DNA of 64,000 nt, from the NCBI RefSeq assembly GCF_003096055.1, contig NZ_CP029161.1, positions 434,001-498,000 of the forward strand, written 5' to 3'. Origin of the DNA: Buchnera aphidicola (Melanaphis sacchari) (lineage in GTDB: Bacteria > Pseudomonadota > Gammaproteobacteria > Enterobacterales > Enterobacteriaceae). The notes beneath the pieces are model-generated. The model saw only the letters and a list, made by a program, of their open reading frames with translations. It was not told where the DNA came from and searched no databases. Shown here piece by piece: positions 1-64,000 of this stretch; within the stretch, counting starts at the first letter, position 1, and each line of letters starts with the position of its first letter. The position numbers and the translations under genes were made by a program.

Positions 1-1
1 T

Positions 2-892
2 CAAACGTTACTTGATTCAATTCAAGGCAGAAGTCCTAATATTGCTTTTTTAACAATTGTATCTATTCCTGAATTAGAAACATGGATCGAAACATGGTCT
101 TTTTCAGAAACTATTCATTCTCGCTCATACACTCATATTATTAGAAATATAATAAATACGCCATCAATTATATTTGATGATATTATTTCAAACAAAAATA
201 TTAACGACCGAGCGCAAGATATCTCTATTTATTATGACGAATTGATTAACATGATAAATTATTGGCATTTATTTGGCGAAGGAAATCATATTATTAATAA
301 TAAAAAAGTTAGTATTAATTTAAATTTATTGAAAAAAAAATTATATCTTTGCTTAATTAGTGTAAATGTATTAGAAGCTATTAGATTTTACGTCAGTTTT
401 GCATGTTCGTTTGCATTTGCAGAAAGAGAAATAATGGAGGGAAATGCAAAAATTATTAGACTAATAGCACGAGATGAAGCATTACATTTGACAGGAACTC
501 AACATATTTTAAATATTTTAAAAAATGAAGAAAATGATGAAAATATGAAAGAAATCATTAAAAATTGCCAAGAAGAAGTAATTCAAATATTCATATCTGC
601 TTCTGAACAGGAAAAAAAATGGGCTGAATATTTATTTCAAAATGGTTCAATGCTAGGATTAAATAAAGAAATATTATGTCAATATATAGAATATATTACG
701 AATATTCGAATGCAAGCAATAGGTTTAAAACCGCCTTTTCCAAAAAAATCTAATCCAATTCCATGGATTAATTCCTGGTTAAATTCTGATGCTATACAAA
801 ACGCACCTCAAGAAACAGAAATTAGTTCATATTTAGTTGGTCAAATTAACGCAGAAGTATCTAGTCAAGAATTTAAAAAATTTAAATTATAA
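2..892 (+). CDS. nrdB: Ribonucleoside-diphosphate reductase class Ia, beta subunit (5' end outside window)
   Basis: Small subunit of class Ia ribonucleotide reductase, which carries the diiron-tyrosyl radical needed to make deoxyribonucleotides in the cytoplasm. The reading frame is open from base 2, so the start lies outside the window; 296 residues are visible against about 376 in E. coli. The radical motif S-E-T-I-H-S-R-S-Y is at about 107-130, with the tyrosine codon at 128-130 and iron-ligand Glu and His just before it. Further iron ligands lie in L-E-A-I-R-F-Y and R-D-E-A-L-H-L-T-G. The C-terminal tail that docks to NrdA is present. An ATG at 242 is internal and is not the start. yfaE, its cofactor-maintenance ferredoxin, begins 2 bp downstream. 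Identification is certain. Confidence 0.97.
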
Positions 893-894
893 CT

Positions 895-1151
895 ATGAAA
901 TATATCACCATTGAAATATTAAATAAAAAAAAAATTTTTATAAAAAAAAAACACTATTAAAAATTCTACAAAAAAATAATATCGAAATAAACTACCAATG
1001 TAAATCTGGTTATTGTGGAATATGCCGTATTCAAATTATAAAAGGCGAGGTATCTTATTTAATAAAACAGCCAATGGCTGCTTTATTTAAAAAAAATGAT
1101 ATTTTTCCATGTTGTTGCGAACCTAACGGAAATATTATAATAAAAATTTAA
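895..1151 (+). CDS. yfaE: YfaE-like 2Fe-2S ferredoxin, frameshifted at poly(A)
   Basis: Small 2Fe-2S ferredoxin that in E. coli supplies electrons to rebuild the NrdB diiron-tyrosyl cofactor. The ATG is 2 bp after nrdB. As written, the frame runs M-K-Y-I-T-I-E-I-L-N and stops at 958-960 after about 21 codons. From about 951 another frame continues the protein with T-L-L-K-I-L, then Y-Q-C-K-S-G-Y-C-G-I-C-R and P-C-C-C, which hold the cluster cysteines, and stops at 1149-1151. The frames meet in a run of ten A (942-951), and one extra A would give about 85 residues against 84 in E. coli. A second ten-A run is at 925-934. It could be a live gene read through transcript slippage, a pseudogene, or a sequencing error. 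The family call is strong. Confidence 0.85.
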
Positions 1152-1156
1152 AGAAA

Positions 1157-3280
1157 TTAATAATTTGACTGAATTGATGTTAAAGCGATTGTATAAACTA
1201 TATCAGTAACTGAAGCACCTCTAGATAAATCATTAACTGGTTTTTTTAATCCTTGTAGCATTGGGCCAAGACAAACTAAATTCAACGAACGTTGGACAGC
1301 TTTGTAAGTAATATTACCAGAATTTAAGTCTGGAAAAATTAAAATATTTGCATCACCTAAAATAGAAGAATTTGGTGTTTTTAATTGAGCTACTTTCTTT
1401 GAAATAGCAGCATCATATTGAATAGGTCCATCAATAATTAAATGAGGTTTAATTGTTTTTACAATAGAAGTCGCATGTCTAACTTTTTCAACTTGTACTC
1501 CTTTTCCGGAATATCCAGTAGAATATGATAGCATAGCTATACGTGGCTCTATACCAAATGTTTGCGCAGAATTAGAAGATTGAATTGCAATATTTGCTAA
1601 TTGCTGCGAATTAGGATCTATATTGATAGCGCAATCACCATATATTAAAATTTTATCTGGAAATAACATAAAAAATATAGATGATACTAAAGAATTTGAT
1701 TGATCTGTTTTAATAATCTGAAGTGCTGGACGTATAGTATCAGCTGTAGTATTGACTGCTCCAGAGACTAATCCATCTACTTGACCAGATTCTAATATTA
1801 ACGTTGCTAAAAAAGTATTATTTTTTAAAATTTTTTCGGCAATATTTTCGTTAATACCCTTATTTTTTCGAAGTTCTAACAAACGTGAAATATATTTATT
1901 TCTCACGAATTCAGGATTTATTATTTCAATATTTTTATTTAATTCAATACTATTTTGAAAAGCTATACTATATATTATTTTGGGATCACCTAATAACACG
2001 CACTGAGATATTTGCGATGCATAACAAAAAGAAGCAGCTTTTAATATACGAGGTTCATATGATTCAGGCAATATAATACGCTTATTACATTTTCTTGATA
2101 AGTCTGTTAATTGATAACAAAATCTTTTAGGAGAATAATTAATTTTATAATTTATTTTCTTATTTTGTATAATAAAAAAATCATTTTTATCAAAAAATCT
2201 AGAAATATATTCTAGAACTTTTTTAATATAAAATATACTTTGTTTTTTTAAACTAAAATTAAAAGTTTGTAATTTAGTTAATACTTCTATAGTGTTTTCT
2301 TTTGTAAAAAAAATAGGAATCTTCTTATTTATCAAAAAGTCTAATAATTTAATAATATTTTTTTGTAATAAAAAGACCCCTGTTAATAAAACACCGCTAA
2401 TTTTTTCTTTTTTAATTTTTTTTGACAAAATACTAATCAGTTCTTTTACGCGGCTAAAATCAACTAATATAAAAACATTAGAATAATTTTGTTTTTTTAA
2501 AACTAAATAATTTTTATCAAAAATTACTATTTTTTTAATAAAAATATTTTTTATTTTTTCAATCTTAATAAGATGAGCATTTAAAAAACGACAAATGTCT
2601 ATAGAGAAAGGTTTTATTAAACTTTTATTCCAAGGAATAAATACTATATTATTTAATAAATGATTTTTTAAAAAAATATACCGATTAAATTTATTTTTAA
2701 ATAAATTTTTTTTTGTATTTCTTAAAATATTTAAATTATCTAAAAAATTATTATTAAATTTAATAAAAGGAGAATTAATATTATTAAAAATAATACCTAA
2801 AATATTTTTGTATTTTTTTTCTTTTAAAAAACAATTAATCTTCTCTTCTTTTTTTTTAAATAATTCTTCAGAATATTCTTGTAAATTTTCTAAAAATATT
2901 ACTTCAGCACCAATATTGCAAGCAATATCACAATTTATTTTATCTGCATAAATATGTTGATTTTTTCTAATACCTGTAATAAATATTAATTCGTTTAAAT
3001 TTCTTTTATCATAAAAAATTTTACTCATCTTATCAATTAAAGAAAAATATTGATTCGATTCAAAATTTTCTTTTAAGAAATCTACACCTTGTGATATATC
3101 TATGGATTTCGAAAAATGTTTTTTAATAATATATAGAGTATTATCAAAACAAAGATTGATAATAGGAAAATAAAAAAAATTTTTTTTGAATTTTTTATTT
3201 AGAAAAGAAATAATACTTAAACTAACTGTTGTTAAGGAAACTTTCTCATCTAAAGGCACTAACATTATAATACGTGACAT
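1157..3280 (-). CDS. pta: Phosphate acetyltransferase
   Basis: Converts acetyl-CoA and phosphate to acetyl phosphate and CoA, the first half of the Pta-AckA acetate pathway in the cytoplasm. At 707 residues it is close to the long enterobacterial form (714). The N-terminal half is a divergent regulatory region. The C-terminal catalytic PTA/PTB domain (about 390-700) is well conserved, with I-L-P-E-S-Y-E-P-R-I-L-K-A, S-Y-S-T-G-Y-S-G-K-G and I-F-P-D-L-N-S-G-N. It starts at ATG and lies 36 bp downstream of ackA on the same strand, so the two are probably one operon. It converges on yfaE with only a few bases between stops. Conservation is uneven: the N-terminal half is rich in Lys, Asn, Ile and Phe. 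Confidence 0.96.
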   Translation of the reverse strand: MSRIIMLVPLDEKVSLTTVSLSIISFLNKKFKKNFFYFPIINLCFDNTLYIIKKHFSKSIDISQGVDFLKENFESNQYFSLIDKMSKIFYDKRNLNELIFITGIRKNQHIYADKINCDIACNIGAEVIFLENLQEYSEELFKKKEEKINCFLKEKKYKNILGIIFNNINSPFIKFNNNFLDNLNILRNTKKNLFKNKFNRYIFLKNHLLNNIVFIPWNKSLIKPFSIDICRFLNAHLIKIEKIKNIFIKKIVIFDKNYLVLKKQNYSNVFILVDFSRVKELISILSKKIKKEKISGVLLTGVFLLQKNIIKLLDFLINKKIPIFFTKENTIEVLTKLQTFNFSLKKQSIFYIKKVLEYISRFFDKNDFFIIQNKKINYKINYSPKRFCYQLTDLSRKCNKRIILPESYEPRILKAASFCYASQISQCVLLGDPKIIYSIAFQNSIELNKNIEIINPEFVRNKYISRLLELRKNKGINENIAEKILKNNTFLATLILESGQVDGLVSGAVNTTADTIRPALQIIKTDQSNSLVSSIFFMLFPDKILIYGDCAINIDPNSQQLANIAIQSSNSAQTFGIEPRIAMLSYSTGYSGKGVQVEKVRHATSIVKTIKPHLIIDGPIQYDAAISKKVAQLKTPNSSILGDANILIFPDLNSGNITYKAVQRSLNLVCLGPMLQGLKKPVNDLSRGASVTDIVYTIALTSIQSNY

Positions 3281-3316
3281 AATTATTTTAATATGTTAAT
3301 TGAAAAAATGTAAAAA

Positions 3317-4522
3317 CTAAGAAATAATTATTTTCATAGCTTCTCGAGATATTGCCAACTCTTCATCTGTAGGAATGACAAATATTGGATGTGATACATT
3401 AGTACTAATTAGACCAGATTTTTTATTTTTTATTAATAAATTTTTTTGAATATCAATTTGAAAACCTAATAAAGACAATTTTTTACATGTTAATTCTCTA
3501 ATTAATGGAACATTTTCACCAATACCACCGGTAAAAATTACTGCATCTAATCGGCCATCCATCAATGACATATAAGAAGCAATATATTTAGATAATCGAT
3601 GACAAAATATATCTATAGAAAGTTTTGAACTTTTTTGAGTATTGTATGTTTTTTCAAGATAACGAAAATCACTACTTATTTCACTTAAACCTAATAATCC
3701 AGATTTTTTAGTTAATATTTCATGAATATCCTTAATACTAATATTTAAATTTTGATGCATAAAAAAAATAATTGAGGGATCTATATCACCACTCCGTGTA
3801 CCCATAACTAAACCTTCTAAAGGAGTAAATCCCATAGAAGTATCTACGCATACTCCATTTCGAATAGCAGAAATAGATGCGCCATTGCCTAAATGACAAG
3901 TAATGAGATTGAGAGAATTAAATTTTTTATTCAAAATAATAGAAACTTCAGAAGCAATATAAAAATGACTAGTTCCGTGAGCACCATAACGCCTAATTTT
4001 ATGTTTTTTATAAAAAAAGTAAGGAATGGCATACAAAAACGAAGTTTTAGGCATATTTCGATAAAATGAAGTATCAAATACAGCTACATTTTTTTTTGAT
4101 AAAAGAGGAAATTTCTTTATAATTTCTTTAATGCAAGCTAAGTTAACTGGATTATGCAAAGGAGCAAACGGAATAGCATATTCGATATACTTAATAACAG
4201 AATGATTTATTAATGCTGATTCTTTTATTTTATTTCCGCCGTGAACAACTCTATGCCCTATCCCTATAACATATTTAAAAATGTCTTTTTTTTTAGATAA
4301 AATATTATCACAAATAAAGTTCAAAGCTTCTTTATGAGATAAATAATAGCCTATACATTTTTTTGAATACTTTGTTTCCAAACATTTCCATGTAATATAT
4401 GTTTTTGATAAAAATAAGCATTCCACTAAACCAAATAAATATTTTTTTTTATTATTCGGATTTATTATTGCAAACTTTATAGAAGAACTACCACAATTTA
4501 ACACAAGAATTAAATTATTCAA
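3317..4522 (-). CDS. ackA: Acetate kinase
   Basis: Interconverts acetyl phosphate plus ADP with acetate plus ATP. Length is 401 residues, as in E. coli (400). Visible ASKHA-fold motifs include V-L-N-C-G-S-S-S-I-K-F near the N-terminus, G-H-R-V-V-H-G-G around 90-97, the catalytic F-D-T-S-F region near 148, G-T-R-S-G-D-I-D-P-S and T-G-G-I-G-E-N-V-P. The start codon appears to be TTG: there is an in-frame stop just upstream, no in-frame ATG, and the TTG places the first strand exactly as in the family. No strong ribosome binding site is visible. It leads the ackA-pta pair and is divergent from nadE across 162 bp. Confidence 0.96.
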   Translation of the reverse strand: MNNLILVLNCGSSSIKFAIINPNNKKKYLFGLVECLFLSKTYITWKCLETKYSKKCIGYYLSHKEALNFICDNILSKKKDIFKYVIGIGHRVVHGGNKIKESALINHSVIKYIEYAIPFAPLHNPVNLACIKEIIKKFPLLSKKNVAVFDTSFYRNMPKTSFLYAIPYFFYKKHKIRRYGAHGTSHFYIASEVSIILNKKFNSLNLITCHLGNGASISAIRNGVCVDTSMGFTPLEGLVMGTRSGDIDPSIIFFMHQNLNISIKDIHEILTKKSGLLGLSEISSDFRYLEKTYNTQKSSKLSIDIFCHRLSKYIASYMSLMDGRLDAVIFTGGIGENVPLIRELTCKKLSLLGFQIDIQKNLLIKNKKSGLISTNVSHPIFVIPTDEELAISREAMKIIIS

Positions 4523-4684
4523 CTTTTTTTACCAAGTTTTATTGTTAAAATAATTAAATTATTTTAATATAATTGTTCTAAATATAAAATATTAGAATGA
4601 TTATGTTTAATATACAATAACTTTTTTATAAAATTTTTAAAATAGTGCTAAAATAAAATTTTCAACAAATATTACAAAGAAAAT

Positions 4685-5491
4685 ATGAAACTACAAAATC
4701 AAATAATTAAAAGTTTAAATATCAAAAACATTATTATCCCCAATGAAGAAATAAATAATAGAACTGAAGGTTTAAAAAAATATTTCCTTAGCAACACTAA
4801 TTTAAAATCTTTAATAGTAGCTATTAGTGGTGGACAAGATTCGACTTTAGTTGGAAAATTATGCCAATTAACAATACAAAAAATTCGAAAATTAACAAAA
4901 ATAAAATCTTATGAATTTATTGCATTAAGATTACCATACGGGATACAAGCAGACGAAAAAGACTGTATAGATGCGTTAAATTTTATCAAACCAGATAAAA
5001 TAATTGAAATTAATATTAAAGAAGCTGTTTTAAGCAGCACAAAATCTCTAAAAGATGCAGGTATTATAATTTCAGATTTTATCAAAGGAAATCAAAAAGC
5101 AAGAGAAAGAATGAAAATACAATATAGTATCGCTTCTATCAATAATGGATTAATTATAGGCACAGGAAACGCCGCTGAAATTATTACTGGTTTTTTTACG
5201 AAATACGGAGATAACGGAGTAGATATTAACCTGATTTCTGCATTGAATAAAAGACAAGGAAAATTATTATTAAAACATTTGAATTGCCCGAAGCACTTAT
5301 ATTTAAAAACTCCCACAGCAGATCTCGAAGATGAAAAGCCACAACAACCAGATGAATTAATTTTAAATATAAAATATAATGAAATTGATGAATATTTAGA
5401 AGGAAAAAAAGTAGATATTAAAATTCAAAAAAAAATTGAAGCAATGTACTTAAAAAGTATGCATAAAAGAAAAGTATTTTTTATAGGATAA
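4685..5491 (+). CDS. nadE: NH3-dependent NAD(+) synthetase
   Basis: Amidates nicotinate adenine dinucleotide to NAD+ using ammonia and ATP, the last step of NAD synthesis. At 268 residues it is similar to the E. coli enzyme (275). The ATP-pyrophosphatase loop S-G-G-Q-D-S-T lies at residues 48-54. The family signature around G-T-G-N-A-A-E and the following G-F-F-T-K-Y-G-D segment is intact, as is the P-T-A-D-L motif. There is no N-terminal glutaminase domain, so this is the ammonia-dependent type. ATG start. It converges on sirB1 with about 20 bp between stop codons and no clear terminator. Confidence 0.96.
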
Positions 5492-5512
5492 AAAAATAAG
5501 TTCTATTATAAT

Positions 5513-6322
5513 TTAATGTAATATCATTTTCTTTTGCTCAATTGAATGAATTTGAATCTTAATTATTTCGCTGATAGGATCTTCGGGGCAATTTTCCACA
5601 AAATAAATTAAATCTGTTAAAGCTACATGATTACATTCTAATTGCGCATATATTAAACCTCTATCGCGAATTTCATATGGATCATTAGGATCAATTTGTA
5701 ATAATAAATTACTTACTTTCAGAGCTAATTCCATTTTTTTTTCTTCCATTAACGCGGCCTTTAATGTGTCTAACATTTTTCGAATAACTGCAATAGGTTC
5801 AGATTTATGCAAATCATTTTCGTATAACTCCGCAGTCGGACTAATATTTCCCTTTAACCATACTTCTAATGTATGTTTATCTAAAATATCTCCATTAAAT
5901 GGATTGATTAACCATTTTTTTTCATCAATCCAATCAGCTCTTAAAATTAATTGCGTAGGAAAAATTACAGGATTTAAAGGTAATTGCAATTCTTTTGCAA
6001 TATGTAATAATAGAATTCCCAAGGATACTGCTGTTCCTTGACGTGTCTTTAATACATTATCGATCCATAACACATCTGATAATTTATATATTCCACTACC
6101 TCCTCCAAAATTCCATTGTTTATAAAATAATTTTAATAATTTTTTTAATTTTAAATTTAAATTTGCTTCAGAAGAAATATAAGACTGCGCTTCTTTGATT
6201 CTACTATGCAACTCTGAAATTACATAATCACGAGGAAAATCTTCTCGAATTACTTGAAAGGCAGTAATTATAGAATCTAAAAGCGATAATTTAGAAAAAT
6301 TAATATTAAAAACAGATTTCAT
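5513..6322 (-). CDS. sirB1: SirB1/YchA transglutaminase-like family protein
   Basis: Conserved protein of the SirB1 (YchA) family, with an N-terminal transglutaminase-like fold and a C-terminal TPR-like part; its biochemical role is not well defined. I placed the start at the ATG at 6322 because it gives 269 residues, the E. coli length, and aligns from the first helix (S-L-L-D-S-I-I-T-A-F). The same frame is open to an ATG at 6424, but the extra 34 residues are hydrophobic, low-complexity and unlike the family. Neither start has a good ribosome binding site. Conserved blocks include R-Q-G-T-A-V-S-L-G, V-I-F-P-T-Q-L-I-L-R, L-I-N-P-F-N-G and E-I-R-D-R-G-L-I-Y-A-Q. It follows prfA-prmC as in E. 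coli and is probably cotranscribed. Confidence 0.88.
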   Translation of the reverse strand: MKSVFNINFSKLSLLDSIITAFQVIREDFPRDYVISELHSRIKEAQSYISSEANLNLKLKKLLKLFYKQWNFGGGSGIYKLSDVLWIDNVLKTRQGTAVSLGILLLHIAKELQLPLNPVIFPTQLILRADWIDEKKWLINPFNGDILDKHTLEVWLKGNISPTAELYENDLHKSEPIAVIRKMLDTLKAALMEEKKMELALKVSNLLLQIDPNDPYEIRDRGLIYAQLECNHVALTDLIYFVENCPEDPISEIIKIQIHSIEQKKMILH

Positions 6323-6438
6323 ATTATTATATAATGATATTATAGGTTGTAAAAATTTAAAATGTATAAAATTTATAAAAATAAATTTATATTTTATATT
6401 ATATAACATTTTTTGTAAAAACAATTTTTAAATAAAAT

Positions 6439-7269
6439 TTATTTTTTTTTTCGGCCTATAGTAACTCGATAATTTCCTGCGTAATCTTTATAAGATTCTA
6501 TATTAGAAAAATTTTCACTTTTTAAAAAATTTTGAACGTTTAATCTCTGTTGCCAACTATGTTCTATGAATAACCAACCACCATAAAATAAATATTTTTT
6601 TGATTTTTTTATAATATATGCAATATCTGATAATCCATTTTTTTTGGAAAATAAGGCAAAAAATGGTTCGAAAAAAATATCTTTCTCTAAAGATTTAATT
6701 TCTTTCATGCTGATATATGGAGGATTGCTAATAATAACATGAAATTTTTTTTCAATATTTGAAAACCAATCACTATAAAAAAAAGTAACATTTTTTATAT
6801 TTAATTCTAATGCATTTATTTTAGCTATTTTAATTGCTTCATGTGATTTATCAACACCAAAAATTTTCCAATTAGAACAAATACTAGCTAAAGATAGCGC
6901 AATAGCTCCACAACCTGTACCTAAATCTAAGATAGATTTCTTATCCATATCAATTTTAGATAAAACTTTTTCTATTAAAATTTCTGTATCAGGTCTTGGA
7001 ATAAGTGTGTCATATGAAACACGAAAAGATAATGACCAAAATTCTTTTTTACCTGTAATATAAGCTATGGGTTCTCCCATAGATCTTCTATAAATAAAGC
7101 TTTTTAATTTATGATATTCGGATAAATTTAATTTTATATCTTCTAATAAAATAATCGAACTATATGTACGATTTACAACATAACTTAGCAATAATTTAGC
7201 TTCATATCGAGGATTGTCGAGATGAGACAATATTTTGACAGTTTTTTTTAACCATTTATTTATATTCAT
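6439..7269 (-). CDS. prmC: Peptide chain release factor N5-glutamine methyltransferase
   Basis: Methylates the glutamine of the GGQ motif of release factors, raising their peptidyl-tRNA hydrolysis activity. At 276 residues it matches the E. coli protein (277). The S-adenosylmethionine-binding motif L-D-L-G-T-G-C-G-A-I-A is at about 115-125 and the catalytic N-P-P-Y is at 182-185. An N-terminal helical substrate-binding domain precedes them. Its ATG overlaps the prfA stop by one base (TAATG), so translation of the enzyme is coupled to its own substrate, RF1. Older name hemK. Confidence 0.96.
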   Translation of the reverse strand: MNINKWLKKTVKILSHLDNPRYEAKLLLSYVVNRTYSSIILLEDIKLNLSEYHKLKSFIYRRSMGEPIAYITGKKEFWSLSFRVSYDTLIPRPDTEILIEKVLSKIDMDKKSILDLGTGCGAIALSLASICSNWKIFGVDKSHEAIKIAKINALELNIKNVTFFYSDWFSNIEKKFHVIISNPPYISMKEIKSLEKDIFFEPFFALFSKKNGLSDIAYIIKKSKKYLFYGGWLFIEHSWQQRLNVQNFLKSENFSNIESYKDYAGNYRVTIGRKKK

Positions 7270-8351
7270 TATTTAAACTTAGATAAAGAAGACAGCATAT
7301 CGGCTTGATATTCTTGAATAATAGGATTAATAAGAAAATCTAATTTTCCTTCTAAAACCTCATCTAATTTATATATAGTTAAGTTAATTCTGTGATCAGT
7401 TATTCTATTTTGAGGAAAATTATACGTTCTATTTTTGCTAGACCTTTCTCCGCTTCCTAATAAAAAACGTCTAACAGAGGAATTTTTTTCTTGATTTTTT
7501 TGTAGTTTAGCAGCATGTATACGGGCAGATAAAATAGATAAAGCTTTTGCTTTATTTTTATGTTGCGATCTTTCGTCTTGACATTCTACTACATATCCAG
7601 TAGGAATATGAGTGATTCGAATAGCAGAATCGGTAGTATTTACATGTTGACCACCAGCCCCAGAAGAACGAAAGGTATCAATTTTTAAATCAGCAGGATT
7701 AATTTTTTCTTTTACAATTTCGGGACTAACTGGTATTACAGCTACTGTACAAGTTGAAGTATGAATTCTTCCTTGAGATTCTGTCGCTGGAACTCTTTGA
7801 ACACGATGTCCTCCAGATTCAAATTTTAAACGACTACAAGATTGTTTTCCAGTAATTTTTGCTATTATTTCCTTAAAACCACCTCTTTCATTCTCACTGG
7901 CATTCATTATTTTAACTTTCCATGTATAACTTTCGGCATATCTTGAATACATTCGAAATAGTTCGCCGGCAAAAATAGAAGATTCATCACCACCTGTTGC
8001 AGCTCTAATTTCAATAAAACAACTATTTTGATCATGAGGATCTACAGGTAATAACAAAAATTTAATGTAATTTTCTAAATTTCTTTTTTTCTTTTCAAGA
8101 GAATTAATTTCATCTTTAGCAATTTTATGCATTTCTGGATCATTAAGCAAATACATAGTATTTTTCAAATCTACTTCTAATTTTTCCCAACAAATAAAAT
8201 TCTTAACAACATTAGATATTTTAAAATATTCTTGAGACAACTTTTTTAGCTCTTCTTGATTTGAAATAACATCTTTTTGAGTTAATAAAATTTCAATTTC
8301 TTTATATCTATTTTTTAAAAATTCTAATTTTTTAATAATAGAAGAGTTCAT
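7269..8351 (-). CDS. prfA: Peptide chain release factor 1
   Basis: Recognises UAA and UAG stop codons in the ribosomal A site and triggers release of the finished protein. It is 360 residues, identical in length to E. coli RF1. The codon-recognition tripeptide P-A-T is at 188-190 and the catalytic G-G-Q is at 233-235, inside [11 protein letters not shown]. The N-terminal coiled region is rich in Lys and Asn. It heads a prfA-prmC-sirB1 unit. The E. coli upstream neighbour hemA is absent. A 286-bp A/T-rich gap separates it from divergent ispE; I see no gene or clear signal there. Confidence 0.98.
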
Positions 8352-8637
8352 AAAATATTATCCTATTTAAAAAAAGTATTTAAAAAATATTTTATATCTT
8401 TAAATAAAAACATCATATAAAAAATGTATGCATCAAAAAAAATATTTAATACTAATTATAAATTAGTTAAAATATATAAGATTGCTTTAAATAAAATATT
8501 TATAAAAAATTTTAAATTTAATTTGATAAATTAAAAAAATTGAGATATTTGATTAAAAATAATTATATCATTTTAAAAAAATTCCGTATAATTTTCATAA
8601 TAATTAAAATTATAAATATTTATTTTCAAGTAAGATT

Positions 8638-9508
8638 ATGATATATAAATGGCCATCTCCTGCAAAAATTAATTTATTTTTATACGTTACTGATATTCGT
8701 TCTGATGGATATCATAATATACAAACTTTATTTCAATTTCTTGATTACAGCGATACATTAAAAATTATACCTAATAAAAGTGGAACAATTAAACTATTTT
8801 CTAAAAAAAATTTTTCTTTAAATAAAGAAAATATCATTATTACCGCTGCTGAATTATTAAAATATAAAGCTCATTATTATCAAAAAAAAAACTAATTTTC
8901 TCGGAGCAAAAATATTTTTAAATAAAAAAATTCCTTTAGGCAGTGGATTAGGAGGAGGGTCTTCTAATGCTGCAACTACTTTAATTGCTTTAAATAAATT
9001 ATGGGATATAAGATTTACATTAAAAGAATTGGCTTCCTTTAGTGTGAAAATTGGTGCAGATATACCAGCCTTTATTATGGGAAAAACTGCTATTGTTGAA
9101 GGTATAGGAGATATTTTACATCCAATTCAAAGAAAGGAAAAATGGTATCTAATCGTATATCCTCTTATTCAAATTTTAACAAAAAATATGTTTAAAAGCC
9201 CTTATCTCAAAAAAAATAATTCAAAAAAATCAATGTCATCATTACTTAAATTACCGTTTAATAACGATTTTGAAAATATAGTAAAAAAAGATTCTAGAAT
9301 AATTAAAGAACTTATTTCTATGTTATCTTTCTATGCTCCAACGCGTATCACTGGAACTGGATCTTGTATTTTTTCAGAATTCGATAATAAAGAATCGGCT
9401 CAAAAAATATTCTCTCTAATTCCTAAAAACATGAAAAAATTTATTGCTAAAAGTATGAATACTTCATTAGTACATCATTTTTGTAAAAAAATAAATTTTA
9501 TTTATTAA
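8638..9508 (+). CDS. ispE: 4-diphosphocytidyl-2-C-methyl-D-erythritol kinase, frameshifted at poly(A)
   Basis: GHMP-family kinase phosphorylating CDP-methylerythritol in the methylerythritol phosphate route to isoprenoids. The first 85 codons ([11 protein letters not shown] start, ATG at 8638) end at a TAA at 8893-8895, just after a run of ten A (8882-8891). The protein continues in another frame from about 8888: T-N-F-L-G-A-K-I-F, then the ATP loop [14 protein letters not shown], then G-A-D-I-P-A-F and the C-terminal T-G-T-G-S-C-I-F. Removing one A (or adding two) fuses them into about 289 residues, against 283 in E. coli. All catalytic motifs are intact across both parts, which argues for selection and slippage rescue. 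prs follows as in E. coli. Confidence 0.88.
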
Positions 9509-9594
9509 AAATATTTATAAATAAATATTTGTATTATAGAAAATATACTAATATATTTCACAAACATTACATAATATAAAAAATAAGGTTTTCT

Positions 9595-10542
9595 ATGCCA
9601 GATATGAAATTATTTGCCGGAAATTCTATCCCTAAATTAGCAAAGTTTATTGCTCAAAGACTATATATAAATCTAGGAAATGCAGCAGTCGGTCGATTTA
9701 GTGATGGCGAAATTAGCGTCCAAATTAATGAAAATGTTAGAGGTAGCGATGTCTTTATCATTCAATCTACTTGCGCACCTACTAATGACAATATTATGGA
9801 GTTAGTTGTAATGATTGACGCGCTAAGAAGAGCTTCAGCAGGTAGAATTACTGCGGTAATTCCATATTTTGGATATTCTCGACAAGATAGACGCGTAAGA
9901 TCAGCTCGCGTTCCAATAACAGCAAAAGTCGTCGCTGATTTTTTATCTAGTATTGGAGTAGATCGCGTTTTGACAGTAGATCTTCATGCAGAACAAATAC
10001 AAGGATTTTTTGACGTTCCCGTAGATAATGTTTTCGGAAGTTTAATTCTTTTAGAAGATATGTTACAAAGAGAGTTAAAAAACCCAATTGTAGTTTCTCC
10101 GGATATAGGAGGAGTAGTTAGAGCAAGAGCTATCGCTAAACTACTTTATGATACAGATATGGCAATTATAGACAAACGCAGACCTCGACCAAATATATCA
10201 AGAATTATGCATATTATTGGTGACGTAGCAAATAGAGATTGTATTTTAGTTGACGATATGATCGATACAGGTGGAACATTATGCAAGGCTGCAGAAGCTT
10301 TAAAAGAAAGAGGTGCCAAAAGGGTATTTGCATATGCAACACATCCTATTTTTTCTGGAGAAGCTTTAAATAATTTAAAAAGCTCAGTTATTGATGAAGT
10401 AGTAGTATGCGATACCATTCCTCTGCAAAATAAAATTAGATTACTACCAAATGTTAGAACTCTAACGTTAGCAGGCATGCTAGCAGAGGCAATAAGAAGA
10501 ATTAGTAATGAAGAATCGATTTCTGCTATGTTCGAACATTAA
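9595..10542 (+). CDS. prs: Ribose-phosphate pyrophosphokinase (PRPP synthase)
   Basis: Transfers pyrophosphate from ATP to ribose 5-phosphate to make PRPP, the precursor of nucleotides, histidine, tryptophan and NAD. It is 315 residues, the same length as in E. coli, and among the best-conserved proteins here. Motifs include F-S-D-G-E near the N-terminus, the flexible catalytic stretch with [18 protein letters not shown] and the PRPP loop [10 protein letters not shown] (about 219-228). ATG start. It sits 86 bp after ispE, the enterobacterial order, and is followed by a hairpin at 10572-10602. Confidence 0.98.
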
Positions 10543-10571
10543 AATTTTTTAAGTCAGTTAAATATAATTTT

Positions 10572-10602
10572 CTAAGCACACTATTTTAATTAATGTGCTT
10601 AG
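10572..10602. terminator. Hairpin after prs, possible bidirectional terminator
   Basis: A perfect 9-bp inverted repeat (CTAAGCACA at 10572-10580, TGTGCTTAG at 10594-10602) with a 13-base loop lies 29 bp after the prs stop, between prs (+) and the decaying cvpA (-). It is G/C-enriched for this genome. Neither side has a strong U-run, so termination efficiency is uncertain. Confidence 0.5.
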
Positions 10603-10631
10603 TTATATAAAAGTTATATTTTAAAAAATAT

Positions 10632-11050
10632 TTATATAAAGAAAAAACTAACAAAAATTGATTGTTTAAAAATATTAAAATAATGCAAACGAATGATAAA
10701 AAAGATTAAAAAAAAACCAACGTTGTACCTCTAAAAAAACCAAATAAACCGCCTAAGATAAAATTGCACTTCGAAAATCTTTTTTTGATAATAATTTTTT
10801 TTATAAAAAAATTTAATATGAACTTTAAAATGATAAAAAAAATGATTAAAATAATTAAAAATATTTTTTCTTTTAATAAAGAACACGATTTTTTTATAAA
10901 AAAAGAATTAAAATAATAATAATTACCTATAAAATAAATATTAAATAACCAAAAAACAGAAGAAATTAATTCTTGAATTAAACCATTCAAAAAACCTAAA
11001 AAAATAGAAAGAAAAATAATGAAAAAAATAAAATAATCTATTAAAATCAT
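10632..11050 (-). pseudogene. cvpA: CvpA-like inner membrane protein, truncated by poly(A) frameshift
   Basis: Resembles E. coli CvpA, a four-helix inner membrane protein linked to colicin V production. The frame starts at ATG 11050 with I-D-Y-F-I, has hydrophobic segments and the conserved G-G-L-F-G-F-F-R-G near its end, then stops at 10706 after 114 residues (162 in E. coli). The stop falls at a run of nine A on the plus strand (10708-10716). Adding one base would extend it 25 residues to a stop at 10632, through S-I-F-V-S-F-F-F-I, which weakly resembles the E. coli segment before its last helix. The rebuilt protein (about 139 residues) is still short, so I treat this as a decaying gene. 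It lies just after folC, the E. coli neighbour pair. Confidence 0.65.
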
Positions 11051-11074
11051 GATCTATCCAAAAAATTATATATT

Positions 11075-12331
11075 TTAATTTTTATTTTTAGCAATAATAA
11101 ACTCAGAAACAGTAATAAAAGAACCAAAAACTAGAACAACATCTTCCTTGCAAAGTATTTTTTTAATATTTTTCCAAACATTATATATACTATCAAAAAA
11201 AATAGTATTATTTTTCGGCATATTTTTTTTTAATTCATACATATTAGCAGTACGATAATTTTTTAGTACTGAAGCGTACCAATAATAAACTTGATTTTTT
11301 AATGGCTCAATAATTTTTAAGATATCTTTATCTCTTAAAACGCCAATTATTGCATATAATTTTCCTTTTATTTTTAATTTTCTAATTCTTTTAGACAAAT
11401 ATAAAGAAGCGTTGAAATTATGAGCAACATCAAGAATAATACGAGGAAATCGAGAAATAGTTTGAAATCTTCCTGGTAAAGAAACTTGAGAAATAGAATT
11501 TTTTAAATTTTTTAAATTTATTTTAAAACCAGAGTAATATAAAGCTGCTAAAGAAATAGCAGCATTAGGCAATGGTATTTTTGGAAGCGGTAAATTATAC
11601 AATTGAATATTTGAATTAAAAAAGTTCCAACTATCATGATTTTTATTCCAAGACCAATCTATATTAATTTTTTTTAATATTGCTTTTTTTCTTTGTGCTA
11701 TAAATTTGACAGAATACGGAATTTTTTCTTCACCAATCACCGCAATCTTATCTTGTCGAAAGATACCAGATTTTTCGCGACCAATACTAGTTCGATTTTT
11801 CCCCAAAATATAAGTATGATCTATACCAATGTTTGTGATAACAGATAAATTTGCATCTATAATATTTGTAGCATCCAAACGACCTCCAACACCTACTTCT
11901 AATATTATGATGTCTAATGAATACTGTTTAAATAAAAATAAAGCAGAAAGTGTAATAAATTCAAAATAAGTTAAAGGAATATTACCTTTTACACATTCAA
12001 TATTTAAAAATGAAAAAATATGATAATTTTCATCAAGACATACACCATTAATTTTAACTCGTTCTGTATAATTCATCAAATGAGGTGAAGTATATAATCC
12101 AACTTGATAACCTGAATTTAAAAAAAACTTTTCTAATAAAGCACATGTAGTACCCTTACCATTAGTTCCACCAACAGTAAAAAAAAAAGATCTTAAGTTC
12201 AATAAACCTAATTTTCTCGCAATTAATCTTAAATCAAAAAGATTTTTTCTCTCTTTTTTTTCTAATTTTTCCAAATATTGTAACCACATGGAAAAAGAAT
12301 ATTGATTCTTATTCATATTATTTATTCGCAT
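11075..12331 (-). CDS. folC: Bifunctional dihydrofolate/folylpolyglutamate synthase
   Basis: Mur-ligase-family enzyme that adds glutamate to dihydropteroate and to reduced folates. At 418 residues it is close to E. coli FolC (422). The ATP loop G-T-N-G-K-G-T-T is at about residues 55-62, followed by Y-T-S-P-H-L and the metal-site region I-L-E-V-G-V-G-G-R-L-D-A-T-N. The C-terminal ligase part has D-V-A-H-N and V-L-V-F-G-S-F. The segment just before the ATP loop (F-F-F-T-V) is encoded across a ten-base homopolymer that is in frame here. ATG start, with a second Met at residue 6 as an alternative. cvpA follows. Confidence 0.95.
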   Translation of the reverse strand: MRINNMNKNQYSFSMWLQYLEKLEKKERKNLFDLRLIARKLGLLNLRSFFFTVGGTNGKGTTCALLEKFFLNSGYQVGLYTSPHLMNYTERVKINGVCLDENYHIFSFLNIECVKGNIPLTYFEFITLSALFLFKQYSLDIIILEVGVGGRLDATNIIDANLSVITNIGIDHTYILGKNRTSIGREKSGIFRQDKIAVIGEEKIPYSVKFIAQRKKAILKKINIDWSWNKNHDSWNFFNSNIQLYNLPLPKIPLPNAAISLAALYYSGFKINLKNLKNSISQVSLPGRFQTISRFPRIILDVAHNFNASLYLSKRIRKLKIKGKLYAIIGVLRDKDILKIIEPLKNQVYYWYASVLKNYRTANMYELKKNMPKNNTIFFDSIYNVWKNIKKILCKEDVVLVFGSFITVSEFIIAKNKN

Positions 12332-12426
12332 TTTATTCGTAAAACGATATAATTTTTTATATATTGGTTAAAAAATTAATCAAATAAAAGATAGAATTTT
12401 AATTCCTAAAAATAGAATTTAAGAAA

Positions 12427-13272
12427 TTATTTAAAAGATATAAACTTACTCATTAAAAATATAATTAAAAAGGAAATTAATATAAAAATAAGAGTAAAAA
12501 AAATAGGAAGGACTAAAAATTTTTCGATTAATATTTTTATTCCGATAAAAATTAAAACAAATGATAAAACATGCTGCATTATAGGAAATCTCTTAAGCAT
12601 AAAAGATGTTAATAAATAAGTAAATCTCAGCCCTAAAACAGCGAAAACATTTGCAGAAAAAATAATAAATACATTAGTAGTAATAGAAAAAATAGCAGGA
12701 ATGCTATCCAACGAAAACATGATATCACTCAATTCTATACAAATTAGACATAAAAATAACGGAGTAATAAAAATTTTATCTTTTATTTTTACAAAAAAAT
12801 TTTCTCCATGAATATTTTTAGTTATTCTAAAAATTTTATAAATCCATAAAAATTTTATACTTTTATTTTCACTATTTTCAATATTCGGGAAAAATATTGT
12901 CTTTATACCAGTTAATATAAAAAATACTCCAAATAAATAGAATAACCAATGAAATTTTTTAAAAAAAATACTTCCACAATAAAAGATAATAGAGCGTAAT
13001 ATAAATGCGCCAAATAAACCATATAGTAAAATTTTTTTTTGAAATAATATTGGTATATTAAATTTTTTAAAAATAATAAACCACACAAATACATTATCTA
13101 CAGAAAGAATAATTTCTAATACATAACTTATCAAAAACAAAAAAATATTTTTATTTGCAACTAAAAAACCACTTCTATTATAAGAAAAAAACCAAAAAAT
13201 AAATAAAAAAAACAATAAAACAAAAACATAATAAAAAAAATATTTATTCAAATAAAAAATTTTTTTTTTCAT
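12427..13272 (-). CDS. alx: TerC-family integral membrane protein, Alx-like
   Basis: Polytopic inner membrane protein of the TerC family, closest by motif and order to E. coli Alx (formerly YgjT), which is linked to manganese handling and alkaline pH. About seven to eight hydrophobic helices are visible. The two family signatures with buried acidic residues are present: L-S-V-D-N-V-F-V-W near residue 60 and E-L-S-D-I-M-F-S-L-D-S-I-P-A-I-F near 185. At 281 residues it is about 40 shorter than E. coli Alx (321), mostly at the N-terminus, so one helix may be missing. ATG start inside a run of T/A. It follows nuoN by 135 bp and may belong to the same transcript if the hairpin at 13340-13367 is not efficient. 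Confidence 0.82.
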   Translation of the reverse strand: MKKKIFYLNKYFFYYVFVLLFFLFIFWFFSYNRSGFLVANKNIFLFLISYVLEIILSVDNVFVWFIIFKKFNIPILFQKKILLYGLFGAFILRSIIFYCGSIFFKKFHWLFYLFGVFFILTGIKTIFFPNIENSENKSIKFLWIYKIFRITKNIHGENFFVKIKDKIFITPLFLCLICIELSDIMFSLDSIPAIFSITTNVFIIFSANVFAVLGLRFTYLLTSFMLKRFPIMQHVLSFVLIFIGIKILIEKFLVLPIFFTLIFILISFLIIFLMSKFISFK

Positions 13273-13339
13273 ATACTTACTAAAAATTTATTTAATATAA
13301 AATAGCAAAAATAAAGAAAGCAACTTAAATAAAATAAAA

Positions 13340-13367
13340 AAGTTACTTATATAAAATCACTTAACTT
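13340..13367 (-). terminator. Possible intrinsic terminator after the nuo operon
   Basis: Read on the minus strand, a 6-bp stem (AAGTTA / TAACTT) with a 16-base loop is followed directly by a T-rich stretch (TTTTTATTTT). It lies 41 bases after the nuoN stop and before alx. The stem is short and A/T-rich, so this is a weak call. Confidence 0.35.
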
Positions 13368-13407
13368 TCCTAAATAATTAATTATTTAAAAATTTTTATT
13401 ATAAAAT

Positions 13408-14877
13408 TTATTTTGTCAAAAAAATCCATAAATTAGGACAAATACCTAAAAATAATATTATTATGCTGAAAAAAAGTATTATTATTCCTGAAGGATGATA
13501 ATACCAATTGTAAGGAATATTAATATCATTAATACAATTAACGCTTTTTAAAGGAGTTAAATAAAAATTTATTATCACTCTTAAATAACCTAAAAAACCT
13601 ATTATTGTACCAATAAAAAATAAAAAAATTAATGGCCATAAATGATTTTTAATAATAATAGATAAAATGTACAATTTCCCCCAAAAACCTAAAGTCATTG
13701 GCATTCCTGCTAATGATAAACAAGTAATAATCATTATTGATGATAAAAGAGGCTGTGACCAAAATAAACCTTTATATGCATCTATTGAATAAATTTCTTC
13801 ACACAAGTGATTGCGATTATAATAATTTGAAATTAAATTGATAACACCAAAATATACTGTTCCAGATAATAAATAACTTAATAAATAAATACCCCCTGCC
13901 TCTAAAGAAAAATGATAATCATTTTTTGTAACTAAAAAAATAATTAACAAATAGCCCATTTGTGAAATAGAAGAATACCCAAAAAATTTCTTAATATTCT
14001 TTTGAAAAAGAGCCATAATATTACCAAAAAATATTGAAAAAATACTTATTAATAATATTATTAAAGTTAATTTTTTATTATTTAAAATAGAAGGATATGA
14101 AAAAAAATATAATAAAAAACTAAAAATAGCAATTTTACTAGAAACAGAAAAAAAAGTTAAAACGGGTGAAGAAGTTCTTCGATATATATCAGAAATCCAT
14201 AAATGAAAAGGAACAAGGGATAATTTAAATAAAAACGACATTAATATCATTGTTGTACCAAAAAAAATAATTAAAAAATTAGTACTAGATGGATTATTAA
14301 AAACACTGTTTATAGAAGAAATTGAAAGATTTCCAGTAACTGCATATATCCAGGATATCCCAAGCAATAAAAAAGATGAAGTAACTCCAGATAAAACAAG
14401 ATACTTAAAAGATGTTTCTAAAGAGTACTTTTGATAATGAGCATAAGCAATTAAACCAAGATATGGTAAAGACATAAGCTCCATACTAATAAATAAAGAC
14501 AACATATTGCTAGATATAGATAAAGCAATAGCACCAAGCGTGGAAAGCAAAATTAGCAAATAAAACTCTTCTTTATTAAAAGGATAATGTAACAACCAAA
14601 AATACGCAAAAATACAAGTAGAAAAACTAGAAATAATAATCATACCAATATATAAAATTGAATATCGAGTGATATAAAATAAATTATTAATATCAATGGG
14701 AACAATTTTAATTAAAAAATACAATGAAACAAATGATACTATTAAACTTAATACAGTGGATGTAGCAACAAAAAAGTGATTTCGATTATAAGAAATAGAC
14801 AACATAACTATTACTAAAGCTAATATTAATACTAAAAAAGGAAATAATGCTGTTAATTTTTGTAGATTGATTATCAT
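13408..14877 (-). CDS. nuoN: NADH-quinone oxidoreductase subunit N
   Basis: Antiporter-like membrane subunit of complex I, part of the proton-pumping arm. It is 489 residues (485 in E. coli) and almost entirely hydrophobic, with about fourteen helices. The family core is present: the conserved Glu in M-E-L-M-S-L-P-Y (about 133-140), the Lys-bearing helices, and K-F-F-G-Y-S-S-I-S-Q-M-G-Y-L. It is the last gene of the operon. It starts at ATG 14877, 42 bp after nuoM. One of the three Mrp-like subunits with NuoL and NuoM. Confidence 0.96.
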   Translation of the reverse strand: MIINLQKLTALFPFLVLILALVIVMLSISYNRNHFFVATSTVLSLIVSFVSLYFLIKIVPIDINNLFYITRYSILYIGMIIISSFSTCIFAYFWLLHYPFNKEEFYLLILLSTLGAIALSISSNMLSLFISMELMSLPYLGLIAYAHYQKYSLETSFKYLVLSGVTSSFLLLGISWIYAVTGNLSISSINSVFNNPSSTNFLIIFFGTTMILMSFLFKLSLVPFHLWISDIYRRTSSPVLTFFSVSSKIAIFSFLLYFFSYPSILNNKKLTLIILLISIFSIFFGNIMALFQKNIKKFFGYSSISQMGYLLIIFLVTKNDYHFSLEAGGIYLLSYLLSGTVYFGVINLISNYYNRNHLCEEIYSIDAYKGLFWSQPLLSSIMIITCLSLAGMPMTLGFWGKLYILSIIIKNHLWPLIFLFFIGTIIGFLGYLRVIINFYLTPLKSVNCINDINIPYNWYYHPSGIIILFFSIIILFLGICPNLWIFLTK

Positions 14878-14919
14878 TATTCATCATAACCTTATTATCT
14901 TGAAAACAGAATAAGTAAA

Positions 14920-16416
14920 TTACTTTTTGAAATTATATATAGAATGAATAACTTCAAAAGAAGAACACAGTATATTTTGAGGTATCAATCCTAATAAAAT
15001 GACTGAAAAAGCAAGAATAATCAGTATCAAAAACTCTTTTATATGCGGAAAAAATATTGAAATAATCTGTTTTTGTTTTCCAAAATATATTTTTTGAATC
15101 ATATTTAAAGAATATAAAGAAGAAAAAACAATACTTATTACAGCAATTAAAGATATTATTGGATACGTCTTAAAAGTTCCAAATAACATTAGAAATTCTC
15201 CAGAAAAGTTACCTGTTCCAGGAAGTCCTAGATTAGCCAGAGAAAAAAATAAAGAAAATCCTGGGATCCAATAAATAGATTCCCATAAACCTCCCATTTG
15301 ACTAATATCTTGTGTTTTTAAATATTTATAGATTTGACCAGAAATAATGCATAAAGCTGCAGTAGAAATACTATTCGATAAAATTTCAATAACTGCTCCT
15401 TTAAAAGCTATTTCATTATTACTATAAATTGCAATTAAAATTAAACCCATATGAGAAATTGAAGAATAAGCAATTAAGCGCTTGATATCTAATTGAGAAA
15501 AAGCTGCCCATGCACCATAAAATAAAGTGAAAAGACCTAATAAGATTATTATAAAAGAAAATTTTTCTGAAACATGTGGAAAAAATACTCTACTATATCT
15601 TAAAAGTCCATAAGGAGCAATTTTTAATAAAACACTAATTATATCTACTGTTCCACAGTATATAGATTTAGCGTGAAAATCTAATAACCAATCATGAAAT
15701 GGAAAAATAGGCATTTTTATTGCAAATGCTAAAAAGAAACCCAACATAGAAATATATTCAATCTTGGAATCTATAGATCCAGTTAATAATATATCGTAAT
15801 TAAAAGTTAAAATATCAGTATTTTTATAATGACTAAAAACTAATAGTAAAATTGATACCAACATCAACAAACCTGATATTTGAGAATATATAAAAAATTT
15901 ATTTGCAGTATTTATAGATTTATGGGATTTATTTTTGTCTCGATTCCACAATGAAATTAAAAAATAAATTGGAATCAGTACAACTTCCCAAAAAAAGAAA
16001 AATAAAAACAAATCACACGCGATAAAAATACCAATAATTCCAGTAATAACAAGCATGACATTAAAGTAAAAAAAACCTTCATTCTTTTTAATTTCACACC
16101 AAGAAACTAAAATAGCTATTATTCCCAAAAAAGAAGTTAAAAATAACATAATTTTTGAAAAACTATCGATAGCAATATGAAAATCAATTCCTAAAATAGG
16201 TATCCAAGGTAATATTAATTGCTCATCCCAACAAGGATACTTTTCAATTTGATGACTAGAATAATTGCTAAAAAAACACATTTTTATAACAATTAATAAC
16301 GTTATTGTTATCCCTGTCAACGCAATCCAACGAGGAATATCTTTATTTATTCTAAACGAAAAAAATGAAAAAATACCACTAAGAAAAGGCGTAATAAGTA
16401 ACAGAGAAAGCAGCAT
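14920..16416 (-). CDS. nuoM: NADH-quinone oxidoreductase subunit M
   Basis: Antiporter-like proton-translocating subunit of complex I. It is 498 residues (509 in E. coli) with about fourteen predicted helices. Conserved features are F-F-F-W-E-V-V-L-I-P-I-Y-F-L near residue 140 (essential Glu), A-I-K-M-P-I-F-P-F-H-D-W-L-L-D-F-H, and I-K-R-L-I-A-Y-S-S-I-S-H-M-G. In subunit M the usual word in the middle motif is P-H-A-H; here the equivalent stretch reads D-F-H-A-K-S-I-Y, a small divergence. It follows nuoL by 76 bp and precedes nuoN. Confidence 0.96.
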   Translation of the reverse strand: MLLSLLLITPFLSGIFSFFSFRINKDIPRWIALTGITITLLIVIKMCFFSNYSSHQIEKYPCWDEQLILPWIPILGIDFHIAIDSFSKIMLFLTSFLGIIAILVSWCEIKKNEGFFYFNVMLVITGIIGIFIACDLFLFFFFWEVVLIPIYFLISLWNRDKNKSHKSINTANKFFIYSQISGLLMLVSILLLVFSHYKNTDILTFNYDILLTGSIDSKIEYISMLGFFLAFAIKMPIFPFHDWLLDFHAKSIYCGTVDIISVLLKIAPYGLLRYSRVFFPHVSEKFSFIIILLGLFTLFYGAWAAFSQLDIKRLIAYSSISHMGLILIAIYSNNEIAFKGAVIEILSNSISTAALCIISGQIYKYLKTQDISQMGGLWESIYWIPGFSLFFSLANLGLPGTGNFSGEFLMLFGTFKTYPIISLIAVISIVFSSLYSLNMIQKIYFGKQKQIISIFFPHIKEFLILIILAFSVILLGLIPQNILCSSFEVIHSIYNFKK

Positions 16417-16492
16417 TAGACATATATTCCTATTATTTATTAGAACTATTTAATTGATCACAATTAAACACATTAATTTAATTAAAAAATTT

Positions 16493-18346
16493 TTATAAAA
16501 GTAAAATTATCATAAATATCAAAGTAATACCCAATAACATCGAAAATATATAGTATTTTAAATTCCCATTAACTGTTTTTAGTAAAATAAAATTAAAATT
16601 TTTAATCAAATAGACAAAAATTTTGCAAAAATAATTAAATGGATTACGAAATAAAATCCTCGATACATATAAATAAAAATTAACAAAAAAAATCTTATAA
16701 AACACATCAATATACCATCCATTTAATAAACATAAGCGAATCAATTTAACAAATTTAAATTGATATACTTTATCCATCCAAGGCGGGCAAATAACCCAGA
16801 AATAATAAGATAAAAAAATTCCTGAAAAAGATATTAAACTGGATATTATTTCAAATATAAATTTTCCATCCTGCGATTTTGGAGATAATGGAAATAAATG
16901 AATTAAGGGAGGTAGTAAATAAATGCCTATTATACTAGATAAAATCATAAGAATTAATAAAGGAAAATCATGACTTAATTTTTTTTTAGAAAATAAATTG
17001 CAAACATCTTTTATGTTTAAAGTATTTCTTAATTTAAAAACTATAAAAATCATTCTAAATGTATAAATAGATGTTAAAAAAGAACCAATTAAACCTATTA
17101 AAAATAAATTATTATAACCATTTTGAAGAACATTAAATAAAATATTACCTTTGCTATAAAACCCTGAAGTAATTAAGGGAAATGAAATTAAAGAAGCCCC
17201 ACCTATTAAAAAACTAAAGTATAAAATAGGAGATTGCGGAGATAAACTACTCATTTTAAATATATTTTTTTGATTATTACAAGAAAAAATTAAAGAACCT
17301 GAAGATAAAAATAAAAGAGCCTTAAAAAAAGCATGAATAATTAAATGAGTAATAGCAGCAATCCAGGCTTGGCAACCTAAAGCTAAAAACATATATCCTA
17401 TTTGGCTCATAGTAGAATATGCTAAAATGCGTTTTATATCAGTTTGAACTAATGCTGAAAGACTCGAAAGACAAACCGTTATTATACCAATAATACTTAT
17501 TGTATACAAAATATTAGGAGTTAATAAAAATAAAAAGTGTGTTCTAGCTATCAAATAAACTCCTGCAGTAACCATAGTAGCAGCATGTATTAATGCTGAA
17601 ACCGGTGCAGGACCGACCATTGCATCAGATAACCAAGTATGTAATGGTAACTGTGCTGATTTTCCAAGAACGCCAATTAATAAAAATAATGTAAGTATAT
17701 TTAAATTAAAAGAATTGTTTATTTTTAAAAAACTTGATAAAAAATGAATCTCCTCAAAATTAAAAGTACCATATATTTTATAAGCCATAAAAAATGCAAT
17801 AATTAAGAAAATATCCGAAATACGAGTTAAAATAAAAGCTTTAAAAGCACATAAATTATTTTTAGTATTTTTATAATAAAAATTAATTAATAAATATGAA
17901 CAAACGCTTACCCCTTCCCATCCTAAATACATAAATATAAAATTGTCTGCTAACACTAATAATGACATACTTGATATAAATAAATTAGTATAAGCAAAAA
18001 AACGAGAATAACCTTTCTTTTTTTTCATGTACCAACTTGAAAATATATGTATTAATAATCCTATTCCAGTAATTATTAATAACATACTCAAGCTTAATCC
18101 GTCTAAAATTAAATCAAAATTAATTTTTAATTCATTTATAAACGCCCAATTCCATAATTTTTGGCGAATAATATTAGATGGGTCATACATAAAGGTGAGG
18201 GCATAAAATAAAGTAATAATAAATGATATGAATATTGAAAAAATACCTATTTTTGTTGCATTTTTTTCTAATATTTCTCCTTGTGTAAAAGATAAAAATA
18301 AAAAACTAATTAATGGAAATAAAATTATTAAAAAAATAATATTCAT
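16493..18346 (-). CDS. nuoL: NADH-quinone oxidoreductase subunit L
   Basis: Largest antiporter-like subunit of complex I, at the distal end of the membrane arm, with a long lateral C-terminal helix. It is 617 residues (613 in E. coli). The core has [18 protein letters not shown] near 142-158, [30 protein letters not shown] split over the central half-channel, and [12 protein letters not shown]. The C-terminal 150 residues are less conserved and rich in Phe, Ile and Lys. Its ATG overlaps the nuoK stop by 4 bp, suggesting translational coupling. Confidence 0.97.
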
Positions 18347-18645
18347 CCACTTATCTCGCTTAAATTATTAATATTTAATGTTTTTTTTCTTTTATATAAT
18401 TGAAGCAATAGTGCTAATGCTATACTAGCTTCTGCTGCTGCTGTAGTTATTGCAAGTACATACATAACTTGACCATCAATTTGTTGCCAATAAGATCCAA
18501 CTATAACTAATGATAATGAAGCAGCATTTATCATAATTTCTAAACTAATCAGCATAAATAATATATTACGACGCATAACAAGAGATATTAAACCTAAAAT
18601 AAATATTACTAACGATACAAATAAACCAAAAAATAAAGAGATCAT
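18343..18645 (-). CDS. nuoK: NADH-quinone oxidoreductase subunit K
   Basis: Small three-helix membrane subunit of complex I with buried Glu residues that form part of the proton path. It is 100 residues, as in E. coli. Two intramembrane acids are seen, in [11 protein letters not shown] and [14 protein letters not shown] start at 18645, 32 bp after nuoJ; the 3' end overlaps nuoL by 4 bp. Confidence 0.97.
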
Positions 18646-18677
18646 GTATTATTTATCCTTTTGTAATATCAAAATTT

Positions 18678-19187
18678 CTAATAATCTTTTTTATTTGTTT
18701 TTTTATTCATTCCAATATGAAAAACAATAATTAAAGCACATAATAAAAGCAAAGAAGCAATTTCAACTAAAAAAACATAAGGACCAAATAAACTAATTCC
18801 AATAGATTTTGGTTGCATTAAAAAAAATTTTATTTTTTGATTGGTTCCAAAAAAAATGGAATATGTCATAGTTATAAATAAAACTAATAAAAGCAAACCT
18901 GATCCAATAAAATAAATAGGATTTAAACATTTTTTTTCTTTTAAATTCTTTTTATTTTCAAGGTTTAAAGTCATAATAACAAAAATAAATAAAACAATAA
19001 TAGCTCCGGCATAAATAATTACCTCTAAAGCACCCGCAAAAAAAGCTCCAAGAGAAAAAAATATACCAGATATAGACAATAAAGAAACTATTAAATATAT
19101 CAAAGAATAAATAGCGTTTTTTTGAAAAACAGTAAAACATGTAGAAATTATAGCTATAAAAGAACATATAAAAAAAGCAAAATTCAT
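18678..19187 (-). CDS. nuoJ: NADH-quinone oxidoreductase subunit J
   Basis: Five-helix membrane subunit of complex I next to the quinone chamber. It is 169 residues (184 in E. coli); the loss is in the polar C-terminal tail. The most conserved helix, G-A-L-E-V-I-I-Y-A-G-A-I-I-V-L-F-I-F-V, with its pi-bulge glycine, is intact at about 52-70. The F-G-P-Y-V-F-L-V-E-I-A-S-L-L-L-L helix is also conserved. ATG start, 11 bp after nuoI. Confidence 0.95.
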   Translation of the reverse strand: MNFAFFICSFIAIISTCFTVFQKNAIYSLIYLIVSLLSISGIFFSLGAFFAGALEVIIYAGAIIVLFIFVIMTLNLENKKNLKEKKCLNPIYFIGSGLLLLVLFITMTYSIFFGTNQKIKFFLMQPKSIGISLFGPYVFLVEIASLLLLCALIIVFHIGMNKKTNKKDY

Positions 19188-19198
19188 TATTAAATTCC

Positions 19199-19744
19199 TT
19201 ATGGCAATAAATCTTTCACATTGATAGGAATTGATCTGATCTCTTTTAATTTATTCGTATCACTACTATCTATATTTATGCCCGAAACGCTATAAAAATT
19301 ATAATCTGGATACTTTCCTGGGCCTGAAATTAATAAATCTTCTTTTTCGTAAACTAAATTTTTTCTCTTAAAATCTGATAATTCAAAATCTGGTATTAAT
19401 TGAATAGCAGCTGTAGGACAAGCTTCTTCACATAAACCACAAAAAATACAACGAGAAAAATTAATTCTAAAAAAAATAGGATACCAACGACTATTTTTTT
19501 TTTCAGATTTTTGCAAGGAAATACAACCAACTGGACACGCTACTGCACACAAGTTACAAGCCACACAACGTTCTTCGCCATCAATATTACGAGTTAATAT
19601 AATTCGACCTCTATATCTAGGCGGTAAATAAACTTTTTCTTCTGGATACATTTTCGTTTCGGATTTAGAAAATATATTAATAAATACCATCCATAGACTT
19701 CTTATTTGTACTAAAAATCCAATAATAATTTTTTTTATATTCAT
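19199..19744 (-). CDS. nuoI: NADH-quinone oxidoreductase subunit I (two 4Fe-4S clusters)
   Basis: Peripheral-arm subunit carrying clusters N6a and N6b that pass electrons toward N2 in NuoB. It is 181 residues (180 in E. coli). Two ferredoxin motifs are complete: [12 protein letters not shown] and [12 protein letters not shown]. An N-terminal amphipathic helix packs against the membrane arm. ATG start, 25 bp after nuoH. Confidence 0.97.
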
Positions 19745-19769
19745 AAATAAAATATCTCTTAAAAAAAAA

Positions 19770-20738
19770 TTATATTAATATAAAAAAAGACGTTAAAAGT
19801 AAATTTAATAACGTTAAAGGTAAACAAAATTTCCAACCTAAAGACAATATTTGATCATATCTAGGTCTTGGCAAAGCAGCTCGCACTAAAATAAAAATAA
19901 AAATAAAAAAAAATGTTTTTAAAAAAAATAAAATAAAACCATAATTACCAAAACTTAACCAACCACCAAAAAAAATTGATGTTATTAATAACGCAATAGT
20001 AATCATTGAGACATACTGGCCAATGAAAAATAAACCAAATTTCATACCAGAATATTCAATATGATAACCATCAGCTAATTCTTGTTCAGATTCGGGTTGA
20101 TCAAAAGGATGTCTATGACAAACAGCTAAACCTGCTATAAAAAAACATAAAAAACCAAAAAACTGAGGAAAAATATTCCATATGTTTTTTTGACTATTAA
20201 CAATATCTATTATATTAAAAGATCCGCATCTGACAACCGCTCCCATTACGGATAGACCTAAAAAAACCTCATAACTTAAAGTTTGAGCAACAGCCCGGAT
20301 AGCTCCTAGTAAAGCGTATTTATTATTACTTGACCAACCAGCAAATAAAATTGAATATACAGATAAACCTGCCATCATCAAAAAAAACAAAATACCTATA
20401 TTTAAATTAATTATTAAAAAATTACGAGAAAGAGGAATAATTGAAATCACGAATAATAAAGCAATAAAAGATATAATAGGAGAAATAAAAAAAATTAATT
20501 TTCTACTAAACGGCGGTATCCAATCTTCTTTAAATAAAATTTTAATCATATCAGCACATAATTGCAAACTTCCATGCCAACCCACGCGATTAGGGCCATG
20601 TCTATTTTGAAAAAAAGCTAATAATTTTCGCTCTAAAATACTTAACATAGCTGCAAAAAATATTATAAGTAACACAATTGATGCTATCTGTATAATTTGA
20701 AGTAACATTTCAAACATATTTTTTTCCAAACAGTTCAT
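19770..20738 (-). CDS. nuoH: NADH-quinone oxidoreductase subunit H
   Basis: Eight-helix membrane subunit forming the quinone-binding chamber and the first proton path. It is 322 residues (325 in E. coli). Conserved blocks include [18 protein letters not shown] in the first loop, [16 protein letters not shown], the acidic loop with [13 protein letters not shown], and [11 protein letters not shown]. The ATG overlaps the nuoG stop by 4 bp; a second Met at residue 8 is a possible start. Confidence 0.97.
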
Positions 20739-23464
20739 TTAACATATTCCTGTAAATACTCAACTTTTTCGCCTACAAGAGACATAGGAAATCCTTTTCT
20801 ACCTATAGGTAATCCGATCTGTTTTCGACTTAAAAATTTAGATAATCGTATAGGCAAACAAAACATTTTTTTTAAACAAAAAAATTTAATCATGGAAGTT
20901 TTTTTACAACCTAATTCAAACGCATCTAATTCATTAATTAAAAGATATTCTGATGGTATATTATCTTGAATAATAGAAGAATATTGTGTTAACTCTTCAC
21001 TTCCAAAAATATGATAATATGGTATTATACGCCAATATTTTTGTTGAAAAGATACTTTTGAAAAAATATCAACGTACAAATCTTCAATTTTCCTATTATC
21101 GCGAAACAAATGAACACCTGAATCACCTGATAAAGATTTTTTTCCTACTTCTTTTTGAAATTTGTTCCATGCTTGCGGTGAATTCCATCCTGGAAACCAA
21201 GCAAATGGAATATGCGAAATAAGTTTATTTGGTTTGCTATACCCTTCCATGGAAAATGAAAACATAGTATTTATATCTTCAGGTTGAGCCGGTTCATGTA
21301 CATTAATATGAGACCTTAAAGCAGTTCTACCGCTAAATCGATGAGGGGAACGAGCAATTTTTTGACCATGAATTCGAAAAGAAGAATCTGGTTCCGATAT
21401 GTTTATTTTTTTAAAAATTTTATATTTTTGGCAATATGAAGAAACTACATCATCTAAATTTATCCAAGAAATTTGTTTTTTTTCAAATTTTCTTTTAATA
21501 AAATGCAACCATTTCCAACTTGGATGAATACAATATTTTTTATCATAAAAAGAAGGACTATATACTTGAAAAAAACGCTGTGCTCGACCTTCAAAATTAA
21601 TAATAGTACCAGAGCTCTCTGTATAATTTGCTGAAGATAAAGAAAGTTCAGATTTTTTATAAGTTTTAGTATACTGATGATCTAGAGTTAAAACATTTTT
21701 TTTATTTTTAAAAAAAGCATCACAATCACTTTTTGGCAGATAGCGGTATAAATCGTATTCCATAAATATTATAGCATCTGCTGTTTTTTGTGATAATTTC
21801 TCTAATGCCTCTTCTATCGAAAAACCATCCATCAATCCTAATCCCAAAGCATTTGAAGAAGCAGTTAATAAAGTTACACCAATATGATTGATATTTTTCT
21901 TTTTAATTATTGTAGCTATATTTATAGATGCCTTAATAAGTGATACACTAAAAGAATGCGAACCTGAAACTATTAATGATTTTTTTGATGAAATTAACTT
22001 ATCTGCAATGTAAAATGCTTTCTTTATTAAATCATCATGAATATTTTTAATATTCGGTAATTTCTTATCAAGTGCATGAGAAATAGCGCATAATAATTTT
22101 ACTTGCTGATCAATAGAACCAAAGTAGCACCATTCAGCTACATCATCTAGTTTTGTCTCATGAGTATTCATAATATAAAGAGAATTTCGATGATTTTCCG
22201 TAGTATTAGAAATAGGAGATGCATTCCATTCAGGTATCCCATTTGATACAGCTAATTTCTTTGCTTTATTTTTTATAGCTTGACGTATCGCTAATGCAAC
22301 ACGAGGTGATGTCTGTGTTAGATCTTCGCCAATTACTAAGATTGTATCGTAACTTTCAATTTCCTTTAAAGATGGGACGTATAAATTATTATTTTTTAAG
22401 GTACTTAAAATCAATTGAATACAACGATGTTCTTTATTAGACATTCCATTAGAAAAATTGTTTTTTCCCACTAATTCTTGTAGTGCAAAATTATTTTCTA
22501 TGCTAGCACGAGAAGAACCCACTCCAATCACTCTCTTATAATTATGAAAAAAATTTACACAATTTTCTATAGATTGATCAAAATTTAATATATCAGCTTT
22601 ATTGTCAATACCTTTTGATGGCCGCGTAGGACGATTTTTTAAAGTCGTATGCGAATATCCAAAACGACCGAGATCACAAATTAAATAATGATTTATACTT
22701 TCATGATATCTGTTTTCTATACGACGTATTTCGCCATATCTCTCTCCAATACTAACATTGCAACCAACACTACAATACTGACATATTCCTGGTGCATATT
22801 GCATATCCCATTTACGATTATATTTCTTAGAATGCGTTTTATCGGTAAACACACCAGTAGGGCAAATTTCTATCAAGTTACCTGAATGCTCATTTTCTAA
22901 ATTACCATCTTCTATACGACCAAAATAGATGTTGTTATTAGCACCGTATACATCAAAATCAGAACCATCAGCATAATCTTTATAGTATCTAACACAACGA
23001 TAACAACCAATACAACGATTCATTTCATGTTTGATAAAAGATCCTAAATATTGATTCGTATGAGTTCTTTTCAAAAATCTATAGTTACGAAAACTATGCT
23101 GAGTCATTACTGTCATGTCCTGTAAATGACAATTGCCACCTTCTTCGCATACCGGACAATCATGAGGATGATTCGCTAATAAAAGCTCTATAATATTTTG
23201 TCTAAATAATGTTGAAGCACGATCATTGATCGAAATATTCATTTCTTTAGAAATAGGAGTAATACAAGACATTACTAAACGCCCTTGATCTTCAAAACAA
23301 CTATCATGCTGAGTAACAGCGCACTGTCGACATACTCCAACACTTCCTAAAATAGGATGCCAACAAAAATAAGGAATATTTAAACCAAATGATAAACAAG
23401 CTTGTAATAAATTATCTGATTCATTTGCGTAATAAATTTTGCCATTGATATAAATTTTAACCAT
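20735..23464 (-). CDS. nuoG: NADH-quinone oxidoreductase subunit G
   Basis: Largest peripheral subunit of complex I, carrying several iron-sulfur clusters, with a molybdopterin-oxidoreductase-like body. It is 909 residues (908 in E. coli). The N-terminal 2Fe-2S domain has [15 protein letters not shown]. The His-ligated cluster motif follows at [16 protein letters not shown], then [10 protein letters not shown]. The extra cluster N7 site found only in some bacteria, C-Q-Y-C-S-V-G-C-N with a later Cys in H-Y-L-I-C-D-L-G, is also kept. ATG start, 72 bp after nuoF. Confidence 0.97.
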
Positions 23465-23536
23465 AAGAAAAAATCCTAAAATTCTTACTTTTTAAAAAAC
23501 AAATATCTTAAAATAAAAATTATTTCTCTTAAAATA

Positions 23537-24877
23537 TTAAATATTTGAAATTGCTTGATTTGATTGAATACCATTTACACTTTTACCACAGTACGAATCT
23601 TTTTTATTAATGCCATCTTCAAATTCTGAATAAAAGTATTTCATTGCACTGTATAAAGGCTCTATTGCTCCCGGGGCATGGGCGCAAAATGTTTTTCCCG
23701 GTCCTAATTGAACACATAAACGATGCAGATCGTCTAAATCATTTTTTTTACCATTTTTTTTCTTTAAATCATATAATATTTTTACAATCCATGGCAAACC
23801 TTCTCTACAAGGTGTACATAAACCACATGATTCACGAGAAAAAAATTTTTCTATATTATATACTAAAGAAACCATATTAATTTTATTATCTACAGCCATT
23901 GCAATAGCTGTTCCTAAGCGACTACCTGCGTTTTTAACGCTAATAAAATCCATAGGAATATCTAAATGTTTTTCAATTAAAAAATCTGTGCCAGCTCCTC
24001 CAGGTTGCCAAGCTTTTAAAAAAAAACCCGATTTCATTCCACCAGCATATTTTTCTAAAATTTCTCGAGCAGTAGTACCAAAAGGCAGCTCCCAAACACC
24101 AGGATTATTTACTTTTCCTGAAAAACCCATTAATTTAGTACCAGAATCTACACTTTTAGATAATCCTTTATACCAATTAAATCCATTTAAAATAATACAC
24201 GGAACATTAGACAATGTTTCAACGTTATTAACGCAGGTAGGTTTTCCCCATAATCCGAATATAGCAGGAAAAGGAGGCTTTAATCTTGGATTTGCTCTTC
24301 TACCTTCTAATGAATTAATTAGTGCGGTTTCTTCTCCGCAAATATAACGTCCAGCACCAGTATGTAAAATTATTTCTAAATCAAAACCACTATTGAGAAT
24401 ATTTGAACCAAGATATCTATAATTTGTTGCTTCTTCTATAGATTTTTTTAATATAGACGCTGCTTTAGTATATTCTCCCCTTAAAAAAATATAACTACGG
24501 GAAACATTTAAAGCAAATGATGCCAGTATAATACCTTCAATCAATTGATGTGGTAATTGTTCAAGTAATAGTTTATCTTTATAAGTACCTGGTTCCATTT
24601 CATCTGCATTACATATTAAATAACGGGTTTCATGTAAATTTATTTTAGGCATCAAGCTCCATTTTAGACCTGTAGAAAATCCCGCACCTCCTCTTCCTTT
24701 TAAGCCCGACTCTTTTATTAATTTTATGACACAGCTCGGAGACATTTCATTTAAAGCTTTTTTTAAAGCAGAATAACCATTCTTATTACAATATTCTTGA
24801 ATAAAAACAGTATCTTGATCGTCTCTTAATCGCCAAGTAAGAGGATGAGTTTCTTCACGTCGCATAAATTTATTCAT
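23537..24877 (-). CDS. nuoF: NADH-quinone oxidoreductase subunit F (NADH/FMN site)
   Basis: Flavoprotein subunit where NADH is oxidised, holding FMN and cluster N3. It is 446 residues (445 in E. coli). The glycine-rich nucleotide site [15 protein letters not shown] is at about 60-74, with [13 protein letters not shown] after it. The N3 motif [12 protein letters not shown] is near residue 352, with the fourth Cys in T-F-C-A-H-A. The ATG overlaps the nuoE stop by 4 bp. Confidence 0.97.
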
Positions 24878-25382
24878 TTGTATGATTCCAATAAACTTAT
24901 TGTAGATTCTGGAGTTAGATGAGAATATAAATCTTCATTTATCATTATGGCAGGACTTTTATCACAATTTCCTAAACAACATACTGGTAATAAAGTAAAT
25001 TTACTATCTTTAGTAGTTTGTCCGATTTGAATAGACAAATAGTTCTCTAAAGTTTTTTTAATCTTTTTATAACCCATTATATAGCAAACTACGCTATCAC
25101 AATAACGAATTATATTTTGACCTACAGGTTGACGATAAATCTGACTGTAAAATGTTGCCACGCTTTCTACTTCACTTGCGTTAAGATTGAGTATTTTAGA
25201 AATTTCGTAAATCGCTTGATCAGAAATCCAACCTCGTCGTTTTTGAACAATTTTTAATGCTTCAATCGACACTGCTCTTGAATTTTCATAACATTTTTTA
25301 TGTTTTTCAATTTCGTTAATTTCAACAAAACTTAATGAAAATTTTGTAGAAATTTCTCTTAATATTTTTTTTTTTTATGCAT
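24874..25382 (-). CDS. nuoE: NADH-quinone oxidoreductase subunit E, start separated by a poly(A) frameshift
   Basis: Thioredoxin-like 2Fe-2S (N1a) subunit of the NADH-oxidising module. The cluster cysteines are present in Y-C-D-S-V-V-C and C-C-L-G-N-C. The open frame carries family sequence far upstream of any ATG, through F-S-L-S-F-V-E and [13 protein letters not shown]. The only sensible start is the ATG at 25380-25382, 2 bp after the nuoCD stop, and it is followed by CAT and then a run of twelve A. With twelve A the frame ends at once; with thirteen it reads [11 protein letters not shown] and gives 169 residues (166 in E. coli). An internal GTG at 25272 would give only 132 residues and no convincing ribosome site. 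Expression probably relies on slippage, unless the A count is a sequencing error. Confidence 0.88.
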
Positions 25383-25384
25383 AA

Positions 25385-27178
25385 TCATCTATCCACGTCT
25401 GACATGACAAAATCTATACTCCCTAAGTATACAATTAAATCTGATATTAAACTACCACGAATAACTGAAGGTATTTGTTGTAAATGAGGAAAACTAGGTG
25501 TTCGTATTCTTGTGCGATAACTCATTGTACCACCATCGCTAATTAAATAATAACTGTTGATTCCTTTAGTAGCTTCAATCATCTGAAAACTTTCATTTAC
25601 TGGCATTACAGGTCCCCATGAAACTTGTAAAAAATGGGAAATCATAGTATCAATATCATTCAGCACAAGTTCTTTAGGGGGAGGAGTAGTCAATATATGT
25701 TCTGCTTTAAAGGGTCCATCTGGCATATTATTTAAACATTGTTTTAAAATAGATAAACTTTGATAAATTTCTTCTACTTTAATCATAACTCTTGAATAAC
25801 AATCACTTACTCCACTTCCAGTTGGAACCTCAAAAACATAATTTTCATATCCAGAATAAGGACGTGATTTTCTTACGTCAAAATTGCATCCAGTAGCACG
25901 CAAACCAGACCCTGTCACGCCCCATTTTAATGCTTCTTTCTTATTATATTTCGCCACTCCCTTTGAACGATTGATTAAAATTGTATTTTTTAAAGACAAT
26001 TTTATATAATATTTTAATCTACTAGGCATCCATTTAAGAAAATCTTTTAATAAAATATTCCACCCTTTTGGAAGGTCATGAGCTACCCCTCCAATTCGAA
26101 ACCAAGCAGGATGCATGCGCGCACCAGTAATAGATTCAATTAAATCATAAATTTTTTGACGATCAGTAAAAGCAAAAAATACTGGAGTCATACAACCAAC
26201 ATCTTGAATAAAAGTCGAAATATATAATAAATGACTATTAATACGAAATAATTCAGATAGCATAACTCGAATTACTTCTACTTTTTTTGGAACAGAAATA
26301 TTTGCTAATTTTTCAATAGCTAAAACATAAGGCATTTCATTAATGCATCCGCCCAAATATTCAATGCGATCTGTATATGGAATATAGCTGTGCCACGATT
26401 GTCTCTCTGCCATTTTTTCTGCTCCGCGATGATGATATCCAATATCAGGAACGCAATCTATAATATTTTCACCATCTAATTGTAAAACAATTCTAAAAGC
26501 TCCATGAGACGACGGATGATTAGGGCCTAAGTTTAAAAACATAAAATCTACATTATCATTTTTACGCTTCATACCCCATAATTCAGGTTTAAATTGTAAA
26601 CTATTCATTTGTAAATCTTCTTTTTTTTCATCGAAAAAAAAAGGTGTACACTCAGTTGCTCTAGCCGGATGATCCTTTCGTAAAGGGTAACCTTTCCACC
26701 AATGCGGCATAATAATTCTAGTTAGAAAGGGGTGATTATCAAATACAATTCCAAACATTTCCCACGTTTCTCGTTCATACCAATTAGCATTCGGAAATAC
26801 TTTTGTAAAAGTAGGGACAACTAAATCATCACTAAATAAAGGAACTTTAATCATTAGATCAGAATTACGATCAAAGGATATTAAATGATAAAAAACTGAA
26901 AAATCTGCTTGAGGTAAACCATCTCGATACGAACGAAATCGTTCATCTACTCCATGCAAATCAAACAACATGCTGTAAGGTCTGGATAAGTTATATAAAA
27001 ATTTACCAACTTTTAATAAAAATGTTTTATTTATCCATATTATTGGAAAGCCAATCTTGCTTTTTTGAAGAACACAAAAATCCTCTCCAAAAGCGTTTTT
27101 TAACTCATCAATAATCAACAAATTTTTTTTATTGTCTTGAACTAAAAACTTATCTATTTTTTGCACCATATCTTTCAT
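25385..27178 (-). CDS. nuoCD: NADH-quinone oxidoreductase fused subunit C/D
   Basis: Fusion of the 30-kDa (C) and 49-kDa (D) subunits typical of E. coli relatives; the D part lines the quinone pocket near cluster N2. It is 597 residues (596-600 in the family). The C part (about 1-180) ends near [10 protein letters not shown]. The D part begins at [16 protein letters not shown] and includes [11 protein letters not shown] and C-terminal [15 protein letters not shown] start, 111 bp after nuoB, with no clear signal in that gap. Confidence 0.97.
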
Positions 27179-27289
27179 GGATTTCTCGGTTACTCGTTAA
27201 TAAATTAAAATAAAAAGCTTTAAAGAGTATTAAAAAAATTTTAAATAACTATGAAAAATATTTAAAACATATTTTTATTCAAAATAAAA

Positions 27290-27976
27290 TTAGATTTTTT
27301 CTGTAGTTGGAAGATTAACAATAGAAATTACTTTATTTCTTTTTTTATTTTTTTCTGAAGGCATTTTTTTTTGATATATTCCTTGCTCTCCTATCATCCA
27401 TGAAAGCGGTCTTCTTTCTTCATGAATAGCATCTTGAAGTAACGTGAGAGCTTGCATATAAGCTTCAGGTCTAGGAGGACAACCTGGTATATAAATATCT
27501 ACTGGTAAGAACTTATCTACTCCTTGAACAACAGAGTAAATATCATACATACCACCTGAGTTAGCACATGCTCCCATAGAAATAACCCATTTTGGTTCTA
27601 ACATTTGATCATATAATCTTTGAATAATAGGCGCCATTTTAATAAATGGTGTACCAGCAATTACCATTACATCTGCTTGTCTTGGTGAAGCTCTTAATAC
27701 TTCTGATCCAAAACGCGCAACATCATGCACTGAAGTAAAAGATGTAACCATTTCCACATAACAACAAGATAACCCAAAATTATATGGCCATAAAGAATTT
27801 TTTCTCCCCCAATTTACTACTCTATGTAAAATTTGACTAATTTTCCCCATAAAAACATTTTTTTTTAAATAACTTTCTATAGGATCCGTAACAGATTCTC
27901 TAATTCTCCGAGGATAATGCTTATTACTATTAATCTCTTCGTCTACTTTTGTTAAAGTATAATTTTTGTATTCCAT
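27290..27976 (-). CDS. nuoB: NADH-quinone oxidoreductase subunit B (cluster N2)
   Basis: Carries the terminal 4Fe-4S cluster N2 that reduces quinone. It is 228 residues (220 in E. coli). Ligands are visible as the tandem cysteines in G-L-S-C-C-Y-V-E-M, then M-G-A-C-A-N-S-G-G and I-P-G-C-P-P-R-P. The region before N-W-G-R-K-N has a short insert relative to E. coli. ATG start, 62 bp after nuoA. Confidence 0.97.
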
Positions 27977-28038
27977 TGATTTTAAATCCTAATTTATTTA
28001 AATCTTGTGCACACTAATGAATATTTAAATTCGTACCA

Positions 28039-28413
28039 TTATATCCAATTTAATGCTTTAATACGAATTAAATAAAACAATGATAATAAAAGCAAAGCTA
28101 TAAACATAGAACCTTCAAAAAATCCTGTCCATCCGGTTTCTAAAACACTTGTAGACCATGCATATAAATATAATGCTTCCACATCAAAAACTACAAAAAA
28201 CATTGCAATAAGGTAAAATTTTATAGAAAAACGAAGGGATGTATCACCTACTGCAGTAACGCCTGATTCAAAAGGAATATTTTTATATCTTGATTTTGAT
28301 TTACCTCCTAAAAAATAACTTAAAAACAACATAAAAAAACATAAAAATAAAGAAAAAAAAATAAACCAGAAAAAAGAAAAATATTCATTAATTCCTGAGA
28401 TTTGATTTAACAT
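28039..28413 (-). CDS. nuoA: NADH-quinone oxidoreductase subunit A
   Basis: Three-helix membrane subunit beside the quinone chamber and first gene of the nuo operon. It is 124 residues; E. coli has 147, and the missing part is the polar C-terminal tail. The conserved loop P-F-E-S-G-V and helix [11 protein letters not shown] with its buried acids are intact. ATG at 28413 with AGGAG seven bases upstream, a good ribosome site. Promoters for the operon must lie in the 432-bp gap shared with dnaK; I see no confident sigma70 match. Confidence 0.95.
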
Positions 28414-28691
28414 GAATAAACTCCTATCATTACATTTTAAAAAAAAATACTTATTTTCAAAATATATATGTATTATCTAAAAATACTCCTGCATTAAAAA
28501 ATATATTTAATAATATTATAAACCATTTAATAAAAAATAAATATTCAATATATATTAAATACTTAATCAATAAATTAAATTTTATTGAGAAATATTATTT
28601 TTTTCAAAAAAAGTGTTGTATTATCAAATAGTTATTACAAAAATTACTATTTAAAATATCTTTCGTTAGGTTAATTTTTTTACAGCTAGAC

Positions 28692-28719
28692 CTTGATGCC
28701 TTAAAAAAAGTCCCCATTT
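28692..28719 (+). promoter_or_regulatory. Sigma32 (heat-shock) promoter of dnaK
   Basis: CTTGATG at 28692-28698 and CCCCATTT at 28712-28719 are separated by 13 bases. This fits the sigma32 consensus (CTTGAAA, 11-16 bases, CCCCATNT), and as I recall the E. coli dnaK P1 promoter has nearly the same elements. It lies about 127 bp upstream of the dnaK ATG. The rest of the 28414-28845 gap is A/T-rich and I see no gene in it. Confidence 0.85.
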
Positions 28720-28845
28720 AGTAATCATTCAACTTTATAGATAAATATTTTACAATACAATCCTATGTAGCTAATTAAAAGCCAAAAAAATGGCCGCATA
28801 AAGGTTGCAAACCCAATTTATCAAAATAAAATAGGAGAAAATTTA

Positions 28846-30762
28846 ATGGGCAAAATTATTGGTATTGACTTGGGAACAACCAACTCTTGTGTTGCCATTA
28901 TGGATGGCAACAAACCACGCGTATTAGAAAATTCAGAAGGTGATCGCACTACACCTTCAATCATTGCGTATACACAAGAAGGAGAAATTTTAGTAGGACA
29001 ACCTGCTAAACGCCAAGCTATTACAAATCCAAAAAATACACTATTTGCTATAAAACGATTAATTGGAAGAAAATTTAAGGATGATGAAGTACAGCGTGAT
29101 ATAAAAATTATGCCATATAACATTGTTAATTCTAATAATGGTGACGCTTGGATTAATATAAAAGAAAAAAAAATAGCACCTCCTCAAATTTCTGCAGAAG
29201 TATTAAAAAAAATGAAAAAAACTGCAGAAGATTACTTAGGAGAATCTATTAAAGAAGCAGTGATTACAGTACCGGCATATTTTAATGATGCTCAACGACA
29301 AGCCACTAAAGATGCGGGTAGAATAGCAGGATTAGAAGTTAAAAGGATTATAAACGAACCTACAGCTGCAGCGCTTGCTTATGGATTAGACAAAGGTCAG
29401 GGAAATAGAACAATAGCAGTATATGACTTAGGAGGAGGAACTTTTGATATATCCATTATTGAAATTGACGATGTTGATAAGGAAAAAACATTTGAAGTAC
29501 TCTCAACTAATGGGGATACACATCTAGGTGGAGAAGATTTTGATAGCCGATTAATTAACTATCTCGTAGAAGAATTTAAAAAGGAACAAGGAATAGATTT
29601 AAGAAACGATCCATTAGCTATGCAAAGACTTAAAGAAGCTGCAGAAAAAGCAAAAATAGAATTATCATCAGCACAACAAACAGACGTAAACTTACCATAT
29701 ATTACAGCAAATTCTAGCGGACCTAAACACCTTAACATAAAAGTCACTCGTTCAAAATTAGAATCCTTGGTAGAAGATTTAGTACTTCGATCAATTAAAC
29801 CATTAAAAATGGCTTTAAAAGACGCAGAATTATCTATATCTGATATAAATGATGTGATATTAGTAGGCGGTCAAACACGTATGCCTATGGTACAATCTAA
29901 AGTTGCAGAATTTTTTGGCAAGGAACCTAGAAAAGATGTGAATCCCGATGAAGCTGTTGCTGTTGGTGCTGCAGTACAAGGAGGCGTACTTTCAGGTGAT
30001 GTTAAAGATGTTTTACTACTTGACGTAACACCACTCTCACTTGGAATTGAAACTATGGGGGGAGTAATGACTTCTTTAATTAATAAAAACACTACTATCC
30101 CCACTAAACACAGTCAAGTTTTTTCAACAGCAGAAGATAATCAATCAGCGGTAACAATACATGTTCTTCAAGGAGAGAGAAAAAGAGCTTTAGATAATAA
30201 ATCATTAGGACAATTTAATTTAGACGGAATTCAACCAGCTCCAAGAGGAACCGCTCAAATTGAAGTAACATTTGATATTGATTCTGATGGAATATTACAT
30301 GTATCTGCAAAAGATAAAAAAACTGGAAAAGAGCAAAAAATTACTATTAAAGCTTCCTCTGGACTTAATGAATCAGAAATTAAAAAAATGATTAATGACG
30401 CTGAAGCGCATGCAGAAGCAGATAAAAAGTTTGAAGAATTAGTTCAAATAAGAAATCAAGGCGATCAATTAGTTCATAATACAAAAAAACAATTAGATGA
30501 TAACAAGAAAAAAATCGAAAAAACAGATCAAGAAAAAATTAAATCAGCTTTAGATGAATTGGAAATATCATTAAAAGGAGAAGATAAATCTGAAATCGAA
30601 AAAAATATACAAAATCTCTTAAAAATTTCATCTAAACTTTCAGAAATAAATCAAAATCAAACAGAAGAAAATATAAAAAATGAAAACCAATCATCTAAAT
30701 CAAAAAAAGATGAGAACGTAGTAGATGCAGAATTTGAAGAAATAAAAGATCCTAAAAAATAA
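28846..30762 (+). CDS. dnaK: Chaperone DnaK (Hsp70)
   Basis: ATP-dependent Hsp70 chaperone working with DnaJ and GrpE in the cytoplasm. It is 638 residues, as in E. coli. The ATPase domain (about 1-385) starts [13 protein letters not shown] and contains the phosphate loops [11 protein letters not shown] and [10 protein letters not shown]. The linker [13 protein letters not shown] leads to the peptide-binding domain. The C-terminal tail is charged and ends E-F-E-E-I-K-D, the usual bacterial ending. ATG with AGGAGA upstream. It is less A/T-rich than its neighbours, as expected for a highly expressed conserved gene. Confidence 0.98.
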
Positions 30763-30808
30763 TATCTTCTAATCAAAAATAGAAAAATTACAAACTATCT
30801 CCAAACTC

Positions 30809-30840
30809 GCACGGGCGTAAATAAATTTTTACGCCCGTGC
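30809..30840 (+). other. G/C-rich hairpin between dnaK and dnaJ
   Basis: A perfect 13-bp inverted repeat (GCACGGGCGTAAA at 30809-30821 and its complement at 30828-30840) with a 6-base loop lies in the 108-bp dnaK-dnaJ gap, 31 bp before the dnaJ ATG. No U-run follows, so it is more likely a partial attenuator or an mRNA-stability element than a full terminator. It is by far the most G/C-rich short stretch I noticed in an intergenic region here. Confidence 0.65.
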
Positions 30841-30870
30841 ACTTATTTGAAAATCAGGAAGTACTATATA

Positions 30871-32010
30871 ATGCCCAAAAAAGACTACTATCAAATTTTA
30901 GGAATTTCCAAATCAGCTGAAGATCGAGAAATTAAAAAAGCATATAGAAAATTAGCTATGAAATATCATCCTGATCGCAATCAAGGAGATAAAAATTCTG
31001 AAAATAAATTTAAAGAAATAAAAGAAGCCTATGAAGTTTTAATAAATGAAGAAAAAAGAAGTGCATATGATCAATACGGACATGCAGCATTTGAAAATGG
31101 AAATAACCAACAAAATACTTATAGCACTTTTACTAGTTCTTCGGATTTCGGAGATATCTTTGGAGACGTTTTTGGTGATATATTTGGAAATAACAGTAGA
31201 AACCAGAGAGTAAAAAAAGGATCAGATTTATGTTATAACATGGAAATATCTTTAGAAGAAGCAGTAAAAGGTGTGATTAAAGAAATTCGCATACCAACAT
31301 TTCAAAAATGTAATAGTTGTTATGGCACTGGATCAAATAATGGATCTAAACCAAACAGATGTTCAATGTGTCAAGGAAAAGGGCAAATTCACATGAGAAA
31401 GGGATTTTTTACAGTACAGCAATCATGTCCTTCGTGCCAAGGACAAGGTTCTGTAATAAAAAATCCATGTCGAATATGTCGCGGACAAGGAAGAATTAAG
31501 ACACATAAAAATTTATCGATCAAAATTCCGCCTGGAATTGATACTAATGATCGAATTCGCTTAAATAACGAAGGAGAAGCAGGAATTAATGGCGCAGAAC
31601 CAGGAGATCTATATGTTCAGATGACTGTTAGCAAACATCATATTTTTGAAAGAAAAGAAAACGATTTGTACTGTGAAGTGCCAATTAATTTCGCTATGGC
31701 CGCATTAGGCGGAGAAATAGAAGTGCCAACATTAGATGGTAGAGTAAAATTAAAAATACCATCTGAAACACAATCCGGAAAACTATTCCGTATTCGAGGA
31801 AGAGGTGTTAAATCAGTACAGAATAGAAGTCAAGGTGATTTATTATGCCGTATAGTCGTAGAAACACCGGTAAATCTTAATACACAACAAAAATATCTTT
31901 TAAAAGAACTAGGAAATAGTTTAAACAGTATTCAGAATAATAAAAACAGTCCACGATCAAAAAGATTTTTTGACGGTGTTAAAAGATTTTTTGATGACTT
32001 AACTAAATAA
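30871..32010 (+). CDS. dnaJ: Chaperone DnaJ (Hsp40)
   Basis: Co-chaperone that delivers substrates to DnaK and stimulates its ATPase. I chose the ATG at 30871 (M-P-K-K-D-Y-Y) over an in-frame ATG at 30847 because it matches the family N-terminus and has AGGAAG at 30856-30861. This gives 379 residues (376 in E. coli). The J domain has H-P-D at 33-35. A Gly/Phe region at about 75-110 follows, then four zinc-finger repeats [24 protein letters not shown] and C-R-I-C-R-G-Q-G, and the C-terminal substrate domain. The C-terminal tail is Arg/Lys/Phe rich. Confidence 0.96.
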
Positions 32011-32020
32011 AATATTATAA

Positions 32021-32054
32021 AGTATTGCTTCTGAATGAAATTAGAGGCAATACT
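32021..32054. terminator. Hairpin between convergent dnaJ and rpsT
   Basis: A 12-bp stem with one G-T pair (AGTATTGCTTCT at 32021-32032, AGAGGCAATACT at 32043-32054) and a 10-base loop lies in the short gap between the dnaJ and rpsT stops. It could terminate both transcripts. Neither side has a long pure U-run. Confidence 0.5.
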
Positions 32055-32064
32055 ATAAAAAAAT

Positions 32065-32340
32065 TTAATGTTTTTTATTTTTTAACTTTAAAATCTGTAA
32101 TGATAAATTAGATTTATATCGAGCTGCTTTATTTTTATGTATTAAACCTTTAGTCGCATATTTATCAATAATAGGCTGCATATTTTTAAAAGCATACTGT
32201 GCTTTTTCTTGATCTCCGGAAATAATAGCTAAACGTACTTTTTTTATAAAAGTCTTTATTTTTGAGCGTTGACTTGTATTGTTTTTGCGACGTTGTTCAG
32301 ATGTTATGGAATCTTTTTTAGCAGATTTAATATTTGCCAA
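32065..32340 (-). CDS. rpsT: 30S ribosomal protein S20 (TTG start)
   Basis: Primary 16S rRNA-binding protein of the small subunit, a three-helix bundle. It is 91 residues (87 in E. coli). The N-terminus A-N-I-K-S-A-K-K is the family signature. The only suitable start is TTG at 32338-32340, six bases after an AGGAG ribosome site. E. coli rpsT also starts with UUG, which is involved in its feedback control, so the start appears to be conserved. It is convergent with dnaJ and divergent from ribF. Confidence 0.96.
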
Positions 32341-32485
32341 TTTTTTCTCCTAAATCGAAAAGATAAATTATAAAAAATTTTTAAAATATATTAAAGCACT
32401 ATATAGATATAATGATATTATATATCATCAAAGTAGTACAGAAATTTATTACCACGAAATTACTTCATTTAAATCAGGTAAAAAA

Positions 32486-33445
32486 ATGAAGCTTATACGA
32501 AATATTAATAATACAAATATAATTAACCCTTCGTCTATTGTAAGTATTGGAAATTTTGATGGAATGCATTTAGGACATCAAAAAATATTTTCTGAATTAT
32601 GTACAATAGGAAAAACAAACAATATATCAAAAACGATAATTATATTTGAACCGCAACCATTAGAATTTTTAAATAAAAAAAAAGCACCAAAAAGGCTTAT
32701 GCAGTTTCAACAAAAAATTAAATATATCCAAAAATGGAAAATTGATACCATCTTATGTATTAAATTTAATAAATATTTTTCATCTTTAAGTCCAGAAATA
32801 TTTATTGAAAAAATTTTAATAAAAAAACTAAATACAAAATATATAATTATCGGAGAAGATTTTAAATTTGGATCAAAAAGACATGGAAATATTTCTTTAT
32901 TAAAAAAACTTGAAGAAAAATATCAATTCAAAGTTATTGAAATTCCTTCCATATATAAAAAAAATAATAAAGTTAGCAGTACCAATATTAGAAAATATTT
33001 AATAGCGGATAAAATTGAATTAGCTAGATCATTACTTGGTCGTCCATTTAGCATTTTAGGTCGAGTTATCCATGGAAATAAAATCGGAAGAAAAATAGGT
33101 TATCCCACAGCTAATATTCTGTTATATCCTAACAATCCTATACAAAATGGAGTATATGCAGTAAAAGTTTCTTGTTTTCAGAACATAAAATTTATAGGTG
33201 TATGCAACATTGGAATCAAAAAAAATTATATTACTCAAAAAAAACAAAAAATTCTCGAAGTGCACTTATTTGATACAAATATAAATTTATATGAAAAAAA
33301 AATAGAAATATTTTTATATAAAAAAATAAGAAATGAATTTAATTTTTCTTCAATAAAATTTTTAAAAAATCAGATATCTAAAGATGTTCAATTTACTCAA
33401 AAATATTTTAAAAAAATAAAAGAAAATAAAAAAAAATATGAATGA
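32486..33445 (+). CDS. ribF: Bifunctional riboflavin kinase / FAD synthetase
   Basis: Converts riboflavin to FMN and then FAD. It is 319 residues (313 in E. coli). The N-terminal nucleotidyltransferase domain has I-G-N-F-D-G-M-H-L-G-H-Q (about 22-33) and S-S-T-N-I-R-K-Y-L. The C-terminal kinase domain has G-R-V-I-H-G-N-K-I-G-R-K-I-G-Y-P-T-A-N and N-G-V-Y-A-V. The 3' end overlaps ileS by 8 bp. It starts a ribF-ileS-lspA-ispH-dapB run, as in enterobacteria. The flavins feed NuoF and other flavoproteins. Confidence 0.96.
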   Translation: MKLIRNINNTNIINPSSIVSIGNFDGMHLGHQKIFSELCTIGKTNNISKTIIIFEPQPLEFLNKKKAPKRLMQFQQKIKYIQKWKIDTILCIKFNKYFSSLSPEIFIEKILIKKLNTKYIIIGEDFKFGSKRHGNISLLKKLEEKYQFKVIEIPSIYKKNNKVSSTNIRKYLIADKIELARSLLGRPFSILGRVIHGNKIGRKIGYPTANILLYPNNPIQNGVYAVKVSCFQNIKFIGVCNIGIKKNYITQKKQKILEVHLFDTNINLYEKKIEIFLYKKIRNEFNFSSIKFLKNQISKDVQFTQKYFKKIKENKKKYE

Positions 33446-36248
33446 TTATAAAAAAAGCTTGAATTTACCTAAAACAAAATTTTCAATGAAAGCTAATCTT
33501 TCTGTAAAAGAACCAAAAATCCTATACAATTGGCATCAAAATAATATTTATGAATTAATTCGTACAAAAAAGAAAGAAAAAAAAATATTTTTTTTACATG
33601 ATGGGCCTCCATATGCTAATGGAAATATTCATATAGGACATGCAGTCAACAAAATTTTAAAAGATATAATTATAAAATCAAAAAATATGTCAGGATTTGA
33701 TGCACCCTATATACCATCGTGGGACTGTCACGGTTTACCAATTGAACAAAAAGTTGAGGAAATAATAGAAATTCAAAAAAAAGATATAAATATTGCCGAA
33801 TTTCAAAAAAAATGTAGAAAATATGCGAAAAAACAAGTAAAAAAACAAAAAGAAGACTTTATTCGATTAGGAATTATCGGGGATTGGGAAAAATCTAATC
33901 TTACAATGGATTTTAAAAACGAAGCAAATATTATTAGAACATTATCTAAAATTATTAAAAAAAAATATTTATATAGAGATTTTAAACCTGTTCATTGGTG
34001 CTTAAAATGTCACTCATCCTTATCAGATGCAGAAATTGAATATTTTGAAAAAAAATCAGATTCAGTTTTTGTGGCAATGAAAAATAATCAAGAAAATTTT
34101 AAAAAAATATTTAATATTCAAATATCAAATAATAAAGATATATGTCTTCCCATTTGGACTACGACGCCATGGACACTCCCTTCTAGTCAAGCTATTGCAA
34201 TTCATCCCGATTTTGAATATCAATTAATAGAAACTGAAAAATATAATTTTATTTTAGAAAAAAAATTAGTTGATAAAGTATTAAATCTTTTCAAGATAAA
34301 TCATTGGAAACTTTTAACTTCTTTTTTAGGAAAAAAAATAGAGGGAATAAAATTTTTACATCCATTTCTTTCAAGGAAAGTTCCTGTAATATTAGGCGAA
34401 CATGTAACTAATGAATCGGGTACAGGAGCTGTTCATACATCACCTGATCATGGACAAGATGATTATCTTGTCGCGCAAAAATATAATATAAAAACACTTA
34501 ATTTAATAAATTCTAAAGGTTTTTATAAAAAAAATACTCACCCTAAATTAGATGGTATCAATATATTCCAAGCTAATAAAATAATTATTAATTTGTTAAT
34601 TGAAAATAATTGTTTATTAAAATACACAACCTTAAAACATAATTATCCATATTGTTGGAGACATAAAACACCTGTTATATTTAGAGCTACACCACAATGG
34701 TTTATTAAAATTAATAAAATACTTCGCAAAAAAACTCTGGAAAAAATAGAAAAAGTTTTATGGATTCCTGAATGGGGGAAATCTAGAATATCAGAAATGA
34801 TAAAAAAAAGACCCGACTGGTGTATTTCCAGACAAAGAAGATGGGGTGTTCCAATGTCTATTTTAATAGATAAAAAAACCAAAGAAATTCACCCTAAAAA
34901 TTTTTTTATTATGGAAAAAATAGCACAAAGGGTAGAATTAGAAGGCATTGAAGCATGGTGGAATATAAATTTAAAAAGTATTATTAATGAAAAACATCAT
35001 GAATATTATCAAATATTCGATATATTAGATGTATGGTTTGAATCAGGAAATACTCATACGACAATAAAGTATCACAATAAAAAATATTCTACAAATAGAG
35101 CAGACATGTTTTTGGAGGGTTCTGATCAACATAGAGGTTGGTTTATGTCGTCGTTAATTATATCTATGTTGATAAACAAAAAAGCACCATATTCTGAAGT
35201 GTTAACACATGGATTTGTGGTTGATGGAAAGGGAGAAAAAATGTCTAAATCTATAGGAAATACTATTAGTCCTAATGACATAGTAAATACTTTAGGAGCA
35301 GATGTTTTAAGATTGTGGGTAGCTTCGTCTAATTATTCTAACGATATTTCAATATCTCAAGAAATATTAAAAAATACTTCAGATATTTATCGAAGAATAA
35401 GAAATACAATACGTTTTATGTTAGCAAATATTTATGATTTTGATCCTGAAATACATATTGTACCTAATGAAAAAATGATTTTTTTAGACACATGGATCAT
35501 TCATCAAGCAAAAAAAACACAAGAAGAAATCATTCGCTCATATTCTAAATATAATTTTCATGCTGTAATACAACGTTTAATGTACTTTTGTTCTATTGAA
35601 ATGGGTTCTTTCTATCTTGATATTATCAAAGATCGTCAATATACATTAAAAAAAGATAGTTTAGCACGAAGAAGTTGTCAAACAGCTATATATTATATCA
35701 TTCATGCTTTTGTTCGTTGGATAGCTCCAATATTGTCATTTACTGCTAATGAAACTTGGGACTTTTTACCAGGACAAAAATCTCAATACGTATTTACAGA
35801 AGAATGGTCTGATAAATTATTTTATTTAAAATCAAATAATATATTTAATAATGATTTTTGGAATCAATTAATTTCTATTAAAAATGAAGTTAATAAGCTT
35901 TTAGAAGAAGAAATTAAAAATTATAATATAAAGAATTCATTAGAAGCTTCAATTACATTATATATTTCGTCAAAAATACGAGATAAATTAAAAATTTTAG
36001 GCGATGAATTAAAATTTTTATTTTTAACATCACACGTAATAATTAAATCATATGATACCGCACCAAAACACGCAAAAAAAAGCAATATTATATCTGAATT
36101 AAAAGTATCTTTAAAAAAAGTCAAAGCAAATAAATGTCCAAGATGCTGGCACTATAATATTACTGTAAAAAATACTCAAAATTCTAAAATTTGTACACGT
36201 TGCATTTCAAATACAGTAGGAAATGGTGAAAAACGATTATTTATATGA
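33438..36248 (+). CDS. ileS: Isoleucyl-tRNA synthetase
   Basis: Charges tRNA-Ile. It is 936 residues (938 in E. coli). Class I motifs are present: D-G-P-P-Y-A-N-G-N-I-H-I-G-H near 57-70 and G-E-K-M-S-K-S-I-G. The C-terminal zinc finger C-P-R-C-W-H-Y and C-T-R-C is intact. The CP1 editing domain keeps T-T-T-P-W-T-L-P and the H-T-S-P-D-H-G-Q-D-D stretch with the catalytic Asp, but residue 250 is Ser where E. coli has Asn. ATG at 33438 inside the end of ribF; the 3' end overlaps lspA by 4 bp. No sign of frameshift despite many A-runs. Confidence 0.98.
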   Translation: MNDYKKSLNLPKTKFSMKANLSVKEPKILYNWHQNNIYELIRTKKKEKKIFFLHDGPPYANGNIHIGHAVNKILKDIIIKSKNMSGFDAPYIPSWDCHGLPIEQKVEEIIEIQKKDINIAEFQKKCRKYAKKQVKKQKEDFIRLGIIGDWEKSNLTMDFKNEANIIRTLSKIIKKKYLYRDFKPVHWCLKCHSSLSDAEIEYFEKKSDSVFVAMKNNQENFKKIFNIQISNNKDICLPIWTTTPWTLPSSQAIAIHPDFEYQLIETEKYNFILEKKLVDKVLNLFKINHWKLLTSFLGKKIEGIKFLHPFLSRKVPVILGEHVTNESGTGAVHTSPDHGQDDYLVAQKYNIKTLNLINSKGFYKKNTHPKLDGINIFQANKIIINLLIENNCLLKYTTLKHNYPYCWRHKTPVIFRATPQWFIKINKILRKKTLEKIEKVLWIPEWGKSRISEMIKKRPDWCISRQRRWGVPMSILIDKKTKEIHPKNFFIMEKIAQRVELEGIEAWWNINLKSIINEKHHEYYQIFDILDVWFESGNTHTTIKYHNKKYSTNRADMFLEGSDQHRGWFMSSLIISMLINKKAPYSEVLTHGFVVDGKGEKMSKSIGNTISPNDIVNTLGADVLRLWVASSNYSNDISISQEILKNTSDIYRRIRNTIRFMLANIYDFDPEIHIVPNEKMIFLDTWIIHQAKKTQEEIIRSYSKYNFHAVIQRLMYFCSIEMGSFYLDIIKDRQYTLKKDSLARRSCQTAIYYIIHAFVRWIAPILSFTANETWDFLPGQKSQYVFTEEWSDKLFYLKSNNIFNNDFWNQLISIKNEVNKLLEEEIKNYNIKNSLEASITLYISSKIRDKLKILGDELKFLFLTSHVIIKSYDTAPKHAKKSNIISELKVSLKKVKANKCPRCWHYNITVKNTQNSKICTRCISNTVGNGEKRLFI

Positions 36249-36715
36249 AAAAAAAATATGTTATTAAAAAAAATTATTGGATACATATTGCCCTAATGGT
36301 ACTAATATTATCAATAGATATCTATAGTAAAAAATGGATCTTAAAAAATTTATATATATATGAAAAAAAAAATATTTTCTCAGTATTAAATTTTTTTCAT
36401 GTTCATAATTATGGAATAGCATTTAGCATATTTTCAGATCAAGAAAAATGGCAAAAAAACTTTTTATTAACTTTTAATATAATTATTATAATTTTTATTA
36501 TAAATACTTTCTTAAAACTAAAAAAAAAACTTTTTTCTTATTCTCTAGTTATTGCAGGTGCAATAGGAAATCTAATAGATCGAATACAATATGGATTTGT
36601 AATAGATTTTATTGATTTTCATATTAATAATTGGCATTTTGCTACATTTAATATAGCTGATAGTAGTATTTTTATTGGTATATTGATAATTATTAAAAAT
36701 AACTATTATCGTTAG
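36245..36715 (+). CDS. lspA: Lipoprotein signal peptidase (signal peptidase II)
   Basis: Membrane aspartyl protease that cleaves signal peptides of lipoproteins. It is 156 residues (164 in E. coli) with four hydrophobic helices. Conserved motifs include N-Y-G-I-A-F-S-I-F, G-N-L-I-D-R-I-Q-Y-G-F-V-I-D-F-I-D-F with the first catalytic Asp, and F-N-I-A-D-S-S-I with the second. Both active-site acids are kept. It starts in the ATGA overlap with ileS, indicating coupled translation. Confidence 0.95.
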   Translation: MKKKYVIKKNYWIHIALMVLILSIDIYSKKWILKNLYIYEKKNIFSVLNFFHVHNYGIAFSIFSDQEKWQKNFLLTFNIIIIIFIINTFLKLKKKLFSYSLVIAGAIGNLIDRIQYGFVIDFIDFHINNWHFATFNIADSSIFIGILIIIKNNYYR

Positions 36716-36805
36716 AAAATTCTATATCATAAAATTTTTTAGTCATATATTATATTTTAAATAAAATATATTAATTTAATTAATAAAAAATATTTGGAAT
36801 AATTT

Positions 36806-37750
36806 ATGGAAATTATACTGGCTAATCCAAGAGGTTTTTGCGCAGGAGTTAAAAGAGCTATTGCAATAGTAGAACATGCTTTAAAATTTTATAAATCTAC
36901 TATTTATGTAAAACACGAATTAGTACATAATCAATATGTCATAAAAGATTTTAAAAAAAAAGGAATAATTTTTATTGAAAATATTTTAGATGTTCCAGAT
37001 CATTCCGTCATAGTTTTTTCAGCTCATGGAGTATCAAAACAAGTAGAACAACAAGCAATAAAAAAAAAATTAATTATTTTAAATGCAACTTGTCCATTAG
37101 TTAAAAAAGTTCATGTTGAAGTTTCGAAAGCAAGTAAAAAATCTATAGAAACAATTCTTATTGGTCATCAAGGACACCCTGAAATAATAGGCACACTAAG
37201 TAGATATGATAATAAAAAAAGAAAAATACACCTTATTGAAAATATCCAAGATATTAAAAAATTAAAAATTGATAAAAATAAAAAAATAAAGTTTTTCACC
37301 CAAACCACCTTGTCAGTTAATAATACAAAATCTATAATTTCAGCTCTTAGAAATAAATTCCCAAATATTTCTGGGCCTAAAACAGAAGATATATGCTACG
37401 CTACAACAAACCGACAAAAAGCAATGATTCAATTAACACAAATAAGTGATATAATATTTGTAATAGGTTCTAAAAATTCATCGAATTCCAATCGCTTGAC
37501 AGAATTAGGCAAAGAAATGAAAGTACCTACAAAACAAATTGAATCATTTCTTGATATCAAGAAAAAATGGTTAAAAAATATAAAATATATTGGCGTTACA
37601 GCAGGAGCATCGGCGCCTAATATTTTAATAGAAGAAGTTATTAAACATTTAAAAAAAATAGGCGCAAAAAATATAAGAGAAATTCAGGGAATCAAAGAAG
37701 AAAAAATATTCAAAATACCTAAAAACTTAATATACATGAAGAAAAAATAA
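36806..37750 (+). CDS. ispH: 4-hydroxy-3-methylbut-2-enyl diphosphate reductase
   Basis: Iron-sulfur enzyme of the last step of the methylerythritol phosphate pathway, making IPP and DMAPP. It is 314 residues (316 in E. coli). The three cluster cysteines are in G-F-C-A-G-V-K-R-A (near 12), N-A-T-C-P-L-V (near 96) and E-D-I-C-Y-A-T-T-N-R (near 197). Conserved H-G-V and T-Q-T-T-L segments are present. Formerly lytB. It works in the same pathway as ispE in this window. Its stop overlaps the dapB start by one base (TAATG). Confidence 0.97.
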   Translation: MEIILANPRGFCAGVKRAIAIVEHALKFYKSTIYVKHELVHNQYVIKDFKKKGIIFIENILDVPDHSVIVFSAHGVSKQVEQQAIKKKLIILNATCPLVKKVHVEVSKASKKSIETILIGHQGHPEIIGTLSRYDNKKRKIHLIENIQDIKKLKIDKNKKIKFFTQTTLSVNNTKSIISALRNKFPNISGPKTEDICYATTNRQKAMIQLTQISDIIFVIGSKNSSNSNRLTELGKEMKVPTKQIESFLDIKKKWLKNIKYIGVTAGASAPNILIEEVIKHLKKIGAKNIREIQGIKEEKIFKIPKNLIYMKKK

Positions 37751-38565
37751 TGAATAAAAATATAACTCGTATTGCAATTTCTGGTGCTACAGGTCGAATG
37801 GGTCAAACATTAATTAAAGCGATTAAAAAAAATAAAAATACTTCTTTAATTGCTGCTTTAGTTGAAAAAAATCATCCTTCAATTAATCAAGATATCGGAG
37901 AAATTATCGGAATAGGAAAAATCAATACATTAACTAGCGATACTTTAGATATTAAGAAAAATGATTTTGACGTTTTAATCGATTTTACACATCCCAGTGG
38001 AACGTTAGAATACTTAAAATATTGTAAAAAATTTAAAAAAAATATTATTATCGGAACAACTGGATTTTCCAAAGAAGAAATTAAAAATATTAAATTATAT
38101 TCTAATGATATTGCTTTAGTAATGTCTTCAAACTTTAGCATAGGAATTAATTTATTATATGAATTAGTTCATCAAACCACTAAAGTTTTAGGAAAAAATT
38201 CAGATATTGATATTATAGAATTTCATCATCGCAATAAAATAGACATTCCCTCAGGTACTGCATTAACTATTGGCGAGAAAATATCAGAAACAATGCAATG
38301 GAATCTTGAAGAGCATTCATTATATTATAAAAAAGGAATCAAAAAAACTCGAGAAACAAAAAAAATTGGATTTTCTAGTATAAGATCAGGAGAAATTATA
38401 GGAAAGCATAGTACTATTTTTTCAAATTCTTTTGAAGAAATTAAAATTACTCACACTGCTTTTAATAGAGAAGCTTTTGCTCAAGGCGCTATAGAAGCAG
38501 CTATATGGGTGAACGCAAGAAAAAAAGGATTGTTTAATATGCAAGATGTACTAAAGAAAAACTAA
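37750..38565 (+). CDS. dapB: 4-hydroxy-tetrahydrodipicolinate reductase
   Basis: NAD(P)H-dependent reductase of the diaminopimelate-lysine pathway, supplying peptidoglycan and an amino acid aphids need. It is 271 residues (273 in E. coli). The Rossmann motif G-A-T-G-R-M-G-Q is at about 13-20. The catalytic region I-E-F-H-H-R-N-K-I-D-I-P-S-G-T-A is intact with its His and Lys. It is translationally coupled to ispH. The 160 bp that follow, upstream of carA, hold no gene I can see. Confidence 0.97.
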   Translation: MNKNITRIAISGATGRMGQTLIKAIKKNKNTSLIAALVEKNHPSINQDIGEIIGIGKINTLTSDTLDIKKNDFDVLIDFTHPSGTLEYLKYCKKFKKNIIIGTTGFSKEEIKNIKLYSNDIALVMSSNFSIGINLLYELVHQTTKVLGKNSDIDIIEFHHRNKIDIPSGTALTIGEKISETMQWNLEEHSLYYKKGIKKTRETKKIGFSSIRSGEIIGKHSTIFSNSFEEIKITHTAFNREAFAQGAIEAAIWVNARKKGLFNMQDVLKKN

Positions 38566-38715
38566 AAAATATTTTGTTTTTCTTAAAATACAAATATTCT
38601 CTACTATAATTAGACAAGAATATTGATTTTAGTTAAAATAAAATACATTTTTTAATAAATTTTAATAATTCTCATGCTATATATTTAAAATTTAATTAAT
38701 ACTATATTTTTTAAT

Positions 38716-38720
38716 GGAGG
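38716..38720 (+). promoter_or_regulatory. Ribosome binding site that sets a TTG start for carA
   Basis: GGAGG at 38716-38720 is five bases before TTG at 38726. An in-frame ATG at 38714 overlaps the Shine-Dalgarno sequence itself and so cannot use it. The TTG is also the start that gives the family length. Confidence 0.8.
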
Positions 38721-38725
38721 CTGCT

Positions 38726-39871
38726 TTGGGTCAATTAGCAGTATTAGTTTTGGAAGATGGAACCAGGTTTCACGGACGTTCCATTGGGGCTAAAGGAAGC
38801 ACTGTAGGCGAAGTCGTTTTTAATACATCAATCACTGGTTATCAAGAAATAGTCACCGATCCTTCGTATTCACATCAAATCGTTACGTTAACTCATCCGC
38901 ACATTGGCAATGTTGGAACTAATTATTATGATGAAGAATCATCTAAGCTTCATATAAGAGGTTTAATTATCCGTGATTTGTCAAGAATCTCTAGTAATTA
39001 TCGAAGTGAAAAAAATCTTTCTTCTTATTTAAAAAAAAATAATATTGTTGGAATATCTGATATTGATACGAGGAAATTAACGCGAATTTTGCGTACTAAG
39101 GGTTCTCAAAATGGCTGTATTATGGAAGATAAAAAAGAAAATTATATTATCGCACATAAAAAAGCGAAAAATTTTTTAAGTTTACAAGGATTAGATCTAG
39201 CAAAAAAAGTTAGTACAAAGGTTGTTTATAATTGGGATAAAGGCAGTTTATTGCTTCATGAAAAAAAACCTCTTTTTGAGAAAAAAAAGAAATTTTTATT
39301 TCATATTGTTGTATATGATTTTGGGGTTAAAAGAAATATACTAAGAATGCTTGTGGATAGAAGATGTTATTTAACAGTTATTCCTGCTACAACAAGTGCC
39401 GAAGACGCTCTAAAGTTATCTCCTGACGGAATTTTTTTATCCAATGGACCAGGTGATCCTAGACCTTGTCAATATGCTATAAATGCAATTAAATATTTTC
39501 TTAAAATTAATATTCCAATCTTTGGAATATGCCTAGGGCACCAACTTCTTGCATTGGCTAGCGGAGCTAGTATCATTAAGATGAAATTTGGTCATCACGG
39601 GGGAAATCATCCTGTTAAAGAAATAAAAACAAACCGAGTAATTATTACCTCTCAAAATCATAGCTTTACTGTTGACAAAAAAAATATGCCTAAAAATATA
39701 TTTATAACACATAGCTCTCTTTTTGACGGAACCCTGCAAGGTTTATCTTTTACTAACAAACCAGCTTTTAGTTTTCAAGGTCATCCAGAAGCTAGTCCTG
39801 GTCCGCATGATGCTGCATATTTATTTGATCATTTTATCAAATTACTCAATCAATCAAAATTTCGTAATTAA
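38726..39871 (+). CDS. carA: Carbamoyl-phosphate synthase small (glutaminase) subunit, TTG start
   Basis: Releases ammonia from glutamine and channels it to CarB for carbamoyl phosphate, used for arginine and pyrimidines. From the TTG at 38726 it has 381 residues, against 382 in E. coli, whose carA also starts with UUG. An N-terminal domain with F-H-G-R-S-I-G-A and S-I-T-G-Y-Q-E precedes the class I glutamine amidotransferase domain. This holds the nucleophile in G-I-C-L-G-H-Q and the His/Glu pair in F-Q-G-H-P-E-A. It is 12 bp upstream of carB. Confidence 0.97.
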
Positions 39872-39883
39872 TTCGGGAAAAAA

Positions 39884-42800
39884 ATGCCTAAATCTACCAA
39901 AATAAAATCAATTTTAATTCTCGGTGCTGGACCAATAATAATCGGTCAAGCATGTGAATTTGATTATTCTGGCGCACAAGCATGCAAAGCATTAAAAGAA
40001 GAGGGTTATAGAATTATTTTAGTTAATTCTAATCCAGCTACTATTATGACAGATCCCTGCATGGCAGATGCAACATATATTGAACCTATTTACTGGAAAA
40101 TAATAAAAAAAATTATAAAAAAAGAAAATCCTGATGCATTGTTACCAACAATGGGCGGTCAAACAGCACTTAATTGTGCTTTAGAATTAGATCGACGGGG
40201 AATATTAAAAAAACATAATGTAAAAATTATTGGAGCAACAATTAATGCAATCAATAAAGCTGAGGACAGAAAGCTATTTGAAAAATCAATGAAAAAATTG
40301 CACTTAAAAACTGCAAAATGCGGTATTGCACATAATATTGAGGAAGCTTTGTTTGTTTTAAAAAAAGTAGGTTTTCCATGTATTATAAGACCTTCTTTTA
40401 CTATGGGTGGACATGGTGGTGGAATTGCTTATAATCAAGAAGAATTTGAAGAGATTTGTGAAAGAGGATTAAAATTATCCCCAACAACAGAACTTTTAAT
40501 TGATGAATCACTTATTGGTTGGAAAGAATACGAAATGGAAGTCGTACGAGATAAAAATAACAATTGTATTATTGTCTGTTCAATAGAAAATTTAGATCCT
40601 ATGGGAATTCATACCGGAGATTCTATTACTGTAGCGCCAGCTCAAACGCTAACAGATAAAGAATATCAAATCATGAGAAATGCTTCCATGGCAATTTTAT
40701 GCGAAATAGGTGTGGAAACGGGAGGCTCTAACGTTCAGTTTGCAATCAACCCCAAAGATGGACGCATGATTGTCATAGAAATGAATCCTCGTGTTTCTCG
40801 ATCTTCCGCATTAGCATCTAAAGCAACTGGTTTCCCTATAGCAAAAATAGCTGCTAAACTAGCTATTGGATATACATTAGATGAACTTGCTAATGATATA
40901 ACAGGTACAAATACTACAGCATCATTTGAACCTTCAATAGATTATATAGTTACTAAAATTCCTAGATTTAATTTTGAAAAATTTTTAGGATGTAATGATA
41001 GATTAACTACGCAAATGAAGTCTGTAGGCGAAGTAATGGCTATTGGGCGAACTTTCCAAGAATCTATACAAAAGGCTATTTGTGGATTAGAAATTGGCAT
41101 GAGTGGTTTTGAATCAAAAATCTCACATTTAGAAAAAAAACAAGGCTTAATAAAAATCAGACATGAATTAAAAGATCCTGGTGCTGAACGTATTTGGTAT
41201 ATAGGTGATGCTTTTAGAATTGGAATGTCTGTAAATGATGTATTTGAATTAACATCAATTGATCCTTGGTTTCTTTCTCAAATTCACGAAATTATTAGTT
41301 TAGAACAAAAAATTATAAAAAGAGGATTTATTGGTCTAGATTATAATTTTTTTTATTTTATTAAGAGAAAGGGATTTTCAGATTTACGAATAGCTATGTT
41401 AACTGATACAAAAGAACGCGAAATACGCCACCTTCGATATAAATTAAAATTACATCCTGTATACAAAAGAATTGATACGTGTTCAGCAGAATTTTCAACT
41501 GAAACGGCATATATGTATTCAACATGGGAAGACGAATGCGAATCACATCCTAATAAATATAGCAGGAAAATTATTGTAATAGGCGGCGGCCCAAATAGAA
41601 TCGGACAAGGAATAGAATTTGATTACTGCTGCGTGCATGCAGCTCAAGCATTAAGAGAAGATGGATTCGAAGCTATTATGATAAATTGCAATCCAGAAAC
41701 TGTATCAACAGATTATGATATTTCTGATAGACTTTATTTCGAACCAATTACCTTAGAAAACGTTTTAGAAATAGTTGAAGTTGAAAAACCTCAAGGAATT
41801 ATTATTCAATATGGAGGTCAAACACCATTAAAATTAGCTCGTGAGTTTGAAAAAGAAGGAATACCTATCATCGGAACAAGCCCTGATTCAATTGATAAAG
41901 CTGAAGATCGCAACCGTTTTCAAAAAATTGTAACTAAATTAAAATTAAAGCAACCTTTAAATGCTACAGTTTTAACATTAAAAGAAGCGAAAAAAAAAGC
42001 ATTAAAAATTGGTTACCCTATTATGGTTCGACCATCATATGTTCTAGGTGGAAGAGCAATGGAAATTGTCTATGAACCATGTAACTTAGACTCTTACTTT
42101 CAAAAATTTTTAAAAGAAGATAATAAAATACCTATTTTACTAGATCAATATTTAAACTATGCTATAGAAGTTGATGTGGATGCAATATGCGATGGAAAAA
42201 CAGTATTGATCGGAGGTATCATGGAACATATTGAACAAGCTGGAGTACATTCAGGAGATTCAGCATGTTCCTTACCAGTTTATACGTTAACAAGTACTAT
42301 TCAAAATAAAATAAAAAAACAAGTAAAAAAATTAGCTTTTGAATTATCTGTTAAGGGATTAATGAATGTACAATTTGCTATTAAAGATAATGAAATATAC
42401 ATTCTTGAAGTTAATCCAAGAGCTGCACGAACAGTCCCTTTTGTATCAAAAGCAACTGGTTTAGCTTTAGCAAAAATTGCTTTACGAGTAATGTGTGGGA
42501 AAACACTATTTGAACAAGGATTTTGCAAGGAAATTATTCCTCCATATTTTTCAGTTAAAGAAGCTGTTTTTCCATTTGATAAATTTACAGGTGTAGATCC
42601 TATTCTAGGACCTGAAATGCGTTCTACAGGAGAAGTAATGGGAATTGGAAAAAATTTTTCAGAAGCATTTTCTAAAGCTATGCTTGGCGCGCATACAAAC
42701 ATGAAAAAATCAGGTCGTGTTCTTCTTTCAGTAAGAGATAATGATAAAAATAGTGTTATTAATTTAGCAGTTAAATTAAAAAAATTTGGATTTAAAATAG

Positions 42801-43135
42801 ATGCTACGAAAGGTACATCTATAGCTTTGAAAAAATCCGGCATTGAATCCCGATTAGTCAATAAAATGCATGAAGGAAGACCTCATATACAAGATCGTTT
42901 AAAAAATGGAGAATACGCATATATAGTAAATACAACTTCTTGTCACCAAGGAATAAAAGATTCAAAATTAATTTGCCGTAGTGCATTACAATACAAAGTT
43001 CATTACGATACTACACTTAATGGTGCTTTTGCAACTGTTATGGCTTTAAATGAAAGTCCAACAAAAAATATTATTTCTTTGCAGGAAATGCATCAAAATA
43101 TTTATTCAGTTAGATTAAATAATAAATCGAGTTAA
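39884..43135 (+). CDS. carB: Carbamoyl-phosphate synthase large subunit
   Basis: Uses two ATP, bicarbonate and ammonia to make carbamoyl phosphate. It is 1083 residues (1073 in E. coli). Two homologous ATP-grasp halves are clear: the first has [13 protein letters not shown] and F-T-M-G-G-H-G-G-G, the second has [11 protein letters not shown] and Y-V-L-G-G-R-A-M-E. An oligomerisation domain lies between them and a C-terminal allosteric (MGS-like) domain from about residue 935 ends with a short extra tail. The allosteric domain is complete, so control by UMP or ornithine may be possible, but I cannot judge that from sequence. Confidence 0.98.
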
Positions 43136-43197
43136 AATTAATAAATTGTATACATATATTATAAAATATATTTATAAAATGAGATAAAGAAAAATAT

Positions 43198-43682
43198 ATG
43201 AATATCAGCCTAATTGCAGCTATATCAAATAACTTGGTAATTGGTAGAAATAACAAAATACCCTGGTATATGCCAGAAGATCTAAAATGGTTTAAAAAAA
43301 ATACAATCCATAAAGTTGTAATTATGGGTCGTTTAACTTGGGAGTCTATTTTACGTCCTTTACCAATGAGAATAAACATAGTTATTAGTCATAAAAAAAT
43401 AAAACAAAAAGGAATTATATGGGCTGATTCTATCACTAACGCTATCATTATTGCTATACAATATAATCAAGAAATCATGGTCATTGGTGGTGAAAAGATA
43501 TATAAAAAAATGTTGTTTTATGCAAATAAATTATATTTAACATATATAGATCTTGACATTATAGGTGATACTTATTTTCCCCAATATCAATTATATAAGT
43601 CTTGGAAAATAATATTTAAAAAAAAATACTAAAAAATAGTAAAAACCCCTATAATTTATGTTTTAAAATATTATTAAGATAA
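43198..43682 (+). CDS. folA: Dihydrofolate reductase, C-terminus separated by a poly(A) frameshift
   Basis: NADPH-dependent reduction of dihydrofolate to tetrahydrofolate. The N-terminal 140 residues carry I-S-L-I-A-A-I, the P-W motif, D-L-K-W-F-K-K with the catalytic Asp, V-I-M-G-R-L-T-W-E-S-I and M-V-I-G-G-E-K-I-Y. As written, the frame stops at 43632 (144 residues) right after nine A (43618-43626). One extra A lets the frame continue to a stop at 43680-43682 through Y-N-L-C-F-K-I-L-L-R, which aligns with the last strand of E. coli DHFR (Y-C-F-E-I-L-E-R). This gives 161 residues against 159. The final strand belongs to the core sheet, so the truncated form is probably poor. Confidence 0.88.
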
Positions 43683-43700
43683 ATATTTTTTTAAATATGT

Positions 43701-44516
43701 TTATTTTTGGAGATAAGGTTGATAAAAATATTTTTTATCTTCCCATCTCATTACCATTAATTCACCACCCCAACAACAACCATGATCTAATGCAAAAAAG
43801 GGAGCATCTATATGAACTCCTCTTAAAGATGACCAGTGACCAAATACAATGGAATATTTCCTAGAAAAAGAATTTTTCATTTTAAACCAAGGAATTAAAG
43901 GATATGAATTAATATTAGGAGATTTTTTATATGTAAAATTTAATTGACCATTAGGATAGCAATATCTCATTCGAGTAAAAGAATTAATGGAATGTCTTAA
44001 ATGATTTATTTTATTAAAATATTTTTTTGAATTACAAATCTTATCATCATAAATATTTTTTAAAAAAAAACGAAAGTCGTCACTTAACAAATGTGATTTA
44101 ATTTCTAAAGCATATTTCTTTGCTAAATTTATATTCCAAGCTGGATTGATGCCAGCATGCACCATAATAATTCTTTTTTGTTTATCAATACATAAAATAG
44201 ATTGAGATCGTAACCAATTAATTAATTTTAAACTGTCTTTTGCGGACAAAAAAGCATCAAAAAAGTTTTCTTTTTTATTTTCTTTAACACCAAAATATAC
44301 AGAAATTAAATTTAAATCATGATTTCCAAGAACTATTTTTATTCTATTTCTTATAGAATAAAGATATCTTAGTACTTCAAGAGAATTATTTCCCCTAGAA
44401 ACTAAATCTCCTGCTATCCACAAATAATCTTTTTTAGAGTCAAAAGATAATTTTTTTAAAATTAACCGTAATTCATCGTAACAGCCATGAATATCGCTGA
44501 TTAAATAAGTGCTCAT
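43701..44516 (-). CDS. apaH: Bis(5'-nucleosyl)-tetraphosphatase, symmetrical
   Basis: Metallophosphoesterase that hydrolyses Ap4A to two ADP. In E. coli it also removes Np4 caps from RNA. It is 271 residues (280 in E. coli). The metal motifs are intact: I-S-D-I-H-G-C-Y-D-E-L at 7-17, G-D-L-V-S-R-G and L-G-N-H-D-L, plus M-V-H-A-G-I-N-P-A-W and F-G-H-W-S. It starts at ATG 44516, inside the 3' end of rsmA (44 bp overlap). The E. coli gene apaG, normally between them, is absent. Confidence 0.96.
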   Translation of the reverse strand: MSTYLISDIHGCYDELRLILKKLSFDSKKDYLWIAGDLVSRGNNSLEVLRYLYSIRNRIKIVLGNHDLNLISVYFGVKENKKENFFDAFLSAKDSLKLINWLRSQSILCIDKQKRIIMVHAGINPAWNINLAKKYALEIKSHLLSDDFRFFLKNIYDDKICNSKKYFNKINHLRHSINSFTRMRYCYPNGQLNFTYKKSPNINSYPLIPWFKMKNSFSRKYSIVFGHWSSLRGVHIDAPFFALDHGCCWGGELMVMRWEDKKYFYQPYLQK

Positions 44517-45357
44517 TTTTTTTCTTTAATGTATTTTTAGAATTATTGTTTAAAATATTATTTTTTACAACATAGTTAGATAGTCTACAATACTGCGATA
44601 TGGAAATATTTTCTGCTCTTAATCTTGGATCAATATCTAATTTTATTAAAACGTTCTCAGAAAATATTTTTTTTAAACTATGGCGTAACATTTTTCTTCT
44701 TTGTTGAAAAGCAATATTTGTAATATAACTTAAAATATTAATATTATGCGTAAAATATGGAACATTCGAAGTATGAGGCGTTAAATTAACAAAGGAAGAA
44801 TGAACTTTAGGAATTGGCCAAAAACGTTCTGGAAAAATATTTAACAATATTTTTATATCACAATAATATTGAGCAATAATACTTAAACGACCATATAATT
44901 TACTTCCTGGAACAGCAACTAAACGCTCAGCTACTTCTTTTTGTAACATAAAATTCATATCTTTAATAATATTTATATTTTTAAATAAATAAAAAATTAA
45001 AGTTGTAGAAATATGATATGGTAAATTTCCAAAGATACGAATTAATTTATTTTTTTTATTATATAAATCTAAATAATCAAATTTTAAAGCATTCTGACAA
45101 AAAATATTTAATTGAGAATAAAATGAATATTTTTTTAAAAAATTTAACAAATTCTTATCAATTTCAATTACTATTAATTCTTTGATTAAACGACAAATTG
45201 GTTTAGTCAAAGCAGCTAAACCTGGACCTATTTCAATTAATATTTCATTTGACTTAGGATTGATTATTTGAACTATTTGAGCAATTATATCTTTATCAAT
45301 AAGAAAATTTTGACCTAATTCCTTAATAGGAAAGTGATATTTTTTTATTCGATTCAT
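44473..45357 (-). CDS. rsmA: 16S rRNA (adenine1518/1519-N6)-dimethyltransferase
   Basis: Dimethylates two adjacent adenines near the 3' end of 16S rRNA during 30S maturation. It is 294 residues, longer than E. coli (273). S-adenosylmethionine motif E-I-G-P-G-L-A-A-L-T is near 44-53 and the catalytic N-L-P-Y-H-I-S-T is near 115. The last 14 residues come from overlap with the start of apaH and look non-native. One extra A in the A8 tract at the apaH start (44516-44523) would stop the protein at a TGA overlapping that ATG and leave about 281 residues. Older name ksgA. It follows surA; pdxA, the E. coli gene between them, is gone. Confidence 0.95.
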   Translation of the reverse strand: MNRIKKYHFPIKELGQNFLIDKDIIAQIVQIINPKSNEILIEIGPGLAALTKPICRLIKELIVIEIDKNLLNFLKKYSFYSQLNIFCQNALKFDYLDLYNKKNKLIRIFGNLPYHISTTLIFYLFKNINIIKDMNFMLQKEVAERLVAVPGSKLYGRLSIIAQYYCDIKILLNIFPERFWPIPKVHSSFVNLTPHTSNVPYFTHNINILSYITNIAFQQRRKMLRHSLKKIFSENVLIKLDIDPRLRAENISISQYCRLSNYVVKNNILNNNSKNTLKKKNEHLFNQRYSWLLR

Positions 45358-45397
45358 AGTAAGAAATATCTAATATTTTTTTAAAAGTGAAATACCG

Positions 45398-46678
45398 TTA
45401 AACAATTTTTATATAAGAGATATCTTTAAGTTCTTTTATCCATTTTTCTTTTTCTTTCTGTAATTTATGTTTTAATAAAAAAAATCGTATTCTATCTTTT
45501 TCTAAGTTAAAATTAGAATTTATTTTACGTATATCTAATAACTTTATTATATGCCATCCAAATTTAGATTTAACAGGTTTACTGATATTATTTTTTTTTA
45601 AAAAAAATAAAATATTTCCTGAAATACCGTCAAAAAAATCTTTTTGAATCCAACCTAAATCACCTTTTTTTTTAGAAGAGTAAACATCATGAGATAAAAA
45701 TTTAATAGCGTAATCAAAACTATAATTATTACTTTTAATATTATTATATATTTTAAAAATTTTTTCTTTTGCCTCAATATCACTTAAAATAATAGAAGGA
45801 CGTATCAAACAATGTTGTATATGAAATTCATTGACAACTTTTTCTTCATTATCAATGATGCGATCTATTTTAAAAATATAAATACCTTTCGTGTTCACAA
45901 TAGGACCTAATACTTGGCCTTCTCTTAAAAAATCTATTTTGCTTGAAAAATTTTTTTGAACATCTTTTAATGATATTGATAATATTTTTTTTACAAAAAA
46001 AATACTGCTAATACGTTTTTTTTTAAAGTTATTATAAAAATAATCAAAAGAAAATTTTTTTTTAATACTAATCATTAAATTATTTATTAATAATTTTTTA
46101 TTAAATTTTATACTATTTTTCTGAAAATTGGGCAAATAAATATACCTCAAATTCACTCTTTTTAATTGATTTCTAGATTTAATTGTTTTATTAAATAATA
46201 AATAAATTTCTTTTTCTGAAATACGAACTCTTTTTTGTAGCTCATAATCTTGCATTATTTTAATAGTTAATAATTTTTTAATATTTTTAATATAATCATT
46301 ATAACTGATAAATTGATTAACTTCTTTTGAAAGAATATATTGTTTTAACTCACTAATAGTAAGATTTTTACGGAGTGCAGTTTCTTGAAAAATATTGTTT
46401 AACTGATCGTTAGTTACAGTAACATGAAATTTTTTTGCCTCCTCTAATATTAAAGCATCAGTAATTAATTTATTGATTATTTGATCTTTTAAAAAATTAA
46501 CTTTTAAAGGTATTCTAACAGGTAAATATTCTTTTTTAAGAAAATGTATTTCTTTATCTACATCACTTTCTAATATAACTTGGTTATTTACAATAGCAAC
46601 AATTTTATCTAATTCTTCTGAGTGAATATAAAAAAAACTCCAAAAAATATATAAAATTAAAAAAAAACATACTTTCAT
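45398..46678 (-). CDS. surA: Periplasmic chaperone / peptidyl-prolyl isomerase SurA
   Basis: Periplasmic chaperone for outer membrane proteins. The start at 46678 is preferred over an ATG two codons upstream because AAGGA is correctly spaced for it. It gives 426 residues (428 in E. coli). A hydrophobic signal peptide (about 1-20, M-K-V-C-F-F-L-I-L-Y) precedes the N-terminal chaperone domain with A-I-V-N-N-Q-V-I-L-E-S-D-V-D. The first parvulin domain (about 165-285) is degenerate and lacks the G-G-x-x-G-W loop. The second keeps K-K-G-D-L-G-W and F-G-W-H-I-I-K-L-L-D. The E. coli upstream neighbour lptD is missing. The 280 bp upstream hold no gene I can support. Confidence 0.92.
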   Translation of the reverse strand: MKVCFFLILYIFWSFFYIHSEELDKIVAIVNNQVILESDVDKEIHFLKKEYLPVRIPLKVNFLKDQIINKLITDALILEEAKKFHVTVTNDQLNNIFQETALRKNLTISELKQYILSKEVNQFISYNDYIKNIKKLLTIKIMQDYELQKRVRISEKEIYLLFNKTIKSRNQLKRVNLRYIYLPNFQKNSIKFNKKLLINNLMISIKKKFSFDYFYNNFKKKRISSIFFVKKILSISLKDVQKNFSSKIDFLREGQVLGPIVNTKGIYIFKIDRIIDNEEKVVNEFHIQHCLIRPSIILSDIEAKEKIFKIYNNIKSNNYSFDYAIKFLSHDVYSSKKKGDLGWIQKDFFDGISGNILFFLKKNNISKPVKSKFGWHIIKLLDIRKINSNFNLEKDRIRFFLLKHKLQKEKEKWIKELKDISYIKIV

Positions 46679-46958
46679 TATCATCCTTATTTTTTTATGT
46701 ATTTAAAAACTAATATATATTTAATTTATTAAAAATTAAAAAAACTAAATTTTAATATTTTATGTAAAAGATTTAAATATATTTATTGAGATTGTATTAA
46801 AAAGAAAATAAAATAAAAATATGTTATTTTTAATAAAAAATTTTATCATTTATTATTAAATAGAATAAAATCTATTAAAATAATAAAATTAAATTGATAA
46901 TTTTATAAAAATTCTTTATTTTATATTCATTAATAAAAAAATTCAAAAACGAGTATTT

Positions 46959-47720
46959 ATGGAATCTTGGTTAACGTCTTTAATTACACAATCTTTAGGA
47001 TACTCCGTATTTATAATAGTTATTATTTCTTTTTTAGAATCTCTTGCATTAGTAGGATTATTACTACCAGGGATAGTATTTATGTCTATTATAGGAACCT
47101 TTATAGGAAATGGAAAATTACTTTTTTATCCATCTTGGATAGCAGGTTCAATTGGTTGTTTTCTAGGAGATTGGTGTTCATATTATATAGGTTTATATTT
47201 TAAAAATTATTTATATAACCTAAAATTTTTAAAAAAAAATTATAATTTATTAAAAAAAACACAAGATTTACTATATAGACACAGTATAATAACAATATTA
47301 ATAGGTCGTTTTATCGGCCCCACACGACCCCTCGTACCTATGGTTGCTGGAATGCTAAAATTACCAACAAAAAAATTTATTTTTCCTAGTACATTAGGAT
47401 GTATATTATGGCCTCCAATATATTTCTTTCCTGGAATTATTACAGGAATAGCTATTAATATACCACAAAATCCTGAAAATAATTACTTCAAATGGTTTTT
47501 ATTAGCTATTTCTATTTCAATATGGATGGGAATATGGCTAGCCTCAAAATGGTGGAAAATGAGAAAAATAAAAAATAAAAAAGATGTAAGTTTTATTAAA
47601 AAACATATTGGATGTATGACATTAGTAACTCTATTAATCGGAATTAGTGGATTAATATTAATACAATTTCATCCTACAATGATAATCTTTAGAAAATTTT
47701 TTTCTGCTATATTATTATAG
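46959..47720 (+). CDS. yabI: DedA-family inner membrane protein YabI
   Basis: Inner membrane protein of the DedA family, implicated in lipid scrambling and envelope homeostasis; the exact substrate of YabI is not settled. It is 253 residues (254 in E. coli). The first third has F-L-E-S-L-A-L-V-G-L-L-L-P-G and G-D-W-C-S-Y-Y-I-G. The core has the conserved G-R-F-I-G-P-T-R-P-L-V-P-M-V-A-G-M, with functionally important arginines. About four to five membrane segments. ATG start, divergent from surA. Its stop codon lies inside a terminator hairpin. Confidence 0.93.
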   Translation: MESWLTSLITQSLGYSVFIIVIISFLESLALVGLLLPGIVFMSIIGTFIGNGKLLFYPSWIAGSIGCFLGDWCSYYIGLYFKNYLYNLKFLKKNYNLLKKTQDLLYRHSIITILIGRFIGPTRPLVPMVAGMLKLPTKKFIFPSTLGCILWPPIYFFPGIITGIAINIPQNPENNYFKWFLLAISISIWMGIWLASKWWKMRKIKNKKDVSFIKKHIGCMTLVTLLIGISGLILIQFHPTMIIFRKFFSAILL

Positions 47721-47727
47721 CAGTTTT
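47704..47727 (+). terminator. Intrinsic terminator overlapping the yabI stop
   Basis: An 8-bp perfect stem (CTGCTATA at 47704-47711, TATAGCAG at 47716-47723) with a TTAT loop is followed by TTTT. The yabI stop codon TAG (47718-47720) is inside the right arm. Convergent rplY ends at 47736. Confidence 0.6.
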
Positions 47728-47735
47728 ATAAAAAA

Positions 47736-48026
47736 TTATTTTTTGAAATACATAAAATCAATATGTAATAATTTCAACTTAAACGAATGTCTTTGTATTG
47801 CGTGTACTTTAACAATATATTTCTTATCGTCAATTGATAAAAAAAAACTTTTATTATAAAAATCTATTTTTTTTTGAAAATTAAGTACAGTATTATGATC
47901 TAAAATAAGAGAAACAGGATCTTTGTCTAAACCATATAAAATCCCAGGTATTTTATCTTGCATACGTAATCTTCGACTAAAACTTTTTCCTTTTTGGTAT
48001 CTAATTTTTGCTCTTAATACTATCAT
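47736..48026 (-). CDS. rplY: 50S ribosomal protein L25
   Basis: 5S rRNA-binding ribosomal protein of the short single-domain L25 type. It is 96 residues (94 in E. coli), without the C-terminal CTC extension. Conserved parts are G-K-S-F-S-R-R-L-R near the N-terminus, I-P-G-I-L-Y-G and the C-terminal H-I-D-F-M. ATG start. It follows nfo by 40 bp on the same strand. Confidence 0.94.
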
Positions 48027-48066
48027 ATTATTTTCTCCGTAAACAAAACTTTATATTTTATTATAT

Positions 48067-48909
48067 TTATTTTTTTAAAGATTTTAACCAAATAATTTCT
48101 TCTTTCCATATTTTAGAGTTAATTGTTTCTAATATCATAGGAAGATTATCAAAATTATTATTTTGCATGATCCATTCAAAAGCTACTGTTCCAATTTCCC
48201 CTAATCCCAGACTATTATGTCGGTCCACACGACTATTTAATTTCTTTTTAGAATCATTTAAATGAAATGCTTTTAAATATTTTAATTCAATGAAATTAAA
48301 AAATTTTTTAAAAGTTTCTTCACAATCTTTTTTAGTGCGTAAATCATACCCTGCTGCAAATAAATGGCAGGTGTCTAAACATATTCCAATTCTAGACTTA
48401 TCATCAACTTTATTGATTATTTCAAATAAATGCTCAAAGCAATATCCAACATTAGTGCCCTGTCCAGCAGTATTTTCAATTACAGCAATTACATTTTCTG
48501 TATTTTCCAAAGCTATGTTAATAGACTCAGAAATTCTTGATAAACAATTAATTTCAGAAATTTTATTTAAATGACTTCCTGGATGAAAATTTAAAAAACA
48601 TAAACCTAATTGATTACAACGCATCATTTCATCTATAAAAAACGCACGTGATTTAGCCAATAAATTATCTTCAGGATGACCTAAGTTAATTAAATAACTA
48701 CTATGAGGTAAAATTTTATTGAATAAAAAGTTATACTCAATACAAGATTTTTTAAATTTATTTATTTCTTCATCTACTAGAGGAGCAGAATTCCATCGTA
48801 ACTGATTTTTAACAAATAATGAAAAAGCTGTTGCTTGTATTTTAAAGGCTCGCAATACCGCTTTTTCTAACCCTCCAGAAGAACTAACATGTGCGCCAAT
48901 ATAATTCAT
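48067..48909 (-). CDS. nfo: Endonuclease IV (AP endonuclease)
   Basis: Zinc-dependent apurinic/apyrimidinic endonuclease of base excision repair. It is 280 residues (285 in E. coli). Motifs of the TIM-barrel family are present: Y-I-G-A-H-V-S at the N-terminus, [38 protein letters not shown] and H-L-N-D-S-K. Metal-binding His, Glu and Asp are all kept. ATG start. Confidence 0.97.
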
Positions 48910-49009
48910 TTTTTTCTTTTAAAAAATCAAATAATTAACATATTAAAAAAATTTTATCATACTTAAAAAAAATATTCTAATTATTAAAATTCAATCAATA
49001 TTTTATTAA

Positions 49010-49669
49010 TTATTTTTTCAAAAAAAACTCATTTCGAACATTTATATTAGATTTAAATAAACCTGAAAAAAAAGATGTAGAAGTACTACTCGTGGTATCG
49101 CATATTCCTCGAGCTTTTACACAAAAATGATCCATATGCATAATAATAGCAACATGTTCAGTGTTTAATAAAGCTTTTAAAACTACCAATATTTGTTTCG
49201 TCAACCGCTCTTGCATTTGAGGTCTTTTTGAATAAAATTGAGCAATTCTATTAATTTTAGATAAACCAATAATTTTATTTTTTGGAATATATGCAATATT
49301 AGCTTTCCCTTTAATCGTAATAAAATGATGTTCACAAGTACTCATTAAAGATATATCCCGTACTATGATCATTTCATTAAATTGCATTTTATTATCTATT
49401 AGTGTAATTTTCGGAAAATTTTTATAATCTAAACCTGAAAAAATTTCATTAATATACATTTTTGATATACGAATTGGTGTTTTTTTTAAACTATCATTAT
49501 CTAAATTTAAATTTAATACTTTCATAATTCTACGCATGCATCGTTCAATTAGCAATTTTTTTTCTCTTATCGATATATTATTATGTTTTGAAAAAATTGG
49601 ATTTTCTAAACCTTTTGATACTAATGTAGTATATGCTAAATTAGCTTCTTTACTAATTTCAGTCATCAT
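49010..49669 (-). CDS. folE: GTP cyclohydrolase I
   Basis: Converts GTP to 7,8-dihydroneopterin triphosphate, the entry to folate and also to queuosine-type deazapurines. It is 219 residues (222 in E. coli). Zinc ligands are in S-T-C-E-H-H-F and H-F-C-V-K-A-R-G. The body contains E-I-F-S-G-L-D-Y-K-N-F-P-K-I-T and V-I-G-L-S-K-I-N-R-I. Two ATGs are adjacent (49669 and 49666) and either may be used. Divergent from glyQ. Folate genes folC and folA are also in the window. Confidence 0.96.
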   Translation of the reverse strand: MMTEISKEANLAYTTLVSKGLENPIFSKHNNISIREKKLLIERCMRRIMKVLNLNLDNDSLKKTPIRISKMYINEIFSGLDYKNFPKITLIDNKMQFNEMIIVRDISLMSTCEHHFITIKGKANIAYIPKNKIIGLSKINRIAQFYSKRPQMQERLTKQILVVLKALLNTEHVAIIMHMDHFCVKARGICDTTSSTSTSFFSGLFKSNINVRNEFFLKK

Positions 49670-49842
49670 TTAAAATTTTTCCTTAGCACTTGGAATATAT
49701 CTTCAAAATAATTTATAGATATATCATATAATCTTTTCCATAATAAAATATATACAAGAAATAGTATTATAATATATAATCTGTAATCTATTATAATATA
49801 TAAAATAAAATATATCTAATACCATTCCTTTTTGGATATAAA

Positions 49843-50763
49843 ATGAAAAAAAATCATAATACTTTTTGTAATTTAATCGAAATTTTACAAAAATATTGGA
49901 AAGATCAAGAATGTATAATTTTTCAACCATTAGATTTGCCAATAGGTGCAGGTACATTTCACAACAGAACGTTCTTTGAAACCATTGGGCCTGAACCTAT
50001 TAAAGCAGCATATACACAATCTTGTCGTCGACCAACAGATGGAAGATATGGAAATAGCCCTAATAGACTGCAACAGTATTATCAATTTCAAGTCATTATC
50101 AAACCTCCTATAGAAGATATTCAAAACGTTTATTTAAATTCTTTAAATGTATTAAAAATAAGCGAAAAAAAACATGATATACGTTTTGTAGAAGATAATT
50201 GGGAAAATCCAACTTTAGGTGCATCAGGAATTGGCTGGGAAGTTTGGTTAAATGGAATGGAAATTACTCAATTCACTTATTTTCAACAAGTCGGAGGTTT
50301 AGAGTGCAATCCTGTAACTATAGAAATAACATATGGTTTAGAAAGGATAGCTATGCATCTGCAAAATCAATCTGATGTGTATAATTTAATTTGGGACGAA
50401 AATAATTCTAAAAAAGTTACCTATGGAGATATCTTCAAGCAAAATGAAATAGAACAATCTAAATATAATTTTCAATATGCAAATATTAATTGGCTATTTG
50501 AGTATTTTGAAAAATATTTGTCAGAAGCTAAACAACTTGTTGAATTTAAAGATCCATTATTATTAATTTCTTATGAAAAAATATTACAAGCAAATCATAT
50601 TTTTAATTTATTAGACGCGCGAAAAGCAATATCTTCTAGTGAACGTCAAAACTATATTTTAAAAATTAGGGAAATAACTAAGATTATTGCAAAAAAATAT
50701 CTATCCTTTAAAAAAGGAATAGGTTTTCCAGTATTCTATAAAAGAGAAAACAAAAAATGCTAA
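49843..50763 (+). CDS. glyQ: Glycyl-tRNA synthetase alpha subunit
   Basis: Catalytic subunit of the bacterial alpha2-beta2 glycyl-tRNA synthetase. It is 306 residues (303 in E. coli). Class II features include [23 protein letters not shown] and [22 protein letters not shown] start. It overlaps glyS by 7 bp, so translation is coupled. The region upstream, shared with folE, holds a 15-bp direct repeat. Confidence 0.97.
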
Positions 50764-52835
50764 AAAAAACATTTTTAGTTGAAATAGGAACAGAGGAATT
50801 ACCTGCACAAATTCTATATAATTTAATTTGTGCTTTTTTAAAAAATTTTAAAAAAGAATTAAATACATATAACATTTTATATAAAAAAATTAATTATTTT
50901 GCGACACCAAGACGACTAGCATTAAAAGTTATAGATATTGATACTTCAGAAAAAATAAAAAAAATTCTTAAAAGAGGACCATCAGTAAAGAACTCTTTCA
51001 ATCAAGTTGGAAAACCAACATCAATTTTAAATCACTGGATTAAGCAATATAATATTGATATTGATAAAACTCATAGAATAAAAACATCTAAAGGAGAATG
51101 GATAGGATACTTAATTGAAGAAAAACAAGAAAAAATAGAATCTTTAATACCGAAAATAATAGAAAAATCTCTTAAGAAAATTACTCATAATCATTTTATG
51201 AAATGGAATTCAAGTCAAACAAAATTTTGCCGCCCGATTAGAAATATAGTAACTCTATTGGATAGTCATCTTATTGAACAAAAAATATTTAATATTATTC
51301 CTAAAAATATACTTCATAATCATATTTCTTCTAAAAATAAAAAAATTTATATCTATGAAGCAAAAGATTATCCTGAAATCTTATTCAGAGAAAATAAAAT
51401 TATAGCTGATTATCAACAAAGAAAAGAAAAAATAATCAAAGAAGCAGAAAAAATAGCTAAAAAAGTAAAAGGATTTATAAATAAAAATATTACTTTAATT
51501 GAAGAAATAACTTCTTTGGTTGAATCGCCCAAGATTCTTTTAGGAAAATTTTGTCAAAGGTATATTAAAGATATACCACAAGAAATACTTTCATATACTA
51601 TTGAAAAAAAACAAAAATGTTTTCCAATATATAATTCAGAAAAAAAAATTTTACCATATTTTATTTTTATTGCTAATATTCATCCAAAAAAAATTAAAGA
51701 AATTATTTACGGAAACGAAAAAGTTATAAATGCGCGTTTGTCAGATACAGTATTCTTTTTAAAAAAAGATAGAAAAATAAAATTAGAAAATCGCCTAATA
51801 TTTTTAAAAAAAGTTTTATTTCATAAAAATTTAGGAACTTTATACGATAAAACAATGCGTTTAAAACTATTAACAGAATGGATATCTTCTTACGTCACAA
51901 TTAATAAAAATAATTTAATTCGAGCTTCTTTACTATCGAAATGCGATCTCATCACTGATATGGTATCTGAATTTCCAGAATTACAAGGAATAATAGGTAT
52001 GCATTATGCCCTGCAAGATAGAGAAAATAAAGAAGTTTGCGAAGCTATAAAAGAACAGTACCTTCCATCTTTTTCAGGCGATCAACTCCCTTCAAGCCTT
52101 ATCGGCTGTATATTATCAATCGCAAATAAAATAGATACTTTATCCGGAATGTTTTATATTAACCAAATCCCATCTTCTGAAAAAGATCCATTTGGATTAC
52201 GACGTGCAACTTTAGGAATAATACGTATTATCATTTTAAAAAAAATACCTTTAAATATAAAAGATTTAATTTTTAAAAGCTTAAACATATACGATAAAAA
52301 CAAAAATAACTTTTTACAATTGAATAAAATAGAAAATTTTTTTATAGGAAGATTATTATTTTTTTATGAAAGTCAAGGATATAATTCTTCAATTATTCAA
52401 TCGGTGCTATCTTCTGGATTATCTGATCTCTTAAATATTGATAAAAAAATTAAAGCTATATCAAATTTTCAAAAAACAGATAGATACGAATCAATAATAT
52501 TAATAATTAAAAGAATATCAAATATATTGAAAAAAAATAATAATGAAAAACTTAAAAAAGATCAATTTAACATTGATTTAATACAAGGAAAAGAAGAAAA
52601 AAAATTATTTCAAGAAATAGAAAAATTTAATAAACAAACAAAAAAACTATTTTTACAGAAAAAATATATAAAAATTTTACTAAAAATAATAATTTTAGAA
52701 AAACCTATAAACAACTTCTTTAATACAACTAAAATAAATCACAAATGTTGTAATATTCGCAAAAATAGATTAATCTTGCTTATGACATTAAAAAAAATAT
52801 TTTCTAAAATAACAGATTTTTCTTTTTTGTATTAA
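50757..52835 (+). CDS. glyS: Glycyl-tRNA synthetase beta subunit
   Basis: tRNA-binding partner of GlyQ. It is 692 residues (689 in E. coli). It begins with [11 protein letters not shown] and has [17 protein letters not shown], an HD-like central region with [15 protein letters not shown] and K-D-P-F-G-L-R-R-A. The C-terminal 150 residues are Lys/Ile/Asn-rich and weakly conserved. Converges on yajC across 71 bp with only A/T-rich inverted repeats. Confidence 0.97.
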
Positions 52836-52906
52836 ATAAAAATAAGCAATTTTGTTATAAATAAATATTAATTTTTTCTAATATTTTTAGAAAATATTTA
52901 AATAAC

Positions 52907-53239
52907 CTATAAAGATTTTAAAGTTCCCTTAGGAATTAATGAAACTATAAAATCTTTTTTGATAAAAACTTCTGTTTTATCATTTAATTGTAGTAAAATA
53001 TATCCATTTTCTTTAATTTTAGAAATACGCCCTAAAAATCCACTTTTTGTCATAACTTCGTCACCTAAAGAAAGTGAATTCATAAGAATTTTATGTTGTT
53101 TATCTTTTTTTTGTTGAGGACGAAAAAGAAAAAAGTAAAAAATTATCAAAAATGTTAATAATACAAAAATTAAAGAATAAGAATTATTGTCTAATGATTC
53201 ACTTACTGCAGCGTTAGCATTTTCAAAAAAAATATTCAT
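52907..53239 (-). CDS. yajC: Sec translocon accessory protein YajC
   Basis: Small inner membrane protein that associates with SecDF-SecYEG. It is 110 residues, as in E. coli. A single hydrophobic helix (about 22-42, ending F-L-F-R-P-Q-Q-K-K) is followed by a soluble domain with G-D-E-V-M-T-K-S-G-F-L-G. It is 6 bp after tgt, the E. coli order. The next genes there, secD and secF, are replaced by convergent glyS. Confidence 0.93.
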   Translation of the reverse strand: MNIFFENANAAVSESLDNNSYSLIFVLLTFLIIFYFFLFRPQQKKDKQHKILMNSLSLGDEVMTKSGFLGRISKIKENGYILLQLNDKTEVFIKKDFIVSLIPKGTLKSL

Positions 53240-53245
53240 CTACTT

Positions 53246-55473
<2,228 letters not shown>

Positions 55474-55516
55474 ATAATGTTTTCTTTAAAAAAATTAATT
55501 ATATAAATAAGTACTA

Positions 55517-55819
55517 TTAGTGTTTTATTTTAGAAGAAGAAAATTTAATTGTATTTTTTAATTTTTGACCAGCTTTAAAAACAACTACACGTCTTGAGGG
55601 AATAAGAATAATTTTGCCAGTTCTTGGATTTCTCCCAGGACGAGATTTTTTATCTTTTAATATAAAATTCCCAAAACCAGACAATTTTACATTTTCTCCT
55701 CTTTCTAAAGATTTACTCACTTCTTCAAAAAAAAAATTTACAAATTCTTTTGAATCGCATTTAGTTAAGTCTAATTTTTTAAATAAATTTTCTGAAATTT
55801 GATTTTTTGTTAACACCAT
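55517..55819 (-). CDS. ihfA: Integration host factor alpha subunit
   Basis: DNA-bending nucleoid protein of the HU/IHF family. It is 100 residues (99 in E. coli). The DNA-intercalating arm R-P-G-R-N-P-R-T-G-K is intact, with the proline used to kink DNA, and the position 4 bp after pheT as in E. coli supports the alpha subunit. Dimerisation helices lie at about 1-40. Its partner ihfB is not in this window. Confidence 0.95.
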   Translation of the reverse strand: MVLTKNQISENLFKKLDLTKCDSKEFVNFFFEEVSKSLERGENVKLSGFGNFILKDKKSRPGRNPRTGKIILIPSRRVVVFKAGQKLKNTIKFSSSKIKH

Positions 55820-55823
55820 ATAG

Positions 55824-58223
55824 TCACATCCTTAAGGTAATATTCAATTCATCTTTTAATGCTTTAACGCACCCATCAATCATTAAATTAATTTCATTTT
55901 CTTCCAGTGTTTTATTTTGATCTTGAAAAATAAAACTAATTCCTAAACTTTTTTGTTCATTAGAAGTATCATGAGGAAAATATACATCAAATAAATTAAT
56001 ATCTACCGCTTGATTTAAAAAAAATTTTTTACATATTTTTATAATTTCAGAAAATAAAATATCTTTTTTTACTAAGATTGCTATATCGCGACGACTTTCA
56101 GGAAATTTAGAAACTTTTTTTATTTTAAAAAAAGGAGCAATCGGAATATTATTTAATGATAACTCAAATAAAAAAGTTGAGGAGTCTAAATTTAATTGCT
56201 TTTCTAACCTTGGATTTATTTTTCCCATGCGCCCAATAAATAAATTATTTATATAAATTTTTGCACTTTGTTCTGGATGCAAACTTGGTATTTTTGAATT
56301 TTTAAATTCTATATTTTTTTTATTGTGTACTAATTCTAATACAGACTCAACATCACCTTTCAAATCATAGAAATCTAATTTTCTACGTTTTGAAAACCAA
56401 TTTTCTTTTTCTTTAAAACCACTTATTATTCCAGCTAAAAATAGCTCTTGATTTACTCCTAAAATTTTATTTTTATCAATTGAAAAACAAAAACCACGTT
56501 CAAATAAACACATACTATCTTGTCTACGATTAGAATTATATACAACACTCTTAAGAAGTCCAGGCCATAATGATAAGCGCATAGATGATAAATCTTTAGA
56601 AATGGGATTAGAAAGTAATAACGAATGAATATTAGGAAACATAATACTTTGTAAATCTGGATTAACAAACGAATAAGTTATTATTTCATGATAACCTCTA
56701 AAAGCTAAGAAAGAAGTTGCTTTATCTAATAAATCTTCTTGAAAATCTTTTTTTTGAGTAAAAATTAATTTTTCTTTTATTGGAGAGAACAAAATATTAT
56801 TATAATTATAAATACGCAGTATATCACTAATTATATCTTCTTCAATTAAGATATCTGATCTCCATCCAGGTGGTATAACTTCAAGATATTCTTTTTGAAC
56901 ATCTAATACAATATATTCAAGACGTGATAAAATGTTTAAAATTAAAGAAAATTGAATAGTATGACCAACTAATTTTTTGAATTTATTTAAATTTAATTTA
57001 ATTTTTTTTACTAATATTAAATTAGTATCTTGTTTCTGTACCTTTTTGCTAATAGGACCAACTTGACCACCACATATTTTAATAATTAAATTTGTAGCAT
57101 ATTGTAAGGCATATTTTTGTAAATTAGGATCAATTCCATAATTATGGTAATCTAAAATTTTATTATTATTTATTTTTTTAAGTATATTTAATGTAAATTC
57201 TCTATCAATATAATATGAACATAAAAATATACTTGTAGTTTTTTCATTTATCTCTACAGATTGAGAATTTATATTGCCAGGTATAAATAATATTTTTTTA
57301 TTATCGGAAAAAGATAAAATGTTTTTATTTAAAATTATTTTTGGATAAGCATTTGAATGTAAAAATTCTTTTTCGTTAGACATACTAATTTGAATAAAGC
57401 GATTTATTTTATTGGCATCAATTATATTTAAAGGTTGACCAATTTCAATTAAAACATAATTAATAATATTATCAATAATATTTTTTGATAACAAATCACA
57501 AAAAAATAATTTTTTTTTCATCCAAAAAGGAGTACTTACATTTAAGTTAGTATTTTTAATAATACGACCAAAAAAATTAATATTTTTTTTTCTAACATTA
57601 ATATTAATTGGAAATTTATCTACAATTTCTTCTGAAAGAACATTTAATTTTAATTTAATTTTTTCTAAATTATTTATCACAGCTATATTACGCGCTATTC
57701 CTAAAATACTTAAACTGTCTGCACGATTTGGCGTAGCAGAAATTTTAATAATATTATCTTGAAGCAAAAAATAATCTTTAATTTGAGCGCCAACAGGAGC
57801 TTTTTTAGGAAGTTCTATAATATCATTACTATAATTATTAAATAAACCTAACTCAAAAAAAGAACAAAGCATGCCTTCAGATTTTACCCCTTGAATTATT
57901 TTTAAATCAATTTTGAATTGATTTCGTAAAACACTACCAATAGTAGCTACCACTACTTTAATGTTATTTCGGCAATTAGGAGCTCCACAGACAATATTTA
58001 GTACTTTTTCACGACCTATATCTAATTTAATAATTTTTAGTTTTTTAGATTTTGGATGATTAAAACAGCTAATTATTTTTCCAACGATAACACCTTTAAA
58101 AGTAGGATTAAAAAAATTAACTGATTCAATTTCTATTCCGGAATCAATTATTTGATTTTGTAAAGTAATACTATCAATATTTGGATTGACCCATTCTCGT
58201 AACCAATTTTCACTAAATTTCAT
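55824..58223 (-). CDS. pheT: Phenylalanyl-tRNA synthetase beta subunit, editing site degenerate
   Basis: Beta subunit of the alpha2-beta2 enzyme. It is 799 residues (795 in E. coli). The N-terminal tRNA-binding domain (about 40-150, with I-V-C-G-A-P-N-C) and the C-terminal anticodon-binding-like domain (S-R-R-D-I-A) are conserved. The B3/B4 editing domain (about 210-390) is not. Residues needed in E. coli to hydrolyse Tyr-tRNA-Phe are changed: Arg244 to Leu, His265 to Asn, Gly318 to Asn, Glu334 to Cys, and the T-D-A stretch at 354-356 to N-K-I. Aminoacylation should be intact, editing probably lost. It is 9 bp after pheS. Confidence 0.96.
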   Translation of the reverse strand: MKFSENWLREWVNPNIDSITLQNQIIDSGIEIESVNFFNPTFKGVIVGKIISCFNHPKSKKLKIIKLDIGREKVLNIVCGAPNCRNNIKVVVATIGSVLRNQFKIDLKIIQGVKSEGMLCSFFELGLFNNYSNDIIELPKKAPVGAQIKDYFLLQDNIIKISATPNRADSLSILGIARNIAVINNLEKIKLKLNVLSEEIVDKFPININVRKKNINFFGRIIKNTNLNVSTPFWMKKKLFFCDLLSKNIIDNIINYVLIEIGQPLNIIDANKINRFIQISMSNEKEFLHSNAYPKIILNKNILSFSDNKKILFIPGNINSQSVEINEKTTSIFLCSYYIDREFTLNILKKINNNKILDYHNYGIDPNLQKYALQYATNLIIKICGGQVGPISKKVQKQDTNLILVKKIKLNLNKFKKLVGHTIQFSLILNILSRLEYIVLDVQKEYLEVIPPGWRSDILIEEDIISDILRIYNYNNILFSPIKEKLIFTQKKDFQEDLLDKATSFLAFRGYHEIITYSFVNPDLQSIMFPNIHSLLLSNPISKDLSSMRLSLWPGLLKSVVYNSNRRQDSMCLFERGFCFSIDKNKILGVNQELFLAGIISGFKEKENWFSKRRKLDFYDLKGDVESVLELVHNKKNIEFKNSKIPSLHPEQSAKIYINNLFIGRMGKINPRLEKQLNLDSSTFLFELSLNNIPIAPFFKIKKVSKFPESRRDIAILVKKDILFSEIIKICKKFFLNQAVDINLFDVYFPHDTSNEQKSLGISFIFQDQNKTLEENEINLMIDGCVKALKDELNITLRM

Positions 58224-58232
58224 TTTATCTCG

Positions 58233-59222
58233 CTAAATATATTTAAATTGCTTTAAAAATTTTATATCATTTTCAAAAAAAGATCGAATGTCAGAAATGC
58301 CATAACGCAACATAGTTATCCTTTCAACACCTATGCCAAACGCACAACCTGAATAAATGTCTGAATCAATATTAACTTTTTTAAAAACTAAAGGATGAAC
58401 CATTCCGCATCCCAATATTTCTAACCACTTTCCATTCTTGTTCATAATATCTACTTCTGCAGAAAGAACTGTAAAAGGAAAATAAGACGGTCGAAATCTA
58501 ATAGAAACTTTTTTATTAAAAAAATAATATAAAAAATTGTATATAATCCACTTTAAATTTGAAAAATTAATTTTTTTATTAACTATCAAACCTTCAACTT
58601 GATGAAACATTGGAGTATGTGTAGCATCGTAATCATTACGATACACTTTTCCAGGGAAAATAGATTTAATTGGAGGTTTTTTTTCTTTCATTAATCGAAT
58701 TTGCATGCTAGAAGTTTGAGTGCGTAATAATCTATTATTATCAAACCAAAAAGTATCATGAGTATTACGAGCAGGATGATTTTTAGGTATATTTAAAGCA
58801 TCAAAATTATGATATTCGTCTTCAATTTCAAAACCATTAACTGATTGAAATCCTAGTTTATCAAAAAAGTGTTTTATGCAAATAATACTCTGATTTATTG
58901 GATGAAAAGAACCATTATTTACATGTCGCCCTGGTAAGGATACATCAATCTTTTCCTCTTTAATACGCTTATTTAAAAAAAAATTATTTAATTCATCTTT
59001 TTTAGAATTAATTTTTAATATAGTTTTTTTTTTAATTTTATTAATATCAAGACCATAATTTCTTTTTTCTGTATCAGAAAGATATTTAATTTTTTTTATA
59101 TACTCTGAAAAAATTCCTTTCCTACCTAAGTATTTAATTCGTATTTCATCTAATTCTTTCAAGTTATTTACATTATTTACTTCATTTTTAATAATGAAAA
59201 ATAATTTTTTTAAATCGAACAT
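58233..59222 (-). CDS. pheS: Phenylalanyl-tRNA synthetase alpha subunit
   Basis: Catalytic subunit of phenylalanyl-tRNA synthetase. It is 329 residues (327 in E. coli). An N-terminal coiled-coil (about 1-95) precedes the class II core: motif 2 around Y-R-N-D-Y-D-A-T-H-T-P-M-F-H-Q-V-E-G and motif 3 near G-I-G-V-E-R-I-T-M-L-R-Y-G. Conserved D-I-S-L-P-G-R-like segment reads D-V-S-L-P-G-R-H. ATG start. In E. coli a Phe-rich leader pheM controls pheST by attenuation; I find no Phe-rich leader peptide in the 195-bp gap. Confidence 0.97.
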   Translation of the reverse strand: MFDLKKLFFIIKNEVNNVNNLKELDEIRIKYLGRKGIFSEYIKKIKYLSDTEKRNYGLDINKIKKKTILKINSKKDELNNFFLNKRIKEEKIDVSLPGRHVNNGSFHPINQSIICIKHFFDKLGFQSVNGFEIEDEYHNFDALNIPKNHPARNTHDTFWFDNNRLLRTQTSSMQIRLMKEKKPPIKSIFPGKVYRNDYDATHTPMFHQVEGLIVNKKINFSNLKWIIYNFLYYFFNKKVSIRFRPSYFPFTVLSAEVDIMNKNGKWLEILGCGMVHPLVFKKVNIDSDIYSGCAFGIGVERITMLRYGISDIRSFFENDIKFLKQFKYI

Positions 59223-59274
59223 ATTTGTACTCTTTTATATTTTTTTATTCATGTTATATAATTTACAGCTTATA

Positions 59275-59295
59275 AAGCTTCCATAAAGGAAGCTT
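59275..59295 (-). other. Hairpin upstream of pheS
   Basis: A perfect 8-bp inverted repeat (AAGCTTCC / GGAAGCTT) with a 5-base loop lies 52 bp before the pheS start in the rplT-pheS gap. No U-run follows on the minus strand. It may be a remnant of the enterobacterial attenuator region or an RNA-stability element. Confidence 0.4.
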
Positions 59296-59375
59296 AGTGT
59301 TTTAAAATTTTAAAAATTAATACAAATTCAATTTAAAAAATGTAAAAAATAAAAATTAAATAGTATTTCAATAAG

Positions 59376-59396
59376 AAGGGAGATAAATTCCCCCTT
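59376..59396 (-). terminator. Hairpin just after rplT
   Basis: An 8-bp stem with one G-T pair (AAGGGAGA at 59376-59383 and TCCCCCTT at 59389-59396), loop of five, starts 21 bases after the rplT stop. G/C-rich for this genome. No clean U-run follows on the minus strand, so it may reduce rather than stop transcription into pheS. Confidence 0.4.
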
Positions 59397-59417
59397 TTAT
59401 ATTTTAAAAATATTTTT

Positions 59418-59774
59418 TTATAATAAAGCTTCTTTTGATGTTTTGACTAATGAATGAAATGAAAATTTATCAAAAATAGCAATATCAGATAACATTTTTC
59501 GATTAATATTAATAGAAGCTTTTTTTAATCCATGCATAAAACTACTGTAAGACATTTGACTTTGTCGAACTGCAGCATTAATACGAGCAATCCATAATGT
59601 GCGAAAATGTCTTTTTCTTTGACGTCTATCACGATAAGCATATTGACCAGCTTTAATTACTGCTTGGCATGCCACTCTATAAACACGAGAACGAGCTCCA
59701 TAGTAACCTTTAGCTTGTTTTAAAATTTTTTTATGACGAGCGTGAGCAGTCACACCACGTTTTACACGAGCCAT
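59418..59774 (-). CDS. rplT: 50S ribosomal protein L20
   Basis: 23S rRNA-binding assembly protein. It is 118 residues, as in E. coli. The basic N-terminal extension [15 protein letters not shown] and [16 protein letters not shown] are conserved. In E. coli L20 represses rpmI-rplT translation by binding leader mRNA. Third gene of infC-rpmI-rplT; ATG start. Confidence 0.98.
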
Positions 59775-59815
59775 TAATATCCTTTCCTATTTATAAAGTT
59801 TTATATAAAATAAAT

Positions 59816-60013
59816 TTATACATATGGTAAAAAAGATTTAACTTTACTCATATCCCCTTTAGATACTAAAGTTTTAGATCGAAGATGACGTTTTTTAGTT
59901 GTTGTTTTTTTGGTTAAAATATGACGTAAGTTTGCTTGTTTACGCTTAAATTTACCAGATGCAGTTTTTTTAAAACGTTTTGCTGCACTTTTTAAAGTTT
60001 TTATTTTTGGCAT
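59816..60013 (-). CDS. rpmI: 50S ribosomal protein L35
   Basis: Small basic ribosomal protein, 65 residues as in E. coli. The sequence [19 protein letters not shown] is the family signature. It lies 82 bp after infC and 41 bp before rplT, the conserved enterobacterial order. Confidence 0.97.
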
Positions 60014-60095
60014 ACAATATTTCGTTGAAATTGTTAAAATAAAAAGTAAAAATTTATAAAGATATATTTATTTTAAATGTTTTTAATTTAAAATA

Positions 60096-60635
60096 TTATT
60101 TCTTTTTGGGCGCTAATACCATAATCATTTGGCGACCTTCAATTCTAGATGGAAACGATTCAACAACAGCTAATTCAATTAAATCATTTTTTACTCTATT
60201 TAATACATTAATGCCAATTTTTTGATGCGCCATTTCGCGACCTCGAAAACGCAAAGTAATTTTTACTTTATCACCGCATTCTAGAAAGCGAATTAAATTA
60301 CGTAATTTAACTTGATAATCTCCTTCATCTGTACTAGGTCTAAATTTTATTTCTTTCACTTGAATTATTTTTTGCTTTTTTTTCTGCTCTTTAGATGATT
60401 TACTTTTTTCATAAAGAAATTTTCCATAATTCATAATACGACAAACTGGTGGTTCTGAATTTGGACTGATTTCTACTAAATCCAGTCCTAGATCTTCAGC
60501 TTTTTCCAACGCTTCACGCAAATGAACTATACCTATTTGATCGCCTTCAGAACCTGTAAGGCGAACTTTTTTCGCACGGATTTCATTATTAATACGATTT
60601 GGCCGTGTAAATTGCATTTTTTTTCCGCCTTTGAT
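60096..60635 (-). CDS. infC: Translation initiation factor IF-3, apparent ATC start
   Basis: Binds the 30S subunit and checks start-codon pairing. An ATG at 60617 would give 173 residues, but the frame upstream encodes K-G-G-K-K exactly where E. coli IF-3 starts (M-K-G-G-K-R-V-Q). There the start codon is AUU; here the same position is ATC (60633-60635), eight bases after GGAGG and three bases after the thrS stop. This gives 179 residues (180 in E. coli). IF-3 discriminates against AUU-like starts and thereby limits its own synthesis. The body is highly conserved, e.g. [12 protein letters not shown] and R-F-R-G-R-E-M-A-H. If ATG 60617 were used, the ribosome site would be 26 bases away. Confidence 0.93.
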
Positions 60636-60638
60636 ACT

Positions 60639-62567
60639 TTATTCCTCCATTTGAAAAAAGCTATGCGTAATAATTTCTTTTTGCAGCTTTTTAATAAAAT
60701 AATCAATATCAATACAATTTAAATTCATACCATTTCTGCTTCGAATAGATATTTTTTCAGATTGAATCTCTTTTTCTCCGCAAATAAGTATATATGGAAT
60801 TTTATGTAATATATGTTCACGAATTTTTAAACTTATTTTTTCGTTTCTTGTATCTGAATCAACACGAATATTAAAACTCGAAAATATTTTTACTAATTTT
60901 TGAACGTAATTAATTTGGGCCTCAGTAATACTTATAATTACTACTTGAATAGGAGATAACCATGTAGGCAAACTACCAGAGCATTCTTCAATTAAAATAC
61001 CAATGAAACGTTCGATCGAACCTAATACTGCGCGATGAATAATTATAGGAAACTTTCGTTCATTATATTTATTGATATAAAAAGCATTTAAACGAACTGG
61101 TAAATAAAAATCAAGTTGAATAGTTCCACATTGCCAATCACGATTCATAGAATCTTTTAAAACAAATTCTATTTTAGGCCCATAAAAAGCTCCCTCTCCT
61201 TCTTGATGTTCATAATTTAAATTATTTTGAATTAATACTTCAGATAAATCCTTTTCTGCTTTGTCCCAAATAATATCTTCTCCGATACGATGTTTTGGGC
61301 GTGTCGAAAGTTTTACTAATATTTTTTTAAAATTAAATACGCTATATATATCATATATCATTTTAATACAATTATTTATTTCTAATCGAACTTGCTCATG
61401 AGTGCAAAATATATGTGCATCATCTTGCGTAAAATTACGAATTCTCATAAGTCCATGTAATGACCCAGAAGGCTCGTTACGATGACAACTCCCAAATTCA
61501 GCCATACGAATAGGCAAATCTCGATATGATTTTAATTGTTGATTAAAAATTTGAACATGACCAGGACAATTCATTGGTTTAATACAGTATTCGCGGTGTT
61601 CAGATGAACTTGTAAAAATAGCATCTTTATAATTATCCCAATGACCGCTCTTTTTCCATATTAATGAATCTATTAATAATGGTGTTTTAACTTCTTTATA
61701 TTTGTATTTTATTAGCTTTTTTCGAATAAAACTTTCTAATTGATTAAAAATTATCCAACCATTATGATGCCAAAAAATCATTCCTGGCGATTCTTCTTGC
61801 ATATGATATAAATTTAAAAAATGACCAATTTTTCTATGGTCTCTTTTTTTTAGTTCATCAATATATTTTAAATATTGATCTAATTCTTTTTTAGTAATCC
61901 AAGCAGTACCATAAATACGCTGCAACATTTTACTCTTAAAATTACTCTTCCAATATGCTCCTGAAACTTTTTCTAATTTAAAATTTTTGCAAAAATCAAT
62001 ATTTAAAGCTTGCATTCCAGTATCAAAATCTATGTAACTTTCATGATAATACAAAGAAATAAAATTATTTTTTTTAACGATTTTTTCTATTAAAAATAAT
62101 TTATATATTTCTTTTTTTTCTTTAAATATTCTTAAAGCATCATCAAATAATACTAATTTGTTAAAAATATCATATTTTTTTTTAACAAGATTCCTCATAT
62201 TTTTTTCTAATAAAAACAGATCATTTTTTTGAAAATTATTTGAAAAATCTATATCACAGTAAAAACCATATTTTGTAATACCACCTTCTCCAATTTTACA
62301 TGAAGGCCAAGTTTTTTTAGCTGCATAAGCTAATAACTGTACACAAGAATTTCGAATAATATTTAATGCTTTAACATCTTTTTGACTAAAAAAAACAATA
62401 AAAGAATCGTTTTTTATTATAGTATTTAGACTTGAAAAAATACCATTAATAGAAACAGAAACAAGAGATTTAATTAAATTACATTTTTTATTTTTTATAA
62501 CTTCTCTTAATGAGATAGAGTGATTATATACCTGCTGACTTCCATCACAAAATCTTATTACAGGCAT
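60639..62567 (-). CDS. thrS: Threonyl-tRNA synthetase, editing centre residues replaced
   Basis: Charges tRNA-Thr. It is 642 residues, as in E. coli, and aligns without shifts. Domains in order: TGS-like N1 (about 1-62), N2 editing domain (about 63-224), class II catalytic core, and C-terminal anticodon domain. The core keeps zinc-binding C-P-G-H and motif 2 around F-G-S-C-H-R-N-E-P-S. In E. coli the editing site uses His73, His77, Cys182 and His186; here these are Asn, Gln, Asp and Gln. Removal of mischarged Ser-tRNA-Thr is therefore probably lost. Its 3' end carries the infC ribosome site. Confidence 0.97.
   Translation of the reverse strand: MPVIRFCDGSQQVYNHSISLREVIKNKKCNLIKSLVSVSINGIFSSLNTIIKNDSFIVFFSQKDVKALNIIRNSCVQLLAYAAKKTWPSCKIGEGGITKYGFYCDIDFSNNFQKNDLFLLEKNMRNLVKKKYDIFNKLVLFDDALRIFKEKKEIYKLFLIEKIVKKNNFISLYYHESYIDFDTGMQALNIDFCKNFKLEKVSGAYWKSNFKSKMLQRIYGTAWITKKELDQYLKYIDELKKRDHRKIGHFLNLYHMQEESPGMIFWHHNGWIIFNQLESFIRKKLIKYKYKEVKTPLLIDSLIWKKSGHWDNYKDAIFTSSSEHREYCIKPMNCPGHVQIFNQQLKSYRDLPIRMAEFGSCHRNEPSGSLHGLMRIRNFTQDDAHIFCTHEQVRLEINNCIKMIYDIYSVFNFKKILVKLSTRPKHRIGEDIIWDKAEKDLSEVLIQNNLNYEHQEGEGAFYGPKIEFVLKDSMNRDWQCGTIQLDFYLPVRLNAFYINKYNERKFPIIIHRAVLGSIERFIGILIEECSGSLPTWLSPIQVVIISITEAQINYVQKLVKIFSSFNIRVDSDTRNEKISLKIREHILHKIPYILICGEKEIQSEKISIRSRNGMNLNCIDIDYFIKKLQKEIITHSFFQMEE
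60644..60648 (-). promoter_or_regulatory. Ribosome binding site for infC inside the end of thrS
   Basis: GGAGG on the minus strand lies in the last codons of thrS, eight bases before ATC at 60635. Its position decides the non-canonical start of infC. Confidence 0.75.
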
Positions 62568-62640
62568 TTTTAAGTCCTTGATTGAAAAAATCTGTTTGAT
62601 AAAAATTTTAAAAAATTTATTTTTTTTAATTAATAAAATA

Positions 62641-62662
62641 TGCTAGTCAAAAATGACTAGCA
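62641..62662 (-). terminator. Intrinsic terminator after aroH
   Basis: A perfect 9-bp stem (TGCTAGTCA / TGACTAGCA) with a 4-base loop begins 7 bases after the aroH stop. On the minus strand it is followed by a T-rich stretch (TATTTTATTAATT). It separates aroH from thrS. Confidence 0.6.
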
Positions 62663-62669
62663 ATTTTAA

Positions 62670-63716
62670 TTAAAAACGACGATCCACTGCATCTGCTAAT
62701 TGCTTAATAATTAAAATACTATCCTCCCAGTTTAAACAAGCATCAGTAATTGACTGCCCATATACAAGAGGTTTATTTTTTTCCACAATTTGAAAACCTT
62801 CTTTTAAAAAGCTTTCAATCATTACTCCAAAAATACTTTTTGAACCTTGAGAAATTTGCTTACAAATAGATTTAGCTACATTTTTTTGACGAAGATGTTC
62901 TTTTAAACAATTTCCATGACTAAAATCTACCATTAAACGTTCAATTAAATTAAATTCACGTAAATTTTTAATAGTTAATTCAATATCACTAGCATGATAA
63001 TTAGGAGTAAGCCCGCCTCTCATAATTATATGTCCATACGGATTTCCACTAGTATGATTAATAGTCATTTGACCATCTTTATTTGGAGCTAAAAATAAAT
63101 GACGAACTTGCGCCGCTCTAATGGCATCAATTGCAATCCGTGTATTTCCATCTGTACCATTTTTAAAACCAACTGGACAAGAAAGAGCAGAAGCCATTTC
63201 TCTGTGAATTTGGCTTTCTGTAGTTCTAGCTCCTATTGCACCCCAACTGATTAAATCTGCAATAAATTGACCAATCACCATATCTAAAAATTCTGTAGCA
63301 GCAGGCATGCCTAACGCATTAACATCTAATAACAATTTACGCGCTACAGCAAGTCCATGATTTACTCTAAAAGTACCATTTAAATCTGGATCTGAAATTA
63401 ACCCTTTCCAACCGACTACTGTTCTTGGCTTTTCAAAATATGTACGCATTATTATTTCAAGACGATCTTGATATTTAATGCGTAAATCATATAGTCGATG
63501 AGCATATTCAACTGCAGCAATAGGATCATGAACAGAACATGGACCTATTACAACAAGCAACCTTAAATCTTCACCAGTCATAATACGAGCTATATTTTGT
63601 CTTGCCGTAATAACATTATCCATTACTTCTGATGTGATAGCGTATTTTTTTGCTAATTCAGATGGAGTAATTAATGGATCAATTCGTATTGTACGTAATT
63701 CATCTGTTTTTTTCAT
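62670..63716 (-). CDS. aroH: 3-deoxy-7-phosphoheptulonate (DAHP) synthase, AroH type
   Basis: First enzyme of the shikimate pathway, joining phosphoenolpyruvate and erythrose 4-phosphate. It is 348 residues, exactly the length of E. coli AroH (Trp-sensitive isoenzyme), and starts K-T-D-E-L-R-T-I-R-I. Conserved features: I-G-P-C-S-V-H-D with the metal Cys, M-R-T-Y-F-E-K-P-R-T, G-A-R-T-T-E-S-Q-I-H-R and D-F-S-H-G-N-C. AroG or AroF are alternatives, but the N-terminus and length favour AroH. The residues around 147-177, where feedback-resistant mutations occur in E. coli AroH, look normal, so feedback inhibition is possible. ATG start. The 284 bp upstream, to the window end, hold no gene I can support. 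Confidence 0.95.
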   Translation of the reverse strand: MKKTDELRTIRIDPLITPSELAKKYAITSEVMDNVITARQNIARIMTGEDLRLLVVIGPCSVHDPIAAVEYAHRLYDLRIKYQDRLEIIMRTYFEKPRTVVGWKGLISDPDLNGTFRVNHGLAVARKLLLDVNALGMPAATEFLDMVIGQFIADLISWGAIGARTTESQIHREMASALSCPVGFKNGTDGNTRIAIDAIRAAQVRHLFLAPNKDGQMTINHTSGNPYGHIIMRGGLTPNYHASDIELTIKNLREFNLIERLMVDFSHGNCLKEHLRQKNVAKSICKQISQGSKSIFGVMIESFLKEGFQIVEKNKPLVYGQSITDACLNWEDSILIIKQLADAVDRRF

Positions 63717-64000
63717 TTTGTTCTCTAAATGATTTTTTTATCCTGAAAAGAATAGCAAGATGTGATAAAATCACGATAAACTAACTAGTCATTAACTCTT
63801 TATTCAAAAAAATTATAAAAATTCTGAATTATTGAAATATTAAAAAACATGATTTTTAAAAAACATCAATAGTATACTTTTTAATACAATGACAGAAGTT
63901 TAAAACAGGAAATAAAATGAAGATAAAATCTTAAAATAGTATTATTATATAATATTTTGGCAATTTTTATTATTAAATATAATTAAGTTATTCCGCATAG

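Follow-up and report, generated by a model that had tools for sequence, protein, structure and literature searches.

Threonyl-tRNA synthetase of Buchnera aphidicola retains an editing domain in which the catalytic residues are replaced across the genus

The threonyl-tRNA synthetase (ThrRS) encoded in the 64,000-nucleotide stretch analyzed here (the window; Buchnera aphidicola (Melanaphis sacchari), contig NZ_CP029161.1, positions 434,001 to 498,000) carries other amino acids at all four catalytic positions of its editing domain, N2. We consider it likely, with a probability of roughly 75%, that Buchnera-type ThrRS has retained its synthetic site while its N2 editing site is chemically dead, the domain being kept for its fold and the old catalytic centre having been refilled.

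The gene, thrS, translates from the minus strand into 642 residues followed by a stop and is flanked by the frames 60096-60617 and 62670-63716, which by resemblance we take to be infC-like and aro-like, respectively. The source genome comprises 637,486 bases in three contigs, and a protein search returned Buchnera aphidicola as the closest named relatives of the enzyme. Residues 1-642 of E. coli ThrRS (1qf6) match residues 1-642 of the window protein without gaps (843.9 bits in phmmer), which bears out the residue-for-residue alignment claimed in the earlier note as well as its assignment of N, Q, D, and Q to the positions of E. coli H73, H77, C182, and H186. The interval given there for the loss, 62010-62351, is exact, with the four codons falling at its limits and within. 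The features are listed below; the limits of N2 were assigned by us using E. coli numbering.

60639-62567, minus strand: thrS (ThrRS), 642 aa, full length, with N1, N2, catalytic core, and anticodon-binding domain
61896-62381, minus strand: N2 editing domain, residues 63-224; predicted folded, borderline tRNA_SAD match
62349-62351, minus strand: codon 73, Asn for catalytic His73 (alignment; varies across the genus)
62337-62339, minus strand: codon 77, Gln for His77 (alignment)
62325-62327, minus strand: codon 81, Tyr (genus comparison)
62256-62258, minus strand: codon 104, Cys for Tyr104 (genus comparison)
62022-62024, minus strand: codon 182, Asp for catalytic Cys182 (alignment)
62010-62012, minus strand: codon 186, Gln for His186 (alignment)

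The H73/H77/C182/H186 set that characterizes an editing-competent N2 is therefore absent from the window enzyme, and its N2 matches the Pfam family tRNA_SAD at a borderline level: 19.0 bits against a cut-off of 24 in hmmscan, and 23.7 bits in the genome profile search, or 24.1 bits with its neighbours, which was counted as over the cut-off. Among the 36 genomes of the genus set, this is the weakest ThrRS match to the family. The catalytic core, described as intact in the earlier note, proved to be so at every synthetic-site residue checked: the zinc ligands C334, H385, and H511 that mark a bacterial ThrRS are retained, as are R363, R375, R377, Q381, D383, K465, and Q484, and both the catalytic core (PF00587, 186.4 bits) and the anticodon-binding domain (PF03129, 69.3 bits) score over their cut-offs. 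With an altered editing site, a retained synthetic site, and a reduced genome, the enzyme is a candidate member of the editing-deficient synthetases of host-restricted organisms.

How severely such replacements affect editing has been quantified for E. coli ThrRS, where, in the excerpts available of that study (PMC4041444), H73A lowers the editing kcat 7000-fold, H186A 70-fold, and C182A and C182S more than 500-fold, and where H73, H77, C182, and H186 are all termed critical for editing. Since all four of these residues are changed and the E. coli mutants suffer losses of this size, editing by the window enzyme is very probably dead. The loss of Ser-tRNA-Thr editing proposed in the earlier note thus gains support from the mutant data, together with the retained synthetic site and a genome that holds no stand-alone factor in three families of editing proteins. 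Misincorporation of serine at threonine codons is predicted, provided that the synthetic site has kept its activity towards serine: the site would activate serine and attach it to tRNA-Thr at its intrinsic error rate, the product would escape removal, and some Thr codons would consequently be read as Ser. EF-Tu or other steps could limit this misincorporation.

The four-residue loss stands as observed, but not as a feature of one genome, since the replacement is genus-wide. In the genus set of 36 genomes (Buchnera of Pemphigus and Buchnera of Periphyllus lie outside it), Q77 (34/36, His in the other two), D182 (35/36, Asn in one), and Q186 (36/36) are near-invariant and not decaying. Position 81 is Tyr in all 36, and of the 22 larger-genome relatives 20 have His there; position 104 is Cys in 33 of the 36 and Ser in three. 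Position 73 varies, with Y in 26 genomes, R in 3, C in 3, H in 2, N in 1, and S in 1. A protein search added 33 further Buchnera-like proteins, which overlap the 36 genomes; all carry Gln at 186, two have His at 77, and position 182 is Asn in one and Gly in another (P0005). One further match (P0002) was dropped, since it resembles E. coli ThrRS carrying a duplicated internal segment. Members of the order with larger genomes (1.7-5.3 Mb) retain H/H/C/H in all 22 cases counted, a count that left out one genome of 0.35 Mb (G059) with a ThrRS reading K/F/S/L. In one genus genome (G019), thrS is split over two frames with A-runs inside the gene (L038, G019:C1:3600-5800), which may reflect slippage, gene decay, or a misassembly; the pheT of G019 is likewise in pieces, near a contig start.

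Outside the genus, the small-genome members of the family (up to 1.2 Mb; 72 in all, 70 read) show a wider range of outcomes. Editing residues are intact in 11 of the 70, at least one is lost in 41 (H73 alone in 9, C182 alone in 1, two or more in 31), and N2 is missing from the open frame in 18, some of which have broken remnants upstream. Among the 41 members with N2 and any loss, H73 is lost in 40. Named records give Y/Q/C/Q for Buchnera of Pemphigus and N/H/L/Q for Buchnera of Periphyllus, and three Candidatus Pantoea edessiphila genomes read K or R/Q/C/Q; the Pemphigus and Pantoea pockets show that Q77 and Q186 can occur with Cys182 still present. Conversely, Gln186 is retained in sister symbionts having S, F, L, Y, or I at 182. 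N2 is present in 52 of the 70 small genomes read, and there Gln makes up 21/29 of the replaced residues at 186, 13/25 at 77, and 2/40 at 73 (Fisher p of 3e-9 for 186 versus 73 and 2e-5 for 77 versus 73, with relatives treated as independent). We rely neither on these p-values nor on a convergent His-to-Gln change at 77 and 186, because relatives are counted as independent and parsimony gives few independent changes: from His to Gln, two at 186 and a single one at 77, where four reversals to His were also counted, on a quickly built tree of the catalytic and anticodon parts only, with 32 of 94 inner forks open and long symbiont branches. One sister genus holds both a full N1-N2 with N/Y/D/Q (L180, G178) and a 424-residue ThrRS frame without N1-N2 (L077, G280). 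In two relatives of 0.3 Mb, the ThrRS frames (G160:C1:72174-73367 and G269:C1:207246-208457) begin to match at residue 233 or 230 and contain 7 TGA codons each, which suggests that TGA is read as an amino acid in both.

According to our preferred reading, editing would have been lost before the 36-genome set diversified, once selection for this step had relaxed inside the host cell. The inactive N2 domain would have been retained because the enzyme still benefits from its fold, through contacts with the acceptor end of the tRNA and through stability, and Q77, Y81, C104, D182, and Q186 would fill the old catalytic centre by packing and hydrogen bonds, held by structural selection. Many sister symbionts would have lost the domain instead, and the fact that relatives dropped it means that its retention is not obligatory. 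Packing fits better than catalysis, because Gln186 persists beside such different residues at 182. We also considered a rebuilt metal site and dismissed it, as N or Y, Q, D, and Q would probably be poor zinc ligands. The window N2 is predicted to be still folded, as is N1-N2 as a whole, although this prediction is weak evidence because the model's alignment was made of relatives that keep the fold. A mitoribosome chain (8k2a_Lm and 5ool_7; 15-16% identical), which we take to be mL39, resembles ThrRS N1-N2. Against the preferred reading, the swap is uneven, with His73 retained in two genus genomes and His77 in two, and one database protein (P0005) has Gly at 182. Moreover, near-invariant residues at 77, 182, and 186 would fit a site with some remaining function as well, and part of the N2 relaxation is general: relative to the core, the genus also shows a faster N1 (2.96 vs 1.64) and a faster anticodon domain (2.50 vs 1.92).

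Alternatively, N2 might simply be eroding neutrally, its shared residues being inherited with too little time to change. N2 is indeed relaxed in the genus relative to larger-genome relatives, position 73 and residues 95, 96, 183, 185, and 188 vary, and other small-genome relatives have scattered residues or no domain at all. Against erosion, N2 has an omega of 0.21 in the genus, indicating purifying selection, and positions 77, 182, and 186 underwent 2, 1, and 0 amino acid changes on the genus tree compared with an N2 column median of 5.5, while codons 77 and 186 each show 5 synonymous changes. Codon 182 carries less weight, as it shows no synonymous change, and position 73, with 10 amino acid changes, runs counter to the pattern of a conserved swap. 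Taken as a set, positions 77, 81, 104, 182, and 186 changed less than random N2 positions (p 0.008, with 81 and 104 chosen post hoc). On balance, we regard neutral decay as unlikely.

ThrRS is not the only synthetase affected. While the editing loss proposed for ThrRS holds up, it needs the correction that several synthetases are hit and that the main editing residues of AlaRS, IleRS, and ValRS are retained; in each enzyme other than ThrRS (AlaRS, IleRS, ValRS, LeuRS, PheRS, and ProRS), the positions read are those taken to matter for editing. Two of these genes lie in the window and served as comparison cases.

33438-36248, plus strand: ileS (IleRS); T241, T242, T243, T246, H333, and D342 retained, Ser for N250
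55824-58223, minus strand: pheT (PheRS beta); H265N, G318N, T354N, A356I; the E334 position is an alignment gap

AlaRS, whose editing domain belongs to the tRNA_SAD family as does N2 of ThrRS, retains H564, H568, Q584, C666, and H670 in 30/30 genus genomes read, with position 646 varying. The IleRS residues listed above are retained, with Ser at 250, in 6/6 genomes, and ValRS keeps T222, K277, T279, and D286 in 6/6, the five other positions examined being variable. LeuRS retains all of T247, T248, T252, and D345 in 11/30 genomes, and one or more of them are gone in 19/30; the LeuRS of the source genome (L266, G000:C1, match 150650-151192, outside the window) has T248N and T252L. ProRS of the source genome retains K279 and D350 but not H369. 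The PheRS beta editing site is altered in 31/31 genomes (H265N in 30, G314P in 30, I316N in 31; N at G318 in 29 and H in 2), a P-G-N-x-N motif is present in 28 of the 31, and the E334 position varies freely, making this a second fixed swap beside one drifting position. Judging from these distributions, editing loss looks ancestral to the genus for ThrRS and PheRS and ongoing for LeuRS.

It is tempting to speculate that the ThrRS pocket was rebuilt under selection, with PheRS in parallel (where the E. coli residues gave way to P314 in 30, N316 in 31, and N318 in 29 of 31 genomes read), and now either holds the 3' end of the tRNA without hydrolyzing it or has taken on another task, in which case editing would have been exchanged and not lost; we hold this to be decidedly unlikely. 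A pocket with changed chemistry, in which Q/D/Q would bind or hydrolyze aminoacyl-tRNA and Asp182 would act as a base or as a charge setting the CCA end, appears very unlikely. While the near-invariant new residues adjoin the retained K156 (35/36), D180 (36/36), and G184 (36/36), and H77Q and H186Q also occur in Pantoea edessiphila, where Cys182 is kept, position 73 drifts freely despite being the costliest of those mutated in E. coli, G95 is kept in just 4/36 genomes and P96 in 0/36, and Gln186 is found beside S, F, L, Y, or I at 182 in sister symbionts. We give even less credence to trans editing by another symbiont protein or by the host, for which one could invoke the retained AlaRS editing residues and the ProXp-ST proteins that trans-edit Ser- and Thr-charged tRNAs in other systems, according to the excerpts available (PMC7373986). 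The earlier note had raised a trans-editing factor elsewhere in the genome, but searches with PF07973, PF04073, and PF02580 found no stand-alone editing protein, the matches being AlaRS, ThrRS, and ProRS, and trans editing by a free-standing symbiont protein of these families is rejected. Finally, a sequencing or alignment artefact, or chance, is excluded, since the same kind of replaced pocket is found in 36/36 genus assemblies and in named Buchnera protein records, whereas 22/22 larger-genome relatives have H/H/C/H.

Should the preferred reading be true, an obligate mutualist with a long history of study would build its proteome with no Ser-tRNA-Thr proofreading; PheRS proofreading, and in many strains LeuRS proofreading, would probably be absent too. 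With the main editing residues still present in AlaRS, IleRS, and ValRS, this would rank the translation errors tolerable to a minimal cell. For Mycoplasma genomes, a review states that two such editing activities may be missing and that there are no known examples of three or more (PMC7373986); the source genome has three altered editing sites (ThrRS, PheRS, and LeuRS), although such cases may already stand in Melnikov et al. 2018. The fixed replacements further suggest that selection can go on acting on an editing domain after its activity has died, so that such domains need not count as simple decay.

Editing-deficient synthetases of Mycoplasma were reportedly described by Li et al. in 2011, and a survey by Melnikov et al. 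2018 (PNAS 115:E11505) is said to have found degenerated editing domains in host-restricted species. Buchnera ThrRS shares this general trend and may already be listed in that survey. The loss of editing in host-restricted microbes, to which the earlier note had referred, is indeed in print (PMC7373986, PMC10057733, PMC4014445, PMC11020763, all in excerpt), including its general trend in host-restricted bacteria (PMC10057733, PMC11020763). In Mycoplasma, the same excerpts describe altered ThrRS, PheRS, and LeuRS editing sites with charging retained (PMC7373986, PMC10057733, PMC4014445), with biochemical and mass-spectrometric confirmation of the loss in LeuRS and PheRS (PMC10057733). As far as these excerpts go, Mycoplasma and Buchnera are alike in small genome, host-bound life, and the altered trio of ThrRS, PheRS, and LeuRS; they differ in that the Buchnera case is known from sequence alone, its ThrRS domain is predicted to be folded, and its replacements are fixed genus-wide. 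In the parts of the open-licence literature available, no mention of ThrRS editing in Buchnera was found. E. coli ThrRS (1qf6; N1-N2 fragment 1tje) resembles the window enzyme in its gap-free alignment, domains, and synthetic-site residues and differs in the editing centre. The mitoribosome chain (8k2a_Lm, 5ool_7) retains the ThrRS N-terminal fold, as does the window N1-N2, but is a separate ribosomal protein, presumably with no editing function. Yeast mitochondrial MST1 (PMC4267643, in excerpt) and the N2-less ThrRS of sister symbionts likewise have no N2-based editing, but these lack the domain, whereas the 642-residue window enzyme has N1-N2. Editing loss in host-restricted bacteria is thus known in kind, and Buchnera ThrRS is a further case; less expected are the fixed replacement pockets in ThrRS and PheRS, that of ThrRS being best read as structural refilling.
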